Source: Bacillus sp. NP157
GTDB taxonomy: Bacteria > Pseudomonadota > Gammaproteobacteria > Xanthomonadales > Rhodanobacteraceae
DNA length: 64,000 bases
Assembly: GCA_018889975.1 (NCBI GenBank)
Contig: CP076546.1
Span: forward strand, 1,798,001-1,862,000
Direction of reading: 5' to 3'
Below the pieces are notes generated by a model. That model was not told the DNA's origin and did not search any database. It was given only the letters and a program-made list of their open reading frames with translations. The translations under genes and the position numbers were made by a program. Of this stretch, positions 1 through 64,000 are shown piece after piece. Positions within the stretch are counted from its first letter, which is position 1. Each line of letters begins with the position of its first letter.

Positions 1-1003
1 GGTACGCGGAGGTCAGCTCCTGGCCAATCCGGTACAGGTTGTACTCGGACATCTCCACCACGGTGAGCGACGCGGCGCCGAGGCGCGCGACCTGTCGGCA
101 CAGTTCCGAACCGATCGAGCCACCGCCACCGGTGACCAGCACGCGGCGGCCGCTGATGTTCTCGCGGATCGCCGTCCAGTCCAGCTCCACCGCATCGCGG
201 CCGAGCAGGTCCTCGATGGCGACCTCCTTGATCTCGTTGAACTGCGCGCGGCCCGCGACCACGTCTTCCAGGCGCGGCACGGTACGGAACGGCAGGCCGG
301 TGCTTTCGCAGAACGCCACGATGCGGCGCATCTGCGCCGTGGTGGCACCCGGCACGGCGATCAGCAGCATCTGCACGGCGACGGCCTTGGACAACTCGGC
401 CAGCTGGTCGATCGTGCCCAGCACCGGGGTGCCGCCGATCTGTGCACCGCGCAGGGCCATGTTGTCGTCGACGAAGCCGATTACGCTGTAGCGGCTGTCA
501 CGGCGCAGGTCGCGGGCCAGCGCGTCGCCGGCCCGGTCAGCGCCGACGATCAGCACGCGCTTGGTCGGCGCGGACTGGAACAGGTCGATCCGGCTGTCTT
601 TCCAGAAGCGATAGCTCAGTCGCGGCAGGCCGAGCAGCACCACCAGCACCACCGGGTAGACCAGCAGCACCGAGCGCGGCACGCCGTCCAGGCGCGCGTA
701 CATGACCATGGCCAGGCCGATGATCAGCGAGCCGATCACGGTGGCCTTGATGATGTTCCAGAGGTCGGGGAGGCTGGCGAAGCGCCAGACGCCCTTGTAC
801 AGGCCGGTCCAGTTGAACACCGCGCCCTGCACCAGCAGGACCAGCGGGAATTCCATCGGCAGGTAGGTCACCGCGGCCGTGTCAGGCATCAGTGCATAGC
901 GCAACGACTTGGCGATCCACCACGCGAGGGCCGCCATCGCAAGGTCGTGCGCGACGACCGCGGTGCGGGGGTGGATGATGCCTATGAACTTACGCAGAAA
1001 CAT
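1..1003 (-). CDS. WbpM/CapD-like nucleotide-sugar dehydratase/epimerase (3' part outside window)
   Basis: The gene runs off the left edge of the window; about 334 N-terminal residues are visible. Hydrophobic segments fill roughly residues 15-130, as in the membrane-anchored WbpM/CapD/FlaA1-long family. A first Rossmann-like region (RVLIVGADRAGDALARD) follows, and then the NAD-binding motif VTGGGGSIGSELCRQ of the catalytic SDR domain. These enzymes make UDP-4-keto-6-deoxy-HexNAc or epimerised UDP-sugars for O-antigen or capsule. The start ATG at 1003 is preceded by AAGGGAG and lies 14 nt inside the end of the upstream glycosyltransferase gene. The order WbpL-like then WbpM-like matches the end of the Pseudomonas O-antigen cluster. 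The exact product sugar cannot be told. Confidence 0.88.
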   Translation of the reverse strand, partial: MFLRKFIGIIHPRTAVVAHDLAMAALAWWIAKSLRYALMPDTAAVTYLPMEFPLVLLVQGAVFNWTGLYKGVWRFASLPDLWNIIKATVIGSLIIGLAMVMYARLDGVPRSVLLVYPVVLVVLLGLPRLSYRFWKDSRIDLFQSAPTKRVLIVGADRAGDALARDLRRDSRYSVIGFVDDNMALRGAQIGGTPVLGTIDQLAELSKAVAVQMLLIAVPGATTAQMRRIVAFCESTGLPFRTVPRLEDVVAGRAQFNEIKEVAIEDLLGRDAVELDWTAIRENISGRRVLVTGGGGSIGSELCRQVARLGAASLTVVEMSEYNLYRIGQELTSAY

Positions 1004-2029
1004 GTCGCTCCCTTCGGCGCAAGCATCGACGCTTGCCAGTACACCAGGCCGCTGCCCCCAGCACGTAAACCGCTACACAGCATACGGGCGCGGCCGCCGG
1101 GTGGCGGAGCGCGATCCATGCGCCGGGCGAACAGACGAGGAGGTTCCACACCAGGTACCAGCCGGATACCGTCGTGTGGGTCTCTCCCCGCCTTACAAGC
1201 CATTGATACAGGTGCTCGCGATGCGGAGTGTACCAGCGTGCACCGCGCAGCATTCGCACGAGCAGCGTCAATGTTGCGTCGATGACGAATGCCGACGACA
1301 GGATGAGTTCAGGCCAGAGCAGGTCCGTCCGCCAGGCCCAGAGCACGGCGGTCAGGGCGAAGACGATGAAGCCCAGCGTGGCGCTGCCCACGTCGCCCAT
1401 GAAAATGCGGGCCGGCGAGCGGTTGAACCACCAGAAGCCGAGCGCCGCCATGGCCATGGCGGAGGCGGCCACCGCGATGCCCAGGGGGGCCCCGGCGCTG
1501 TCGGCGACCCGGCTGGTGGCCAGCCCGAAGAAGACCGCCTGCAGGGCGGCGATGCCGTCGATGCCGTCCATGAAGTTGTGCAGGTTGATGCACCAGACCC
1601 CGGCCAGCAGCAGCGGCAGGGCCCACCACAGGCTGGCGGTCTGCCAGGCCACCGCCACGCAGAACAGCAGGGTCGCGGCGAGCTGGATGAACAGGCGGGG
1701 CTTGATCGGCAAGGATCCGTGGTCGTCCAGCCAGCCGATCGCCGCGACGGCTATGACCCCGACGGTGAAGGCGGCAACTACCCCGGCCCCGGGAACGGGG
1801 AAAACAGCAGGAACGCCGCCGGCATGCTGACCAGCACGGCCAGTACGATGCCGATGCCACCGCCGCGCGGGGTGGGCAGGGAATGCGAGCGTCGGCGCCC
1901 GGGTTCGTCAAGCAGACCCCTGCGCTGGGCGTAGGCGATGGCCGCCCGGACCGTCCCGAGCGACACCAGCAACGCGATGACGAGGCAGCCGGCGGCAAAC
2001 GATCCGGCGCTGGCGGGCGTGGGGATCAT
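990..2029 (-). pseudogene. WbpL/WecA-family undecaprenyl-phosphate glycosyl-1-phosphate transferase, frameshifted
   Basis: Two frames together encode one complete polyprenyl-P sugar-1-P transferase, which would start O-antigen synthesis at the inner membrane. The first frame begins at ATG 2029, overlapping the lapB stop as ATGA. It encodes the N-terminus, including the GLLDEPGRRRSHSLPTPRGGG substrate region, and hits a stop at 1778. The second frame continues with IGWLDDHG, then NLHNFMDGIDG and FMGDVGSATLGF, all hallmark motifs of the family, to the stop at 990. Inserting one base in the run ggggaaaa (1797-1804 on the plus strand) would restore an ORF of about 346 codons, the usual family length. 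It may be a real null allele, phase variation or a sequencing error. Confidence 0.85.
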
Positions 2030-3198
2030 TCGTTGGCGACGCCATGGATCGGCCGGACCGTGCCCCAGCTCTTGCAACTCGGACACTGCCAGTGATGTGC
2101 CTTTGCACCGAAGCCACAGCGGCTGCAGCGGTACATCGCCTGCCCTTCCAGCAACTTGCGGGTCAGGTCACGCAGGATCAGGTAGTTTTCGCGCGCTTCG
2201 CCAGAGACCTTGTCCATGGTCGCGTCGATCAGCGCCATCAGGCCACGCACCGACGGCCGCTTGCGCAGCTGGCCGGTAAGGAAATCGATCGCCGTGCGCT
2301 CGCCGTCGCGACCTTCGTACAAACGGGTCAGCGCGAGCACCGGCGAGATGCCGTGATAGCGGGTCATGATCTCGCGCAGGAAGTTTTCCGCGCGATCCAT
2401 CTGTTGCGAACGCGCGTAGCAGTTCAGCAGCGGCGGCAGGATCTCGGGCACGAAAGCGATGTCGGCGGAAATGGCCGCTTCGTACGAGCGGATCGCCGCG
2501 TGCATGTCGTCGTCTTCGGACGACAGCCGGCCCGCGATCATGTGCGCGCGCACGCAATCCTTCTGGCAGGCGAACGCTTCGCCGATGTAGTCGCGCGCTT
2601 CGTTGCGCGCCCCATGCTGGCGGGACTGTTCGGCGAGCTCGCAGTAGAACTGCGCGATCATCGCCGACTCGTCTTCGCTGGTCATGGCCTCGAGACGGCG
2701 GGCGTGGTCGATCGCCTTGTGCCACTCGCGCTCGTGCTGGTAGATCGCGATGAGATGACGCAGCGCCGAAGGTGCCAGGGCATCCATGGCCACCAGGTCG
2801 GAGAACAACGTCTCCGCACGGTCCAGCAGCCCGGCGCGCATGTAGTCCTCGCCCAGCTCGAGCAAGGCCACCGTCTTCATTTCGTCGGACAGGCCCTGGC
2901 GGGAGACCAGGTGCTGGTGCAGGCGAATGGCCCGGTCGACCTCACCGCGCTTGCGGAACAGGTTGCCCAGCGCGAGGTGGGTCTCGACCGTGTCGCGGTT
3001 GTATTCGGCCAGGCGCAGGAATACCTCGAGGGCCTTGTCCTGTTCTTCGTTGAGCAGGTAGTTCAGGCCACGGAAGTAGTCCGAGGAGAGTTCGTTGACC
3101 CGCGCACCCGAGCGACTGGCGTCGGTGCGGCGGGCAAGCCACCAACCGCAGGCGAAGGCCAGCGGGGGGACGAGCGCCAGCAACCAGATCGGGTTCAT
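2026..3198 (-). CDS. lapB: Lipopolysaccharide assembly protein LapB (YciM)
   Basis: The 390-residue product has an N-terminal membrane anchor (about residues 3-20, followed by WWLARRTD). A long array of TPR helices follows (ELSSDYFRGLNYLLNEEQDKALEVF onward). It ends in a rubredoxin-like zinc ribbon with two CxxC knuckles (CSRCGFG and CPSCKSW). In Enterobacteria LapB (YciM) works with FtsH to degrade LpxC and so balances LPS synthesis with phospholipid. The ATG overlaps the lapA stop as ATGA, and its own stop overlaps the next gene the same way, so it sits in the middle of a tightly packed envelope operon. Length and domain order match the family. Confidence 0.95.
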   Translation of the reverse strand: MNPIWLLALVPPLAFACGWWLARRTDASRSGARVNELSSDYFRGLNYLLNEEQDKALEVFLRLAEYNRDTVETHLALGNLFRKRGEVDRAIRLHQHLVSRQGLSDEMKTVALLELGEDYMRAGLLDRAETLFSDLVAMDALAPSALRHLIAIYQHEREWHKAIDHARRLEAMTSEDESAMIAQFYCELAEQSRQHGARNEARDYIGEAFACQKDCVRAHMIAGRLSSEDDDMHAAIRSYEAAISADIAFVPEILPPLLNCYARSQQMDRAENFLREIMTRYHGISPVLALTRLYEGRDGERTAIDFLTGQLRKRPSVRGLMALIDATMDKVSGEARENYLILRDLTRKLLEGQAMYRCSRCGFGAKAHHWQCPSCKSWGTVRPIHGVANE

Positions 3199-3455
3199 GC
3201 GGTCTTCGCGCTGGCTACCTTGCGCTCACCGAGGGCTCGGCGGCGCTTGCGCTGGTGGGCGAACGAGGTGCCGACCCAGGCGGTGATCCCGCCGAGCACC
3301 CAGCCGACCAGAAGGAAGCCGAGCATGGCGCCGCCCTTGGGTAGTGCCCCCCGGGCGAAGCCGAAGTCGAACGGGACGAGGTCGGCGTTCAGTGCGCCGA
3401 ATACGATGCCGGCGGCGGCGAACAGGAGCAGGAATAGTATGGCGATCAGACGCAT
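3195..3455 (-). CDS. lapA: LapA-domain (DUF1049) inner-membrane protein
   Basis: This 86-residue protein has two membrane segments, roughly residues 3-22 (RLIAILFLLLFAAAGIVFGA) and 40-63, joined by the short periplasmic LNADLVPFDF stretch typical of LapA. The tail is basic. LapA is the usual partner of LapB in LPS assembly control. I chose ATG 3455 because the upstream extension of the open frame has no hydrophobic or conserved character. Its stop overlaps the lapB start as ATGA. The usual upstream neighbours (rpsA, ihfB) are absent; instead a repeat-rich gap separates lapA from lpxK. Confidence 0.92.
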   Translation of the reverse strand: MRLIAILFLLLFAAAGIVFGALNADLVPFDFGFARGALPKGGAMLGFLLVGWVLGGITAWVGTSFAHQRKRRRALGERKVASAKTA

Positions 3456-3612
3456 CCGGCGACTGTACCCGAATCGTGATTGGCTTGGGATGGCAAGGTT
3501 CGGATTTCGTACAGGTTGATGGCCGTTAGTGCCCTGCCCGGCGTCTCGCGTTGCCCTGGCCTTAGCGCTCGGGCGTTCTGGCAGGACCAGCCCTTGGCGC
3601 CGCACAGCTCGT

Positions 3613-3773
3613 GTAGGAGCGCGCCTGCGCGCGAAAATCCTACGTAGCGGGGATGATGGGACCTAGTACACCGATTCATGCGGACGCCGTCGAATCAGAT
3701 TGGAATGATGATCCTGGGCGCTGGGACCTGCCGTGTTCAGGCAATCCCCCATCGCGCGCAGGCGCGCTCCTAC
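3613..3773. repeat. Inverted pair of REP palindromes
   Basis: One 22-nt REP (GTAGGAGCGCGCC followed by TGCGCGCGA) lies at 3613-3634 on the plus strand and an inverted copy lies at 3752-3773. Each is itself a short hairpin (GCGCGC/GCGCGC around CT). Just upstream, 3563-3602 holds a degenerate tail of the longer structured repeat described at 3802-4036. No coding potential is supported in 3456-3801. Confidence 0.9.
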
Positions 3774-3801
3774 ACAACCTTGCCGCCATGGTGAGGAAGA
3801 G

Positions 3802-4036
3802 CCCTCGGCGCCTACCCTCGAGGCGAGTTCGTGGCGGCGAGGGGGCCGGGCGGAAGAAGCCCGAAGGGGGCCGGCCACGATGGCCGGCCGTTCTTGTTGA
3901 GGCAGGATGCCGAATCAAGAACCTCCGCCCGGCACCCGGTGCGCGGCCGCAGGCCAATAGATAAACGGGCTGCGGAGCAGCCCCTCCCTGTCGCACGCCA
4001 GAACGCTGTCTGAGCAGCGAGGGTAGGCGCCGAGGG
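3802..4036 (+). repeat. Dispersed structured repeat, type A copy 1, with 19-bp perfect terminal inverted repeats
   Basis: The element is bounded by CCCTCGGCGCCTACCCTCG (3802-3820) and its exact reverse complement (4018-4036). Flanking GAAGA/TCTTC extends the pairing. Inside are hairpins GTTCTTG/CAAGAAC (3890-3896 with 3916-3922), a GGCCGGCC palindrome region, and GGGCTGCGGAGCAGCCC (3967-3983). Positions 3831-4036 are nearly identical to 24521-24725, and parts recur at 22906-23040 and 27600-27729. Open frames across it are not convincing genes. It lies between lpxK and lapA in a non-coding gap. Confidence 0.85.
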
Positions 4037-4093
4037 ATCTTCGTGCGACCAAGTTCGAGCGCTGCGGGGAAATTGGGGATAGAGGGGACCCAA

Positions 4094-4115
4094 TCGCGCG
4101 CAGGCGCGCTCCTAC
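4094..4115 (-). repeat. REP palindrome overlapping the lpxK stop codon
   Basis: This is a full REP in minus orientation. The lpxK stop TAG (4112-4114) is the TAG of the REP's own GTAGGAG, so the repeat supplies the stop codon. The stretch between 4037 and 4093 shows nothing else. Confidence 0.9.
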
Positions 4116-5092
4116 GGGGGGTGGGGGAGTCTGGTGGCGATGGCGTCCCAGAAGGCCTCGGGGAGCACGGCGCGGACGGGTACGCGCCACCAGTTCGGGC
4201 GGGCGAACGGCAGGCATTTCACGGCGTCCTTGTCGGTCATCAGCACCGGACAGCCATCCGCAAACGTCAGGTCGTCGCGGGTAAACGCATGATGGTCCGC
4301 AAACGGGTGCCCATCGACGGCGATGCCGTGCGCGCCAAGGCTGGCGAAGAAACGCGAGGGATTGCCGATGCCCGCCACCGCATGGGCTGGCCGGCCGGCG
4401 AAGTCAGCCAGCGGCGCACTCAGCGTCGGATCCTTCAGATTCACCGCCACGCCGCCTTCGAGCCGCATCGGCACCTCATCGCCGCGCGGCGTGCCGCCGT
4501 TGACCACGATGAAGTCGACCGTGCCAAGCCGTGCCGCCGGCTCACGCAACGGCCCCGCCGGCAGCAGATGACCGTTGCCGAGGCGGCGGTCGCCGTCGAT
4601 GACGCAGATTTCCACGTCGCGGCCGAGCCGGTGATGCTGCAGGCCGTCGTCGGCCAGGATCAGGTCGCATCCCGCGTCGATCAGCAGCTGCGCCGCTTCG
4701 GGACGTTCGCGACCGATGGCGACGGGAATCTCGTAGGCACAGATGAGCGACGGCTCGTCGCCGACCTTCACCGGATCATCGTTCTCTTCGAGCAGGTACG
4801 GGCCACGTTCGGTGCCGCCGTAGCCACGGCTGACCACGCCGGGCCGGAAGCCGCGCTCGGTCATGGCCTGCGCCAGGGCGACGATCAGGGGCGTCTTGCC
4901 GGTGCCACCGATGGTGATGTTGCCGACCACCACCACGGGTACCGACAGGCGCACCACGCTCGAGGGATCGGCGCGGAACCGGTCCGCACGGCGACGTACC
5001 ACGCTCGCATAGAGCGCCTCCAGCGGACGCGCCCAAAGCGGTGGCTGCCCAGGGGCATACCACCGTCGCTGCAACGACGCGCCGAGGGCCAC
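4112..5092 (-). CDS. lpxK: Tetraacyldisaccharide 4'-kinase LpxK
   Basis: This 326-residue enzyme phosphorylates the 4' position of lipid A disaccharide at the inner membrane to give lipid IVA. It has the family's N-terminal amphipathic membrane region (LWARPLEALYASVVRRR). The P-loop is VVGNITIGGTGKTP at about residues 55-68, and GVVSRGYGG and LADDGLQHHRL follow, all diagnostic. Its start lies 2 nt after the msbA stop, so kinase and lipid A flippase are cotranscribed. The last two prolines and the TAG run into a REP, which probably trimmed or replaced the original C-terminus without reaching the domain. Confidence 0.96.
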   Translation of the reverse strand: MALGASLQRRWYAPGQPPLWARPLEALYASVVRRRADRFRADPSSVVRLSVPVVVVGNITIGGTGKTPLIVALAQAMTERGFRPGVVSRGYGGTERGPYLLEENDDPVKVGDEPSLICAYEIPVAIGRERPEAAQLLIDAGCDLILADDGLQHHRLGRDVEICVIDGDRRLGNGHLLPAGPLREPAARLGTVDFIVVNGGTPRGDEVPMRLEGGVAVNLKDPTLSAPLADFAGRPAHAVAGIGNPSRFFASLGAHGIAVDGHPFADHHAFTRDDLTFADGCPVLMTDKDAVKCLPFARPNWWRVPVRAVLPEAFWDAIATRLPHPP

Positions 5093-5094
5093 GC

Positions 5095-6876
5095 TTAGCC
5101 CGCCGTGGCCTGCTCGTGGAACTGCATGCGATGCAGGGCCGCGTACTGGCCACCCTTGTCGAGCAGTTCACGATGGGTGCCGAGCTCGACCACCCTGCCC
5201 TGGTCCATCACCGCGATCTGGTCGGCGTGTTCGATGGTCGACAGGCGGTGCGCGATGACCAGGGTAGTGCGGTCACGCATCAGCCGGGTCAGCGCATCCT
5301 GGATAAGCCGTTCCGACTCGGTGTCGAGCGCACTGGTCGCTTCGTCGAGGACCAGGATCGGCGCGTTCTTCAGGATGGCACGGGCGATCGCGATGCGCTG
5401 GCGCTGGCCACCCGAGAGGGAATTGCCGCCCTGCCCGATCCGCGTCTGCAAGCCTTCGGGCAGGCGCTCGATGAATTCCATGGCATTGGCCGCCTGCGCC
5501 GCCGCCGTGATGTCGGCCTCGCTGGCACCCGCCATCTCGCCATAGGCGATGTTCGCGGCGACGGTGTCGTCGAACAGCACCACGTGCTGGCCCACCCACG
5601 CGATCTGCTTGCGCAGCGACGGCAGGGTGTACTGGGTGTAGTCGCGGCCGTCGACCAGGATGCTGCCCTGGGTCGGTTCGTAGAACCGCGGCAGCAGGCT
5701 GACCAGGCTCGACTTGCCGCTACCCGAACGGCCAACCAGCGCCGTGACCGTGCCCGGTGCGCAGGCCAGGGTTACCCCACGCAGCGCGACGTGGTCGTTC
5801 CGCTCATATACGAGGTGGATGTCCTCGAAGCGGATGTCACCCTTCGTGCGTTCCAGCACGACGGTGCCACGATCCACTTCCGGCGGCTGGTCCATGATCT
5901 CGAACAGGTCTTCGGCCGCGGTCACGCCCTTCTGCAGGCTGGCCTGGATGCCGGCCAGGCGCTTGAGCGAAGGCAACATACCGCCCATGGCGGTCAGGAC
6001 CGAGGTGAAGATACCCGGGCTGATCGTGTAGAGGATGCTCGGGCGCGTGGCCAGGAACACCAGGGTCGCCAGCGCGATCGCGCCGGTGGTCTGGATGGTG
6101 GCGCTGGAGGCGGCACTGGTCGCGGAGACCTTCAGGTTGAGGCGCCGCTGGCGCTCGGCGATCTCGCCGAAACGCAGCGCTTCGCGATCCTGCCCGCCGT
6201 AGATGCGCACTTCGCGGTTCGCGGCGACGGCTTCTTCCACCGCGCTGGTCACCGTACCCATGTTGCCCTGGATGCGCTTGCTGATCTTGCGGTAGCGACG
6301 GCTGATCACGGTGACGATCGCGACCACGCAAGGCACCAGCACCAGCAGCGCCATCGCGAGGTAAGCACTCTGGTAAAGCATCACGCAGAGCATGCCGACG
6401 ACGGTCAGGCCCTCGGTGAGCGCGACCTTCAGCGAATCCGCCGACGCGGCCGCCACCTGCTCACTGGTGTAGGTGATGCGCGAGATCTGCTGCCCGGATG
6501 GTTCGCGGGCGAAGAAGGTCGCCGGCAAGCGCAGGTACGCCGCGAACACATCGATGCGCATCGCCTGCACGACGTTGCGACCGACATAGGCGATGCCGTA
6601 GTCGGTGGCGTATGAAGCCACGCCGCGCACGGCGAAGATCGCGATGATCCAGATCGGCATCCAGAAAATCGTTTCCGGATTCTTCTCGACGAACAGGCCG
6701 TCGATCATCGGCTTGAGCGAACCGGTGAACACCGACAGGCAGATGGGATCGACGATCATGCCGATGATCGCGATGTAGCCCATGCTGCGGAAACGCCGGG
6801 TATAGCCGAGCAGGCGCTTGTAGGTGCCCCAGGTCTGGGCATTCCAGACCGACACCTTCTTTTGCCGGTCGCTCAC
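5095..6876 (-). CDS. msbA: Lipid A export ATP-binding/permease MsbA
   Basis: This 593-residue ABC half-transporter flips lipid A-core across the inner membrane. The N-terminal exporter domain carries six membrane helices (about residues 30-330). The ATPase domain has Walker A GRSGSGKSS, the signature LSGGQRQR, Walker B ILVLDEATSALD and the switch IAHRLST. The start is GTG, overlapping the exbD stop as GTGA. The gene order exbB-exbD-msbA-lpxK with overlaps or 2-3 nt gaps shows one operon. The size and partner genes favour MsbA over a drug exporter. Confidence 0.95.
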   Translation of the reverse strand: MSDRQKKVSVWNAQTWGTYKRLLGYTRRFRSMGYIAIIGMIVDPICLSVFTGSLKPMIDGLFVEKNPETIFWMPIWIIAIFAVRGVASYATDYGIAYVGRNVVQAMRIDVFAAYLRLPATFFAREPSGQQISRITYTSEQVAAASADSLKVALTEGLTVVGMLCVMLYQSAYLAMALLVLVPCVVAIVTVISRRYRKISKRIQGNMGTVTSAVEEAVAANREVRIYGGQDREALRFGEIAERQRRLNLKVSATSAASSATIQTTGAIALATLVFLATRPSILYTISPGIFTSVLTAMGGMLPSLKRLAGIQASLQKGVTAAEDLFEIMDQPPEVDRGTVVLERTKGDIRFEDIHLVYERNDHVALRGVTLACAPGTVTALVGRSGSGKSSLVSLLPRFYEPTQGSILVDGRDYTQYTLPSLRKQIAWVGQHVVLFDDTVAANIAYGEMAGASEADITAAAQAANAMEFIERLPEGLQTRIGQGGNSLSGGQRQRIAIARAILKNAPILVLDEATSALDTESERLIQDALTRLMRDRTTLVIAHRLSTIEHADQIAVMDQGRVVELGTHRELLDKGGQYAALHRMQFHEQATAG

Positions 6877-7301
6877 TTCGCTGCCGCCGTCTCGGTGGGC
6901 GTGGTGGCGATCGACAGGCGGGTGAAGCCTTCCTGGCCCAGCGCGTCCATCGCGCGGACCACGTTCTGGTGCGGGGTCATGGCATCGGCGCGGATCACCA
7001 CCAGGCGCTCGCGATCGGTGCCGGCGACGCGCTCGATCGCGGCCTTCAGCGGCTCGATGCCCTCGCCCATCACTTCGTCGCTGCCGACCGAGTAATGGCC
7101 CTCGCGGTCGACCACCAGGGTCAGCGCGTTGTCGGTGGAATCGCGCGCTTCGCTGTCAGCCTTGGGCAGGTTGACCTTGAGGCGCGAGTGCTCGACGAAC
7201 GTCGTGCTGAGCACGAAGAACATCAGCAGGGTAAGCAGGACGTCGATCAGCGAGATCACGTTGATCTCGAAGTCGTCCTCGCGGCGGGCACCGATGCGCA
7301 T
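6873..7301 (-). CDS. exbD: ExbD/TolR-family proton-channel subunit
   Basis: The 142-residue protein has one N-terminal membrane helix containing the conserved proton-carrying Asp in NVISLIDVLLTLLMFFVLST. A periplasmic ExbD/TolR domain follows (LPKADSEARD, LTLVVDREGHYSVG). With the ExbB-like protein encoded 3 nt upstream it forms a proton-motive-force motor. Its place before msbA-lpxK is the usual xanthomonad arrangement, so it may energise an outer-membrane task rather than the TonB receptor at 8-11 kb. There is no tonB in the window to decide. Confidence 0.92.
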   Translation of the reverse strand: MRIGARREDDFEINVISLIDVLLTLLMFFVLSTTFVEHSRLKVNLPKADSEARDSTDNALTLVVDREGHYSVGSDEVMGEGIEPLKAAIERVAGTDRERLVVIRADAMTPHQNVVRAMDALGQEGFTRLSIATTPTETAAAK

Positions 7302-7304
7302 GGT

Positions 7305-7964
7305 TCAGCCGGCCTGCTGCTGCGCGGCGGCTTCCGCCGCCGGACGGCGACGCGGGACCGGTGCGCGGGCCGAGAGATCGTCCAGCAACGCGGTGGCTTC
7401 CTTTTCCATCTGGACGACGTAACCGCCGACCTTCGAGCGGAAATAGCGGTGCAGCACATAGGCCGGGATCGAAACGACCAGGCCGAAGGCGGTGCAGATC
7501 AGCGCCTCGCCGATGCCGCCGGCCATCTTGGTCGGATCGCCGATGCCGCCGGCCATGACGCTCATGAACATGCGGATCAGGCCGATGACCGTGCCGAGCA
7601 GGCCGAGCAGCGGGCCGATCAGGGCGATGGTGCCCAGGGTGTTGAGGTAACGCTCCATCCGGTGCACCACGTGGCGGCCGGTGTCCTCGATGCGTTCCTT
7701 GATGATCTCGCGCGGGCGGTCGCGCACGGCCAGCGCGCCGGCGAACAGCTCACCCAGCGGCGAACCCTTTTCCAGGGCGGCCAGGTGCGAGGCGTCCAGC
7801 TGGGACGCGCGCGCCCATTCACGCACTTCCGCGCCCAGGCCCGGCGGCAACACGGCCGCACGGCGCAAGGCCCAGAAGCGTTCCAGCACGATCGCCAGGG
7901 CGACCAGCGAGCAGATCAGGATGGGCAGCAACGCCCAGCCGCCGGCAAGAAGGATCTCGAGCAC
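7305..7964 (-). CDS. exbB: MotA/TolQ/ExbB proton-channel protein
   Basis: This is a 219-residue inner-membrane protein with three hydrophobic helices: residues 3-25 (AGGWALLPILICSLVALAIVL), about 120-145 (GTIALIGPLLGLLGTVIGLI) and about 160-185 (GEALICTAFGLVVSIPAYVL). The last two carry the conserved GLLGTV and T-A signature residues of ExbB/TolQ. It begins with GTG at 7964 and opens the exbB-exbD-msbA-lpxK operon. The C-terminal tail is rich in Arg, Ala and Gln and looks disordered. Confidence 0.92.
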   Translation of the reverse strand: MLEILLAGGWALLPILICSLVALAIVLERFWALRRAAVLPPGLGAEVREWARASQLDASHLAALEKGSPLGELFAGALAVRDRPREIIKERIEDTGRHVVHRMERYLNTLGTIALIGPLLGLLGTVIGLIRMFMSVMAGGIGDPTKMAGGIGEALICTAFGLVVSIPAYVLHRYFRSKVGGYVVQMEKEATALLDDLSARAPVPRRRPAAEAAAQQQAG

Positions 7965-8044
7965 GTCAACCCCAGGGGTACCTAAGTCAGGGCCGCATGA
8001 TAGCAGGGCCCGGCCGACGGACTGAGGCGGCCTTCACATTGCCT

Positions 8045-8112
8045 GTAGGAGCGCGCCTGCGCGCGACAGGGGACCAGCCATGGGTCCCGGTCGCGCGCAG
8101 GTGCGCCCCGAC
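8045..8112. repeat. REP inverted pair between exbB and the TonB receptor gene
   Basis: A standard REP (8045-8066, plus) faces a diverged inverted copy (8091-8112, with GTGCGCCCCGACA in place of the usual arm). The pair lies in the 162-nt gap upstream of exbB and downstream of the receptor gene, where it could act as a boundary for the receptor transcript. Confidence 0.85.
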
Positions 8113-8126
8113 AGTTTGGGGTGGGG

Positions 8127-10976
8127 TTAATTGCCGAAGTCGAGGTTCATCTGGACCCAGAGCTCGCGGCCGAGTGCGTTGTAGTCACCCACGTCGTAGT
8201 ACGGCCAGTTGCCATTGGTGATGTCCTTCGGCGGGCGCTTGTTGAACATGTTGTTGACCGTGAAGGTCAGCGACGCCATCGGGTTGAAGCGGTAGGTCGC
8301 CGAACCGTTCCAGCGGATCCACGGGCCGAGGTTCTTCGCCGTGCCGGCGTTGTTCCACGTATGGCCGTCGCGCTGCCCGTACAGGGTGGCGCTCCAGTCG
8401 TTCTTCGTCCACGTGATATTGCCGTTGACCCGGCTCTTGAACTCGTCGGAGTTGGCGCAGCACAGGTAGTCGTAGGTCGGATCGCCCGCCTTCTCCTTGA
8501 AGGTGTGGGTCAGCGCGTCGTAGTAGCTCAGCCCGGCGACGAAATCGCCGAACCGCCCTGCCCGCCAGCGGTAATCGAGCTGGGACTGGATGCCGGTCTG
8601 GCGCTCCTTCGCGATGTTGATCGGGTAGGTGTCGACGCTGAGCACGGCGTTCGGATTCACCGCGTCGGTGGCCGAGCGACGCTGCACCTCGCCAAGCACT
8701 TCCTGGCAGGTCGGCGAGTTGACGTCGTAGTTGGTCTCGCCGTTCTCCGACACGCCCAGGCGGCAGTTGGCTTCCGTCTCCAGGATCTCGTCGTTGCCGA
8801 GGGTCTGCACTTCGTTCTTGATCAACACCGCGTTGTAATCGACCGACCAGCTCAGCGCGTTGTCCGAGGTGGACCAGACAAAGCCGTAGGTGAACGACTT
8901 GGCCGTGATGTCCTTCAGCTTGGTGTTGCCGTTGGACGAGGCCAGCACGCTCAGGCCCGACTGCGGGCATTCGTCGTAGTTGCTCGAGTTGAAGCCACCC
9001 AGGCGGCACAGGTAGTAGTCGGTCGCCTGCGAGTAGCCACTGGAGTGGGTCGAGAACAGGTTGAACATGTTCGGCGCGCGGAACGCCGTGGCGTAGCTGC
9101 CACGGAACAGCAGCGTGTCCAGCGGACGGTATTCCAGGCCCAGCTTGTAGGTGAGCTTGCCGTCGCCCTCGCCCGCGTAGCTGTAGCTGTCGTAGCGGCC
9201 GGAGATGTTGGCGGTGAGGCTCTGCAGCAGCGGGATGCGGAACTCCATGCCCGCCGCCTTCGAGTCGCGGCTACCCTTGGCCACCGTCGAACCGGCCTGG
9301 CCGCGGAAGTAGCCTTCGTCGGACAGCTCGCTGGACGAGCGATTCTGGAAATGCTCGTGGCCGCGCTGGGCGATGAAGGCCATGCCCACGTCACCGGCCG
9401 GCAGCGTGAACAGCGTCGGGTTGGTCAGGGTCAGGCTGAGGTTCTGGTTCCACGAGCGCGACGCCGCGCGGTTGGTATCGGTGAACTGGTTGAACAGCGT
9501 GCGGTCGATCGGCTGGTACAGGCGATCCAGGTTGGGCGCGTAGATCGGATAACCGTCCGGGTCCGTGCCCAGCTGCGAGCCGAGGTAGTAGTCGTCGACG
9601 CCATTCTGGGCCAGGAAGTCGGTGGACTTGCGGACCAGGGTCGTGTCGGAGCGGTTGAAGTAGAGGTCGTAGTCGAAACCGGTATCGAACAGCGGGCCCT
9701 TGCCACCCAGGGTGAAGTTATAGCTGTGGGTGAACACGTGCTGGTCCTGCGAATCCAGGCCCACTTCTTCCGGTCCGAAGATGCGCTGCCAGGTCTCGTA
9801 CTGGTTGGTGTTCTGGTTGAGGAAGGTCTGGTTCCAGAACGGGCTGCCACCGGAATACGTCGGGTTGCTGTAGCTGTAGAGGATGTCCGAATACAGCTCG
9901 GTTTCCGGGGTGAGGTGGTAACGCGTGAACAGGCCGCCGTTGACGTCGGTTTCCTTGTTGCTCAGCGTCGTGTAGCTCACGTTGTTCGGCGTGCCGCAGT
10001 AATGGCCCAGCGTGCTGCCCGCGCGGTAGGCGTACTGGGTGCTGCCACCGTAGAGGTACGACAGCGGTGCGCAGGTGTCCGCGCCCGGATCGATGTAATG
10101 CGCATTGGCACCCACGACCGAACGCAGGAAGGTACGCGACGGCACCGCGCCCTTGCCGGTCGGATCGTCGTAATACGAATCGATGTAGTGGCGTTGGTAG
10201 GCCCACACCGGGGTCTGCTTCTCGACCTGGATGGCGCCGGAGACGTCGAGGTCACCCCAACGGTGGCCACTGCTCAGCTGCAGGCGCTGGTTCTCGCCGC
10301 CACCGTCGGAATAGCCACCCATGCGGAAGTTGAGGTGGGTGCCTTCGATATGGTCCTTCAGGACGATGTTGACCACGCCGGCGATCGCGGAGGAACCATA
10401 CACCGACGACTGGCCGCCGGTGAGTACGTCGATGCGGTCGATCAGGCCGACCGGGATGTTGGCGATGTCGGTGATGTTGGTGCCGCCGTTATAGGCGAGC
10501 GGATAGCTGTTCATCGGCCGGCCGTTGAGCAGCGTCAACGTGTATTCCGGCGACAGGCCGAGCAGGCTGACCGTCTTCGCACCGGGCGTGAAACCGCCGG
10601 TGAACTGCCCGTCCTGCACCGAGCCATTGGCGACGGGTAGCGCGCGCAGCGCTTCGAACGTGCTGCCGAAGCCCTTCTGCTCGATGTCCTTCGCCGTGAT
10701 GGTAATCGTCGGCGAGGGGCCTTCGATCTCGGCGCGCGGGATCAGCGAACCGGTGACGGTCACCGCCTGCATGCGCGTAGCCTTGTCCGGATCGGACGAT
10801 GCCGCCTTGCCCTTCACCTTCACCGTCGCGCTGTCCTGGGCAGCCTGCGGGTCCGTGGACTTGCCGGTGGCGTCAGCCTGTTGCTGTCCCTCCTGCGTCG
10901 CGGCGGCCTGCCAGGCCTGTGCCGCGGGCGCCGCCAACAGCGACGCGAATACCAGGCTCAACGTCTTCAACTTCAT
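8127..10976 (-). CDS. TonB-dependent outer-membrane receptor
   Basis: The product is about 949 residues. It has a signal peptide (MKLKTLSLVFASLLAAPAAQA), a Gln/Ala-rich linker, then the TonB-box/plug region (AVTVTGSLIPRAEIEG, SVQDGQFTGG, GGQSSVYGSSAIAGVVNIVLKD) and a 22-strand barrel ending in ELWVQMNLDFGN. I chose ATG 10976 because GGGAGGAAGGCAGG precedes it and the signal peptide starts there; the upstream Met would bury it. The neighbour 143 nt upstream on the same strand is a GH92 mannosidase, so uptake of mannose-rich glycan fragments is a reasonable inference. The sequence does not identify the ligand. Confidence 0.93.
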   Translation of the reverse strand: MKLKTLSLVFASLLAAPAAQAWQAAATQEGQQQADATGKSTDPQAAQDSATVKVKGKAASSDPDKATRMQAVTVTGSLIPRAEIEGPSPTITITAKDIEQKGFGSTFEALRALPVANGSVQDGQFTGGFTPGAKTVSLLGLSPEYTLTLLNGRPMNSYPLAYNGGTNITDIANIPVGLIDRIDVLTGGQSSVYGSSAIAGVVNIVLKDHIEGTHLNFRMGGYSDGGGENQRLQLSSGHRWGDLDVSGAIQVEKQTPVWAYQRHYIDSYYDDPTGKGAVPSRTFLRSVVGANAHYIDPGADTCAPLSYLYGGSTQYAYRAGSTLGHYCGTPNNVSYTTLSNKETDVNGGLFTRYHLTPETELYSDILYSYSNPTYSGGSPFWNQTFLNQNTNQYETWQRIFGPEEVGLDSQDQHVFTHSYNFTLGGKGPLFDTGFDYDLYFNRSDTTLVRKSTDFLAQNGVDDYYLGSQLGTDPDGYPIYAPNLDRLYQPIDRTLFNQFTDTNRAASRSWNQNLSLTLTNPTLFTLPAGDVGMAFIAQRGHEHFQNRSSSELSDEGYFRGQAGSTVAKGSRDSKAAGMEFRIPLLQSLTANISGRYDSYSYAGEGDGKLTYKLGLEYRPLDTLLFRGSYATAFRAPNMFNLFSTHSSGYSQATDYYLCRLGGFNSSNYDECPQSGLSVLASSNGNTKLKDITAKSFTYGFVWSTSDNALSWSVDYNAVLIKNEVQTLGNDEILETEANCRLGVSENGETNYDVNSPTCQEVLGEVQRRSATDAVNPNAVLSVDTYPINIAKERQTGIQSQLDYRWRAGRFGDFVAGLSYYDALTHTFKEKAGDPTYDYLCCANSDEFKSRVNGNITWTKNDWSATLYGQRDGHTWNNAGTAKNLGPWIRWNGSATYRFNPMASLTFTVNNMFNKRPPKDITNGNWPYYDVGDYNALGRELWVQMNLDFGN

Positions 10977-11119
10977 CCTGCCTTCCTCCCAAAAAGTGGA
11001 TACATCCGGTGTTTTTGAAGACAAACGCACCCTGCCGGCGCATCGCTGCGCCGGCGGTGGTTTCGCCTGTTGAGTGGCGCGCCTACTCCCCAGTAGCGCG
11101 CCGCCCCTTGTTGCCGCGA

Positions 11120-14100
11120 TTACTTCGCGAGCAATTCCAGCTCAGCGACGGCGGCAGGGCCGTTGCTGTCGAGCGTGATGCGGTAGTGCGCGTAGGCGCC
11201 CGGCTTCGCGATGGCGAAGGCACGGGTCTGGCGGTGCCAGAGGAAGGCCTCGCCCTGGCGCTGGTCGAGGACCTGCCAGTGCTTGCCGTCAGCGGAGCCT
11301 TCCACGGTCCAGCCGGTGGGCGCCGTCGCGGTGGCGCCGGAGCTCAGCGTGTACATCGATACGGTGGCGGACTTCGCGAGGCGGTCGACGATCACCGACT
11401 TACCGGCCGGCAGCGCCAGTTCGGTACCGGAATCGTTGTCCACGGCGGCCGCCAGTGTGTCGCTCTTCTTGCCGGCGAGGGTGAGGTCGGCGGCCTGCAT
11501 CACGTCATGCAACGGTGCCGGCTTGCTGCCTTCGGGCGTGATCGATGCCGGCAGCGCGTCGGCGCCCGCACCCCAGTTGGACGGCGCCGGGCCCATGGTG
11601 AATTCCAGCGTCGCGCCCTTGGCCAGCAGCTCGTGCGGCAGGGTCAGCTTCGTCCACGGCTGGCCGTTGACCTTCAGCGACTGCACGTAGCGATTGGTAT
11701 CGCTGACGCCCGGCGCCTTGATGTCCAGCGTGGCGCCGTTCTCCAGCTTGATGGTCATGTGCGGGAAGTACGGCGCGCCGATCACGTATTCCGGCGTGCC
11801 CATGCGCAGCGGGTAGAAGCCCGTCGCACCGAACAGCCACCACGCCGACATCTCGCCGTTGTCTTCATCGCCCGGGTAACCCTGGCCGATTTCGCTGCCG
11901 ACGTAGAGGCGCGACATCGCATCGCGCAGCTTGTCCTGGGTCTTCCACGGCTGGCCGGCTTCGTCATACATCCAGATGATGTGGTGCGAAGGCTGGTTCG
12001 AATGGCCGTACTGGCCCATCCGCACATCGCGTGCCTCGAGCATTTCGTGGATCACGTCGCCGTAGTCACCCACGTCGAAGTTGCCCGGCGCGTTGAAGAA
12101 CGCATCGAGCTTCGCACCGAGCTGCTCGCGGCCGCCGTACAGGCCGGCCAGGCCGGCGCCGTCCTGCGGTGCGTCGAAGGCCATGTTCCACGCATTGGTT
12201 TCGGTGTAATCGCCGCCCCAGCGGATCGGGCTGAAATCCTTCGCCGTCCAGCGCCACTTGCCCGCGGCGTCGCGGGCGACGAAGAAGCCCGTGTCGGTGC
12301 TGAACAGGTTGGCGTAGCCGACCGCGCGGGCGCGGTACCACTGGGCGTCGTCGGCGTAGTTCTTGTAGCTGCCCGCGTTCGCGCTGTCGGTGGAGAGCGC
12401 CTGGGCAAGGTTGGCGATGCCGAAGTCGTTGATGTAGCCGGCGGTCGACCAGGACAGGCCCTCGTGCACCTTGTCGTCGGTGTAGCCGTTGAACAGCGAG
12501 CGCTCGATGCCCTTGCGGCCAGCGCCCTTGATGTCGCTGACGGCCGACGCGTTGCGAATCGCCGACAGGTAGAAGTTCGCCACGTCGAAGTTACGCACGC
12601 CCTTCAGCCAGGCATCGGCGAAGGCGACATCCGAGCTGGTGCCGACCATCAGGTCGGCGTAGCCCGGCGAGGTCCAGCGGGCGATGTAGCCGCCGTCGCG
12701 GTACTGCTGCACGAAGCCGTCGATCATCTGGCCCGCTTCGGTCGGCGTGAACAGCGTGTACGCCGGCCATGCGGTGCGATAGGTGTCCCACAGGCCGTTG
12801 TTGACGTAGGGCTTGCCGTCGACGATGCGCGCACCGGTGTGGGTATCCGTGTTCTCGCCGGTCGCGGCCGAGAACGGGCTGGCGTACTGCCACTTCGGCG
12901 CGTCCTTCGTGCCGGTGTTCTCGTAGGCCTGGTTCGGGTAGAGGAACAGGCGGTACAGGTTCGAGTAGAGGATGGTGCGCTCGTCGCGGCTCGCGCCTTC
13001 CACCTCGAAACGACCCAGGCGATCGTCCCAGGCCTTGCGGGCACGCTCGCGCACGCTGTCGAAGGTATCGGTGGCGGCGATTTCCTGGCCGAGGTTGGCC
13101 TTGGCCTGGTCGATACCGATCAGCGACGTCGCGATCCGCATCGTCACCTGCTTGCCACCCTTCTTCGCCGTGTCGAAGCCGAACCACGCCGAAGCCGCGT
13201 CACGCTTCTCGCCGGTGAGACGGCCGCTCTCGGACACCGGATGGTCGAACTCGGCGTAGAAGAACAGGCGCGTTGCGCCGGTGGACAGGCCACTCTTCAC
13301 GTCGGACCAGCCGTGGATCGAACGACCCGACGGATCGATCTCCACCGACGCCTTGTCGTTGAGGTTGTCGAACACCAGCTGGGCGCGCTTGCCGGTGAAG
13401 GTGAAGCGAAACATCGCCGCGTGGTCGGTCGGGGTAATTTCGGTGCGAATGCCATTGTCGAAGCGCACGCCGTAGTAATCCGGGTGTGCGGTCTCGTTGT
13501 CGTGGCCAAAGGCCAGCGCGCGGGTCTCACGCTTGAGCGCAGGCGCGCCGCTCTCCGCCTGTGCCGGCATCACCTGGAAGGTCTGCCGTTCACCCATCCA
13601 CGGGCTGGGCTCGTGCGACAGGCTGAAGGCTTCGATGCGCGGACGGTTATCCGCACCGTTGCGTTCCTGGTACTGGTACAGCCAGTTCGAACCGGAGTTG
13701 GTGACCGGCGTCCAGAAGTTGAAACCGTGCGGCATCGCCACGGCCGGGAAATTGTTGCCGCGTGAGAAATTCGGGTTAGCGTTGGAACCGCGCCGGGTGT
13801 CAACGAAGTCGGTGGGATGGTTGCCGGGCAGCGGCGCGGCCGCGCCGATGCGAACGTCGTCGATCCAGCCTTCGAAGGCCTTGCCTGACGGTGCATCGGC
13901 GGACAGTTCGATCGCCTTGACCTTGCGGCCCTTCGCGACGGCGCCCAGATCGACGCTCACGTAGTTCCACTGGTCCGGATAAAGCACGCGGCCGAGGCCC
14001 TGGCCCTTGGCCGTGGCTGGCACGCGATGCTGGTCGACCGCACCGAGGGTCGACAGCTTCGAGCCGTCGTCGAAGACGACATCGACGCTCACGTAGTTGG

Positions 14101-14473
14101 ACGGGTTGGCCAGGTCGTTGCCGTTCGATCGCGGGAACACCAGCCACGACAGCACGGTGTCCTGGGCGACCGGCACCGCGGCATCAAACAGGCGCGCGGT
14201 GAGCGGCGTGCCAGTGGATGTGCCGGCGTAGTGCAACGAATGGGTGCCGGTGAAGCCGACGTCGGCCTTCGCGGTGAGGATCGCCTCAGCGGGCGGGCCG
14301 CCTGCGATTCGGACGTCCAGGCCGCCAAACGGCGCCGCGGCAAGGGCGGGATCCCCCGCTTCGAACGAGCTGTGGAAGCCCTGCGTCGCTGCCAGCGCGC
14401 CCGTCGGCGCAACGATTGATGCCACCGCGAGGGCAAGCGCCGCCCTGCTCCATGCCAGCTTCGGTTCGCCCAC
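11120..14473 (-). CDS. GH92 alpha-mannosidase (secreted)
   Basis: This 1117-residue protein has a signal peptide (about residues 8-29, ending GALAA). A jelly-roll type region follows, then a GH92 core from about residue 220 (DFVDTRRGSNANPNFSRGNNFPAVAMPHG), including GDEDNGEMSAWW with the catalytic acidic residues and ATGFYPLRMGTPEY. A discoidin-like beta domain closes the protein. GH92 enzymes are Ca2+-dependent exo-alpha-mannosidases, often alpha-1,2. The start is GTG at 14473, with AGGGGAAC upstream. The gene is first in a transcript that continues into the TonB receptor gene, and a strong promoter with an overlapping operator lies just upstream. Confidence 0.93.
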   Translation of the reverse strand: MGEPKLAWSRAALALAVASIVAPTGALAATQGFHSSFEAGDPALAAAPFGGLDVRIAGGPPAEAILTAKADVGFTGTHSLHYAGTSTGTPLTARLFDAAVPVAQDTVLSWLVFPRSNGNDLANPSNYVSVDVVFDDGSKLSTLGAVDQHRVPATAKGQGLGRVLYPDQWNYVSVDLGAVAKGRKVKAIELSADAPSGKAFEGWIDDVRIGAAAPLPGNHPTDFVDTRRGSNANPNFSRGNNFPAVAMPHGFNFWTPVTNSGSNWLYQYQERNGADNRPRIEAFSLSHEPSPWMGERQTFQVMPAQAESGAPALKRETRALAFGHDNETAHPDYYGVRFDNGIRTEITPTDHAAMFRFTFTGKRAQLVFDNLNDKASVEIDPSGRSIHGWSDVKSGLSTGATRLFFYAEFDHPVSESGRLTGEKRDAASAWFGFDTAKKGGKQVTMRIATSLIGIDQAKANLGQEIAATDTFDSVRERARKAWDDRLGRFEVEGASRDERTILYSNLYRLFLYPNQAYENTGTKDAPKWQYASPFSAATGENTDTHTGARIVDGKPYVNNGLWDTYRTAWPAYTLFTPTEAGQMIDGFVQQYRDGGYIARWTSPGYADLMVGTSSDVAFADAWLKGVRNFDVANFYLSAIRNASAVSDIKGAGRKGIERSLFNGYTDDKVHEGLSWSTAGYINDFGIANLAQALSTDSANAGSYKNYADDAQWYRARAVGYANLFSTDTGFFVARDAAGKWRWTAKDFSPIRWGGDYTETNAWNMAFDAPQDGAGLAGLYGGREQLGAKLDAFFNAPGNFDVGDYGDVIHEMLEARDVRMGQYGHSNQPSHHIIWMYDEAGQPWKTQDKLRDAMSRLYVGSEIGQGYPGDEDNGEMSAWWLFGATGFYPLRMGTPEYVIGAPYFPHMTIKLENGATLDIKAPGVSDTNRYVQSLKVNGQPWTKLTLPHELLAKGATLEFTMGPAPSNWGAGADALPASITPEGSKPAPLHDVMQAADLTLAGKKSDTLAAAVDNDSGTELALPAGKSVIVDRLAKSATVSMYTLSSGATATAPTGWTVEGSADGKHWQVLDQRQGEAFLWHRQTRAFAIAKPGAYAHYRITLDSNGPAAVAELELLAK

Positions 14474-14504
14474 GCGCTGTTCCCCTACGTTAATGGATTC
14501 CCGA

Positions 14505-14533
14505 TTTAAATCGTTCTAAATCCAGATTGTCAA
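14505..14533 (-). promoter_or_regulatory. Sigma-70 promoter with overlapping LacI-like operator for the GH92/TonB operon
   Basis: On the minus strand a perfect -35 TTGACA (14528-14533) is followed after 17 nt by TTTAAA (14505-14510) as the -10. Overlapping the -10 is an imperfect palindrome TTTAGAACGATTTAAA (14505-14520) centred on CG, the usual form of LacI-family operators, with a perfect CGATTTAAATCG core at 14502-14513. It lies 32-60 nt upstream of the GTG start. Repression in the absence of a mannoside signal is an inference; no LacI gene is in the window. Confidence 0.65.
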
Positions 14534-14575
14534 ATCGCAGTGCAACAAGTCGGGGCCGTATGGGCCGACGCCGGG

Positions 14576-15055
14576 TCAGGGTCGGATACGCGCGTCGAAG
14601 GTGAACTTGCCGAGGTTTTCGGCCTTCAACGCGTGGCTTTGCGGATGCGCGGGGTTGAGCAGGACGTTCTGCTCGAGCGGCACGACGATGGAAGGAACGG
14701 CGTGCAGGCAGCTGTCGCTGCGCTTGACCCAGTCTTCGCCGAACTGCCGCGAGCTGAGGCCAGCAGGCTCGGCATCCCAACCCGGGGGCGCCGAGGCTTG
14801 GTCGATCGAATGCCGCCCCTCCCACATCGCGTCCGGCACGGCGATACGGATGATGTAGCGATTGAGCGGCGCGGGGGCGCGCGGCAAGTGCACGACGACT
14901 TCCAGCGCGGCCAGGGCGAGCGACGTGGAGGCATAGATCATCGGCGTGCCTTTCTGGTTCCAGCGCCCGCCCGTGGTCTCGGCGCCCTTGCCGGTCATGT
15001 CATCCGCCCTGTACTGCGCCGCCTCCGTAGCGATGCGCCACAGGAACACCGTCAT
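14576..15055 (-). CDS. RES-domain toxin (NAD+-degrading family)
   Basis: The 159-residue protein has the RES signature order: WRIATEAAQYRADDMTGKGAETTGGRWN at the N-terminus, then IYASTSLALAALEVVVHL, and a serine region (LHAVPSIVVPLEQNVLLNP) near the C-terminus. The name comes from the Arg-Glu-Ser triad. Known members (MbcT, Xre-RES, ParT) degrade or use NAD+ and stop growth. The ATG at 15055 overlaps the upstream gene's stop (ATGA), and that gene encodes the matching antitoxin. The complete core suggests an active toxin. Confidence 0.93.
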   Translation of the reverse strand: MTVFLWRIATEAAQYRADDMTGKGAETTGGRWNQKGTPMIYASTSLALAALEVVVHLPRAPAPLNRYIIRIAVPDAMWEGRHSIDQASAPPGWDAEPAGLSSRQFGEDWVKRSDSCLHAVPSIVVPLEQNVLLNPAHPQSHALKAENLGKFTFDARIRP

Positions 15056-15558
15056 GCGAACGCGCCGGACTGCATCTGCCCAACCAGCTGCAGGACGGTT
15101 TCCTGCCCGTAGGGATTGTCCATGTAGGCCAAGGGCGGCAGGCCGCCCAGCGCCGCCACCGGTTCGCGCAACCAGGCGCCGACCCATTCGGTGAGGTCGA
15201 AGGTCTTCAACTGCTCCGGATCGCCACTCTCGGTCAGGATCCGCTCGATCTCACCGACGATCCTTGCCAGGCCGAGCACCACGGCGCTCTCTCCACTGGA
15301 AAGCACTTCCTGTTTCCGCGCCTTGCGCGTGAAGGTGCTGCGGGCAATGCCCATCGAGTCGGTGAGCACGGATTGGTCGATCATGAGGTCGGTAGCCATC
15401 TGCTTCACGAATGCGGTCGAAAGGCCGTCCCGGACGATGTTGGATTTTTCGCTGGGTGAACTGGCGGCTATCGAGAGGTAAGGAATGGTGGAATCGCGGG
15501 CGACCATGGTCCTGGGCGCCGAACCCGGCAGCGCGCCTCGCCCCGTCTGTCGTGTCAT
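15052..15558 (-). CDS. Xre/MbcA/ParS-type antitoxin (DUF2384)
   Basis: The 168-residue protein has a central helix-turn-helix-like region (MIDQSVLTDSMGIARSTFTRKARKQ). It ends in the C-terminal MbcA/ParS domain (EWVGAWLREPVAALGGLPPLAYMDNPYGQETVLQLVGQMQSGAFA), which occupies the RES toxin's active site in known pairs. I chose ATG 15558 because CAGGAGG lies 9 nt upstream; an earlier Met lacks such a site. The gene is upstream of and overlaps the toxin gene, the standard order for this family. Palindromes just upstream are candidate sites for its autoregulation. Confidence 0.92.
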   Translation of the reverse strand: MTRQTGRGALPGSAPRTMVARDSTIPYLSIAASSPSEKSNIVRDGLSTAFVKQMATDLMIDQSVLTDSMGIARSTFTRKARKQEVLSSGESAVVLGLARIVGEIERILTESGDPEQLKTFDLTEWVGAWLREPVAALGGLPPLAYMDNPYGQETVLQLVGQMQSGAFA

Positions 15559-15576
15559 GCCTGAAACCTCCTGAAC

Positions 15577-15608
15577 CATATGAGCCTCGACCATAGCTCA
15601 TATGAGCT
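15577..15608 (-). promoter_or_regulatory. Candidate autoregulatory operator of the toxin-antitoxin operon
   Basis: A perfect 14-bp palindrome AGCTCATATGAGCT (15595-15608) and a second CATATGAG half-site (15577-15584) lie 18 nt apart, 19-50 nt upstream of the antitoxin start. Paired palindromes in this place are typical binding sites of antitoxin-toxin complexes. Binding is inferred. Confidence 0.6.
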
Positions 15609-15639
15609 TAACGGCGTCCATCCGGGGGCCACAGCTGGG

Positions 15640-17949
15640 CTACTCACGCCAGTAACGGGTCCGTGGGCGCCGCCATTCGCGCGTTACGCGGGGAATGTCG
15701 TCGGCCGGGAAATCGATGCGGAGCGCACCGCTGCGCGGCGTGGCGTACACGGCCGCGCCGATCGCCGCATGCCGATCGACGACATCGGGATGAGGGTGCC
15801 CGAAGCGGTTGCGCCACCCGGCCGACACGACGGCGATCGTTGGCCGGACCCGGCGCAGCCACGGTGTCGACGAAGCGTGGCGGCTGCCGTGATGGGCGAC
15901 GGTCGTGACGGTCGGCAGGCCCGACTCGAGTTGTGCAGGATCGATTCGCTGGTCCAGCGTGCTGCCGATGTCGCCGGTGAGCAGGAGCCGCCCCGATGCG
16001 CCTTCCACCGCGAGCACGCAGGAACGGTCATTGGCCTTCACCTTGCCACCGGCAGGCAGCGGAACTTCGATGAATCTGAAGCGGATCCCATCCCACTGCC
16101 ATGCTTGCGTTGCCATGCAAGCGGCCGCCGGGAAGCGCAGGCGCTCCGGCTCGCCCGACAACGCCGCGGCGTCTGGGTAGCGTCTTAATACGGATGCCGC
16201 GCCACCGGCATGGTCGGCGTCGCCATGGCTCACCACGAGCCGGTCAACGGGGCCGATGCCCAGCGCGGAGATCGCCGGCAGCACGACGCCGGCGCCTGCA
16301 TCGCCACCGTGGGCGTAGTCAGGCCCTGCGTCGTAGACAAGCGTGTGCGTGCGCGTCCGCAACACGACGGAAAGCCCCTGCCCCACGTCGAGCACCCATG
16401 CCTGGAACCCGCCGTGTTCCGGGGAATCGCGCGCGGGCAGCGCGATGGGCAGGAAACACAGTAGTGCGAAGCCACGCAACGGCACGCCGCGCGGGGCGAA
16501 CAACCACGCGGCCGCGATCGTCGCCAGGAGCACCGGCAGCGGGCCACCCTCCGGAACCGACCAGCGCGCATCCGGAAGGCTCGAGAGCGGGACCAGCCCC
16601 TGCCACAGCAGATCCATGAGCGCTGCGGCGACCGAAAGCAGTGGCGTGGACATGGCCGGCCACGCAAGCAGCAAACTACCGAGCAACGTCAACGGGATGA
16701 TCGCAAAGCTGACCAAAGGGGCCGCGACAAGATTGGCCGGCAGCGACGACAGCGACGCACTTCCGAAGAGCCACAACGACAGCGGCAGCAGGGCGACGCT
16801 CATCACCAGCTGGGTGCGCAGGAGTGCCAGCAGCGCACCTCGCCAGCCCGGGCGTCCCGGCGCCACGCAGGTCATCAGGAAGGCGACGCCACCGAATGAT
16901 AGCCAGAATCCCGCCGACAACACGGCCAGGGGATCCACCACCAGCACGGCCAGCAACGCGACGGCCAGGAGCGGGATACCGCCCGCGCGCTTGCGGCGCA
17001 GGGCAGCCACGACCAGCACCGCCACCATGAGCAGCGTGCGCACCGTCGGCAGGCCCATGCCAGCGAGCAACCCATAGGCAAACGCCACGCCCAGCCCCAG
17101 CGCGGCCTGGGCCATGCGTTGCGGAAGCCAGGTCGCGAGCCATGGCAGCAGGAAATAGAGTCCACGCCCTGCAAGGACACCGCCACCCGCAGCCACACCG
17201 ACGTGGAATCCGGAAATAGCGATGAGGTGGGACACACCCGTCGAACGGGCGACGTCCCAGTCGGCCGCATCCAGTCCGCGCGTATCGCCCACGGCCAGCG
17301 CCTTCAGCAGGCGGGATGGCCCCGCACCGAGCATGCCGTCCATGCCCCGGCCGATTGCATCGCGCCATCCATCCACGCATGGCCCGCTGCCGAGCCTTGC
17401 GTTCACCGTCGAGGTACGCACGTAGCCAACGGCCGCCACGTTCCGTAACAGGGCCCCGCGTTCCGCGTCATTGCCTCCGGGATTCACAAGCCCACGGGGA
17501 CGGCGCAAGCGCACGGCAAGCCGCCATGTTTCGCACGCACCGGGAAGTTGTGGCGCGCGATACCAGGTGACGCGTGCCACGCCGTCTATCGTGGGTTCGC
17601 CTTCGCGGGGGATGGGCTCGAAGAGGAAACCGACATCGGCGCCGACACGCCGCGGCAGGTCGGCGATGCGTCCGGTGATGACGATGTCCCGCCCTTCCAG
17701 CGCGGGCGTGAGGCGCGCACGTAGCCGATGCGTGGCATCCATGCATGCCCACGCGGCGAACAGCATGGCGACGGCCGGCAGGCGCAGCGCAGGCCAGCGG
17801 CGCACGGCCAGCAGCCCCGTCGCCAGAAGCGCCATCGCGACGAGCACCGGAAACGACGGGAGACTGGGCAACGCCTGCACGATGGCACAGCCGGTCAGCG
17901 CGGCGAGCGCGGTGGAGCAAAGCGTCATCGATGGGGCACGGAGAGCCAC
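15640..17949 (-). CDS. comEC: DNA internalisation protein ComEC/Rec2
   Basis: The 769-residue membrane protein has the standard order. The N-terminal soluble domain is IVITGRIADLPRRVGADVGF. The competence membrane domain is GVSHLIAISGFHVGVAAGGG with about ten helices. The C-terminal metallo-beta-lactamase domain contains LDVGQGLSVVLRT, VVSHGDADHAGG and VAHHGSRHASS. ComEC carries single-stranded DNA across the inner membrane during natural transformation. The start shown is GTG 17949; ATG 17928 is a possible alternative. The gene stands alone on this strand, as is common, and looks intact, so the uptake channel at least is present. Confidence 0.94.
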   Translation of the reverse strand: MALRAPSMTLCSTALAALTGCAIVQALPSLPSFPVLVAMALLATGLLAVRRWPALRLPAVAMLFAAWACMDATHRLRARLTPALEGRDIVITGRIADLPRRVGADVGFLFEPIPREGEPTIDGVARVTWYRAPQLPGACETWRLAVRLRRPRGLVNPGGNDAERGALLRNVAAVGYVRTSTVNARLGSGPCVDGWRDAIGRGMDGMLGAGPSRLLKALAVGDTRGLDAADWDVARSTGVSHLIAISGFHVGVAAGGGVLAGRGLYFLLPWLATWLPQRMAQAALGLGVAFAYGLLAGMGLPTVRTLLMVAVLVVAALRRKRAGGIPLLAVALLAVLVVDPLAVLSAGFWLSFGGVAFLMTCVAPGRPGWRGALLALLRTQLVMSVALLPLSLWLFGSASLSSLPANLVAAPLVSFAIIPLTLLGSLLLAWPAMSTPLLSVAAALMDLLWQGLVPLSSLPDARWSVPEGGPLPVLLATIAAAWLFAPRGVPLRGFALLCFLPIALPARDSPEHGGFQAWVLDVGQGLSVVLRTRTHTLVYDAGPDYAHGGDAGAGVVLPAISALGIGPVDRLVVSHGDADHAGGAASVLRRYPDAAALSGEPERLRFPAAACMATQAWQWDGIRFRFIEVPLPAGGKVKANDRSCVLAVEGASGRLLLTGDIGSTLDQRIDPAQLESGLPTVTTVAHHGSRHASSTPWLRRVRPTIAVVSAGWRNRFGHPHPDVVDRHAAIGAAVYATPRSGALRIDFPADDIPRVTREWRRPRTRYWRE

Positions 17950-18097
17950 GGCAACCAGCGTCGGAGGGGCGGGCGGCCAGCGTAGTGGGGCCTCGATGGT
18001 GCATGGCCCACGTCCCGCCGTCAGCCTTCTGCGCGGTTGCGTGTAGGAATAAACCTAGTCGTTCGTTCGACTCGTTGCGCTGCGCGTAACGACAGCC

Positions 18098-18739
18098 TCA
18101 GTCTGTGTTGCTACGGAAACGGCTGCGATCGCGCCCGGACCCATTGTTGTTGCCGCCATTGCCCGAGGAAGGGCGCGAGGGCGCGCCTGAATTCGACGGC
18201 GGCGCCGGCCGGTTGCCGTGCCAGCCACCGGACGGCGGCGAAGGGCGATCACCGCCGTGCCAGCCACCCTGGGATGGCGACGGCCGATCGCCGCCATGCC
18301 AGCCGCCCGGAGGCGGATTGCCCGGCCGGCCTGGACCGTGATCGTGGTCGCGGTCGTCGCCGCGCGACCAGCCGCCCGGCGGCCGCCCGTTGCCATCGTG
18401 CGGAGGCCCACCGTGCCATCCGCCCGGCGGTGGACGGACATGGCCATCGCGGTCGCGGTAATAACCATCCCGGCCGCGGTAGTACCCATCGCGGTAGCGA
18501 ATCGTCGTCACCGGGCCGCCGTAATAGCAGCAGCCGGGGCCATAGTCGTAGTAGCGATAGCCCGGATCGTCGTAGTAACCGACGCCGCCACCCACCACGG
18601 TGGTCGTCGTCTGCTCCGTGCCGTAATAGGCGTCGGCGCCCGAGCCGTTGCGCACGTATCCGTAGTCCGGATCGTAGTAACACCCGGCAAGGGCCAGACA
18701 CGCGGGCAAGGCTAGAACAGACAGCGACAGACGGCGCAT
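18098..18739 (-). CDS. Glycine/tryptophan-repeat lipoprotein, unknown function
   Basis: The 213-residue product starts with a lipoprotein signal peptide and lipobox (LALAGC at residues 15-20). A Tyr/Gly/Asp-rich middle follows (YYDDPGYRYYDYGPGCCYYGG), then a C-terminal half of imperfect repeats built on PPGGWHGGDRPSP with Asn/Gly/Ser-rich ends. It is low in complexity and extremely polar, so probably disordered at the cell surface or in the periplasm. No catalytic motif is visible. I do not recognise the family. Confidence 0.75.
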   Translation of the reverse strand: MRRLSLSVLALPACLALAGCYYDPDYGYVRNGSGADAYYGTEQTTTTVVGGGVGYYDDPGYRYYDYGPGCCYYGGPVTTIRYRDGYYRGRDGYYRDRDGHVRPPPGGWHGGPPHDGNGRPPGGWSRGDDRDHDHGPGRPGNPPPGGWHGGDRPSPSQGGWHGGDRPSPPSGGWHGNRPAPPSNSGAPSRPSSGNGGNNNGSGRDRSRFRSNTD

Positions 18740-18796
18740 GACGACCTCACGAGTTGACGATTCCTACACTGCGCTGGGTTCGTTGAACGCGCGCTA

Positions 18797-18826
18797 AAAA
18801 AGAAAGGGCCGCGAAAGCGGCCCTTT
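18797..18826 (-). terminator. Intrinsic terminator of the histone-like gene
   Basis: On the minus strand a 10-bp stem AAAGGGCCGC/GCGGCCCTTT with a TTTC loop is followed by TCTTTTTT. It lies 21 nt past the stop of the Lys/Ala-rich protein gene. Confidence 0.88.
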
Positions 18827-18846
18827 CCCTTCGTTCAGGCGAGATC

Positions 18847-19776
18847 TCAGCCCTTGTTCTTCTGCTGGTCACCACGCTCATGCGCGCTGTTGGCGTAGCT
18901 GGCTTCCGGCGACGGGACCTTGGGTGCCTCCGTCTCGTTCGCCTGCGTACCGGGGTTGCCATTGCGATCACCGGTCGGCCAGGACGGCGGCTGGCGATCG
19001 CGCTCCTTCTTGGCATCGAGCAGCGCCTGGATGTGTGCTACCGCCTCTTCCTGGGTGATGTGCTGTACCGGCTCATCGGCCGCCGGCTTGGGTGCGGGAC
19101 GCGGACGCGCGGCCTTGCGGGGCGCAGCAGGCGTGGAAGCAGCGGACGTCGGCGCGGCGGCCTTGCGTGCAGGCGCCTTGGAAACCACGGTCTTCTTCGC
19201 TACGGCCGGCTTTGCCGACGGCTTCGGCGCGACCGGTTTCTGCGCTACCGGCTTCCTGGTCGCCGCGGTCTTCGCGGGTGACTTGGTTGCGACCGGTTTC
19301 GCAGCGACCTTCCGGGCCGGCGCTTTCTTCGCGGGAGCCCTGCTCGCGGCGACCTTGCGGGACGGAGCCTTCTTCGCCGTGACCTTCTTCGCCGTGACCT
19401 TCTTCGTCGCGACCTTTTTTGCCGCCGACTTCTTCACGGTCGATTTCTTCGCGGACACCTTTTTCGCAACCGACTTGCGGGCCGGCGAGGTCTTCGCGAC
19501 GGCCTTGCGTGGTGCGGCAGCCTTCCGCGCCGAGGTCTTCTTCGCGGCCTTCTTGACGGCGACCTTGCGAGCCGGCGCCTTCTTGACGGCGGCCTTGCGT
19601 GCGGTCTTCTTAGCCGCCGCCTTGCGGGCCGGGGACTTCTTCACCGCCTTCTTCGTGGCGGGGCGCGCGACCTTGCTTGCCACCTTCTTGGTGGCAGCCT
19701 TTTTCACAGCGGACTTTTTGGTGGCCGTCTTCTTCGCCGTGGACTTCTTCGCGGCAGACTTACGGGTCGTTGCCAT
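18847..19776 (-). CDS. AlgP-like, histone H1-like Lys/Ala-rich protein
   Basis: The 309-residue protein is made largely of KAAAKK, KKVAAKK and PARK type repeats over residues 1-220, resembling eukaryotic H1 tails and Pseudomonas AlgP. The C-terminal segment is more ordered (EPVQHITQEEAVAHIQALLDAKKERDRQPPSWP). Such proteins bind DNA non-specifically and affect nucleoid packing or alginate gene expression. I chose ATG 19776 because GGAGGAATGAGCGC precedes it and the KAAK repeats begin there. The repeat number is likely to vary between strains. A clear terminator follows. Confidence 0.85.
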   Translation of the reverse strand: MATTRKSAAKKSTAKKTATKKSAVKKAATKKVASKVARPATKKAVKKSPARKAAAKKTARKAAVKKAPARKVAVKKAAKKTSARKAAAPRKAVAKTSPARKSVAKKVSAKKSTVKKSAAKKVATKKVTAKKVTAKKAPSRKVAASRAPAKKAPARKVAAKPVATKSPAKTAATRKPVAQKPVAPKPSAKPAVAKKTVVSKAPARKAAAPTSAASTPAAPRKAARPRPAPKPAADEPVQHITQEEAVAHIQALLDAKKERDRQPPSWPTGDRNGNPGTQANETEAPKVPSPEASYANSAHERGDQQKNKG

Positions 19777-19939
19777 GCGCTCATTCCTCCTGCGGTAGTT
19801 GCCGACGCGAACCACCCCTACGGGGGAAACCCGCGTGCATGCCGGATGATCGGGATCGATCCACACTTCCGGTCGCTTGCATGATCTAACAGCTGTCGTC
19901 CGAAGTCACATCTATTTGTAGGGAAAGTTCAGCTACGCA

Positions 19940-20548
19940 TCACAAACCCCGGGGCTGGGAGATGGCATTGAGGAAGTGAGGGATGACATCCGGGCGCAGC
20001 ACGATGGTGAAGATCACGCCGTAAAGTGCGCCCCACAGGTGGGCGCCATGGTTCACGTTATCGCCGCCGCGACGGTCCATGTAGATCGAATAGGCGACGA
20101 ACAGGATCGCGTAGACGATCGCAGGCATGGGGATCACGATGACGTAGATCTGCTGCCAGGGCGCGAGCAGGATGAAGGCGAAGAGCACCGCCGACACCGC
20201 ACCGGACGCGCCGAGGCTCGTGTAACCGGCGTTTTTCCGATTCTTGATGTAGGTCGGCAGGATCGAGCACAGCAGGCCACCGATGTAGAAGGTGACGAAG
20301 CCCAGCGGCCCCATCGACGAGGTGTACAGCCCCTCGATCGAGCGCCCGAAGAAGTACAGGGTGAACATGTTGAAGAACAGGTGGCCGAAATCCGCGTGGA
20401 CCAGGCCGTAGCTGACCAGGCGGTAGTACTCGCGGCTGCGGTTGATCGCGGGAGGCCACAGCACCAGGTCATCCATGAGGCGACGGTTCTGCAGGGCGAT
20501 GAACGAGACCACACAGGTCACGAGGATGATGAGGATCGTGGTGATCAT
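19940..20548 (-). CDS. Rhomboid-family intramembrane serine protease
   Basis: The 202-residue protein has six hydrophobic helices. The rhomboid signature HADFGHLFFNMFTLYFFG provides the HxxxN of helix 2. The catalytic serine is in GASGAVSAVLF, and the partner histidine is in NHGAHLWGALYG. The active-site set is therefore complete. Rhomboids cleave single-pass membrane proteins within the bilayer; the substrate here is unknown. The gene is monocistronic. The ATG at 20548 gives a first helix directly at the N-terminus. Confidence 0.93.
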   Translation of the reverse strand: MITTILIILVTCVVSFIALQNRRLMDDLVLWPPAINRSREYYRLVSYGLVHADFGHLFFNMFTLYFFGRSIEGLYTSSMGPLGFVTFYIGGLLCSILPTYIKNRKNAGYTSLGASGAVSAVLFAFILLAPWQQIYVIVIPMPAIVYAILFVAYSIYMDRRGGDNVNHGAHLWGALYGVIFTIVLRPDVIPHFLNAISQPRGL

Positions 20549-20676
20549 GCGCGGGGCAACGTTCCAGGTAACAACAGGCCAACGCGCATCTTGGCCGTAT
20601 CCCCGGGCCTTGTGAACCCCGCTGCCGGCTCGGGATCGCTATCATTCATGACTCCCCCCTGCCCCAAGCCAAGCCC

Positions 20677-21552
20677 ATGCCTGCCATTCGCTACAAGCAA
20701 CTCGACGTCTTCGCCGCCCGCCACGGCGGTGGCAACCCACTCGGCGTGGTGATCGATGCCGAGGGCTGGTCGGACGAACGCATGCAGCGCTTCGCCCACT
20801 GGACCAACCTTGTCGAGACCACGTTCCTGCTGCCCGCGCGCGCCGAAGGCGCGAACTATCGGGCGCGTATCTTCACGCCCAGCAAGGAAATTCCGTTCGC
20901 CGGCCATCCCACCATCGGCAGTGCCCACGCGGCGTTGGACGCCGGCCTCATCACCCCCGATGCCGCTGGCGTGGTCTGGCAGGAATGCGGCGCCGGCGTG
21001 CTGCCGATCCTGGTCGAAGGCCAGGGCGTGGAGCGCGAGCTGTTCGTGCAATCGCCCAAGGCGCGGGTCGTCGGTGACGCCTCGAAGGGCGGCGAGCGCC
21101 TGTCCGGCGTGCTTTACGGTGTGCAGCTGGGTGCCCTTGCGCCGGCCTGCGTGGAAGGCGGCCGCCGCTGGTGGGTCGCCGAGTTCGCGCATGAAGCCGA
21201 CCTGCGCGCCTGGCGCCCCGACCATGCCGCGATCCGCGCCCTGGCCGTCGGCACCGACACGCTCGGCCTGTGCATCTTCGCCCGGTCGGCGGAGGGCCTG
21301 GCCGTCCGCGCATTCCCGGCCGGCGTCGGCATCGTCGAAGACCCCGCCTCCGGCGCCGCAAACGGCCTGATCGCCGCCTACGTGGCCACGCACGACGCGG
21401 CCGGCCCGCTGGCCGGTGGCTACGTGGTGAGCCAGGGCCGCGAGGTCGGGCACGATGCGCGGATCATCATCCGCATCGATGGCGAACACGTCTGGGTCGG
21501 TGGCCGCACCAACACCATCATCGACGGCAGCGTGGACTGGCGCGACGCCTGA
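20677..21552 (+). CDS. PhzF-family isomerase/epimerase
   Basis: The 291-residue protein has the two-lobed PhzF fold. Its hallmarks are LDVFAARHGGGNPLGVV, the catalytic Glu in NLVETTFLLPA, the TPSKEIPFAGHPTIGSAHA loop and the C-terminal EDPASGAANGLIAAYV. PhzF enzymes isomerise amino-acid-like substrates; only a minority make phenazines, and no phz genes are nearby. The Met at 20677 fits the family N-terminus (MPAIRYKQLDVF). The gene converges with the amidinotransferase gene that follows 15 nt away. Confidence 0.92.
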   Translation: MPAIRYKQLDVFAARHGGGNPLGVVIDAEGWSDERMQRFAHWTNLVETTFLLPARAEGANYRARIFTPSKEIPFAGHPTIGSAHAALDAGLITPDAAGVVWQECGAGVLPILVEGQGVERELFVQSPKARVVGDASKGGERLSGVLYGVQLGALAPACVEGGRRWWVAEFAHEADLRAWRPDHAAIRALAVGTDTLGLCIFARSAEGLAVRAFPAGVGIVEDPASGAANGLIAAYVATHDAAGPLAGGYVVSQGREVGHDARIIIRIDGEHVWVGGRTNTIIDGSVDWRDA

Positions 21553-21567
21553 CGCATCCGCCAGCAC

Positions 21568-22422
21568 TCAGGCGCCGGTCGCTTCGTCCAGCCGCAGGGT
21601 GAGGCACTTCGCGGCGCCGCCGGACTTCATGTATTCGTCCAGCGCGACCTCGATGACCATGAAACCCGCACCCTCAAGGCGCGAGCGCAAACCGGCGCTC
21701 GCGCGGTTGAGGATCACCACTCGCCCCAGGTTCACCGCGTTGCAGGCGAACTCGATCGCATCATGCTCGTCCACGGCGATACGCTCGGCGGGTGCCACGT
21801 GGCGTTCGATCACGGCCAGCGACGCCGCATCGAACGCGGCCGGGAAATACAGGGTGTAACCGTTCGCCAACGGGCAGAAGCACGTGTCGAGATGGTAGAA
21901 CCGCGGGTCGGCGAGCTTCAGCGACAACACCTCGACGTCCAGCTGGCGCGCCAGCGCCGGCGCGGCTTCCGCGTCGGAGCGATGGCCATGGCCCATCCAC
22001 AGGCGCCGGCTGGTGCCGCGATCGAACAAGGCATCGCCGGCGCCCTCGAAATAGATGCCTTCGGGCAATTCGACGATGTCGAAGCCGTGCCGGGTGAACC
22101 ACGCATGGTTATGCGGCTCTTCTCCCTTGCGCTCGTCATAGCGGAAGCGGCTGGGGACGAAGGAGTTGCCGAAAACGAGGCCGGCATTGGCGGCGAAGGT
22201 CATGTCCGGCTGGCCTTCGGCCGGCGGCTGGATCACGACGTCGGCATGGCGGGCGACCGTTTCGCGCAGCGCGTCCCACTGCCGGTGGGAACGCTCGCTG
22301 CTGGTGTCGTGGACGTGGCCGGTCATCCATGGATTGATGACGTAGCTGACCTCGAAGTAGGTCGGGGCGCACATCAGGACGCGGGGCACCGTGCGCTCGA
22401 AGGTCGGGGTCGTCTCTGCCAT
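21568..22422 (-). CDS. Amidinotransferase/dimethylarginine dimethylaminohydrolase-family enzyme
   Basis: This 284-residue pentein-fold enzyme shows PDMTFAANAGLVFGN (substrate acid residues), YFEGAGDALFD, the catalytic His in FYHLDTCFCPL, and the C-terminal nucleophile Cys in KSGGAAKCLTLRL. The family includes DDAH and arginine or ornithine-type amidinohydrolases. The exact guanidine substrate cannot be read from the motifs. The length is normal and all three catalytic positions are present. Confidence 0.9.
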   Translation of the reverse strand: MAETTPTFERTVPRVLMCAPTYFEVSYVINPWMTGHVHDTSSERSHRQWDALRETVARHADVVIQPPAEGQPDMTFAANAGLVFGNSFVPSRFRYDERKGEEPHNHAWFTRHGFDIVELPEGIYFEGAGDALFDRGTSRRLWMGHGHRSDAEAAPALARQLDVEVLSLKLADPRFYHLDTCFCPLANGYTLYFPAAFDAASLAVIERHVAPAERIAVDEHDAIEFACNAVNLGRVVILNRASAGLRSRLEGAGFMVIEVALDEYMKSGGAAKCLTLRLDEATGA

Positions 22423-22484
22423 GGGCGCCTTTTGCCGGGATGGGGGAACGAGCCCCCATCATGGCAGAAACGGCGCGGGACCCG

Positions 22485-22766
22485 TCAATGCAGGCCGTTG
22501 CAGATCGTGCTGACCGATTCCGACGAGAAGTGCAGTTCTTTGAGTGCTTCGCGAAGGGCGTCGCGGGAATTGGCTTCGCTTTCGACCTGTTCGCCGACGC
22601 TGGCGGGCGAGACGTGGACGAAGGTGTGGCCGTCCTGGTAGGCGATGCCTTCGTCGTGAACGGTCTGCTTGGTGAGCACCTTGTAGGTCCCATCGTTGGA
22701 TTCGCGTACGGTGACGGCACGGCCTTCGTGTTGGCCTTCGTACACAGTTTTCCAGCTTGCGGTCAT
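22485..22766 (-). CDS. Small protein of unknown function, 93 aa
   Basis: The frame encodes an ordinary soluble composition (MTASWKTVYEGQHEGRAVTVRESNDGTYKV to VSTICNGLH). Its beta-rich N-terminal half (about residues 5-52) resembles a small single-sheet domain, and a helix follows (SRDALREALKELHF). Codon use fits the neighbours, and it fills the gap upstream of the amidinotransferase on the same strand. I do not recognise a family. The Shine-Dalgarno site is weak (CAGGG). Confidence 0.65.
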   Translation of the reverse strand: MTASWKTVYEGQHEGRAVTVRESNDGTYKVLTKQTVHDEGIAYQDGHTFVHVSPASVGEQVESEANSRDALREALKELHFSSESVSTICNGLH

Positions 22767-22905
22767 GGTGTAGCCCTGGGATGCCGCACGTTATCGTGCT
22801 CTCCGATTGTGGCCTACCTCCGGGCTAACCGATTGTGAAGGCGTGCTTCGCGCGGGGCACTGCGCCTGCGCGCAGCGCAGCGCTCGGGCGTGGTCGCAGG
22901 ACCAG

Positions 22906-23040
22906 CCCTGGGCGCCCACCCTCGCTGCTCAGACAGGTCCTCCGCGCTCGACAGGGTTGGCCGCAGCCGCGGCCCATGTATTTAATCGGCCTACGGCCGC
23001 TCGCTTGTGCGGAACTCGCCTCGAGGGTGGGCGCCCAGGG
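22906..23040 (-). repeat. Dispersed structured repeat, type B copy 1, with perfect terminal inverted repeats
   Basis: The arms are CCCTGGGCGCCCACCCTCG (22906-22924) and its exact reverse complement (23022-23040); CAG/CTG outside them extends the match to 22 bp. Compared with the arms at 3802-4036 two positions differ, and both differ in a base-paired way. The interior, read on the minus strand, contains GCGGCCGTAGGCC and the GGCCGC/GCGGCC hairpin, then GTCTGAGCAGCGAGGG, shared with the copies at 27600 and 3.8 kb. No gene is supported between 22767 and 23321. Confidence 0.85.
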
Positions 23041-23110
23041 CTGTTCTTGCAGCCCGCGCGCGACATGCGGGAAATCGGCCTGGGGCCTGGCCCGACTTCT
23101 ACGTGTTGTT

Positions 23111-23270
23111 GTAGGAGCGCGCCTGCGCGCGAATGGCCAACAGTGCGTAGATGATGGAACTCGATCCGCAGACCCGTACAAACGCCTTTGACTCATATCG
23201 ACGTGGTGATTCTGGGCGCTGGTACCTGCTGTGTTTAGGCAATCCCATTCGCGCGCACGCGCGCTCCTAC
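23111..23270. repeat. REP inverted pair upstream of the IS110 element
   Basis: A plus-strand REP (23111-23132) and an inverted copy with one change, A for G at the loop (23249-23270), frame a 116-nt spacer with no recognisable feature. Confidence 0.88.
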
Positions 23271-23334
23271 AAGTGCGGGAAAGCCTGCCCGCGGCCTAGC
23301 CTGACGAAGCGGCTTTCGTAGCAACTGTGTCCCG

Positions 23335-24261
23335 TCAGCCCATCGCAGCCAGCTCGTCCCGCATCCGGGCGTTGAGGATGACGATCAGCTTGTGCATGAC
23401 GGCGATCAGGGCGACGCGCTTTAGCTTTCCGCGGGTCACCAGGCCCTCGTAATACGGCTTCAGGATCGGATCATGGCGACTCGCCGACAGGGCCGACATG
23501 TAGAGCATCGCCCGGGGCCTGGAGCGTCCGCCCCAGGTCGATTGCTTGCCACGGAAGACGCCACTGTCGCAGTTGATCGGCGCTACGCCGACGAGACTGG
23601 CGATTTGTTTACGACCGAGATGGCCCAGTTCGGGCAGGTCACAGATCATCGACGCGACCATGCCCGGCCCGACGCCTTTCATCGTGGCGGCAACCCTTGC
23701 TTGCGGCGTGTCCTTGATCAGCCGGCCGATCACCGCATCGATCCGGCGTAGCGCGTTTTCCAGGTAGTCGATGTGCGCCTCGAGATCCTCGCGCAGGGTC
23801 TTGTCGACGACCTGGCGGCGGCGCTGTTTTTCCGCCGTGAGATTCTGGACCAGATGATCGCGCCGGGCCTTGTACTGCTGCAGCGTGGCCATTTCTTCGC
23901 TCGGCGGCTGGAACGGCACCAGCTCCATCACGCTGGCCATGTGGGCCAGAACGCGGGCGTCGATCCGGTCCGTCTTGGCCAGTTGGCTCTTGGAGCGGGC
24001 GAAATAGCGGACCAGGCGCGGGTTGATCCGGCGCACTGGCAGGCCGGCGGCGTGCAGCGCCGCGAGGGCGCTTTTCTCGTATCCACCCGTCGCTTCCAAT
24101 ACGACCTGGGCCGGATGGTGGGGCGCCAACCACGCCGCCAGGGCTTCCCAGCCGGCAGCCCCGTTGGCGAATCGTTGGGTCTCGCGGTGGTTGAACACCG
24201 CCACGTCCAGATGGGCCTTGCTGACGTCCACACCTGCACCGATGCCGATCATGCCAATCAT
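23335..24261 (-). CDS. IS110-family transposase (bridge recombinase)
   Basis: The 308-residue protein has an N-terminal RuvC-like DEDD domain. The first Asp is in IGAGVDVSKAHLDVAVF, the Glu in VVLEATGGYEKSAL, and the Asp pair in AKTDRIDARVLAHMA. A coiled middle (about residues 120-200) leads to the C-terminal Tnp domain (VGVAPINCDSGVFRGKQSTWGG), whose Ser is the expected nucleophile. All catalytic positions are present, so it appears active. I chose ATG 24261; ATG 24252 is also possible. The longer upstream frame is the guide RNA region and lacks conserved protein features. Confidence 0.95.
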   Translation of the reverse strand: MIGMIGIGAGVDVSKAHLDVAVFNHRETQRFANGAAGWEALAAWLAPHHPAQVVLEATGGYEKSALAALHAAGLPVRRINPRLVRYFARSKSQLAKTDRIDARVLAHMASVMELVPFQPPSEEMATLQQYKARRDHLVQNLTAEKQRRRQVVDKTLREDLEAHIDYLENALRRIDAVIGRLIKDTPQARVAATMKGVGPGMVASMICDLPELGHLGRKQIASLVGVAPINCDSGVFRGKQSTWGGRSRPRAMLYMSALSASRHDPILKPYYEGLVTRGKLKRVALIAVMHKLIVILNARMRDELAAMG

Positions 24262-24299
24262 GGCGATCTCCGCTAGCCTAGGAGTGTCGAGAGCCCTTC

Positions 24300-24445
24300 T
24301 CGCGTAGCCCAGCCTTATTTCCGAGCGCTTACTCGGGCAACTGTTCGGGCGTCTAGCGAAAAGATCCGGCGTGGCGACCCTGCTACGACACGATCGTGCA
24401 GATCCGGGAGCGTAACGGTCGACCACGCCGGCTCTCGGCACCTAC
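24300..24445 (-). ncRNA. Candidate bridge RNA of the IS110 element
   Basis: The transposase leader folds into two internal-loop hairpins. The first (24368-24429) is closed by GGCGTGG/CCACGCC and carries CGCTCC (24407-24412) and TCGTAG (24383-24388). These match the left and right halves of the REP target around CT. The second (24307-24350) is closed by GCCCG/TGGGC with an inner CCGAG/CTCGG hairpin. It carries ACAGTTGC (24337-24344) and AAATAAG (24314-24320), which match the element's own two ends: GCAACTGT at 23321-23328, and CTTATTT read on the minus strand at the right end. Order and layout are those of IS621-type bridge RNAs. The outer ends are approximate. Confidence 0.85.
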
Positions 24446-24469
24446 TTTGGACCGATCGGGACAAATAAG

Positions 24470-24487
24470 GAGCGCGCCTGCGCGCGA
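24470..24487 (+). repeat. Right part of the REP interrupted by the IS
   Basis: GAGCGCGCCTGCGCGCGA continues the GTAG at 23318-23321. The following AATCGAAAGCATGGCGGCG is the same extension that follows the REP at 27569-27590. Confidence 0.88.
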
Positions 24488-24520
24488 ATCGAAAGCATGG
24501 CGGCGTAGCCGCAACTTGTC

Positions 24521-24725
24521 GTGGCGGCGAGGGTGGCAGGCGGAAGAAGCCCGCAGGGGGCCGGCCACGATGGCCGGCCGTTTCTGCCGAGACAGGAGTC
24601 GAGTCAGAAACCGCCGCCCGGCACCCGGTGCGCGGCCGCAGGCCAATAAGGAAACGGGCTGCGGAGCAGCCCCTCCCTGTCGCACGCCAGAACGCTGTCT
24701 GAGCAGCGAGGGTAGGCGCCGAGGG
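24521..24725 (+). repeat. Dispersed structured repeat, type A copy 2
   Basis: This copy is nearly identical to 3831-4036. The internal hairpin here is GTTTCTG (24580-24586) with CAGAAAC (24605-24611), both arms changed together relative to copy 1. The right-end arm CGAGGGTAGGCGCCGAGGG is present, but the left arm is replaced by REP plus GCATGGCGGCGTAGCCGC. The tail to 24785 resembles the tail of the other copies. No gene is supported in 24470-24814. Confidence 0.85.
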
Positions 24726-24814
24726 CTCTTCCCGCCGCAACGCCCGAGCGCCCAGGGCTGGCCCTGCGACCACGCTCGAGCGCCGCGAAGAAGCCGGATC
24801 CCACCAACAGGCGT

Positions 24815-25693
24815 TCAGTCGGTGAGGTGGGCTCGGGCGGCGGCGACGCGGGCCAGGCCGGCCCAGTCGATGTCGCCGTCACCGCGGCCGAGGGACTCCA
24901 GGAGCGAATCGTGCAGGACGCTGGCGACCGGCATCGGGACACGCTTGCCCTCGGCCGCCGAGCGCGCCAGGCCCACGTCCTTGAAACCCAGGCTGAGCTT
25001 GAAACCGGCAGGCTCGTAACGGTCTTCGGCGATCATGCCGCCATAGATCTTGTACACCGGTGCGGAAAACAGCGTGCCCTGCATCACCTCGAGGAAATCC
25101 TTCGCGGAGACCCCGTGGGCGCGCGTCAGCGCCGATGCCTCGGCCATGCTTTCGATCGCGGCACCGATCAGGAAATTGCCGCCGATCTTCACGATGGTCG
25201 CGCGGATCGGGTCGTCGCCCATCGGCCAGACCTTCGCCGCAAGCAGTTCCAGCAGCGGCTGCACCTTCGCCACCGATTCGGGCTTGCCCGACACCAGCAT
25301 GTTCAGATTGCCGGCGGCGGCGACTTCCGGTCGACCAAAAACCGGCGCCGCCACGAAGCCGATGCCACGCGCCTCATGTGCACGGGCCAGGTCCTCGGCC
25401 AGGGCGACGGAGATCGTCGCGTGGTTCACGTGGATCGCGCCCTTCGGCAACGCCTCGAGCACCTCGCCCAGGATCACCTCGCGTACCGCGGCGTCGTTCG
25501 CCAGCATGTTGTGGACGACTTCCGCGTTCGCCACCGCCTCGGCGGCCGTCGCCGCGACACGCGCGCCCTGCCCCTCCAGCGGCTTCGCCACCGACGCGGT
25601 GCGATTCCACACCGTGACCTCGTGGCCACCCTTCAGCAGATTCGCGGCCATGCCGCTGCCCATGCTGCCCAGACCGATGAAAGCGATACGCAT
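24815..25693 (-). CDS. NAD(P)-dependent 3-hydroxyisobutyrate dehydrogenase-family reductase
   Basis: The 292-residue beta-hydroxyacid dehydrogenase has an N-terminal Rossmann motif MRIAFIGLGSMGSGMAANLLKGGHEVTVWNRT. Its N/R at strand 2 suggests NADP preference. The substrate loop is HVNHATISVALAEDLA (normally DxSTxSP), GRPEVAAAGNLNMLVSG follows, and the catalytic Lys is in IVKIGGNFLIG. The variant substrate loop points to a GLYR/succinic-semialdehyde reductase-like branch rather than true MmsB. I chose ATG 25693 because the Rossmann strand starts there. The gene lies 13 nt after the FAD oxidoreductase gene. Confidence 0.9.
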   Translation of the reverse strand: MRIAFIGLGSMGSGMAANLLKGGHEVTVWNRTASVAKPLEGQGARVAATAAEAVANAEVVHNMLANDAAVREVILGEVLEALPKGAIHVNHATISVALAEDLARAHEARGIGFVAAPVFGRPEVAAAGNLNMLVSGKPESVAKVQPLLELLAAKVWPMGDDPIRATIVKIGGNFLIGAAIESMAEASALTRAHGVSAKDFLEVMQGTLFSAPVYKIYGGMIAEDRYEPAGFKLSLGFKDVGLARSAAEGKRVPMPVASVLHDSLLESLGRGDGDIDWAGLARVAAARAHLTD

Positions 25694-25706
25694 CGCGATG
25701 CTCCTG

Positions 25707-26882
25707 TCAGACGGCCTGGCCGGCGGCATGTCCCGACGCCCAGGCCCATTGGAAGTTGTAGCCACCGAGGTGGCCGGTCACGTCGAGCACTTCGCCGACG
25801 AAGTACAGCCCGGGCTGGCGTTTGGACATCATCGTGGCCGACGACACCTCGTCGGTATCCACGCCACCCAGGGTCACCTCAGCCGTGCGATAGCCCTCGG
25901 TACCGCTCGCCACCACCGGCCAATCGGCCAACTGTGCCGCGATGTCCTTCAATTCCGCGTCACGGTACTGGCGCATCGGCTTGCTCGGGAACCACACCTC
26001 GCAGAACCGCTCGGCCAGCCGCCGCGGCAACAGCGTGGACAGCACGGTCCGGAACTCCGCGGCCGGCCGCTCCTCGCGTGCGGCGCGCAACGCCTCCGCG
26101 CCGTCGATCCCGGGCAGCAGGTCCAGGCGCAGGTCCACGCCCGGCTCCCAGTACGACGAAACCTGCAGGATCGACGGACCGCTGAGGCCACGATGGGTCA
26201 CCAGCATCGCGTCACGGAAAGTCGCTCCGTTCGCCCGCGCCTCCACCGGCAACGCCACCCCGGCCAGGCCGTCGTAACGCTCCTGGTGCTTACCGCTCAG
26301 GGTCAGCGGCACCAGCCCCGCCCGCACGGGCAACACAGCATGGCCAAACTGCTTCGCCACCTCGTAACCAAAGCCCGAGGCGCCCAGGCTGGGGATCGAC
26401 AGGCCACCGGTCGCAACCACCAGCGAGGGCGCACGCACGTGGCCCAGCGGCGTATCGCAGCCAAACCCCGCCTCCCCTGCCCTGATCCGGGTCACCGGCG
26501 TATCCAGCGCCACCCGCACGCCCGCTGCGGCACACTCATCCAACAGCATCCGCACGACCAGCTTGGACGACTCGTCGCAAAACAGCTGGCCGGGACTCTT
26601 CTCGTGGTACTTGATCCGGTGCTTCTCGACCATGTCGATGAAGTGCCACGGCGTGTAACGCGCCAGCGCGGACTTACAGAAATGCGGGTTCCGCGACAGG
26701 AAATTGGCCGGGGTGGTGTTCGTATTGGTGAAATTGCACCGCCCACCGCCAGACATAAGGATCTTCTTGCCGGCCTTGTTGGCATGGTCCACCACCAGCA
26801 CCCGCCGCCCACGCTGGCCGGCGACGATCGCCGTCATCAGGCCCGCAGCACCTGCGCCGATGACGATGGCATCGTATTCCAT
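25707..26882 (-). CDS. HI0933/YhiN-family FAD-dependent oxidoreductase
   Basis: The 391-residue flavoprotein has an FAD-binding motif MEYDAIVIGAGAAGLMTAIVAGQRGRRVLVVDH, then GKKILMSGGGRCNFTNTN, the YHEKSPGQLFCDESS insert and the C-terminal GLYFVGEVLDVTGHLGGYNFQWAWASG, all typical of HI0933-like proteins of unknown substrate. I chose ATG 26882 because the dinucleotide-binding strand begins directly; the long open extension to 27257 is antisense to yajQ and lacks conservation. The gene diverges from yajQ with an 84-nt gap. Confidence 0.92.
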   Translation of the reverse strand: MEYDAIVIGAGAAGLMTAIVAGQRGRRVLVVDHANKAGKKILMSGGGRCNFTNTNTTPANFLSRNPHFCKSALARYTPWHFIDMVEKHRIKYHEKSPGQLFCDESSKLVVRMLLDECAAAGVRVALDTPVTRIRAGEAGFGCDTPLGHVRAPSLVVATGGLSIPSLGASGFGYEVAKQFGHAVLPVRAGLVPLTLSGKHQERYDGLAGVALPVEARANGATFRDAMLVTHRGLSGPSILQVSSYWEPGVDLRLDLLPGIDGAEALRAAREERPAAEFRTVLSTLLPRRLAERFCEVWFPSKPMRQYRDAELKDIAAQLADWPVVASGTEGYRTAEVTLGGVDTDEVSSATMMSKRQPGLYFVGEVLDVTGHLGGYNFQWAWASGHAAGQAV

Positions 26883-26966
26883 GGGGGTCGTCCAGCCTTG
26901 CAAACGCACATGGTACCGCCGTCGCGTAAACTTGTCGGCCATAGCCCCCCACCCGAGGACGAACCC

Positions 26967-27449
26967 ATGCCTTCCTTCGACATCATTTCGGAAGTCGACA
27001 AGCACGAACTGAGCAACGCCGTCGACCAGGCCAACCGCGAAGTCTCGAACCGCTTCGACCTCAAGGGCACGGGCGCCAAATTCGAACTGGAAGAAAACGT
27101 CATCACGCAAAAAGCCGAGAACGAATTCCAGGTCAAGCAGATGCACGACATCCTCCGGGCACGCCTCGCCGCCCGCCAGATCGACCTGCGCGCCCTCGAC
27201 ATCGGCAAGGTCGAAACCAACCTCGCCGAAGCCCGCCAGAAAGTCACCGTCAAGCAAGGCATCGAACAGCCGATCGCGAAGAAAATCATCGCGAAAATCA
27301 AGGAAGCCAAGCTCAAGGTCGAAGCCCAGATCAACGGCGAAAAAATCCGCGTCACCGGCAAAAAGCGCGACGACCTCCAGGACGCCATCGCCCTGCTCCG
27401 CAAAGCCGACTTCGAACTACCGCTCCAGTTCGAAAACTTCCGCGACTGA
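26967..27449 (+). CDS. yajQ: YajQ-family cyclic di-GMP-binding protein
   Basis: The 160-residue protein starts MPSFDIISEVDKHELSNAVDQANREVSNRFDLKGT and has two ferredoxin-like halves ending in FELPLQFENFRD, an almost perfect family match. In Xanthomonas, YajQ-type proteins bind c-di-GMP and act with a LysR-family regulator on virulence genes. Here it sits among five c-di-GMP turnover genes, which makes an effector role plausible. It is monocistronic and diverges from the flavoprotein gene. Confidence 0.95.
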   Translation: MPSFDIISEVDKHELSNAVDQANREVSNRFDLKGTGAKFELEENVITQKAENEFQVKQMHDILRARLAARQIDLRALDIGKVETNLAEARQKVTVKQGIEQPIAKKIIAKIKEAKLKVEAQINGEKIRVTGKKRDDLQDAIALLRKADFELPLQFENFRD

Positions 27450-27525
27450 AATAGTCGGGCTGCTGCAGCGCGAAACGTCTACCCAGGGCTGGCCTGGCAT
27501 GTTGCGACCGCGCCGCAGGTTTCGT

Positions 27526-27590
27526 TCGCGCGCAGGCGCGCTCCTACAGGAGCCTACGTAGCGGCGTTGTAGGAGCGCGCCTGCGCGCGA
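27526..27590. repeat. REP inverted pair downstream of yajQ
   Basis: REPs at 27526-27547 (minus) and 27569-27590 (plus) are arranged tail to tail 21 nt apart. A degenerate tail of the structured repeat (CCCAGGGCTGGCCTGG) lies at 27482-27500. Confidence 0.88.
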
Positions 27591-27599
27591 ATGGAAAGC

Positions 27600-27729
27600 A
27601 TGGCGGCGAAGCCGCGGCATCTCCCGCACAAGCGAGCGGCCGTAGGCCAATAAGTACATGGGCCGCGGCTGCGGCCAACCTTGTCGAGCGCGGAGGACCT
27701 GTCTGAGCAGCGAGGGTAGGCACCGAGGG
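27600..27729 (+). repeat. Dispersed structured repeat, type B copy 2
   Basis: The core from CCGCACAAGCGAGCGGCCGT to GTCTGAGCAGCGAGGG matches the copy at 22906-23040 in inverted orientation. The right arm CGAGGGTAGGCACCGAGGG is present (27711-27729). The left side is the REP-linked GCATGGCGGCGAAGCCGC form also seen beside 24521. The central hairpin is GGCCGC-GGCT-GCGGCC, where type A has GGGCTGC-GGA-GCAGCCC. There are no genes in 27450-27856. Confidence 0.85.
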
Positions 27730-27768
27730 CTGTCCTGCGGCCACGCATGAGCGCCGCGCGGACGGCCA

Positions 27769-27790
27769 TCGCGCGCAGGCGCGCTCCTAC
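27769..27790 (-). repeat. REP palindrome
   Basis: A perfect REP in minus orientation, 67 nt beyond the 3' end of the diguanylate cyclase gene that ends at 27857. Confidence 0.9.
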
Positions 27791-27856
27791 AACAGCCATG
27801 CCAGCGCCGAGGTTCGGCCGGAGGCCGTCAGGCATGGCCGCGAAGCGGCAACCGCT

Positions 27857-30800
27857 TCACAAGCTCGCGATGCGGCTGCGGTTGCGGCCGTCGTTCTTCG
27901 CCTCGTACAACGCCTCGTCCGCACGACCCAGCAACGAATTCAACGACTCCGGCGCACGCCACATCGCCACGCCCGCACTCACCGTAATCCGGATACGGTA
28001 ATCCCCGTGCACGATCACCAGCGACGCCAGCGCATGCCGCACCCGCTCGGTGATATCCAGCGCATGCTCAGCCAGCGAGCCCGGCAGGCACAGGATGAAC
28101 TCCTCGCCACCGAAACGCCCGGCCAGGTCATCAGCACGACACATCGACGAAATCACCCGCATCGTCTCGCGAATCACCGTGTCACCCGCCAGGTGGCCAA
28201 ACGTATCGTTGACCGTCTTGAAGTCATCGATATCCAGCAACACCATGCTGAACGGAATGCCGTCCTTCGCCGCCCCCTGGCGCACGCGCTCCGCCTGCTC
28301 CAGGAAACGCCGGCGATTGAGCGAACCGGTCAACTCATCCGTACCCGCCAGGTGATCCAGCCGCTCGTTCGCCGCCTTCAGGTCACGCGTACGCGCCTCC
28401 ACCTGGGCCTGCAACAGCTCCGCGCGACGGCGCAGGTAAAGCGTGCGCAGGTAAACCAGCGCAAAGAACATCGCCACCGCCGCCGCCACGCCCGCCAGCA
28501 GCGTCCATGGGCTCTCATACCAGCGCGGCACGACCTCGACGCGTACCGAGGTCTCGACCGTGCGCGCATCCAGGCCACGCATCGACGCACGCAGGCGCAG
28601 CGTGTACGTACCGCTGGCAAGGTTCGTATAGATCGCGCTCGGCGGGATGCCGCGCGCTACTTCGTTCCAACCGTTGTCCGCGCCATCCATGCGATACCCA
28701 TAGTGGGTTTCCTGCGGCGCACGGAAATCCAGCAGCGCGAACTCGACACGCAGGTTGCGACCGTCACCGTCCAGCTTGATCCGGCCCGCTTCGCCCGGTA
28801 GCTCGGCCAGCGGCAGCGAGCGATCGTTCAGGGCGACGTGGGTCACCGCCAGCCGTGCCGACGCGGTCTGCGGCGCCACCCAGTAGGGCCGTACCACGGT
28901 CAGGCCACCGAGGCCGCCGAACATCAGCTCGCCGCCCGGCGCCTCCGCCGCGGCACGATGGATGTAGCTGGGGATGCGCAGGCCATCGCGAATGCCCAGG
29001 TCGAACACGCGGTGGCTTGCCGCGTCGACCATGGCCACGCCGTTGGCCATCGAGGCCCAGACGCGATCGTCGTGGTCGACCAGCAACGCGTTGATCTTCG
29101 TGTTGACCATGCCTTCGCGCGCGCCGATCAGGCCGAAATGGAACGGCCCGCGCTCGTTGAAATCGTCCAGGTAGGCAATGCCGCCGAACGTACCCAGCCA
29201 CAGCCGGTGATGCGAATCGAACGCCATCGAACCGGTGTAGTCCTGCGGCAGGCTGGCCGGATCCGCCGGGTCATGGCGGATGTTGGTAAAGCCCGGTTCG
29301 CCGTCGTACGAAATGCTGATGCCGCTGATCGTCGCGAACCACCACGAATGCGCCATCCGCACGATGTGCCGCACCTGGTCGCCGACCAGGCTGTGCGGAT
29401 CCTTCTCGTCGTGGCGCATCTGCTGCAAGGCATGCGTCGCGCCGTCGTAGCGGAACAGGCCGTCATAGGTGCCGATCAACAGGTCGTTGCCGTCGCGCTG
29501 CATCGACAGGATCAGCCGGCCGTCCAGGCTCGGGATGACCGAGCTTTCCAGCGCGAAGGTGTCCGGGTTGATCCGCGACACGCCCTGTGCGCCGGCCCAG
29601 ATCGACCCGTCCGGCGCGACCACGAAGGCCTGCACGTCGCGCTCGGCCTGCTCGCCGCCGAGCTGGAGATGGCGCATGCCGCCACTGCCGAGGTCGAGCA
29701 CGTCGATACGTCCCATGCCCAGGCCCAGCCAGACGCGTCCGCGTGGGTCGACGAACACGGAGTGCACGTTGGCGTTGGACAACGTGTGCGCTTCCAACGG
29801 CGAAGGCAGTACGGAAAACACCTTGCGCCCGTTCGGATCGTAGTGCGCGGCGCCGAGTTCGGTGGCGACCCAGATGTTGCCGGCGTGGTCCTGGAAGATG
29901 TCGCGGGTGATGTCGCCAGGCAGCGACGACGGCATCGCCGCATCGTGGGCGAGCGCGCGCAGCTGGCCCGTCGTGAAGTCGTACGTGACCACGCCGGCGC
30001 CATCGGTGGCGGCCCAGAGCACGTGGGTGGGTGTTTCGCGGAACGCGCGGATGGTCCGTCGCCGGGCCATGCCGGTCTTGCCGGAGAACCCGGCGACGAC
30101 GTGGCCATGGCCCTCGGCACCGATGTAGATCGCGCCCGACTGGCCGGTGCCGATCCACAGGCGATCCTGGCTGTCTTCGTAAATCGCCCAGACCTGGTCG
30201 CGCAGGATCGCTTCGATCTCCGGATCGTTCGATACCACCCGCTCGAAGTGCTTGCCCGGGTGGCGCACGAACAGGCCTTTGTCCAGGCCGACCCACAGGT
30301 TGCCCTTGCGATCCTCGCTGACGGTGAACGTGCGCGACACCATCTCCGGGTCGTCGCCCGGCAGCCGCGACACGCGGGTGATCTGGCCGGTGGAAAGCTG
30401 CAGGCGGTCCAGCCCACCCTCGGTGGCGATCCAGAACACATCCGGATCGCGCGAGCGCGCGATGGCGAAGATCTTGTTGTTCGAGGTGCCGCCCTTGCCC
30501 ACCGGATACGCGTGGAATCGGGTGGTCTTCGGATCGAAGCGCAGCAGCCCGCCCGCATTGGTGCCGACCAGCAAGCCGCCATCGTCCAGCGGCATCAGCG
30601 TGCGCACGTAGGCATCAGGAAGCACCGCGCCGCCGTAGGAATCCGGCTCCTGGCCGAACACCTGCATGCGGTAACCGTCGTAGCGGGCCAGGCCACCGAA
30701 CGTGCCGATCCAGACCAGGCCCGCCTTGTCCTGCACGATCGAGGTCGTGGTGGAATGCGGCAGGCCGTCGGCTACGCCCACCGTGTCGAACCATGCCGTT

Positions 30801-30946
30801 TCGTACGGCGCCCATGGATCCACGCCGACCTTCGGCGCCACCTGCCCCACGGCCGTGCCCGCGGCGAACAGGCCGAGGACGAAGACGCAGAGGACGGCAC
30901 GCAGCAGCAGGAAGCAGGACGGCCGGTGGAAGCGCTCAGCCCGCAT
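27857..30946 (-). CDS. Two-component-type beta-propeller sensor diguanylate cyclase
   Basis: The product is about 1029 residues: signal/anchor helix (FLLLRAVLCVFVLGLFAAG), fourteen-blade ligand sensor made of Reg_prop repeats (DKAGLVWIGTFGGLARYDG and similar), a Y_Y_Y domain (FRAPQETHYGYRMDG), a membrane helix (about residues 810-830), a coiled coil and a GGDEF domain with RFGGEEFILCLPG. The active-site GGEEF is intact, so it should make c-di-GMP in response to a periplasmic signal. ATG 30946 overlaps the preceding EAL gene by 11 nt; ATG 30982 is possible. The two genes form one transcript with opposing predicted activities. Confidence 0.92.
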   Translation of the reverse strand: MRAERFHRPSCFLLLRAVLCVFVLGLFAAGTAVGQVAPKVGVDPWAPYETAWFDTVGVADGLPHSTTTSIVQDKAGLVWIGTFGGLARYDGYRMQVFGQEPDSYGGAVLPDAYVRTLMPLDDGGLLVGTNAGGLLRFDPKTTRFHAYPVGKGGTSNNKIFAIARSRDPDVFWIATEGGLDRLQLSTGQITRVSRLPGDDPEMVSRTFTVSEDRKGNLWVGLDKGLFVRHPGKHFERVVSNDPEIEAILRDQVWAIYEDSQDRLWIGTGQSGAIYIGAEGHGHVVAGFSGKTGMARRRTIRAFRETPTHVLWAATDGAGVVTYDFTTGQLRALAHDAAMPSSLPGDITRDIFQDHAGNIWVATELGAAHYDPNGRKVFSVLPSPLEAHTLSNANVHSVFVDPRGRVWLGLGMGRIDVLDLGSGGMRHLQLGGEQAERDVQAFVVAPDGSIWAGAQGVSRINPDTFALESSVIPSLDGRLILSMQRDGNDLLIGTYDGLFRYDGATHALQQMRHDEKDPHSLVGDQVRHIVRMAHSWWFATISGISISYDGEPGFTNIRHDPADPASLPQDYTGSMAFDSHHRLWLGTFGGIAYLDDFNERGPFHFGLIGAREGMVNTKINALLVDHDDRVWASMANGVAMVDAASHRVFDLGIRDGLRIPSYIHRAAAEAPGGELMFGGLGGLTVVRPYWVAPQTASARLAVTHVALNDRSLPLAELPGEAGRIKLDGDGRNLRVEFALLDFRAPQETHYGYRMDGADNGWNEVARGIPPSAIYTNLASGTYTLRLRASMRGLDARTVETSVRVEVVPRWYESPWTLLAGVAAAVAMFFALVYLRTLYLRRRAELLQAQVEARTRDLKAANERLDHLAGTDELTGSLNRRRFLEQAERVRQGAAKDGIPFSMVLLDIDDFKTVNDTFGHLAGDTVIRETMRVISSMCRADDLAGRFGGEEFILCLPGSLAEHALDITERVRHALASLVIVHGDYRIRITVSAGVAMWRAPESLNSLLGRADEALYEAKNDGRNRSRIASL

Positions 30947-32480
30947 AGGCCAACGACGGATCGAGGTAGCGACTGAACGCATCCGCCGTCATGGGGCGGG
31001 CGAAGAAATAGCCCTGGCCGATGTCGCAGCCCAGGCCGCGCAACCAGTCGGCCTGGGCCTCGGTCTCCACGCCCTCGGCGATCGTGCGCATGTTGAGCTT
31101 CTTGGCCAGGCCGACGATCGCCTCGGTGATCTCGCGGTCGGCCAGGTTGGTATCGCTGCCGCGGACGAAGCTCTGGTCGATCTTGATCGTGCCGACCGGC
31201 AGTTCGCGCAGGTGGCTGAGGTTCCAGTAGCCCGCGCCGAAATCGTCGATCAGCAGGTCGAACCCGTGCGAACGCAGCTTCACCAGCTGGCGCAGGGTTT
31301 CCTCCGGCTCGCGCATCGCCGTGGACTCGGTGAGCTCGAAGCGGATCCGGGTCGGGTCGACGCCGAACGAGCGGACCACCCGATGCAGCGTTTCGACGAA
31401 GGCGGGGCGGCTCAGTTCATGCATCGAGAGGTTGATCGCCACGTAGTCGACGTGGCATTTCGCCTTGTCCCACGCCAGCACCTGGGTGAGCACCACGCGC
31501 AGCACGTACTCGCCCAGCGCATGGATCAGGCCGGAGCGTTCCGCGATGGCGACGAACACGCCCGGCGGCACGTCACCGCGCTGCGGATGGTGCCAGCGCG
31601 CCAGCGCTTCCACGCCGGCCAGCGTGCCGTCGCGCAGGTTGCGCTTGGGCTGGTATTCCACGTCGAGCTCGCCACGCTGCAGCGCCTCGCGCAGTTCGAC
31701 GGTGAGTGCGAGGCGTTCGCGCGCCTGCTCCAGCATGCCTTCTTCATAGAAACGGAAGTCGGCCTTGCCGGTCTCCTTCACCGCATACATGGCCGCATCG
31801 GCATTGCGGATCAGCGCGACGGCTTCGCGACCATCCTGCGGGGCGATGGCCACGCCGATGCTCGGGCTCACCGCGACCAGCTGGCCGCTGACGTTCACCG
31901 GCTGCGACACCAGGTCAAGCACCTTGCGGCACACCCGGACCAGGTTCTCCATGCCGCCATAGCCCTTGACCACGACGACGAACTCGTCGCCGCCGAAACG
32001 CGACACCGTGTCGCGCTCGCGCACGCTGCTACGCAGCGAGGTGGCCACGGCACGCAGAAAGGTATCGCCGGCTTCGTGGCCGAGCGTGTCGTTGATCGAC
32101 TTGAAGCCGTCGAGGTCGATGAACATCACCGCCAGCGTCGCATCACCCGGCGCGGCGAGCGCGGCTTCCAGCTCGTGCATCAGGAAGGCGCGGTTGGGCA
32201 GGCCGGTGAGGGTGTCGTGGTAGGCGTGGAAGGCCAGTGCGCGACGGGCTTCCTCGCGCGGATCCTTCAGGCGGGCGCTGAGCTTGCGGCGCTGCGTGAC
32301 CAGCAGCCCGATCACCACCGAGGCCACCAGGCAGACCACCACCAGCGAGACCAGCCAGCCAAATCCGGCACCATGCGTGCTGAATCCCGAGCAGCTGACA
32401 TCGGCCGGCCCCATGAGGGACCAGCGCGCGCACTTCGACACGGCGACATGCATGCCGTTTTCGATGCTAATTGTCAGCAC
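30936..32480 (-). CDS. GGDEF-EAL bifunctional c-di-GMP protein
   Basis: This 514-residue protein has one membrane helix (about residues 42-63, GWLVSLVVVCLVASVVIGLL). A GGDEF domain follows with SRFGGDEFVVVV, then an EAL domain with VEALARWHHP, INLSMHELS, and IDDFGAGYWNLSHLREL where the usual motif is [10 protein letters not shown]. Metal-binding E, N, E and D residues appear conserved, so phosphodiesterase activity is likely; the loop-6 change may tune it. The GTG start is uncertain; ATG 32453 is an alternative. It is translationally coupled to the sensor cyclase that follows. Confidence 0.92.
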   Translation of the reverse strand: MLTISIENGMHVAVSKCARWSLMGPADVSCSGFSTHGAGFGWLVSLVVVCLVASVVIGLLVTQRRKLSARLKDPREEARRALAFHAYHDTLTGLPNRAFLMHELEAALAAPGDATLAVMFIDLDGFKSINDTLGHEAGDTFLRAVATSLRSSVRERDTVSRFGGDEFVVVVKGYGGMENLVRVCRKVLDLVSQPVNVSGQLVAVSPSIGVAIAPQDGREAVALIRNADAAMYAVKETGKADFRFYEEGMLEQARERLALTVELREALQRGELDVEYQPKRNLRDGTLAGVEALARWHHPQRGDVPPGVFVAIAERSGLIHALGEYVLRVVLTQVLAWDKAKCHVDYVAINLSMHELSRPAFVETLHRVVRSFGVDPTRIRFELTESTAMREPEETLRQLVKLRSHGFDLLIDDFGAGYWNLSHLRELPVGTIKIDQSFVRGSDTNLADREITEAIVGLAKKLNMRTIAEGVETEAQADWLRGLGCDIGQGYFFARPMTADAFSRYLDPSLAYAG

Positions 32481-32762
32481 GCCTCGCTCCGGCCCGGCAC
32501 CCGGGACACGTCGCTACCCTGCTAGGGCAGCCAACGGAAACATCAAAATTCATCAACGGCCATGCCCGGAACCCAGGATGGCCCCATGGCGTGACTCGAC
32601 TCGTCCGTAGTCTATCGGCCATGGACCCGAACAACTTTAACGCCCCCCGTGAAGGCTGCACGCCCCGTCTTCCCCTACCGTGAGACGGACCCGACAGGCA
32701 AGCATGATGCGGCCTCGGAAAAAAAACGCAATCCGTGCCGCTGGTCACGCCCCCAGCCGCCC

Positions 32763-34820
32763 TCAGCGCCCGCTCGCCGGGGCGCCCAGGTAACGGTCGA
32801 ACCAGGCCAGCGCCCGGGCCAGCACGTCGCGCCGGCTGGCGTCGCGGGCGAAGCCGTGGCCCTCGCCCGGGTAGACCACCAGCGAGGTGGGCACGCCCTG
32901 CGCGCGCAACGCGTGCCAGAACTCGAACGACTGCGGCGCCGGCGTCTCGGCGTCGCGCTCGCCGACCACGACCAGGGTCGGCGTCTTCACCTGCTTGATG
33001 AAGTTGATCGCCGAGCTGCGCGCATAGACGCCCGGGTCGTCATACACCGACGCACCGAAGTACGGCTTCATCCACTGGTCGATCAGGTTCTGGCCGTAAT
33101 AGCTCTGCCAGTTGGAGATGCCCGCGCCGGCGACGGCCGCCTGGAAGCGCGACGTCTGGGTCACGGCGAACATGGTCATGAAGCCGCCGTAGCTCCAGCC
33201 GGTGAGGCCAAGCCGCTTGTCGTCCACGGGATGGGTCTTCTCGATCGCATCGACGCCGGCCAGCGCATCGCGCAGGTCGCCGTAGCCGAAGTCCTTGCGG
33301 TTGGCCTGGACGAAGGCTTCGCCCTGGCCGTAGCTGCCGCGCGGGTTGGGCATGAACACGAAGTAGCCCAATGCGGACAGCGGCGCCGCGCCATAGCCCG
33401 GCCCCGGCCAGCGCGGCAAGACGGCGGCGGCGGGGCCACCGTGGATCGATACGATCATGCCGTAGCGCTTCGCCGGATCGTAGTTGGCCGGGTACAGCAG
33501 CCAGCCCTGCACGTCCTGGCCTTCGTTGGTCCAGCGGATCGATTCGGCCTTGCCCCACGATGGCTTCAACGCGGCGTTGAACGTCGTCACGGCGCGCGGC
33601 GCGGCATTGCCGGCGAGGTCGGCGACGTGCACCTCGTAGGGCTTGTCGAACGAGCTGGCGATGAACGCGGCGTGCTGCTGGTCGGCGCTGAGCGAGACCG
33701 ACATGGACAGGCGACCGTCGCCCAGGGTCATCGGCAGGTCGAACAGCGGGGTGGCAACGGCGGCGCCGCTTGCCGGAATTTCATAGCGGGACATCCGGCT
33801 GGCACCGGCCACCTGTTCGGTCACCAGCAGGCGGTCGTTCGCCGCCCAGGCCAGCCACACCGGCGTCGTGGTGACTCCCGGGGTGAGGTCGACCGGCGTG
33901 CCACCCGTGCTCGACACCGCCCAGATGTCGCCACCGGTGGAGCCCTGGTCGCTCATCAGGCCGCCGATGAAGGCGATCCGCGAACCGTCCGGGGAGAAAC
34001 GCGGCACGGCCACCTGCAGGTTCTTCAGCGGACCCTTCAGCGCCGTGGTGTCGACCAGCACGTCGGTCTTCGCGCCGGCGTTCGCCGGCTGCACGTAAAG
34101 CTTCGCCACCCACCAGTTGTTGTCGCCGGGCGGCGGTGCCGCGACGAAGGCGATCCGGCTGCCGTCGGGCGAACGGGTGAACTCGTAGACATGCAGGCCC
34201 GCCGGGGTGAGCGTGTGCACGGCACCGCCGGCCACGTCGACGCTGGCCACCTGCTGCACTTCCATCCCTTCCACGCCGACCTCGCCCAGCTGCGGCTTCG
34301 CGGCCGCGGTGGCACTGGCACGCCGGGTGGCGTTCGGCACGTAGAGGAAGTCCAGCTGCTTGCCGTTGGCCGACCATTCCAGCCCGCTGACGTAACCGGT
34401 CAGGTGGGTCAGGCGCTTCGGCGCCCCACCCTTGGCGGCGATGTCCACGAGGTTGATGTCGTTCTGCTTGCCTTCTTCCACGCCCGGGCCTTTGCCCGCG
34501 CAATCGGAGAGGAAGGCCAGGTGGCGCGAATCCGGGGACCAGGCCACGCTGGTTTCGCTGCAGCCCTTCGTCGCGGTGACGCGGTGGGCACTGCGGCCAT
34601 CGGCATCGGCCACTTCCAGCACCGGCTTGCCGTCGGTCTTCACCGCCCAGGCCAGGTGCTTGCCGTCGGGCGACAGCGCCACCGACTCGATGGTGCGGAC
34701 TTTCGCGAGGCCGTCGAGGATGGCCGCGATGCGCGGATCGTCGGCCCTGGCGGCGGGTTCGGCGTAGGCGCTGGTGGCGCAGGCAAGCGCCACGGCGGTG
34801 GCGATCCACTTCGTTCGCAT
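32763..34820 (-). CDS. S9-family prolyl oligopeptidase-like peptidase (secreted)
   Basis: The 685-residue protein has a signal peptide (MRTKWIATAVALACATSAYA). A WD40-like propeller (residues about 45-400, SPDGKHLAW, SPDSRHLAF, SPDGSRIAF repeats) is followed by an alpha/beta hydrolase domain with the Ser nucleophile in LTGWSYGGFMTMF, Asp in VVGERDAETP and His in YPGEGHGFARD. The oxyanion segment GMIVSIHGGPAAA is normal. Such enzymes trim short peptides in the periplasm. It is monocistronic; 32481-32762 upstream of the EAL gene holds nothing I can identify. Confidence 0.94.
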   Translation of the reverse strand: MRTKWIATAVALACATSAYAEPAARADDPRIAAILDGLAKVRTIESVALSPDGKHLAWAVKTDGKPVLEVADADGRSAHRVTATKGCSETSVAWSPDSRHLAFLSDCAGKGPGVEEGKQNDINLVDIAAKGGAPKRLTHLTGYVSGLEWSANGKQLDFLYVPNATRRASATAAAKPQLGEVGVEGMEVQQVASVDVAGGAVHTLTPAGLHVYEFTRSPDGSRIAFVAAPPPGDNNWWVAKLYVQPANAGAKTDVLVDTTALKGPLKNLQVAVPRFSPDGSRIAFIGGLMSDQGSTGGDIWAVSSTGGTPVDLTPGVTTTPVWLAWAANDRLLVTEQVAGASRMSRYEIPASGAAVATPLFDLPMTLGDGRLSMSVSLSADQQHAAFIASSFDKPYEVHVADLAGNAAPRAVTTFNAALKPSWGKAESIRWTNEGQDVQGWLLYPANYDPAKRYGMIVSIHGGPAAAVLPRWPGPGYGAAPLSALGYFVFMPNPRGSYGQGEAFVQANRKDFGYGDLRDALAGVDAIEKTHPVDDKRLGLTGWSYGGFMTMFAVTQTSRFQAAVAGAGISNWQSYYGQNLIDQWMKPYFGASVYDDPGVYARSSAINFIKQVKTPTLVVVGERDAETPAPQSFEFWHALRAQGVPTSLVVYPGEGHGFARDASRRDVLARALAWFDRYLGAPASGR

Positions 34821-34878
34821 CGAGTTCGGCTCGGGGGTGTATAGGAGACGTGAAACCTAGCACACCCCCAACCGCGCT

Positions 34879-35169
34879 TCACGCCAGCAGGTTGCCGTAT
34901 TCCGGGTTGCGTCGGAACCACGTCGCCGCGTAGGAACATGCGGGGCGGATTTTCCAGCCCTGGTTCTCCGCCACCTTCACCGCCTGGCGGGTCAGGAGGT
35001 TGGCGATGCCGCGGCCACCGACGGGCTCGGGCACGCCGGTGTGGGTGATCACCATGGTCTTGCCTTCCAGCCGGTAATCCAGCTCGCACTCGTGCCCGTC
35101 CACATGCGCCAGGAACACCTGGTTGGCCCGGTCGTGGGTGATTTCCAGAGGTTTCGGGGTCTCGCTCAT
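34879..35169 (-). CDS. Small GNAT-like acetyltransferase (YjdJ/Gcn5-related)
   Basis: The 96-residue protein has the compact fold of the YjdJ type: N-terminal strands (MSETPKPLEITHDRANQVFLAHVDG), central HTGVPEPVGGRGIANLLTRQAVKVAENQG with the acetyl-CoA loop V-GGRGIA, and KIRPACSYAATWFRRNPEYGNLL. I chose ATG 35169 because GGAGAG lies 9 nt upstream and the upstream extension is basic and unconserved. The substrate is unknown. It diverges from the osmC-like gene. Confidence 0.9.
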   Translation of the reverse strand: MSETPKPLEITHDRANQVFLAHVDGHECELDYRLEGKTMVITHTGVPEPVGGRGIANLLTRQAVKVAENQGWKIRPACSYAATWFRRNPEYGNLLA

Positions 35170-35294
35170 CGTCGTTCTCTCCAAGCCTTCCTCGGCGCCC
35201 TTTCGCATTCTGTCCATGGACGGGGCGCTAGCGTCGTCGATGACGAAGCATGCGCGCCTTCACGAGCACAATCCATAACCAACAGGAGAAGACC

Positions 35295-35720
35295 ATGCAG
35301 AAGTGGGGAAAGGCAGTCTGGACCGGCAACATTAAAGAGGGCAAAGGGCTCATTTCCACGCAGACCGGGGTGCTGAAGGACGCACCGTACGGTTTCGCAT
35401 CGCGCTTCGAAGATGGCCCCGGCAGCAACCCGGAGGAACTGCTGGGCGCCGCGCACGCGTCGTGCTTCACCATGGCGCTGTCGCTGATGCTCGGTAACAA
35501 CGGCCTGACCGCCGACCGCATCGAAACCCGCGCTGACGTCACCCTGGCCAAGGACGGGGAAGGCTTCTCGATCACCAAGATCCACCTCACCACCAAGGCG
35601 AAGATCCCCGGTGCCGACCAGGCGAAGTTCACCGAGATCGCCACGCAGGCGAAGGAAGGCTGCCCGGTGTCGAAGGTGTTGAAGGCGGAGATCACGCTGG
35701 ACGCGTCGCTGGAGGCGTAA
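35295..35720 (+). CDS. OsmC-family peroxiredoxin
   Basis: The 141-residue OsmC protein starts MQKWGKAVWTGNIKEGKG after a good CAGGAG site. The two redox cysteines are in LLGAAHASCFTMALS and AKEGCPVSKVL, and a Glu/Arg pair (FEDGPGSNPEELL) completes the active site. It reduces organic hydroperoxides. The 60-nt gap to the following CorA-like gene on the same strand suggests possible cotranscription. Length and motif order match OsmC rather than Ohr. Confidence 0.93.
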   Translation: MQKWGKAVWTGNIKEGKGLISTQTGVLKDAPYGFASRFEDGPGSNPEELLGAAHASCFTMALSLMLGNNGLTADRIETRADVTLAKDGEGFSITKIHLTTKAKIPGADQAKFTEIATQAKEGCPVSKVLKAEITLDASLEA

Positions 35721-35780
35721 CATGCCCGCGCCGCCGGCCCGACCGGCGGCGCAACCCAGGCAGACAGGACTCCCCGCCAC

Positions 35781-36740
35781 GTGCTGATCATCCACGAACA
35801 CGGCCATCACGAACGCCCCATCGTCTGGAACCCCGGCATGGGCCGGCCCAAGGCACCGATCTGGATCGACCTGGTCGAGCCCAGTGAGGAAGAGCGCCAC
35901 TGCGCCGCCGAGATCACTGGCCTGCGCGTGCCCGAGCGCTCCGACGTCGTGAACCTTGCGCTGTCCAGCCGCATCCGCACCGACGACGACGCGCAATACC
36001 TTTCGATCCCCTATTTCGCCGATACCAGCGCGCATGCGGCGCAGCCGGTCGGCATCGTGGTGACCAACCACGTATTGATGACGCTGCGCTTCGCCGAGTC
36101 GCCCGCGTTCGACCTGGCCAACGAGAGCTGCGACCGCCAGCACTGGGAGTCCAGCGGCGACGTGCTGGCGACGTTGATCGAGGCGATCGTTAACCTCGGT
36201 GCGCAGCGCATGGAGGATGTGTCGGCCGAGCTGAAGAAGCTTTCCGACCGCGTGTTCACGCCCGAGCGCCTCGGCACCCCGGTGCTGCGCGACTGCATGC
36301 TCGAAGTTGGCCGCCTCGAAGGGCTACAGGCGCGCAATCGCTCCTCGATGCTGGGCGTGCAGCGGATCGTGTCGTTCGTCCGCGCGAAGAAGCCCGACTG
36401 GATGTCGGACAACGTGGAAGTGCGCCTGCGCGTGATCGACCATGACCTGCGCACGCTCGACGAATTCGACGACCAGCTGACCAACAAGCTGCAGTTCCTG
36501 CTCGATGCCACGCTGGGCTTCATCAGCACCGACCAGAACCACGTGATGAAGGTGCTGACCGTGACCTCGGTGGCGACCATCCCGCCGGTGATCCTCGCGG
36601 GCATCTGGGGCATGAACTTCAAGTACATGCCCGAGCTCGACTGGCACTGGGGTTATCCGATGGCGATCGTCGTGATCATCGTCAGCATGATCCTGCCGGT
36701 GTGGTTCTTTAAGTGGCGCGGCTGGTGGTCGGGGGACTGA
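35781..36740 (+). CDS. CorA-like divalent cation transporter
   Basis: The 319-residue protein has a long cytoplasmic domain with helices through KKLSDRVFTPERLG and VRLRVIDHDLRTLDEFDDQ. Two C-terminal membrane helices follow, and the signature GMNF (VILAGIWGMNFKYMPELDW) lies at the end of helix 1. CorA pentamers move Mg2+, Co2+ or Ni2+ across the inner membrane. The start is GTG at 35781. The next gene begins 3 nt after the stop, so the two are cotranscribed. Confidence 0.93.
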   Translation: MLIIHEHGHHERPIVWNPGMGRPKAPIWIDLVEPSEEERHCAAEITGLRVPERSDVVNLALSSRIRTDDDAQYLSIPYFADTSAHAAQPVGIVVTNHVLMTLRFAESPAFDLANESCDRQHWESSGDVLATLIEAIVNLGAQRMEDVSAELKKLSDRVFTPERLGTPVLRDCMLEVGRLEGLQARNRSSMLGVQRIVSFVRAKKPDWMSDNVEVRLRVIDHDLRTLDEFDDQLTNKLQFLLDATLGFISTDQNHVMKVLTVTSVATIPPVILAGIWGMNFKYMPELDWHWGYPMAIVVIIVSMILPVWFFKWRGWWSGD

Positions 36741-36743
36741 GCC

Positions 36744-37691
36744 ATGTTGCGCCACCTGCTCCGCCCCGCCACCGCGCCGATCCGGCGCTGGGTGATGACC
36801 GCCTTCCCGAAACCGCCCACGGGCGGCATCGACTACGAACACCCGGCCGGTGATCCCGGCCTGTTCGGCCCGGAGTCGGTAACCTGGCGAGTCCACAACG
36901 ACTTCTGCGGCATGCTCGCCGGCGGCCTGTGCGCCCTTTACCTGCAGACCTTGCATCCGCGTGCGCTGGCGGGCGTGTGGGACCACTCCAACTTCCGTAC
37001 CGACCTGGTCGGCCGGCTGCGTCGCACGACGGCCTTCGTCGGCGGGACGACTTATGCGCCGACCGCGGCGGCGCACGCGATGATCGAACGGGTGCGCAGC
37101 ATCCATGGCCAGGTCCGCGGCGTCGACGAAGCGGGCCAGCCGTATGCCGCGGATGACCCCGACCTGCTGACCTGGGTGCACGTGAGCGAGATGGCCAGCT
37201 TCCTCGCCGGCTTCCGCGTGTATGGGCCGATGGATGTACCGGACGCTGCAGCCGATGCGTACTTCAACGAGACCCGGCGCATCGCCGAAGCGCTCGGCGC
37301 ACGCGACGTGCCTGGCTCGGTCGCCGCGCTGGACGACTACGTGCGCGACGTGATTCCCACGCTGGCCTACACCGAGCGCACGCGGGTGGTGCTGGAGGTG
37401 TTGGCCGACCTCGACCTGCCGGTGCCGCTGGCCGGCCTCTCGCGCGACATCTTCCTGCATGCGGGCGCCGGCCTCTTGCCAGGCTGGGCCAGCGACCTGC
37501 TCCGCCGCACCCCGGCCGACCAGCTCAAGGCCCGGGTGGCGACGGCCACCCTGCGCGGCATGGCGCCGCTGTTCCGCGCGGCGCTGACCGATGGCGTGGC
37601 GACCCGCTCCTGCCGCCGGGTCGGGGTCGACCGCGGCTTGCTCATGCGCTGGCCCGCGCTGGAAGGCACTTACCCCAGAAAGGCCGGTTGA
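36744..37691 (+). CDS. MpaB-family oxygenase (DUF2236)
   Basis: The 315-residue protein has the DUF2236 pattern. GGLCALYLQTLHPRALAGVWDHSNFRTDLVGRL carries the proximal His and is followed by RVRSIHGQVRG and DDPDLLTWVHVSEMASF with the second conserved His. Members include the haem-dependent latex/rubber oxygenase and mycophenolic acid MpaB'. The role here is unknown. It follows the CorA-like gene by 3 nt, but a functional tie is not evident. Confidence 0.88.
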   Translation: MLRHLLRPATAPIRRWVMTAFPKPPTGGIDYEHPAGDPGLFGPESVTWRVHNDFCGMLAGGLCALYLQTLHPRALAGVWDHSNFRTDLVGRLRRTTAFVGGTTYAPTAAAHAMIERVRSIHGQVRGVDEAGQPYAADDPDLLTWVHVSEMASFLAGFRVYGPMDVPDAAADAYFNETRRIAEALGARDVPGSVAALDDYVRDVIPTLAYTERTRVVLEVLADLDLPVPLAGLSRDIFLHAGAGLLPGWASDLLRRTPADQLKARVATATLRGMAPLFRAALTDGVATRSCRRVGVDRGLLMRWPALEGTYPRKAG

Positions 37692-37915
37692 CGATACCCC
37701 CGCTTTTGGGATGGTCTTCACAGTTCTCGCACATCCGCGAGATTTTGCTCTAAAGTTATCGGCTTCGTGGTCGCTAACTTTGGCAAGGGAACCCGCCAGG
37801 GTGACCTGTGGCGCGATCATCACCAGGCTCGGGACAGGGGCCTTTCTCGGGGGAGGATGGGTTCGGTGCGATTTCAACGCTTTCAGCGCGGCCACATGGC
37901 CGGAACGGTACTCGC

Positions 37916-38983
37916 ATGAGGGCACCGTGGCATTCCCTTGCCGGCGGCATGCCGGAATCGCGCCTGCTCGCCTCGGTGGCCGAGTTCACCCATCATCGTG
38001 ACATCGATGCCCTCGATCATAGCCTGGTGCTGTCGATGGCCGAGCTGGTGGCGGTAAAGAGCGTCACCCTGTGCAAGCGCGGCGAGAGCCTGCAGCAGCC
38101 GGTGGAATCACTGGTGGTCTGCACGCGCAACGCCGAAGGACGCTGCGTGGTGGAAGCGCTCGAGCCGACCCGCGACGGCGACCCGGTCGACACGATCATC
38201 GTGGCGATGGAGACGCTTGAAGTGGTCAGCGACGTCACCGATGACGGCCACTGCCGCCTGGTGGTGCCGGTGATCCGCGACCACGCGGCCATCGGTGCGC
38301 TGATGCTCGAAGCCGAAGACAGCATGGAAAGCGTGCGCACCATGGTGGAAGGCTTCGCGCGGATCTACGCGAACTACATCGCCCTGCTCAACGAAAGCGA
38401 GCGCGACAAGCTCACCGGCCTGTACAACCGCCGCAGCTTCGAACAACGCCTGCAGCGCCTGCTGAAGCTGCAGCGCCAGCGTGCGCGTGCCGTTCGCAAG
38501 GACGAGGAACGCCGCCATCCGAGCGAGGACGTGGCGCAGATCTACCTCGCCATCCTCGACATCGATCATTTCAAGCGGATCAACGACACCTGGGGCCATG
38601 TCTACGGCGACGAGGTGATCCTGATGCTCGCGCAGCAGATGCGCGCGTGCTTCCGCCAGTCCGACGTGCTGTTCCGCTTCGGTGGCGAAGAATTCGTCAT
38701 GCTCATCGCGGCCCAGGACGAAGACATCGCCGCCGCCGCACTGGAGCGCTTCCGCGAACACGTCGCCACCTGGAACTTCCCCCAGGTCGGCCACGTCACC
38801 GTCAGCATCGGCTACGCCCGCATCAGCGAAAACGACTACCCCGAAATCGTGCTCGACCGCGCCGACAAGGCCCTGTACTTCGCCAAGCAGAATGGCCGCA
38901 ACAGCGTGCAAGGCTTCGAGTCGCTCACAGCACGCGGCGAACTGGCCACGCCCGTCGCCATGGGCAGCATTGACCTGTTCTAG
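37916..38983 (+). CDS. Soluble GAF-like/GGDEF diguanylate cyclase
   Basis: The 355-residue protein has no membrane segment. Residues about 15-165 look like a GAF-type sensor (LVVPVIRDHAAIGALMLEAED). A GGDEF domain follows, carrying DKLTGLYNRRSFEQ, LDIDHFKRINDTWGH and RFGGEEFVMLIA. All catalytic residues are present. A basic insert (RARAVRKDEERRHPSED) between the first helix and the DxDxFK strand is unusual in length. I chose ATG 37916 as the first Met with an ordinary composition after it. The 224-nt gap upstream shows no repeat. Confidence 0.92.
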   Translation: MRAPWHSLAGGMPESRLLASVAEFTHHRDIDALDHSLVLSMAELVAVKSVTLCKRGESLQQPVESLVVCTRNAEGRCVVEALEPTRDGDPVDTIIVAMETLEVVSDVTDDGHCRLVVPVIRDHAAIGALMLEAEDSMESVRTMVEGFARIYANYIALLNESERDKLTGLYNRRSFEQRLQRLLKLQRQRARAVRKDEERRHPSEDVAQIYLAILDIDHFKRINDTWGHVYGDEVILMLAQQMRACFRQSDVLFRFGGEEFVMLIAAQDEDIAAAALERFREHVATWNFPQVGHVTVSIGYARISENDYPEIVLDRADKALYFAKQNGRNSVQGFESLTARGELATPVAMGSIDLF

Positions 38984-39086
38984 CAGCGTGAGTCGTCAGG
39001 CGTGAAGCGTGAGCTGGACAGGCCGCGGCAACCACTCATTCCGCGCGCCGTCCCAGCTCACGCTTTACGACTTACGCTTAACTCGC

Positions 39087-39617
39087 TTACTTCACCACAC
39101 CACAGGCAATCCGATCCCCACCGCCGCCCAGCGGCTTGGGCTCATCCGAATAGTTGTCGCCACCGGCGTGGATCATCAGCGCGTGGCCCTTCAACGTGGC
39201 CAGGCTCTTCAGGTGCGGTGCGGTCACGGCCGTGGTGTCGGTGCCATCGGCGCCTACCGTGATCTTCGGCAGGTCGCCCTCGTGGCCGCCCATGGCATCG
39301 GGGCCTTCGTGCTTGCCGGTTTTCGCCGGGTCGTAATGGCCACCCGCGGCCAGCGCTGCGCCCGGCTTGCCGTCCTTCTCGCCCGGCGCGCAGCTGGGCT
39401 TCTCGTGCAGGTGGAAGCCATGCTCGCCGGCCGGCAGGCCCTTGAGGTTCGGGGTGAAGACGAGGCCACCCGCGCTCTCGGTCACGGTCACGCTGCCGAC
39501 CGAGCTGCCCACGCCATCGGTCGAGACCATGGTCATCGGCACGGTGACGCTCTTGTCGGCGGCCTGGGCCGCGCCACAGATCAGCAGGCCTGCTGCCACG
39601 ATTGCGATCTTCTTCAT
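39087..39617 (-). CDS. sodC: Cu,Zn superoxide dismutase SodC (periplasmic)
   Basis: The 176-residue enzyme has a signal peptide ([20 protein letters not shown]). The copper and zinc ligands are in [30 protein letters not shown] and [31 protein letters not shown], with the disulfide cysteines at SC and AC. It removes superoxide in the periplasm. I chose ATG 39617 because the signal peptide begins there and GGGGAG is upstream. It is monocistronic. Confidence 0.95.
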
Positions 39618-39716
39618 CGTCCACTCCCCGTTTTGGGTCAAAGGTGACCCGGGATACTGCACCTTGCGTGGAGGTGGCGTCCATTGGGGGGATGGGGGCG
39701 TGGCGGGGATCGGGGG

Positions 39717-39816
39717 TCGCGCGCAGGCGCGCTCCTACAGGGGGGCGGCGACGGCTGGTGTAGGAGCGCGCCTGCGCGCGATCCCCGACTACCCGTACCC
39801 GACTACCCGTACCCGA
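39717..39816. repeat. REP inverted pair plus short tandem repeat
   Basis: REPs at 39717-39738 (minus) and 39760-39781 (plus) lie tail to tail. They are followed at 39787-39816 by a direct repeat of ACTACCCGTACCCG, two and a half units, that ends at the rsuA stop region. Confidence 0.87.
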
Positions 39817-40515
39817 CTAACCAAAAATCCTGCGAATATCCTCATCCCCCAGCAACCGCCACTCCCCCGCCGCCAACCCATCCAGCGTCAGCCCGCCCAC
39901 GGACACCCGCGCCAGCGTCTCCACGTGGTTGCCGACGGCAGCGAACATCCGGCGCACCTGGTGGTAGCGCCCCTCGGTCAGCGACAGCCGCACGTGGCGT
40001 GGCCCGAGCACTTCGAGCCCGGCGGGCTCCAGCGGTTCCTTCTCGTTGTCGAGCATCAGCGTGCCGGCGGCGAACAGGGCGCCTTCGTCGCCACGCAGGT
40101 CTTCGGCCAGGGTCGCCTCGTACACCTTCGCCAGCGCCGACTTCGGCGAGATGATCCGGTGCAGCAGTCCGCCGTCGTCGGTAAACAGCAGGATGCCCGA
40201 GGTATCGCGATCCAGCCGGCCGACCGTGGACAGCACCGGATTGCGCACGCCGAAACGTGGCGGCAGCAGGTCGTAGACCAGTCGGCCGACGTCCTTGCGC
40301 GAGCAGGTGTAACCCTCGGGCTTGTTGAGCATCAGGATCATGCCTTGCGGCGGATCCAGCGGTTCGCCTTCGAAGCGGACGTCGGCGTGTTCGACCTTGT
40401 CGTCGGCATACAGCACGTCGCCCGAGGCGTCGGTGACCGCGCCTTCGCGGAACAGTTGGGCGACCTGTTTGCGGCTGCCGTAGCCGAGGTTGGCGAGGAG
40501 TCGTACGAGTTTCAT
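39817..40515 (-). CDS. rsuA: 16S rRNA pseudouridine synthase, RsuA family
   Basis: The 232-residue protein has an N-terminal S4 RNA-binding domain (KLVRLLANLGYGSRKQVAQLFREGAV) and a TruA/RsuA catalytic domain with the Asp nucleophile in VLSTVGRLDRDTSGILLFT and YHQVRRMFAAVGNHVETLARV near the end. RsuA modifies U516 of 16S rRNA. Its ATG shares one base with the stop of the upstream methyltransferase gene (TGATG), so two rRNA-modifying enzymes appear translationally coupled. Assignment to RsuA over RluE or RluF rests on length and the S4 domain. Confidence 0.9.
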   Translation of the reverse strand: MKLVRLLANLGYGSRKQVAQLFREGAVTDASGDVLYADDKVEHADVRFEGEPLDPPQGMILMLNKPEGYTCSRKDVGRLVYDLLPPRFGVRNPVLSTVGRLDRDTSGILLFTDDGGLLHRIISPKSALAKVYEATLAEDLRGDEGALFAAGTLMLDNEKEPLEPAGLEVLGPRHVRLSLTEGRYHQVRRMFAAVGNHVETLARVSVGGLTLDGLAAGEWRLLGDEDIRRIFG

Positions 40516-41672
40516 CAGCGGGGTTCCCTGGCTTCGATCACCTTGAAGCCATCGCGTTCGAGCACGGTCCGCACGCTGCCGAAGCAGGCGTCGAGCGTGG
40601 ACTCATAGGCGAGGTGGCGGTTGGCGACCATCCAGAAGCGGCCGCCCGGCGCCAGCGCGCGGGCAGCGGTAACGATGAAGGCGCGGCCGAGTTCAGGCTG
40701 GTCGGCGCGGCCCTGGTGGAAAGGCGGGTTGGAGACGATGGCGTCGTAACGGCCGTCGATGCCGAGGGTGACGTCGTGCCATTCGACGCGTGCGGCGACG
40801 TCGCGACCCGAGCGGGCAATGGCCGCGGCGATGTTTTCCCGCGCCGGCCCGATCGCCCTGCCTTCGGCCTCGAACAGGTCGACGGCATTGACCTTTGCAT
40901 TGCGCGCGACGACTTCGCAGGCGAGATAGCCAAACCCCGCACCGAGGTCGGCGACGCGCCCGGCGAGGTCATCCGGCAGCACGCTGGCCATCAGCGCGGA
41001 GGCGACGTCGACCCGATCCCAGGCGAACAGGCCGCGGCGGCTGCTGAAGCGGCCGCCGGCGATGGGTTCGGCGGCGTCGAGCGCAAGCCAGGCATCGAGC
41101 AAGGCGGCATCCGGCGTCGAGCCGGGGAGCGTCCAGAACACGCGGCATTTGTGCTTGGAAAGCTGCGCGACGCCACCGGCCAGCAGGGCCAGGTCGGCTT
41201 CGGCGGTTTTCGCACCTTCGGCGTTGGGAACGCTCGCGACGACGACGCCGGTGGATCCGGCGAGCGTGACGGCCTGGGCGAACAGGGCGCGGGTTTCTTC
41301 GCGTTGTCGGGTGGGGAGGACGAGGACGTAGGGGAAGGTTTGGGTGGGGGTGGAGGTTTGGGTGGGGGTGGAGGTTTGGGCTGGAGGGACGGTTTCGGTG
41401 GGAGCTGTCGCGCGCGGGCGCGCTCCTACAGGGGCGAGGGGAGGATCGGGGATGACGGTGTAGCGGTGGCGGGCCAGGGCGTTGGCTGCCGGGGCAAAGC
41501 TTTGCTGTAGCACCCAGCCGGGACGGATGTGTTCGCGCAAGGCCACGCCTTCGCGTGCGCGCAGCAGCAGCACGCCACCCTGCGCGGGCAAGGTGAGCTC
41601 GCCCGTGTCGAACGGGACGAACAGGGCTTCGAGGGCGGCGTCGGAAGCGGTACCGGCGGACACGTCGGGCAT
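40515..41672 (-). CDS. RsmC-like 16S rRNA guanine-N2 methyltransferase with a REP-containing linker
   Basis: The C-terminal half is a class I methyltransferase: VADLGAGFGYLACEV binds SAM and IVSNPPFHQGRADQ is the NPPF catalytic motif of RsmC/RsmD-type guanine-N2 enzymes. The N-terminal half is a degenerate duplicate domain, as in RsmC. Between strands of the N-terminal half lies a Pro/Thr-rich insert (ARPRATAPTE, TSTPTQTSTPTQT) encoded by a REP and an 18-bp tandem repeat. I start at ATG 41672 (MPDVSAGTA) because longer extensions run under the divergent gene's start; the true start is not certain. Confidence 0.85.
   Translation of the reverse strand: MPDVSAGTASDAALEALFVPFDTGELTLPAQGGVLLLRAREGVALREHIRPGWVLQQSFAPAANALARHRYTVIPDPPLAPVGARPRATAPTETVPPAQTSTPTQTSTPTQTFPYVLVLPTRQREETRALFAQAVTLAGSTGVVVASVPNAEGAKTAEADLALLAGGVAQLSKHKCRVFWTLPGSTPDAALLDAWLALDAAEPIAGGRFSSRRGLFAWDRVDVASALMASVLPDDLAGRVADLGAGFGYLACEVVARNAKVNAVDLFEAEGRAIGPARENIAAAIARSGRDVAARVEWHDVTLGIDGRYDAIVSNPPFHQGRADQPELGRAFIVTAARALAPGGRFWMVANRHLAYESTLDACFGSVRTVLERDGFKVIEAREPR
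41337..41429 (-). repeat. In-frame REP and 18-bp coding tandem repeat inside the methyltransferase gene
   Basis: A full REP (41408-41429) is translated as part of VGARPRATA. Next to it, 41337-41386 holds two and a half units of an 18-bp repeat (AGGTTTGGGTGGGGGTGG on the plus strand), each encoding six residues of a Ser/Thr/Pro/Gln tract. Because 18 is a multiple of three, unit gain or loss keeps the frame. Confidence 0.9.
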
Positions 41673-41793
41673 CTCGGGAAAGGCTTGGACCTGCCATTCT
41701 ATCTTTTGTACGTAGCGTGCAGGTTTGTCCAATATCGGCTTCCAGGCAGCGGCCAGACTCGGGACCTCCCCAATCCCCCTTGAGGCCCCGCCC

Positions 41794-42615
41794 ATGCCCT
41801 ACGTACGCGTCAAAGACGGCACCGAGATCTTCTACAAGGATTTGGGCAACGGCCAGCCGGTCGTGTTTTCCCATGGATGGCCGCTCAGTGCGGACGCCTG
41901 GGACACGCCGATGATGTTCATGTCGAACCACGGGTTTCGCACCATCGCGCACGACCGGCGCAGCCATGGCCGCTCGACCCAGACCTTCGACGGCAACGAC
42001 ATGGATACCTACGCCGACGACCTGCATGCGCTGGTCGAGGCGCTGGACCTCAAGGACATCATCCTCGTCGGCCACTCCACCGGCGGTGGCGAGGTCGCGC
42101 ACTACATGGGCCGGCATGGCACCGGCCGCGTGGCCCGCGCGGTGCTGGTCGGCGCCGTGCCGCCGCAGATGATCAGGACCGAAGCCAATCCGAACGGCCT
42201 GCCCAAAGCGGTGTTCGACGGCATCCGCGACAACGTCTGGAACGACCGCTCACAGTTCTACTGGGACCTCACCCTGCCCTTCTACGGCTACAACCGCGAC
42301 GGCGCCAGTGTGTCCGAGGGCGTACGCAGGCAATTCTGGCTACAGGGCATGCTCGGCGGACTGAAAGGCCAGTACGACTGCATCCGCGAGTTCTCCGAAG
42401 TCGATTACGGCCCGGACCTCGACAGGATCGACGTACCGGTGCTGCTGATCCACGGCAGCGACGACCAGATCGTGCCGATCGACGCGGCGGCACGCAGCGC
42501 GGTACGCCGCTTGAAGAACAGCACGCTGAAGGAATATCCCGGTGCACCGCATGGACTGGTGACAACGCACCAGGACCAGTTCAACGCCGATCTGCTGACA
42601 TTCGCCAACGGCTGA
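41794..42615 (+). CDS. Alpha/beta hydrolase, non-haem haloperoxidase/arylesterase type
   Basis: The 273-residue protein begins [20 protein letters not shown]. The oxyanion segment is [13 protein letters not shown], the nucleophile elbow [12 protein letters not shown], the catalytic Asp is in [14 protein letters not shown] and the His in [14 protein letters not shown]. This is the cofactor-free chloroperoxidase/arylesterase subfamily. The Met at 41794 starts the usual N-terminus; the upstream extension is unlikely. It diverges from the methyltransferase gene. Confidence 0.92.
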
Positions 42616-42670
42616 CGCAGCCCCCCCCGTCTGCTGGCATTCGCCAACGGCTGGCGCCGCCATATCCCCT

Positions 42671-42804
42671 GTAGGAGCGCGCCTGCGCGCGACATCTTTT
42701 CACGATGCACGGAAGGTATCCCCAAAAAAAAATGCCTGGCATAGATCCGAAAAACGTCCGCGCACAGGTTCAAAAAAAACATTCGCGCGCAGGCGCGCTC
42801 CTAC
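42671..42804. repeat. REP inverted pair between the hydrolase and selO genes
   Basis: REPs at 42671-42692 (plus) and 42783-42804 (minus) face each other between two convergent genes. The spacing sequence holds runs of A (42724-42732 and 42772-42779). The pair may work as a bidirectional end point for both transcripts. Confidence 0.9.
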
Positions 42805-42809
42805 AGAAG

Positions 42810-44363
42810 CTAACTCGAGCAGCTCAGCATCGAACATCCGACCCGATCACGTGCCCACTCCGGCCGGCGCCCGGCCAGGTGATCGCGACCGACCTGCTCG
42901 TCGTAAGGATGTCGCAGCGTCTCCAGCAGCTCCTGCACCCCGCCGTTATCGCCCTGCTCCGCGCGATCGATCGCCTGCTGCGCGAGGTAGTTGCGCAGCA
43001 CGTAGCGTGGGTTGCTCGCATGCATCAGGGCCAGCCATTCCGCCGCGGTCGCCTCGTCGTTGCGCACGCGCACGGCGTAGCGAACGAGCCACGCGTCCAG
43101 CGCCTCGCCGACCTCGACGCGTTTCGCCTCTTCATAGAACGCCGCGCCCACCACGCCGGCGTGCGGTGCGTCGACGTCGAGCAGGGCCAGGTCACGATGG
43201 AAGATCGTCATGTCCATCCCACCCGCGGCAAGGATGCCGCGGAGGTCGCCGACCAGCGCGTCATCACCGTCGCGCGCATGCATCAGGCCGAGCTTCGCCG
43301 CCGCGTACGCCGCATCCGTGGCTTCGAACACGCTGACGTAGTGATCGAGCCCGGCCTGCAGCGCCACCGTGCCATCGAACAGCGGGGCGAGCGCCTGCGC
43401 CAGCCGTTGCAGGTTCCAGTAGGCGACCCGTGGCTGGTGGCCGAAACGGTAGCGGCGATGCGCGCGATCGGTGGTGTTCGGCGTCCAGTCCGGATCGAAA
43501 TCATCGACCCAGCCGTACGGGCCGTAGTCGATCGTGAGCCCGAGGATCGACAGGTTGTCGGTGTTCATCACCCCATGCACGAAGCCCACGCGCATCCACT
43601 CGGCCATCAGACGCGCCGTTCGCGCGCAGACCTCGTGGAAGAACGCCGGATACCGCTCAGCTTCGGCCAGCGCGGCCACGGCGGGAAAGTGCGTGGCGAT
43701 GGTGAAGTCGACCAGCTGCCGAAGTAGCGCGACATCGCCACGCGACGAGGGCAATTCATAGCTACCGAAGCGCAGGAAACTGGGCGCGACCCGGCAGACG
43801 ATCGCACCCGGCTCGGGTGCCGGGTGGCCGTCGTACATCACGTCGCGGACCACGGCGTCGCCGGTGGCCACCACCGACAGGGCGCGCGTGGTGGGCACGC
43901 CCAGGTGATGCATGGCTTCGCTGCACAGGAACTCACGAATGGACGAACGCAACACGGCACGCCCGTCGGCGCCGCGCGAGTAAGGGGTGCGCCCGGCGCC
44001 CTTCAGCTGGATCTCCTGGCGCCCATCGTGCGCCGTAAGCACCTCGCCCAGCCCGATCGCCCGGCCATCGCCGAGCTGCCCGGCCCAGTGGCCGAACTGG
44101 TGGCCGCCATAGGCCATGGCGTACCCGGTCATCCCCGGCAGCGATGCGTTACCCGCGAAGATTTCGGCGAAATCCGGACGTGCCGGGTCGACCCCAAGCA
44201 TCGCGGCGACCTCGGTCGACACGGCGACCGTGCGCGGCGCGGCGACGGGTGTCGGGTCAACCCACGAGAACGCCGCGCCGGCAACCTGGCGAGGCGCGAC
44301 GTGGGTATCCGGGTCGGCCGGCAACTCACGGACGAAGGCATTGTCGAAGCGGGGATCGGTCAT
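42810..44363 (-). CDS. selO: Protein adenylyltransferase SelO
   Basis: The 517-residue pseudokinase AMPylates protein hydroxyls using ATP in a flipped orientation. Visible hallmarks are [74 protein letters not shown], and the terminal Cys-Ser segment (CSMLSCSS) of the redox switch. The start [14 protein letters not shown] fits the family. SelO links oxidative stress to protein AMPylation. It ends six nt from a REP. The frame extends far upstream without family resemblance, so I do not include that. Confidence 0.95.
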
Positions 44364-44468
44364 GGTGGGATAGCCCGGGGCGTTGCGTTGTATATCCGGG
44401 CGAACGCATCGCCGAACAACCCCGGAAGCCTTTAAAGTCGGGCACACTAGCGCCCCCGAACCCTCTCC

Positions 44469-45104
44469 ATGGCCCCGATGCGATTGCTGCCCGCCACCAC
44501 CGCCCTGCTCGTCGCGCTTCTCGCCGCGCCTGCCATGGCTGCGGTGCCGCCGCGTAGCGACCGCACGCTGGTGGAGCTGATCGACGGCACCATGGCCACG
44601 TTGCCCAACGCCGTGGACCAGCTTGCGGCGAAGATCCCCGGCGGCCTGCACGCCACCCCGGACGCGCCGCCACAGATCGTGCGCAGCGTGCCGTTCGTGA
44701 CGAAGGACGGCTACCGCGTCTCGGCGCTCGAGGTGCGCGGTTTCAGCGAGGGCGGCGACGTGCCGATGGCGCGCTTCACGTCGATCCAGCTGGAGCAGCG
44801 CCCGTGTTTTACCCGTGCCGACGTGGCCGGGCACTTCCACATGCCGAGTTCGGAGACCGCGCTGCCCAGCGCACCGTCCATGCTGCCCAACCGCTACACG
44901 GTGATGCAGATGGGCTGGGGCCGGCTGTCGTTCGGTACGTCGAAGGAAAGCGGTGACTGCGTGATCGCGATCGTCGGCGACGCGACCGGTGGCCTGGCCG
45001 GCACCCAATTGCCCCTGCCCCTGCCGCAGCCCACCTCGATGCCGGGCATGCCCGACCTGCGCCGGACCTGGCCGATGCCCGCGGACGCCTACCCCGCGGA
45101 GTGA
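44469..45104 (+). CDS. Exported protein of unknown function, 211 aa
   Basis: A clear signal peptide ([22 protein letters not shown]) leads a soluble domain with no obvious motif ([67 protein letters not shown]). The two cysteines in CFTRAD and DCVIAI could form a disulfide. The C-terminus is Pro-rich. It diverges from selO and converges with the PAS-GGDEF-EAL gene, overlapping it by 16 nt at their 3' ends. I do not recognise a family. Confidence 0.8.
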
Positions 45105-46768
45105 AGCGCCACGGTCGGGAAGATGCCGCAGACGCGCTCGATCCGGTCTTCCGGCACCGCGGCGGAGAACAAATAACCCTGTAGCTCATCGCAGCCCGCT
45201 TCGCGCAGGAACTGCCGCTGCGCTTCGGTTTCCACGCCTTCGGCCACCACCGACAACCCCAGCGCCGCCCCCAGGTTGGAGACCGCACGCACGATCGCCG
45301 CGGAATCCTCGGCCAGCGGCGCCATCTGCACGAACGAGCGATCGATCTTGACCTTGTCGACGTCGAGATCCTTCAGCAGGGTGAGGCTGGAATAGCCGGT
45401 GCCGAAGTCGTCGAGCGAGATCCGCACCCCCGCCTTGCGCAGCCGCTTGAGCAGGCGCACGGCCGCGCCGTCGGCATTGACGATCGCCGTCTCGGTGATC
45501 TCCAGTTCCAGCCGCCGCGGCGGCAAGCCGGTTTCGGCGAGGATCGCGAGCACTGTGTCGGCGAAGCGGTCGTCGCGCAGCTGCACCGCGCTGACGTTCA
45601 CCGCGATGAACAGGTCATCCACGCCCTGCATCCGGGCACAGGCCGTACGCAGCACCCAGTCGCCCAGCCGGCCGATCAGACCCGTTTCCTCGGCCACCGC
45701 GACGAACTGCACGGGCGAGACCACGCCGAGCTTCGGATGTCGCCAGCGGGCCAGCGCTTCCATGCCGATGACCTTGCCATCGCGCGCCTGCACCAGCGGC
45801 TGGTAATGACAGCTGAGGCCCTCGCCGGAATCGAGCGCTTCGGCCAGCGCCATCTCGACCTCGCGGCGATGCGCAAGCGAGGCATCCAGCGCGTCGGTGT
45901 AGAGGACATAGCGGTTGCGCCGCTTCTTCGCTTCGTAGAGGGCGCTGTCGGCCTTGCGGGCCATCTCGCCGGACGCGACCGCATCCTTGCCCAGCGGCAC
46001 CACGCCGATGGAGGTGCCGACGAAGGCACGCGCGGTCATGGCATCGAAGGGCGTCGCCGCCAGCGAGAGGATCTGCTCGGCCAGGCCATGGACGTCGAGG
46101 TCGCCACTGTCTTCGACCAGCACCGCGAACTCGTCGCCACCGATCCGGGCGACGACGTCGTTCGGTCCGATCGCCTGGCGCAGGCGCTGGCCGAACTGCA
46201 CCAGCAGCTCGTCGCCGACCAGGTGGCCGAAGGTGTCGTTGACCTTTTTGAAGCCGTCCAGGTCCAGATAAAACAGGGCTGCGCGCGACGTGCCCTCGGC
46301 GGCGCGCGCCACAGCGGTATCCAGCCGGCTGAATAGGGCCGTGCGATTGGACAGGCCGGTCAGCGCATCGTGGCAAGCCAGCCAGCGGACGTGGGCCTCG
46401 GTCTCGCGCAGCTCGCTGATGTCGGTGACCGAAGCCAGCACATGCGGCTGGCCCTCCAGCTCGATGCAGGTCTTGCGGGTCAGCAGGGTGCGCGCCCGAC
46501 CGACGAGGTCGTAAACCGATTCCTCGGTTTCGACCACCTCGTGTCCACGCAGGGCCGCGTCGTCGCCGTGGGCGAAGCGTTCGGCCTGCTCGGCCGGGAA
46601 CAGCTCGGCGTCGGTCTTGCCGATCACGTCGTCCGGCTGGATGCCGAAGTACTCGCAGCCGATCCGGTTGACGAACACCCAGCGGTGTTCCGCATCGCGC
46701 ACGAACATCGCCGTGGGCATCAGCTCCAGCACTTTCGACCAGCCAGCAAGGTCCTGGATCACGCGCAC
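45089..46768 (-). CDS. PAS-GGDEF-EAL c-di-GMP protein
   Basis: This 559-residue cytosolic protein has a PAS domain (residues about 12-130, [26 protein letters not shown]), a GGDEF domain with [14 protein letters not shown] and [14 protein letters not shown], then an EAL domain with [21 protein letters not shown] and [11 protein letters not shown]. Both catalytic motifs look complete, so net direction depends on the PAS signal. The start is GTG at 46768. It has no obvious operon partner. Confidence 0.93.
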
Positions 46769-46880
46769 TCCCTACGACGGATGTGACGTCCAATCTGCGA
46801 CCCGCGTCGTGACGCGGGTGTGTGTATGGACGTTTATCCTCGGGACGGCATGAGGGAGATGCACAAAGTCGGCAAGGGCG

Positions 46881-49217
46881 TTACTTGAGCGGCACGGTCA
46901 CCGTGGGTTCGCCTACCCGTACCTTGGCCGAGCCCGGCGGGTTGTTGAGCACCGGACGCAGTGATTCGAATTTTTGCTGGTATTCGTCGGTGACCTGCTT
47001 GGCTTCTTCGCCGTTCGTGATGACCTTCGGCGTGATCAGCACGAGCAGCTCGGTGCGGTCCTTGCCACGGGTTGTCTGGCCAAACAGACGGCCGAAGATC
47101 GGAATGCGGTTGAGCCCCGGGATGCCCGTGTCGGTGACGTTGTCGGTCTGGCGGATCAGGCCGCCGAGCAGCACGGTCTGCCCACTCTGCACGGCCACCT
47201 GGGTTGCCACGTTGCGCTGGGCGATCGGGAAGTTTCCGCTAGTGTCTTTTGCACCCGGCGTGCTCACCGTCTGGTCGATATTCATGTAGACCAGGCCACC
47301 CGGATTGACGCGCGGCCGCACGTTGAGGATCACGCCGGTATCGAGGTACTGGACCTGACCGTAGGTGTTGTCGGTATTGGCGTTGGTGTTGATGTAGGTC
47401 TGCGTGACGGGCACCTGGTCGCCGACCTGGATGTGCGCCTTCTGGTTGTTCAACACCACCAGCGACGGCGCCGACAAGGTCTTGGTATTCCCGTTGGTTT
47501 CCATCGCACGGATGGCGACCGCGAGGTTGTTGTTCACGAACGAGTAGAAGAAGGTGTCGGTGGTGGGGTTGTAGGTATTGCCGCCGTAACCGAGTGCCCA
47601 CTGCTGCTTGTTGCCCGGCTGGCCCACCGAACCGTTGGTGCCGCCGACCAGGCCTTCCAGGTACCACTGCACGCCGAACTGGAAGTCACCGGTGAGGCGA
47701 ACTTCGAGGATGCGGGTCTCGATCTGCACCTGCAGGGGCACGGCGTCGAGGCGCTTGATCGCCGACTGAATCTCCGCCCACTGCGACGGACGTGCACGGA
47801 CCATCAACTGGTTATTGGTGTCCACCGAGGTGATGCGCACGCCGTCGTCGGTGGTGACGCCACCGCTGTGCTGGCGGCGCGACGACGAATCGTCGCCGAG
47901 GGAATTGCCGCCGCCCGACATGCCATTGCTGCCGAAACTGGAGCCACTGCCGCCAAGCGAGCCCGTGCTGCCATTCGACAGCGAACTGCCACTGTTGAAG
48001 TAGCCACTGTTGGTGGTCGAACCGCTGTTACCAAACCCGCCGGTCGTACTGCCCAGCCCTGAACCGCCGCGGTTGCCGAGGTCGCTATCGCCGCCACCGA
48101 GGGTGCCGGAGCTGAGGCCGGGGCCGACGCGACCACCGCGGTCGCTGGAGCTGCCGCCACCAGAGCCGCCGCCGTAGATGTCGGAAAGGTAGTCGGCAAG
48201 GTCGGACGCCTGGACGTTGACCACGTCGTAGACGTACAGCTGCGGCTCGTTGCCGCCGCCGTGGTCGATGCGGTCGATCCAGCCCTTCACTTCCTCCAGG
48301 TACTGCGCCTGTGGGCTGATCACCACCAGCGAATTGGTCCGTTCGATCGGGATGAAACGCAGCATGCCGGCCATGGGCGTGTTGCCCTTGTCGCCGAAGA
48401 TGCCGTCGAGCTTGGTGGTGAGGTCCTTGACGTCGGCACGCTGCAGGCTGAATACGCCGACGGACATGCCGCGCAGCCAGTCGACGTCGAAAGTCTTTAC
48501 CGTGCGTGCGTAGTTGTCGAGCTCGCTGCTGGTGCCGGCCATGACCAGCACGTTGCGCGTCGGGTCGGCTAGCAGGGTCGCGTCAGCGCGGGCGAACGGC
48601 TTGATCAGCTTCTGCATCTCGGTGGCCGAGATGAAATGCAGCGGGAACAGGCGAGCCTGCAGGCCGCCCGGGGGGGCGACGGCGCCGATGCTGGGCACCA
48701 CGTTGCCGGCGACGGCGTCCTTGGCCGGCATCACCACGTAACGGCCATTGCTGCGGACCAGGGCATTGCCCGTCCAGGACAGCAGGGTCTCGAGGATCGG
48801 CAGGGCCTGCTCGGCCGTGACCGGCTGGGAGGTGGAGAACGACACGTTGCCCTGGACGCCCGGGACGATCGAGTAGTTCTCATGCAGCAGGTCGCCCAGG
48901 ATGGCTTTCACCACGGACTCGACCGGCTGGTTCTCGAAATTGAAGGTGACGCTGCCCTGGCCTTCGGCCACCGGCTTGGGCTTGGCGAGGCCGACGGCCT
49001 TGACGAACTCGCCCGTCCCCGTGGTGATCTGGGCGGGGCCCACGGCCGTGTTCTGCGGCCCGCTCGGGCCCACGATGGCGGGGCGCGGGGCTGGCTTCTC
49101 GGTACCCGCCAGGGCTTCGCGCTGCAGCACGCCGTCGTCGTCGGGCTTGGGCAGCGTCGAGCATCCGGCAAGCGCTACCGCCAGCGCCGTGGCGCCGATC
49201 AGGGAACTTCTAAGCAT
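46881..49217 (-). CDS. gspD: Type II secretion secretin GspD/XpsD (lipoprotein)
   Basis: The 778-residue protein starts with a lipobox (LAVALAGC). N-terminal secretin domains follow: FNFENQPVESVVKAILGDLLHENYSIV, AQYLEEVKGWIDRID. A Gly/Ser/Asn-rich insert of about 110 residues (TLGGGDSDLGNRGG and GSLGGSGSSFGSNG) precedes the N3/secretin core, whose signature VPVTQTYINTN...QVQYLDTGVILNVRPRVNPGG...VLLGGLIRQTDN is intact. It forms the outer-membrane pore. No other gsp genes lie in the window, so the secretin is unlinked from the rest here. Confidence 0.92.
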   Translation of the reverse strand: MLRSSLIGATALAVALAGCSTLPKPDDDGVLQREALAGTEKPAPRPAIVGPSGPQNTAVGPAQITTGTGEFVKAVGLAKPKPVAEGQGSVTFNFENQPVESVVKAILGDLLHENYSIVPGVQGNVSFSTSQPVTAEQALPILETLLSWTGNALVRSNGRYVVMPAKDAVAGNVVPSIGAVAPPGGLQARLFPLHFISATEMQKLIKPFARADATLLADPTRNVLVMAGTSSELDNYARTVKTFDVDWLRGMSVGVFSLQRADVKDLTTKLDGIFGDKGNTPMAGMLRFIPIERTNSLVVISPQAQYLEEVKGWIDRIDHGGGNEPQLYVYDVVNVQASDLADYLSDIYGGGSGGGSSSDRGGRVGPGLSSGTLGGGDSDLGNRGGSGLGSTTGGFGNSGSTTNSGYFNSGSSLSNGSTGSLGGSGSSFGSNGMSGGGNSLGDDSSSRRQHSGGVTTDDGVRITSVDTNNQLMVRARPSQWAEIQSAIKRLDAVPLQVQIETRILEVRLTGDFQFGVQWYLEGLVGGTNGSVGQPGNKQQWALGYGGNTYNPTTDTFFYSFVNNNLAVAIRAMETNGNTKTLSAPSLVVLNNQKAHIQVGDQVPVTQTYINTNANTDNTYGQVQYLDTGVILNVRPRVNPGGLVYMNIDQTVSTPGAKDTSGNFPIAQRNVATQVAVQSGQTVLLGGLIRQTDNVTDTGIPGLNRIPIFGRLFGQTTRGKDRTELLVLITPKVITNGEEAKQVTDEYQQKFESLRPVLNNPPGSAKVRVGEPTVTVPLK

Positions 49218-49374
49218 GGAACAACGTACTCCCTCGTTGGACTTTTCGGCTTCTGACGCCCAGGAGGCCGGCCGATTCGCCCAACTCTATAGGGAGGTTC
49301 CCATCAAACGCTAGCGTGCGGCTGTCACAATGCGACAGCCGCCCACTATTCCCTTCGTAAGAAATCGCCTCTGT

Positions 49375-50796
<1,422 letters not shown>

Positions 50797-51035
50797 GGGT
50801 GCGCTCCGGTGGGGGGAATGAGGGGGATGGTAGGGCGAGGCCGGTTTGGGGGGCTTGGGGAAAAGCGTTGAGAGTCCTTCCTGCCTTTCCGCATTGCAGC
50901 AACTTCACCCTCCATCAACCGCCTTGCTACTCCGACCGCCACCCTGCCCTTTCGTACAGCGACGTTACGTGATGGCGGTCGGCTATGATGTTTGGCGAAC
51001 CGGCGGCCGGTCCGCCTTGATAGAAGTGGGTACGC

Positions 51036-51734
51036 ATGAAAGACAAGCGCGTGGCCTCCGCCCGGGAGGCGCTGGCAGGGCTCGTGGCGGACGGGCAGAT
51101 CGTCGCCGTGGGTGGCTTCGGCCTCTGTGGCATTCCGGAGCTGCTGATCGAAGCGCTGCGGGATTCGGGCGTGAAGAATCTCACCGCCGTTTCCAACAAT
51201 GCCGGCATCGACGGCGTGGGCCTGGGCCTGCTGCTGGCCACCCGGCAGATCCGCAAGATGGTCTCGTCCTACGTGGGTGAGAACAAGGAGTTCGAACGGC
51301 AGTACCTGGCCGGTGAACTCGAGGTGGAATTCACCCCGCAGGGCACGCTGGCGGAGAAGCTGCGCGCGGGTGGCGCGGGCATCCCGGCGTTCTACACGCG
51401 CACCGGCTATGGCACGCAGGTGGCCGAAGGCAAGGAAACGCGTGAGTTCGACGGGCAGATGTACGTGATGGAGCGCTCCATCGTCGCCGACGTGGCGCTG
51501 GTCAAGGCGTGGAAGGCCGACCCGTCGGGCAACCTGGTGTTCCGCAAGACGGCACGCAACTTCAACCCGATGGCCGCGACGGCCGGCAAGGTCTGCGTGG
51601 CCGAAGTGGAGATCATGGTCGAGGTCGGCGAGCTCGATCCGGACCAGGTCCATACGCCGGGCATCTACGTCGACCGCATCGTGCACAATCCCGCGCCGTC
51701 CAAGCGCATCGAACAGCGCACCGTGCGCGCCTGA
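51036..51734 (+). CDS. scoA: 3-oxoacid CoA-transferase subunit A
   Basis: The 232-residue protein carries [22 protein letters not shown], the [16 protein letters not shown] segment and [22 protein letters not shown], all typical of subunit A. With subunit B it moves CoA between succinate and acetoacetate or other 3-oxoacids, a step in ketone and branched-chain acid catabolism. Subunit B starts 10 nt after its stop. The ATG at 51036 fits the family start ([13 protein letters not shown]). Confidence 0.93.
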
Positions 51735-51744
51735 GGAGAACACC

Positions 51745-52380
51745 ATGGCCTGGACTCGTGAACAGATGGCGCAGCGCGCCGCCAGGGAGCTCTCCGACGG
51801 CGACTACGTCAACCTCGGCATCGGCCTGCCCACGCTGGTGGCCAACCACCTGCCGGACGGCGTCGACGTGTGGCTGCAGTCGGAAAACGGCTTGCTCGGG
51901 ATCGGCCCCTTCCCCACCGAGGATGAAGTGGACGCCGACCTGATCAACGCCGGCAAGCAGACCGTCACCGCACGCCAGGGCGCGTCGTATTTCTCCAGCG
52001 CGGATTCGTTCGCGATGATCCGCGGCGGCCACATCGACATCTCCATCCTCGGCGCCATGCAGGTCACCTGCGAGGGCGACATCGCCAACTGGATGGTGCC
52101 CGGCAAGATGGTCAAGGGCATGGGCGGTGCGATGGACCTCGTCGCGGGCGTGAAGCGCGTCGTCGTGGTCATGGAACACACCGCGAAAGACGGCGGCCAC
52201 AAGATCCTCGGCGAATGCACCCTGCCGCTCACCGGCAAGGGCGTGGTCGACCGGATCATCACCGAGCTGGGCGTGTTCGACGTGACCCCGGGTGGGCTGG
52301 AGCTGATCGAGCTGGCGCCGGACGTGGACGTTGCGACGGTGACCGCGGCGACGGGGTGTGGGTTTACCGCGAAGGTTTGA
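51745..52380 (+). CDS. scoB: 3-oxoacid CoA-transferase subunit B
   Basis: The 211-residue subunit carries the catalytic Glu in [14 protein letters not shown], preceded by [18 protein letters not shown]. The C-terminal [14 protein letters not shown] is also characteristic. A strong GAGGAGAAC site precedes the ATG. The two genes form a clean two-gene operon; a LysR gene follows in the same direction 364 nt further on, after REPs and a small RNA candidate on the opposite strand. Confidence 0.94.
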
Positions 52381-52414
52381 GTTTGGGCATGGGGTGGCCT
52401 GAGGCAGGCTGGGA

Positions 52415-52475
52415 TCGCGCGCGGGCGCGCTCCTACAAGGGTGCCGCACCCCTGTAGGAGCGCGCCCGCGCGCGA
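52415..52475. repeat. REP inverted pair downstream of scoB
   Basis: REPs at 52415-52436 (minus) and 52454-52475 (plus) carry G instead of A at the loop (CGCGCGGGCGCGC and its mate), so the pair shares the same variant. They lie between scoB and the terminator of the minus-strand small RNA candidate. Confidence 0.88.
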
Positions 52476-52508
52476 TGCTCTCCCCCAATATCCCCAACGA
52501 CTCCCAAC

Positions 52509-52672
52509 AAAAAAGCCCCGACCAACCGGCCGGGGCTTCGAAAAGAAAGTCGCTCCGCAGAGGACGCCTCGGTATGGGCCTCGGGGGGGAGGTAGGCCAA
52601 AATACCGGGATATAGCGTCGATACGGAGCGAGGGGCACTACCGACCCAGGGGGAGGGGTTGGTGGTAGGCCG
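52509..52672 (-). ncRNA. Candidate small RNA with two C-rich anti-SD loops
   Basis: Read on the minus strand from about 52672, a hairpin CTACC...GGTAG (52638-52668) with inner AACCC/GGGT exposes CUCCCCCU. A second two-tiered hairpin CGGTAT/ATACCG plus GGCCT/AGGCC (52570-52607) exposes ACCUCCCCCCCG, which contains the exact complement of the ribosome-binding consensus. A GC-rich terminator hairpin (52513-52538) then six U end it. A promoter is visible upstream. No protein is encoded. C-rich loop sRNAs such as Xanthomonas sX13 act this way, but homology is not shown. Confidence 0.7.
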
Positions 52673-52678
52673 AGACGA

Positions 52679-52708
52679 ATCATAGATTTCCTAGGAAATG
52701 TTCGCCAA
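52679..52708 (-). promoter_or_regulatory. Promoter of the small RNA with a palindromic site in its spacer
   Basis: On the minus strand TTGGCG (52703-52708) and TATGAT (52679-52684) are separated by 18 nt. The spacer contains the perfect palindrome ATTTCCTAGGAAAT (52686-52699), well placed for a repressor. The predicted start is about 52672, right before the first hairpin. The LysR start codon lies 36 nt beyond the -35 on the other strand. Confidence 0.6.
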
Positions 52709-52744
52709 TATATCTTTCAGCGTAAACTTATACGAAAAACGACT

Positions 52745-53659
52745 ATGTTTGACTTGCGCCAGCTGCGCTACTTCGTGGAAGTCGCCGAGACCCTGAGCTT
52801 CACCCAGGCGGCGCAGCGACTGCATATTTCGCAGCCGCCTCTTTCCCAGCAAATCCAGGCACTTGAGGCCGATCTAGGGGTGCGCCTGCTGGACCGGAAC
52901 CGGCGCCGCGTGGCGCTGACCGAACCCGGCCGGATCTTCCTCATCGAGGCCAAGGCGATCCTCGCCCGGGCCGAGAAGGCGCGCACGGTGGTCACCGAGG
53001 CCGCGGCGGGTTTCACCGGCCAGCTGCGCCTGGCCTACGCCACGTCCGTATCGTTCCACCGCGCCCTTCCCGAAACGCTGCTGCGCTTCTCCCACGCCGC
53101 CCCCGGCGTCAGCCTGCACCTGGTCGAGATGCCCACCGGCGCCCAGTACGACGCCATGCTGAGCGGCCAGATCGACGTCGGCCTGCTGCGCGCCCCGCCC
53201 GCCGGCGTGGCCAATGCGCGCCAGCTCAACATGGAAGTGATCGACCAGGAGCCGCTGGTGCTCGCCCTGCCCTCGGACCATCGGCTGGCCAAACGCGAGT
53301 CGGTCACCATGGCCGAACTGGCCCACGAGCGCTTCGTCGCCCCGCCGCGGACCCAGGCCGCGACCCTGATCGACCGGCTGAACATGCTGGCGAACAAGGC
53401 CGGCTTCCGGATGAACATCCGCCAGGAAGCCCAGCAGATCCCCTCGCTGCTCCCCTTGGTGGCGGCCGGCCTGGGCGTCGCCCTCGTGCCCGGCTCCCTG
53501 CGCGCCGTGAGCCTGGAAAAGGTCGCGTTCGTGCGCCTGGACGACCCGGAGGCCACGCTGTTGCTTGCGGTGGGCTGGCGCGTCGATAATACGAGCCCCG
53601 TGCTGGAAAGCTTCCTGCGCACGGTCCGCGAAGCCCGCGCCCGCCTGGGCCTGGGCTGA
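52745..53659 (+). CDS. LysR-family transcriptional regulator
   Basis: The 304-residue regulator has an N-terminal winged helix (MFDLRQLRYFVEVAETLSFTQAAQRLHISQPPLSQQIQALE) and a periplasmic-binding-protein-like effector domain (FTGQLRLAYATSVSFHRALP to FLRTVREARARLG). The N-terminus resembles the BenM/CatM/CbbR side of the family. Its target is unknown; the adjacent scoAB operon and the divergent small RNA are candidates by position, though the spacing to scoAB is unusual because it lies downstream of it in the same direction. Confidence 0.92.
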   Translation: MFDLRQLRYFVEVAETLSFTQAAQRLHISQPPLSQQIQALEADLGVRLLDRNRRRVALTEPGRIFLIEAKAILARAEKARTVVTEAAAGFTGQLRLAYATSVSFHRALPETLLRFSHAAPGVSLHLVEMPTGAQYDAMLSGQIDVGLLRAPPAGVANARQLNMEVIDQEPLVLALPSDHRLAKRESVTMAELAHERFVAPPRTQAATLIDRLNMLANKAGFRMNIRQEAQQIPSLLPLVAAGLGVALVPGSLRAVSLEKVAFVRLDDPEATLLLAVGWRVDNTSPVLESFLRTVREARARLGLG

Positions 53660-53680
53660 AACATCAGTCGATTCCGGCGC

Positions 53681-53709
53681 TTGCGTAATGCGGGCGGGAT
53701 CGCTACAAT
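53681..53709 (+). promoter_or_regulatory. Sigma-70 promoter of the L36 gene
   Basis: TTGCGT (53681-53686), a 17-nt spacer, then TACAAT (53704-53709) give a strong consensus promoter 40 nt upstream of the GTG start. Confidence 0.75.
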
Positions 53710-53748
53710 TCCGTTTTTCCCGTCTGTCATTTGTATCAGGAGCTGGCC

Positions 53749-53874
53749 GTGAAGGTGCTTTCTTCTTTGAAGTCCGCGAAGTCGCGTCACCGTGACTGCA
53801 AAGTCGTCCGCCGTCGCGGCAAGGTGTTCGTGATCTGCAAGTCGAACCCGCGTTTCAAGGCCCGTCAGCGCTAA
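53749..53874 (+). CDS. rpmJ: Ribosomal protein L36, type B (YkgO-like)
   Basis: The 41-residue protein [41 protein letters not shown] is a near-complete match to the zinc-independent L36 paralog: it keeps only two cysteines instead of the four-residue zinc set. It starts with GTG after CAGGAG. Such copies are often used when zinc is scarce, but here the gene has a strong constitutive-looking promoter and its own terminator, so it may be the only L36 in the cell. Confidence 0.93.
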
Positions 53875-53895
53875 TTGCAGCCGCGATGGGTTAAG

Positions 53896-53923
53896 AAAAA
53901 GGCCGCGAAAGCGGCCTTTTTAT
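53896..53923 (+). terminator. Intrinsic terminator of the L36 gene
   Basis: A stem AAAAAGGCCGC/GCGGCCTTTTT with a GAAA tetraloop, followed by TATTG. Its A-rich left side also makes it usable for the convergent GGDEF gene ending at 53943. Confidence 0.88.
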
Positions 53924-53942
53924 TGCCCCGGTTTTTAGTGCA

Positions 53943-55760
53943 TCAGCCGCTTGCGGCAACGGGATACGGTGAATCGGGAATATCCCCGCTGTCGCCCATG
54001 AACACGCAATTGCGCCCCGAGCGCTTGGCCCGGTAGAGCGCGCCGTCGGCGACCACCAGCAGCCGGTGTAGCTCGAAGCCGCACTGCAGGGTCGAGGCCA
54101 CGCCGAAGCTCGCCGTGATCACCAGCTCGGGACGGGTCGGCGTGGCCGACGTCGCCGAGATCGACAGGCGTAGCTGCTCTGCGCGGGCGCGGGCCTGGGC
54201 CGGGCTGCAATCGGGCAGCAACACGGCGAATTCCTCGCCGCCGAGGCGTCCGAACACGTCGCAGGCGTGCAGTGCGCGACGACATACATCGCAGGCTCGC
54301 TTCAGCACTTCGTCGCCGGCAGCATGGCCCCACGTATCGTTGACGGTCTTGAAGTGGTCCAGGTCGAACAGGATCAGGCAGGCGCCACGATCCGAGCGCG
54401 CTCCGTAGGCGAGCACGCGCTCGGACTGTTCGACGAAATGCTCGCGATTGCAGATGCCGGTAAGGCCATCGCGCCGCGCAAGCTTCATGAAGCGCAGCTG
54501 CGAGCGACGCAGGCGCAGCACAAGCCACACGATGCCGATCAGGGTCAGCGCCAACACGAAGATGTAGAGGCGGCCGGTTTCCACTTCCTTGCGATCAAGC
54601 GCGTTGGACAGGCGCAGGATCTCATTCTGTTTGTTCAGCGCCTCGACCTCGGCCTTCTTCGCCAGCACCTGCTGGTCCACCACCTGGAAGGCGAGGCTGC
54701 GGGCACTGATGTCGTCGAGGTAAGCCTTGTCGGCGGCCATGTACTGCTCGTGGTAGTCGAGCGCGGCCTGGGCATTGCCGGCGCGCTGCTCCACTTCGTA
54801 CAACACCTTGAAGCCCATGCGCCGCGGGTCGGCGAACTCGTCGCGCACGGCACCGGCGACGGCCGACAGGCCGAAGCGACGTGCGTTGACCAGGTCAGCC
54901 TGCGCAAGGTACGCCGTGGCCAGCAGCGCGTCGAATTCCGCGATCAGCGCCGGGTATTCGGTCGCACGCAGCGCGTCGCGCTGGGGCAGCAACATATCGA
55001 TCACCGCATGCGGCTGGCCTTGCTGCAGGTAGAGCATGGCGATGTCGGCGCGCATGGCTTCGGCGAACACCGTGTCGCCCGTGGACTCGCACGTGGTGAT
55101 CGCGCGCAGGTAAGCCGGATCCACCACGGTGAGCCGGTTCGCCTCGCGGCGGGCGCGCAGCAGGTGCTGCATGCCCTTGCATTCGGTATCGCCCGGCGGC
55201 GGCGACTCGACCATTTCCCGGGCGTAGGCTTCGGCGGTATCGAACTGACCCGCCGAACTGAGCAACTGCGACGCCTCGCCCAGCGCGGCGAAGCGCGCCC
55301 GGCGATCGCGCACGGAGGGCATCAGTTCCTGCAACTGGTTGAGGCGGCGGAAGGCGTCCTCGTAGCGACGGCCCACGCCCAGCAGGTTGACCAGGGTGGC
55401 CAGCGCCCGGAAGCGGACGACCACGTCGGGCGCGGTATCCGCGACGTTATCCAGCAGCTTGCGTGCCACGTCGTGGTCGCCCAGCCACGTCGCGCGCCAT
55501 CCCTGCAGGAACTGCAGGCGCGAACGCTCGACATCGTTGAGCTGTGCGGACATCGGCGCGACGTCGTCGATGATGCGGGTGAAACGCTTGAAGTCGGTGC
55601 CCTTGACCCGATCGGCTTCGTCAAGCTGCTCGGAGGCCTTCGCCGATACGGCGGCCGAGGCCGCTGGCGTGGCACCGGCCGGCGCATCCGCCGCGCAGGC
55701 GACGCCCTGACCCATCCAGGCGATGGCCAACAGGAGGATGCCGTGGCGGAGGCCGCGCAT
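53943..55760 (-). CDS. TPR-sensor diguanylate cyclase
   Basis: The 605-residue protein has a signal peptide (ILLLAIAWMGQGVACAA), a periplasmic TPR-like helical sensor (about residues 40-360), a coiled coil (DQQVLAKKAEVEALNKQNEIL), a membrane helix (IFVLALTLIGIVWLVLRLRR) and a cytoplasmic GGDEF domain with LGGEEFAVLLPD and LFDLDHFKTVNDTWGH. The active site is complete. It is followed 5 nt upstream by a small acidic protein gene on the same strand, so the two are likely cotranscribed. Confidence 0.92.
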   Translation of the reverse strand: MRGLRHGILLLAIAWMGQGVACAADAPAGATPAASAAVSAKASEQLDEADRVKGTDFKRFTRIIDDVAPMSAQLNDVERSRLQFLQGWRATWLGDHDVARKLLDNVADTAPDVVVRFRALATLVNLLGVGRRYEDAFRRLNQLQELMPSVRDRRARFAALGEASQLLSSAGQFDTAEAYAREMVESPPPGDTECKGMQHLLRARREANRLTVVDPAYLRAITTCESTGDTVFAEAMRADIAMLYLQQGQPHAVIDMLLPQRDALRATEYPALIAEFDALLATAYLAQADLVNARRFGLSAVAGAVRDEFADPRRMGFKVLYEVEQRAGNAQAALDYHEQYMAADKAYLDDISARSLAFQVVDQQVLAKKAEVEALNKQNEILRLSNALDRKEVETGRLYIFVLALTLIGIVWLVLRLRRSQLRFMKLARRDGLTGICNREHFVEQSERVLAYGARSDRGACLILFDLDHFKTVNDTWGHAAGDEVLKRACDVCRRALHACDVFGRLGGEEFAVLLPDCSPAQARARAEQLRLSISATSATPTRPELVITASFGVASTLQCGFELHRLLVVADGALYRAKRSGRNCVFMGDSGDIPDSPYPVAASG

Positions 55761-55765
55761 GGGGG

Positions 55766-56083
55766 TCAGCCGCCCTTCTTGCCGGGCGCGGGTGAAGGTG
55801 ACTTGCGCCGCAGCGGGCCACCCTCCTCCTCGTCTTCGTTGTCATCCTCGTCGTCTTCCGGTGCCTCTTCCTCGCGGTCGGGGCCGGGCATCAACGTGGC
55901 GAAATAGATCTTGCCGCCGAGGAGGTCACGCACGGACGCGACATCGCCGCTGGCCAGTGCAGCACGCGTTTCCTCGTCGTCGATCCCCAGCGTGGCCAAC
56001 AGCGCATCACGCTCGGCCGGCGACGCATGTCGCATCGCCGCGTCTTCTCCGACGCGGACGAGAAATTCCATGACGTTGCCCAT
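55766..56083 (-). CDS. Small acidic protein of unknown function, 105 aa
   Basis: The N-terminal two thirds form a helical segment, MGNVMEFLVRVGEDAAMRHASPAERDALLATLGIDDEETRAALASGDVASVRDLLGG, similar in outline to short leader-like helical domains. The C-terminus is a run of Asp/Glu (EDDEDDNEDEEE) then a basic Lys/Arg/Pro tail. A GAGGTG site precedes ATG 56083; ATG 56071 is also possible. It lies 5 nt before the TPR-sensor cyclase gene. I do not recognise the function. Confidence 0.7.
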   Translation of the reverse strand: MGNVMEFLVRVGEDAAMRHASPAERDALLATLGIDDEETRAALASGDVASVRDLLGGKIYFATLMPGPDREEEAPEDDEDDNEDEEEGGPLRRKSPSPAPGKKGG

Positions 56084-56249
56084 CGCACCTCGTCCTTGGG
56101 CACGGGCGCCTTGCCCGGGGCCCCTATGGCACGCCTCCCCTCGAGGCCGCTCATGGCAGGGATCATACCCCCAACATCGCGTTGCGCAGTAGTAGGCCAC
56201 CCGGCCGGGCCCAAAGGAACGAGCCCCCGGAATTCCTAGGAATTGGAGT

Positions 56250-56417
56250 GTAGGAGCGCGCCTGCGCGCGATGGGGGGCTGCGGGGGCGTGGAAGAGCGT
56301 TGAGAGTATTGGGTTGAGAGTACCGGGTGAGAGCGGGGATACGGCTTTTTCTCGGTACCCGATACCCGATACGCCTTTTTTCGCCCTTCGGGCGATCGCG
56401 CGCAGGCGCGCTCCTAC
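56250..56417. repeat. REP inverted pair upstream of the greA terminator
   Basis: REPs at 56250-56271 (plus) and 56396-56417 (minus) enclose about 125 nt that holds GAGAGTATTGGGTTGAGAGTA and GATACCCGATACCCGATACG short direct repeats. There is no gene between 56084 and 56500. Confidence 0.88.
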
Positions 56418-56472
56418 AGGGGGTAACCCAGCGCGCGACGAGCCGGGAGGGCGCCTGCGCGCGTACCGACGC

Positions 56473-56499
56473 AAAAAAAGGGCCCCGAAGGGCCCTCTT
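56473..56499 (-). terminator. Intrinsic terminator of greA
   Basis: On the minus strand a 7-bp stem AGGGCCC/GGGCCCT with a TTCG loop is followed by TTTTTTT. It begins right after the greA stop and probably ends the carAB-greA transcript. Confidence 0.88.
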
Positions 56500-56500
56500 T

Positions 56501-56979
56501 TCACTTGTAACGGACGCCTTTTATCTCGTACGTCTTCGTGCCGTTCGGGGCGACGAAATCGAACTCGTCGCCTTCGTTCTTGCCGATCAGCGCACGGGCG
56601 ATCGGGGAGCTTACCGCGATCAGGTTCTTCTTGATGTCCGCTTCCAGGTCACCCACGATCTGGTAGGTCACTTCCGCCTCGGAATCCAGGTCGATCAGGT
56701 CGACGAAGGCGCCGAACACGATGCGCGGTGCAACGGTGAGGCGTTCCGTATCGATGATCTCGGAGTTCGACAGCGCGGCCTCGAGCTCGTTGATGCGGCC
56801 TTCGTTGAAGCCATGCATCTCGCGTGCGGCGTGGTACTCGGCGTTTTCCTTCAGGTCGCCATGCGCACGGGCCTCGGCCACGGCCGCGACGATCTCCGGG
56901 CGCTTGACGCGCTTCAGGTATTCCAGTTCGTCACGCAGGCGATCGGCGCCAACGGCGGTCATGGGGGGACGGGTTGCGC

Positions 56980-56983
<4 letters not shown>
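56501..56983 (-). CDS. greA: Transcript cleavage factor GreA
   Basis: The 160-residue protein has the N-terminal coiled coil with the acidic tip ([42 protein letters not shown]), where D/E residues hold the catalytic Mg2+ in the RNA polymerase secondary channel, and an FKBP-like C-terminal domain ([33 protein letters not shown]). It rescues backtracked polymerase. The ATG overlaps the carB stop (ATGA), as in other gammaproteobacteria. ATG 56959 is an in-frame alternative. Confidence 0.95.
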
Positions 56984-60207
<3,224 letters not shown>

Positions 60208-60256
60208 GGTTTCTCTCGCGAATCGAAGGCGGATGGAAGGTGGCGTGCGGCAGGCG

Positions 60257-61399
60257 TCAGGACGCCTGCTTCGCCTTGTGCGCTTCCATCGCGGCAATGA
60301 ACGTGTCGAACAGGTAGCCGACGTCTTCCGGGCCCGGGCTCGCTTCCGGGTGGCCCTGGAAGCAGAACGCGGGGCGGTCGGTCAGGGCGAAGCCCTGCAG
60401 CGAGCCGTCGAACAGCGAGGTATGCGTGATCCGCACGTTGGCCGGCAGCGTCGCCGGATCCACCGCGAAGCCGTGGTTCTGCGAGCTGATCAGCACGCGG
60501 CCGGTGTCGTGGTCCTTCACCGGGTGGTTCGCGCCGTGGTGGCCGAACTTCATCTTCAGCGTCTTCGCACCGATGGCCAGCGCCATGATCTGGTGACCCA
60601 GGCAGATGCCGAACACCGGGATCTTCGTGTCGAGGATCTGCTTCGTCGACTCGATGGCGTAGTCGCACGCGGCCGGGTCGCCCGGGCCGTTGGCGAGGAA
60701 GATGCCGTCGGGGTTCATCGCCAGCACGTCCGCCGCCGGGGTCTGCGCGGGCACGACGGTGATGTCGACGCCGCGGCCGGCCAGCAGGCGCAGGATGTTC
60801 TGCTTCACGCCGTAGTCGTAGGCCACCACGCGGAATTTCTTCGGCGCGTTGTAGAAGCCCTGCTTGTCCAGGTCGTAGACGCCCTCGGACCACTGGTAGG
60901 CCTTCGTCGTGCTGACGACCTTGGCCAGGTCCATGCCGTTGAGGCCGGGGAAGGCCTTCGCCTTGGCCACGGCGGCGTCGGCGTCGATCGCGTCACCGGC
61001 GACGATGCAGCCGCTGAGCGCACCCTTCTCGCGCAGGATGCGCGTGAGGCGGCGGGTATCGATGCCGGCGATGGCGACCACGTTGTGGCGCTCGAGGTAC
61101 TGCGGCAGCGGTTCCTGGCTACGCCAGTTACTGGCGAGGCGAGGCACGTCGCGGACGATCAGGCCGGCCGCATGGACGCGGCTGGCTTCGACGTCGACGT
61201 CGTTGGTACCGGTGTTGCCGATGTGCGGGTACGTCAGGGTGACGATCTGCTGGTTGTACGACGGGTCGGTCAGGATTTCCTGATAACCGGTCATGGCGGT
61301 GTTGAACACCACCTCACCAACGGTCTCGCCGCGGGCACCGACCGCGTGGCCGTGAAAAACGCTGCCGTCTTCGAGAGCAAGCAGAGCAGGAGTACGCAT
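60257..61399 (-). CDS. carA: Carbamoyl-phosphate synthase small subunit
   Basis: The 380-residue glutaminase subunit begins [21 protein letters not shown]. The C-terminal class I amidotransferase domain has the nucleophile Cys in [15 protein letters not shown] and the His/Glu pair in [12 protein letters not shown]. The short conserved N-terminal half contacts CarB. The much longer open frame upstream is unrelated to the family. A 219-nt divergent gap with the 2OG oxygenase gene holds the promoter; no attenuator or PyrR-like leader was evident. Confidence 0.96.
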
Positions 61400-61618
61400 G
61401 GGATGGGCCGCCTTCAGGTGCAGCAAAGCCCGCAAGCCTGCATAAGAGCGGCTCGTGGGCCTTGGGGATGGGAACGTTTGGGCGGGTAAGAATTGTAGGC
61501 GCGAAGAGGCCTTCTGTCCACCGGCTGTGACTGAACGATTACGTAGGATTACGCCCCTGATGATACCTCCAGCGCGATACAATCGTCCCCAGTGGTACCT
61601 GACCGAGAATTGCCCGCC

Positions 61619-62302
61619 ATGTTGCTCGACCCCGCCCGCCTGGATCGTCCCGACACCGACATCCGGCACGAGCCTTTCTCGTTCATGATTGCCCACGGCC
61701 AGTTGCCCGATGAAGCCCGCGGCGACCTGGACCGCGATTTCCCGCAGTACACCAGTGCCGGGTTCTTCCCCTACGACGCCTCCGATTGCGGCCCCTCGGT
61801 CAACGAGCTGGTCGGCCAGATGACCGCGCGCGCCTTCTCGGCCGCCGTAGGCCGCCACCTGGGCATTGACGGGCTGGAGGACTACCCCACCCTGGTCACC
61901 CTGTGCCGGCACCTCAACCGCCGCCACGGGACGATCCACACCGACAGCAAGTCCAAGGTCGCCACGGCGTTGATCTACCTCAACCCCATGTGGCCGGACA
62001 CCAGCGATGGCTGCCTGCGCTTCCTCGGCTCGATCGACAACATCGACGACACCGTCGCCCCCGAGCTGAAGCCGCTGTATGGCGAGTTCGCCGTCTTCCG
62101 CCGTGCCGAGAACTCCTTCCACGGCCACCTGCCCTACGAGGGCGAACGCCGGGTGATCCAGGTCGCCTGGCTGACCTCGGAAGAGGAAAAGGCCCGCAAG
62201 ACCAAGCGCGGCAAGTTCTCCCGGGCGTTCAAGAAGATCTTCGGCAAGCTCGACCGCAAGGTCGGCGCCGACCGCGACCGCAACGCCTCGCACCCGGACT
62301 AA
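61619..62302 (+). CDS. 2-oxoglutarate/Fe(II)-dependent oxygenase
   Basis: The 227-residue protein has the Fe-binding triad: HxD in [21 protein letters not shown] and the distal His in [21 protein letters not shown], where the Arg binds 2-oxoglutarate. The C-terminal 30 residues are strongly basic ([22 protein letters not shown]). It resembles prolyl hydroxylase-like proteins; the substrate is unknown. ATG 61619 is chosen over an upstream GTG because the domain starts with LLDPARL. It sits between carA and a cation exchanger gene. Confidence 0.87.
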
Positions 62303-62319
62303 CCCCCGCACGCCCCGCT

Positions 62320-62385
62320 GTAGGAGCGCGCCTGCGCGCGATGGGGGCATCATCGTGCCCCAATCGCGCGCAGGCGCGCTCCTAC
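62320..62385. repeat. REP inverted pair between convergent genes
   Basis: REPs at 62320-62341 (plus) and 62364-62385 (minus) face each other in the 103-nt gap between the 2OG oxygenase gene and the cation exchanger gene. Confidence 0.9.
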
Positions 62386-62405
62386 ACAGGGCGGGGCGGG
62401 GCGCG

Positions 62406-63413
62406 TTACCCGCGCCCGAAATACCACGCGACGAACAGCGCAAACACGCCATACAGCGCACCGATCGGCATCAGCCAGCGCGCTTCCACCGCCCCGCGGC
62501 GGAACATGGCCCACAGCGCGATCACCGCGACCATCGTGATGACGCCAGCGACGATCAGCGGCGTATCGAACAGCCACGGCGTGGCGAACAGGGCCAGCGA
62601 GCTCGGGATGGTCGCCTGGATCATCATCGCACCGGAGATATTGGCCAGCGCCAGCCGTTCCTTGCCCTGGCGGACCCAGATCAGCGCGTTGACGGTTTCC
62701 GGCAGCTCGGTCGCCACCGGGCTGAGCACGAGGGCGACGAGGTGCGGCGAGAGGTGGAAGAACTCACCGAAGGCCTCCAGCTGCCACACGAACACGCGCG
62801 AGGCGATGGCGATCACCACCAGGGCGAGGCCGGTCTGCAACAGCACCCACTTCAGCGCCGGGTCCGCGTCACGCGGACGGAACGACAAAGGCTCAAGCTC
62901 TTCCTCTTCCGGCGCGGAACTGTCGTCGCGCATCTCGCGCCACACGTACATGCCATAGGCGAGCAGGAACAGGACGCCCAGCCACGGCTTCCACGCGAAG
63001 GCGATCAGGCCAAGCCCGACCTTCACGACGAAGATGGCGAGGAACCAGGACTGGTCGCGGGCCAGCCGCTGATGGTCGACGCGAACCCGACTATCGCCGC
63101 GATTCAGGCGTTTACGGCCCGCATATAAGGCAAATCCTACGACCGCGTAGGCGATCGTCGCGAGGACCAGGGGTCCGCCGAGGGCAGCACCGACACCGAT
63201 GTCCTTCGCCTCCGGCGTCTTGCCGAACATCACGGCCACGAAGGTCACCGCACTTTCCGGCAGCGCCGTGCCGAAGGCCGCCAGCACCGTACCGGTCGCC
63301 GTGGAGCCAAGGTTGAGCTTTCGCCCAAACCACTCGACGCCGTTGACGAAGTATTCGCACGTGAAATAGATAGCCCCGGCGGAAACCAGGAACAGGAAAA
63401 GAGTCAGCAGCAT
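62406..63413 (-). CDS. CaCA-family cation exchanger under a Mn2+-type riboswitch
   Basis: The 335-residue inner-membrane protein has about ten helices with two inverted alpha repeats: [25 protein letters not shown] and [23 protein letters not shown], the GTxLPE and PVATELPE ion-binding motifs of Ca2+/Na+ or Ca2+/H+ exchangers. A yybP-ykoY aptamer upstream suggests manganese responsiveness, so Mn2+ (or Ca2+) export is likely. I chose ATG 63413 because the first helix begins there; the upstream open frame is the riboswitch. Confidence 0.9.
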
Positions 63414-63426
63414 GTAGGTACGCAAA

Positions 63427-63625
63427 GGCCGGGCGAGCGAACGAAAACCATTGGCACAACGACACCGCTCGCCCGGCCGGGTGAGCATGTCGATGGCCAA
63501 AGGTCTCGCCGGGCCGGCACCGCGCTCTCCACGCGGTACAACCGTTCGCGCCATGGGGTCCGGAGACCACCAAGTCTGTTGACGCGAACTCCTCAGGGGG
63601 AACGAGGATGGCTACTCCCCAATGA
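63427..63625 (-). promoter_or_regulatory. yybP-ykoY (Mn2+) riboswitch with switching hairpin
   Basis: The two hallmark stretches of the family are present on the minus strand: GGGGAGTAGC (63611-63620) in the first loop, and GCCCGGCGAGACCTTTGGCC near the 3' end (63494-63513). Their spacing is normal. Between the aptamer and the ATG, GCTCACCCGG/CCGGGCGAGC (63467-63486) can form a hairpin, and CCGGGCGAGC (63467-63476) can instead pair with GCTCGCCCGG (63429-63438), giving two exclusive structures that could gate translation. Confidence 0.85.
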
Positions 63626-63648
63626 CATCGGCGCGGATGTTAGCACAG

Positions 63649-63745
63649 GGCCTGATCGGGCGCAGGGCCTGATCGGGTGCAGGCAGTAATCGCGCGCAGG
63701 GCCTGATCGCGCGCAGGGGCCAATCGCGCGCAGGCGCGCTCCTAC
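63649..63745 (-). repeat. Tandem partial REP units leading into a full REP that overlaps dapB
   Basis: Several degenerate 17-nt units of the form GGGCCTGATCGCGCGCA (63649-63720) precede a full REP (63724-63745). The TAG of the REP (63742-63744) is the dapB stop codon. Confidence 0.85.
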
Positions 63746-64000
63746 ACTTTGGCGGCGATGACGTCTTCGATGGTCCAGGCGCCCGGCGCACGCCCGGCCA
63801 TCCACGCCGCCGCTTCCAGCGCGCCGCGCGCGAAGATCGAGCGGTCGGTCGCCCGGTGGCCGAGTTCGATCCGCTCGCCCTGCCCCATGATCAGCGCCTG
63901 GTGTTCGCCGACGATGTCGCCGCCGCGGACGACGGCGAAGCCGATCGTGCCGGCCTCGCGCGCGCCGGGCCGACCTTCGCGGGCATATACGGCGAGGTCT
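63742..64000 (-). CDS. dapB: 4-hydroxy-tetrahydrodipicolinate reductase DapB (C-terminal part; rest outside window)
   Basis: The visible 85 residues match the DapB C-terminus: GTIGFAVVRGGDIVGEHQALIMGQGERIELGHRATDRSIFARGAL, including the GEHxxxF-like and ELxHRAxxRxxFA motifs, ending in MAGRAPGAWTIEDVIAAKV. The enzyme reduces the cyclic precursor in lysine and diaminopimelate synthesis. In Pseudomonas dapB lies just before carAB; here two genes and a riboswitch stand between. The stop codon comes from a REP. Confidence 0.92.
   Translation of the reverse strand, partial: DLAVYAREGRPGAREAGTIGFAVVRGGDIVGEHQALIMGQGERIELGHRATDRSIFARGALEAAAWMAGRAPGAWTIEDVIAAKV

Follow-up and report, generated by a model that had tools for sequence, protein, structure and literature searches.

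A REP-inserted IS110-group element with a predicted guide-bearing bridge RNA leader and an antisense match to the Rfam small RNA sX15

The 64-kb stretch of DNA analyzed here (the window) very probably carries an IS110-group bridge-recombinase element on its minus strand, inserted in a REP that its own predicted guide RNA matches. The leader of the transposase gene was also found to match, on the opposite strand, the Rfam small RNA family sX15 (RF02234), which an earlier reading of the leader had missed. We propose, at a probability of roughly 45%, that the bridge RNA locus of this gammaproteobacterial IS110 clade is a two-way switch: the excised circle would make the guide and the integrated copy would make full-length antisense sX15, which would sequester or tune both the guide and the transposase mRNA.

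Element boundaries, copies, and recombinase

Comparison of the two copies present in the genome fixed the ends and core of the element, and the following features were annotated.

23322 to 24469, minus strand: IS110-group insertion sequence (the flanks differ between the two identical copies, and each copy restores the REP ...GCGCGCTC-CT-ACG...)
24468 to 24469, minus strand: left core dinucleotide CT (copies compared at their junctions)
23320 to 23321, minus strand: right core dinucleotide CT, the target copy (copies compared at their junctions)
24457 to 24463, minus strand: subterminal inverted repeat of 7 bp, left arm (TGTCCCG; 6 nt separate it from the left end)
23328 to 23334, minus strand: subterminal inverted repeat of 7 bp, right arm (CGGGACA; likewise 6 nt away from the right end)
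23335 to 24261, minus strand: transposase/bridge recombinase with DEDD and Transposase_20 domains (ATG at 24261, stop at 23335, 308 codons)

With one core counted, the element measures 1148 bp and splits the REP at the core CT (GCGCGCTC / CT / ACG). The boundaries given in the preliminary description (23318 to 24487) were slightly too wide and took in some flanking sequence; it is the restored REPs that give 23322 to 24469. The second copy, at 2116121 to 2117272 of the 4.88-Mb genome, is identical across the 1152 bases compared and likewise splits a REP at CT, with the same junctions; the genome holds these two copies only. Noncoding sequence amounts to about 208 nt upstream of the transposase gene at the left end and about 13 nt at the right end, which is the layout of the IS110 group. 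Subterminal inverted repeats have been described as 2 to 3 bp long in the IS110 group and 7 to 17 bp long in the IS1111 group (PMC11208160); the 7-bp TGTCCCG/CGGGACA repeat just reaches the minimum length given for the IS1111 group, yet the RNA sits in the left end. By eye, the ends of relatives seem to show similar short inverted repeats, such as TGTCTT/AAGACA.

The transposase reading frame is intact, and both of its domains exceed the curated cutoffs (PF01548, DEDD_Tnp_IS110, E = 3.1e-30; PF02371, Transposase_20, E = 9.9e-13). At an E value of 0.001, its sole matches in the PDB were the recombinases of ISCro4 and IS621, with phmmer scores of 96.6 and 94.4 bits, respectively. The D, E, D..D, and S-G residues align with those of ISCro4 (residue roles and IS621 residue numbers are from PMC11208158). 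A transposase scan of the contigs of other genomes returned distant relatives only, with best segments of 28 to 51% identity, and three Pseudomonas species from that scan were carried into the later comparisons.

REPs are plentiful around the element. The window contains 21 intact REPs ending in GCGCTCCTAC, 20 of which continue with A and 1 with G; examples are those at 23120 (minus), 23261 (plus), 27538 (plus), and 27578 (minus). Several of them form inverted pairs, and the element adjoins two REPs. Elsewhere in the same genome (4521799 to 4522059), a single match to Y1_Tnp (PF01797) may mark a REP-associated transposase, which could account for the abundance of REPs. A GC-rich hairpin beside the element (24559 to 24584, minus strand) gave a subthreshold match to Rfam SorX (17.4 bits, against a gathering score of 46.6) that is probably due to chance.

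Guides of the bridge RNA and their matches

The leader had been described as holding a target loop (CGCTCC and TCGTAG) and a donor loop (ACAGTTGC and AAATAAG), and every one of these parts was located on the minus strand, as listed here.

24407 to 24412, minus strand: left target guide, CGCTC plus C (matches the REP left of the core and into it, in both copies)
24383 to 24388, minus strand: right target guide, TCGTAG, reading CTACGA (both insertions are at CTACG)
24337 to 24344, minus strand: left donor guide, ACAGTTGC (identical to the element's right end followed by the first base of the core)
24314 to 24320, minus strand: right donor guide, AAATAAG, reading CTTATTT (complement of the left end)

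The donor guides do match the two ends of the element over 8 and 7 nt, as had been reported. The claim that each target guide matches the REP over 6 nt holds for the right guide, TCGTAG; the left guide pairs through CGCTC and the first core base only, with mismatches at the next base outward (A versus G) and at the second core base (C versus T). The second core base is mismatched for both left guides of the window element, target and donor alike. Against the second copy, whose flanks had been singled out in advance as a check on the guides, the right target guide matches five of six bases (CTACGG); this sole other genomic copy is thus also inserted at the CT of a REP and agrees with the guides except for that one right-hand base. 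The target match scores 12 of 14, a value reached by 13 of 2000 shuffles of the target loop; this figure covers the target part alone, to which the 8- and 7-nt donor matches are additional. Genome-wide, just 46 of 676 GCGCTCCTAC sites continue with G and 630 with another base, and both insertions lie at this rare CTACG, the base that the right guide specifies. The probability of finding two of two there by chance is about 0.005, a figure that concerns two events only and a test framed after they had been seen.

Donor pairing could be followed across 51 distinct RNAs. Left ends reading CTTGT occur with ACAAG in 20 and with ATAAG in 1, and those reading CTTAT occur with ATAAG in 20, the remaining 10 RNAs being irregular or unread.

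Guides and targets among relatives

Relatives were collected in two ways. Of 197 genomes of the family, 10 gave RF02234 matches (over the cutoff in 8), at 23 loci, of which 16 entered the pooled set and 7 were cut or partial. A further search, in which no more than seven matches were scored for any genome, gave at least 129 matches: 16 were already included, 95 were added, and 18 were omitted, mostly as contig-edge or partial matches and at least one (in genome G431) by oversight. Of the resulting 111 loci (95 plus 16), 98 have a usable left target and 61 have both flanks; 8 were lost for want of a recognizable left end and 5 through an N or a contig edge in the left target. Among the 98, the 37 with no usable right flank comprise 24 with less than 950 nt after the RNA and 13 with 1500 nt but no recognized right end.

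Guides change together with targets between lineages. When the 21 distinct target loops, drawn from 21 genomes, are taken together, the guide-target matches sum to 267, while the permutation maximum was 239 and none of 20,000 permutations reached 267. For eight of the 21 loops, the best target of another class ties with the loop's own (five loops) or beats it (three, in G502, G455, and G404); in part, this is because classes were separated by their exact sequence, so that some of the other classes are close variants of one repeat. The window's own target loop scores 12 with its own target and 11 with the best other. The strength of this evidence lies in the whole set, single rows not all being clean. 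In addition, the fifth base of CTAC-type right targets equals the guide base at 13 of 16 loci, with all four bases covered, and the three exceptions all come from one genome (G123).

The targets themselves are diverse. The REP target of the window type (GTGCGCTC-CT-AC) is used in two genomes of the same genus. On the same scaffold, other elements sit in REP-like palindromes with the register shifted by three bases (GAAGCCG-CT-CCTAC), in attC-like sites (CCTAACGC-CT-GAATTAAG), or in further sequences that recur as the same flank at several copies. The label attC-like refers to the attC consensus, GCCTAAC ... GTTAGGC, as seen in the flanks. Insertions at attC-like sites with matching guides were seen at L167 to L170 (G421), L176, L177 (G475), L007 (G136), L188 (G502), and L179 (G439). 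Targeting of attC has been published for the IS1111 group (PMC11187229); the relatives found here in attC-like sites carry the RNA in the left end.

Not every scaffold is followed by a transposase match. At L006 (G062), L226 (G379), L229 (G427), L172 (G491), and L180 (G430), 1500 nt of downstream sequence gave no transposase match by tblastn, and these five would be decayed or orphan leaders. At L137 to L141 (G470), the flanks contain further element sequence, which suggests tandem copies or an assembly joint.

Fold of the bridge RNA and covariation

The predicted bridge RNA forms a three-way junction with the following parts.

24283 to 24441, minus strand: bridge RNA, comprising closing stem, target domain, and donor domain (folding and covariation; the ends are approximate and inferred)
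24430 to 24437, minus strand: closing stem P1, 5' arm, pairing with 24288 to 24295 (folding and covariation)
24288 to 24295, minus strand: closing stem P1, 3' arm (folding and covariation)
24423 to 24429, minus strand: target-domain stem, 5' arm, pairing with 24368 to 24374 (covariation)
24368 to 24374, minus strand: target-domain stem, 3' arm (covariation)
24356 to 24363, minus strand: donor-domain stem, 5' arm, pairing with 24296 to 24303 (covariation)
24296 to 24303, minus strand: donor-domain stem, 3' arm (covariation)

The two stems previously described as closing the loops are both present, but that picture was incomplete, as a third stem (24437-24430/24295-24288) encloses them. Whether the leader folds in the same way in homologues had been proposed as a check, and the same two guide loops were indeed recovered there with strong covariation. 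Among 47 distinct aligned RNAs, which take in four Pseudomonas loci (two with identical RNA), 92.6% of cells are paired and, of 41 pairs, 29 show double changes. Because the structure of four close sequences guided the alignment, these pair counts lean toward the sense structure. The covariance model built from those four sequences was used because MAFFT misaligned the target stems of distant members, and the L099 stretch, which is not a leader, was excluded. None of 500 shuffles reached any of five covariation measures, and controls with slid partners paired at 35 to 52%.

Which of the two strands is selected was approached from the same data. The sense helices contain 63 G-U and 35 A-C cells, and 26 rows have more G-U, 8 have more A-C, and 13 are tied; on this fitted alignment, the excess of G-U over A-C favors a sense RNA. 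Both strands fold into nearly identical shapes, and openness of the guide loops did not separate them (27 of 46; P = 0.10). Strand choice by folding energy was tried and dropped: among the seven sequences examined first, five folded better as the sense strand and the other two came within 0.5 kcal/mol, a lead that was reversed when minimum free energies were compared with composition shuffles for 27 thinned sequences, the antisense strand being ahead in 22 (P = 0.004). Folding energies thus do not settle which strand is under selection.

A predicted promoter at the circle junction

Two motifs at the ends of the element would be brought together by circularization.

23322 to 23324, minus strand: right-end TTG, which supplies the first half of a -35 hexamer (TTGCTT) that arises only when the ends are joined in the circle (motif also in relatives)
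24444 to 24449, minus strand: -10 hexamer of the bridge RNA on the sense strand, CAAAGT, at a spacing of 17 nt from the junction -35

As judged by motif, joining of the circle would be needed to complete a promoter, whose spacing would be 17 nt. The right end could be located for 25 distinct elements out of 51 distinct RNAs, and in 24 of them the joined ends have this form (TTGCTT or TTGACT, 17 nt, [TC]ANNNT); the sole exception, in G123, reads GAAAGT. In integrated copies, by comparison, the core is never immediately preceded by TTG (0 of 98), and 13 have two of the three letters, a comparison that is one base out of frame for the TTGACT lineages. A circle-junction promoter has been published for IS621, and the motif of the window element agrees with it (PMC11208160). 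An extra A at the right end (CAGTTGA-CT rather than CAGTTG-CT) was seen at L194 to L225 (G319, G351, G431, and G395) and L184 to L187 (G423), by which the junction -35 becomes TTGACT, nearer to consensus.

The antisense strand and sX15

On the opposite strand, the leader presents a second pair of features.

24286 to 24444, plus strand: match to RF02234 (sX15), exact antisense of the bridge RNA (102.5 bits, E = 8.8e-18)
24274 to 24279, plus strand: antisense -10 box, TAGCCT

The score of 102.5 bits compares with a gathering cutoff of 55 bits, and in the window six bases lie between TAGCCT and the first base of the sX15 match. A TANNNT box stands in the antisense reading 9 to 14 nt beyond the 3' end of the bridge RNA in 34 of 39 nonredundant elements (from 51 distinct RNAs, 46 of them with 75 nt downstream and 39 after removal of near duplicates), while all other offsets of the same 75 nt yielded three occurrences in total. 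The five elements that lack the box have either a partial transposase match (L175 and L182) or none (L226, L229, and L006); calling them decayed is an after-the-fact reading, because L172 and L180 keep the box and show no transposase match. The box recurs at the same distance in four Pseudomonas loci from three species and in 3 of 10 more distant relatives (L036, L062, and L049, two of which are AT richer). No -35 hexamer was apparent upstream of the antisense box.

When 11 further loci were scanned with cmscan, 10 matched RF02234, all of them opposite to the bridge RNA and 8 over the gathering score; three Pseudomonas species are among the matching loci, two of them over the gathering score, and L194 gave no match. 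The one-line Rfam description of sX15 names no function. The ends of sX15 were reportedly mapped by experiment. We found no link of sX15 to IS110 elements or bridge RNAs in the literature searched, a search that reached few subscription papers.

A precedent for an RNA at this position is provided by ISPpu9 of Pseudomonas putida, for which an antisense RNA of about 180 nt, Asr9, has been reported opposite the 5' untranslated region of tnp (PMC8450116). Asr9 was seen by RNA-seq and Northern blotting, its start was mapped with S1 nuclease, and it was described as very stable, its removal lowering tnp translation (PMC8450116). The small RNAs of ISPpu9 have also been mentioned as regulators (PMC11208160). 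Taken together, an antisense RNA opposite the bridge RNA is likely to be real and, by analogy with ISPpu9, an Asr9-like RNA may be a standard part of the clade.

Proposed mechanism and alternative explanations

From the anatomy of the element, its two copies, the correspondence of guides with target and donor, the covariation, the promoter-like motifs, and the antisense Rfam match, we infer how recombination, transcription of either strand, and an effect of the antisense RNA might fit together. The element would excise as a circle, in which the joined right and left ends would create a promoter that drives a bridge RNA of about 160 to 180 nt from the left end. This RNA would pair through one loop with the sequence around the core CT of the REP and through its second loop with that around the CT of the circle junction, whereupon the DEDD/serine recombinase would exchange strands and leave the element inserted in the REP. 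Integration would remove the -35 half supplied by the right end. In the integrated state, a promoter located immediately before the ribosome-binding site of the transposase gene would then produce the opposite-strand RNA that Rfam knows as sX15. By analogy with Asr9, this RNA would most likely pair with the bridge RNA or the transposase leader and modulate transposase translation, the supply of bridge RNA, or both.

The antisense half of this switch might instead be a by-product, in that the leader is nearly symmetric, Rfam filed the wrong strand, and the sense bridge RNA alone exists. The G-U excess of the sense helices, the nearly equal shapes of the two strands, and the lack of an apparent antisense -35 all fit that explanation. 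Rfam matches were antisense at all 10 matching further loci, which speaks against it, even if a model by construction finds one strand; the box is kept at its position and nearly absent from the other offsets; and an antisense RNA has been demonstrated experimentally at the same place in ISPpu9 (PMC8450116). We regard the by-product explanation as unlikely, though less so than the two alternatives that follow.

Doubt could also be cast on the guides or on the copy itself. At a time when bridge RNAs were not yet known, REP-directed insertion was attributed to transposases (PMC1525189), so that recognition might be achieved by the protein alone, the RNA matches being historical or regulatory; we consider this highly improbable given that guides move with targets, including through a register shift within the REP and a switch to attC-like sites, and given that both insertions in this genome fall at the rare CTACG specified by the guide (P of about 0.005 for the two events). 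That the window copy is a dead relic would suit an element present in two copies only and with an imperfect left target guide. Yet the copies are base identical at different sites, the reading frame is intact, and guides, junction promoter, and aligned catalytic residues are all in place, features that point to recent movement and make a relic improbable.

Relation to known elements and significance

The preliminary description had presented a new REP-directed member of the bridge recombinase family. Membership, with all parts in place, is borne out, but the novelty was overstated, as IS621, ISPpu9, ISPpu10, and ISPa11 are already in print (PMC1525189, PMC11208160); the element is a further member of the known REP-targeting IS110 elements with bridge RNAs, such as IS621 and ISPpu10. 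It shares with IS621 and ISCro4, as these have been described, the DEDD and serine recombinase, the predicted bridge RNA in the left end, the CT core, and, by motif, the circle-junction promoter (PMC11208160, PMC11208158), and with IS621 a REP target as well (PMC11208160). It differs from them in a protein that is only distantly similar, in the REP sequence, and in the antisense Rfam match; the closing stem around both loops is described here for the window element.

ISPpu9 resembles the window element in belonging to the IS110 family, in inserting into REPs, and in having an antisense small RNA opposite the tnp 5' untranslated region (PMC8450116), whereas its REP is a different one. The likeness to ISPpu9 itself is by description, and it is loci of three other Pseudomonas species that share the RNA scaffold, the RF02234 match, and the antisense box; ISPpu9 additionally has a downstream small RNA, Ssr9. 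ISPpu10 and ISPa11 are similar by description, as REP-specific IS110-family elements (PMC1525189) with predicted bridge RNAs (PMC11208160), but ISPa11 belongs to the IS1111 group and has its RNA downstream of tnp (PMC11187229). As for RF02234, the window leader agrees with sX15 in sequence and structure, the strand being opposite to that of the bridge RNA.

The relatives re-aim one RNA scaffold at REPs that differ in sequence and register, as well as at attC-like sites and further sequences that recur, so that the element and its relatives offer a ready-made set of natural guide-target pairs for bridge recombinases. The part worth following is the antisense reading of sX15. This link gives sX15 a testable role and suggests that bridge RNAs may have natural antisense regulators, which would bear on the mobility of these elements and on tools derived from them. 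If the two-way switch proposed here is true, sX15 would act as an anti-guide RNA that a programmable recombinase possesses by nature, and it would have been retained even as the guides turned to new sequences of the host.
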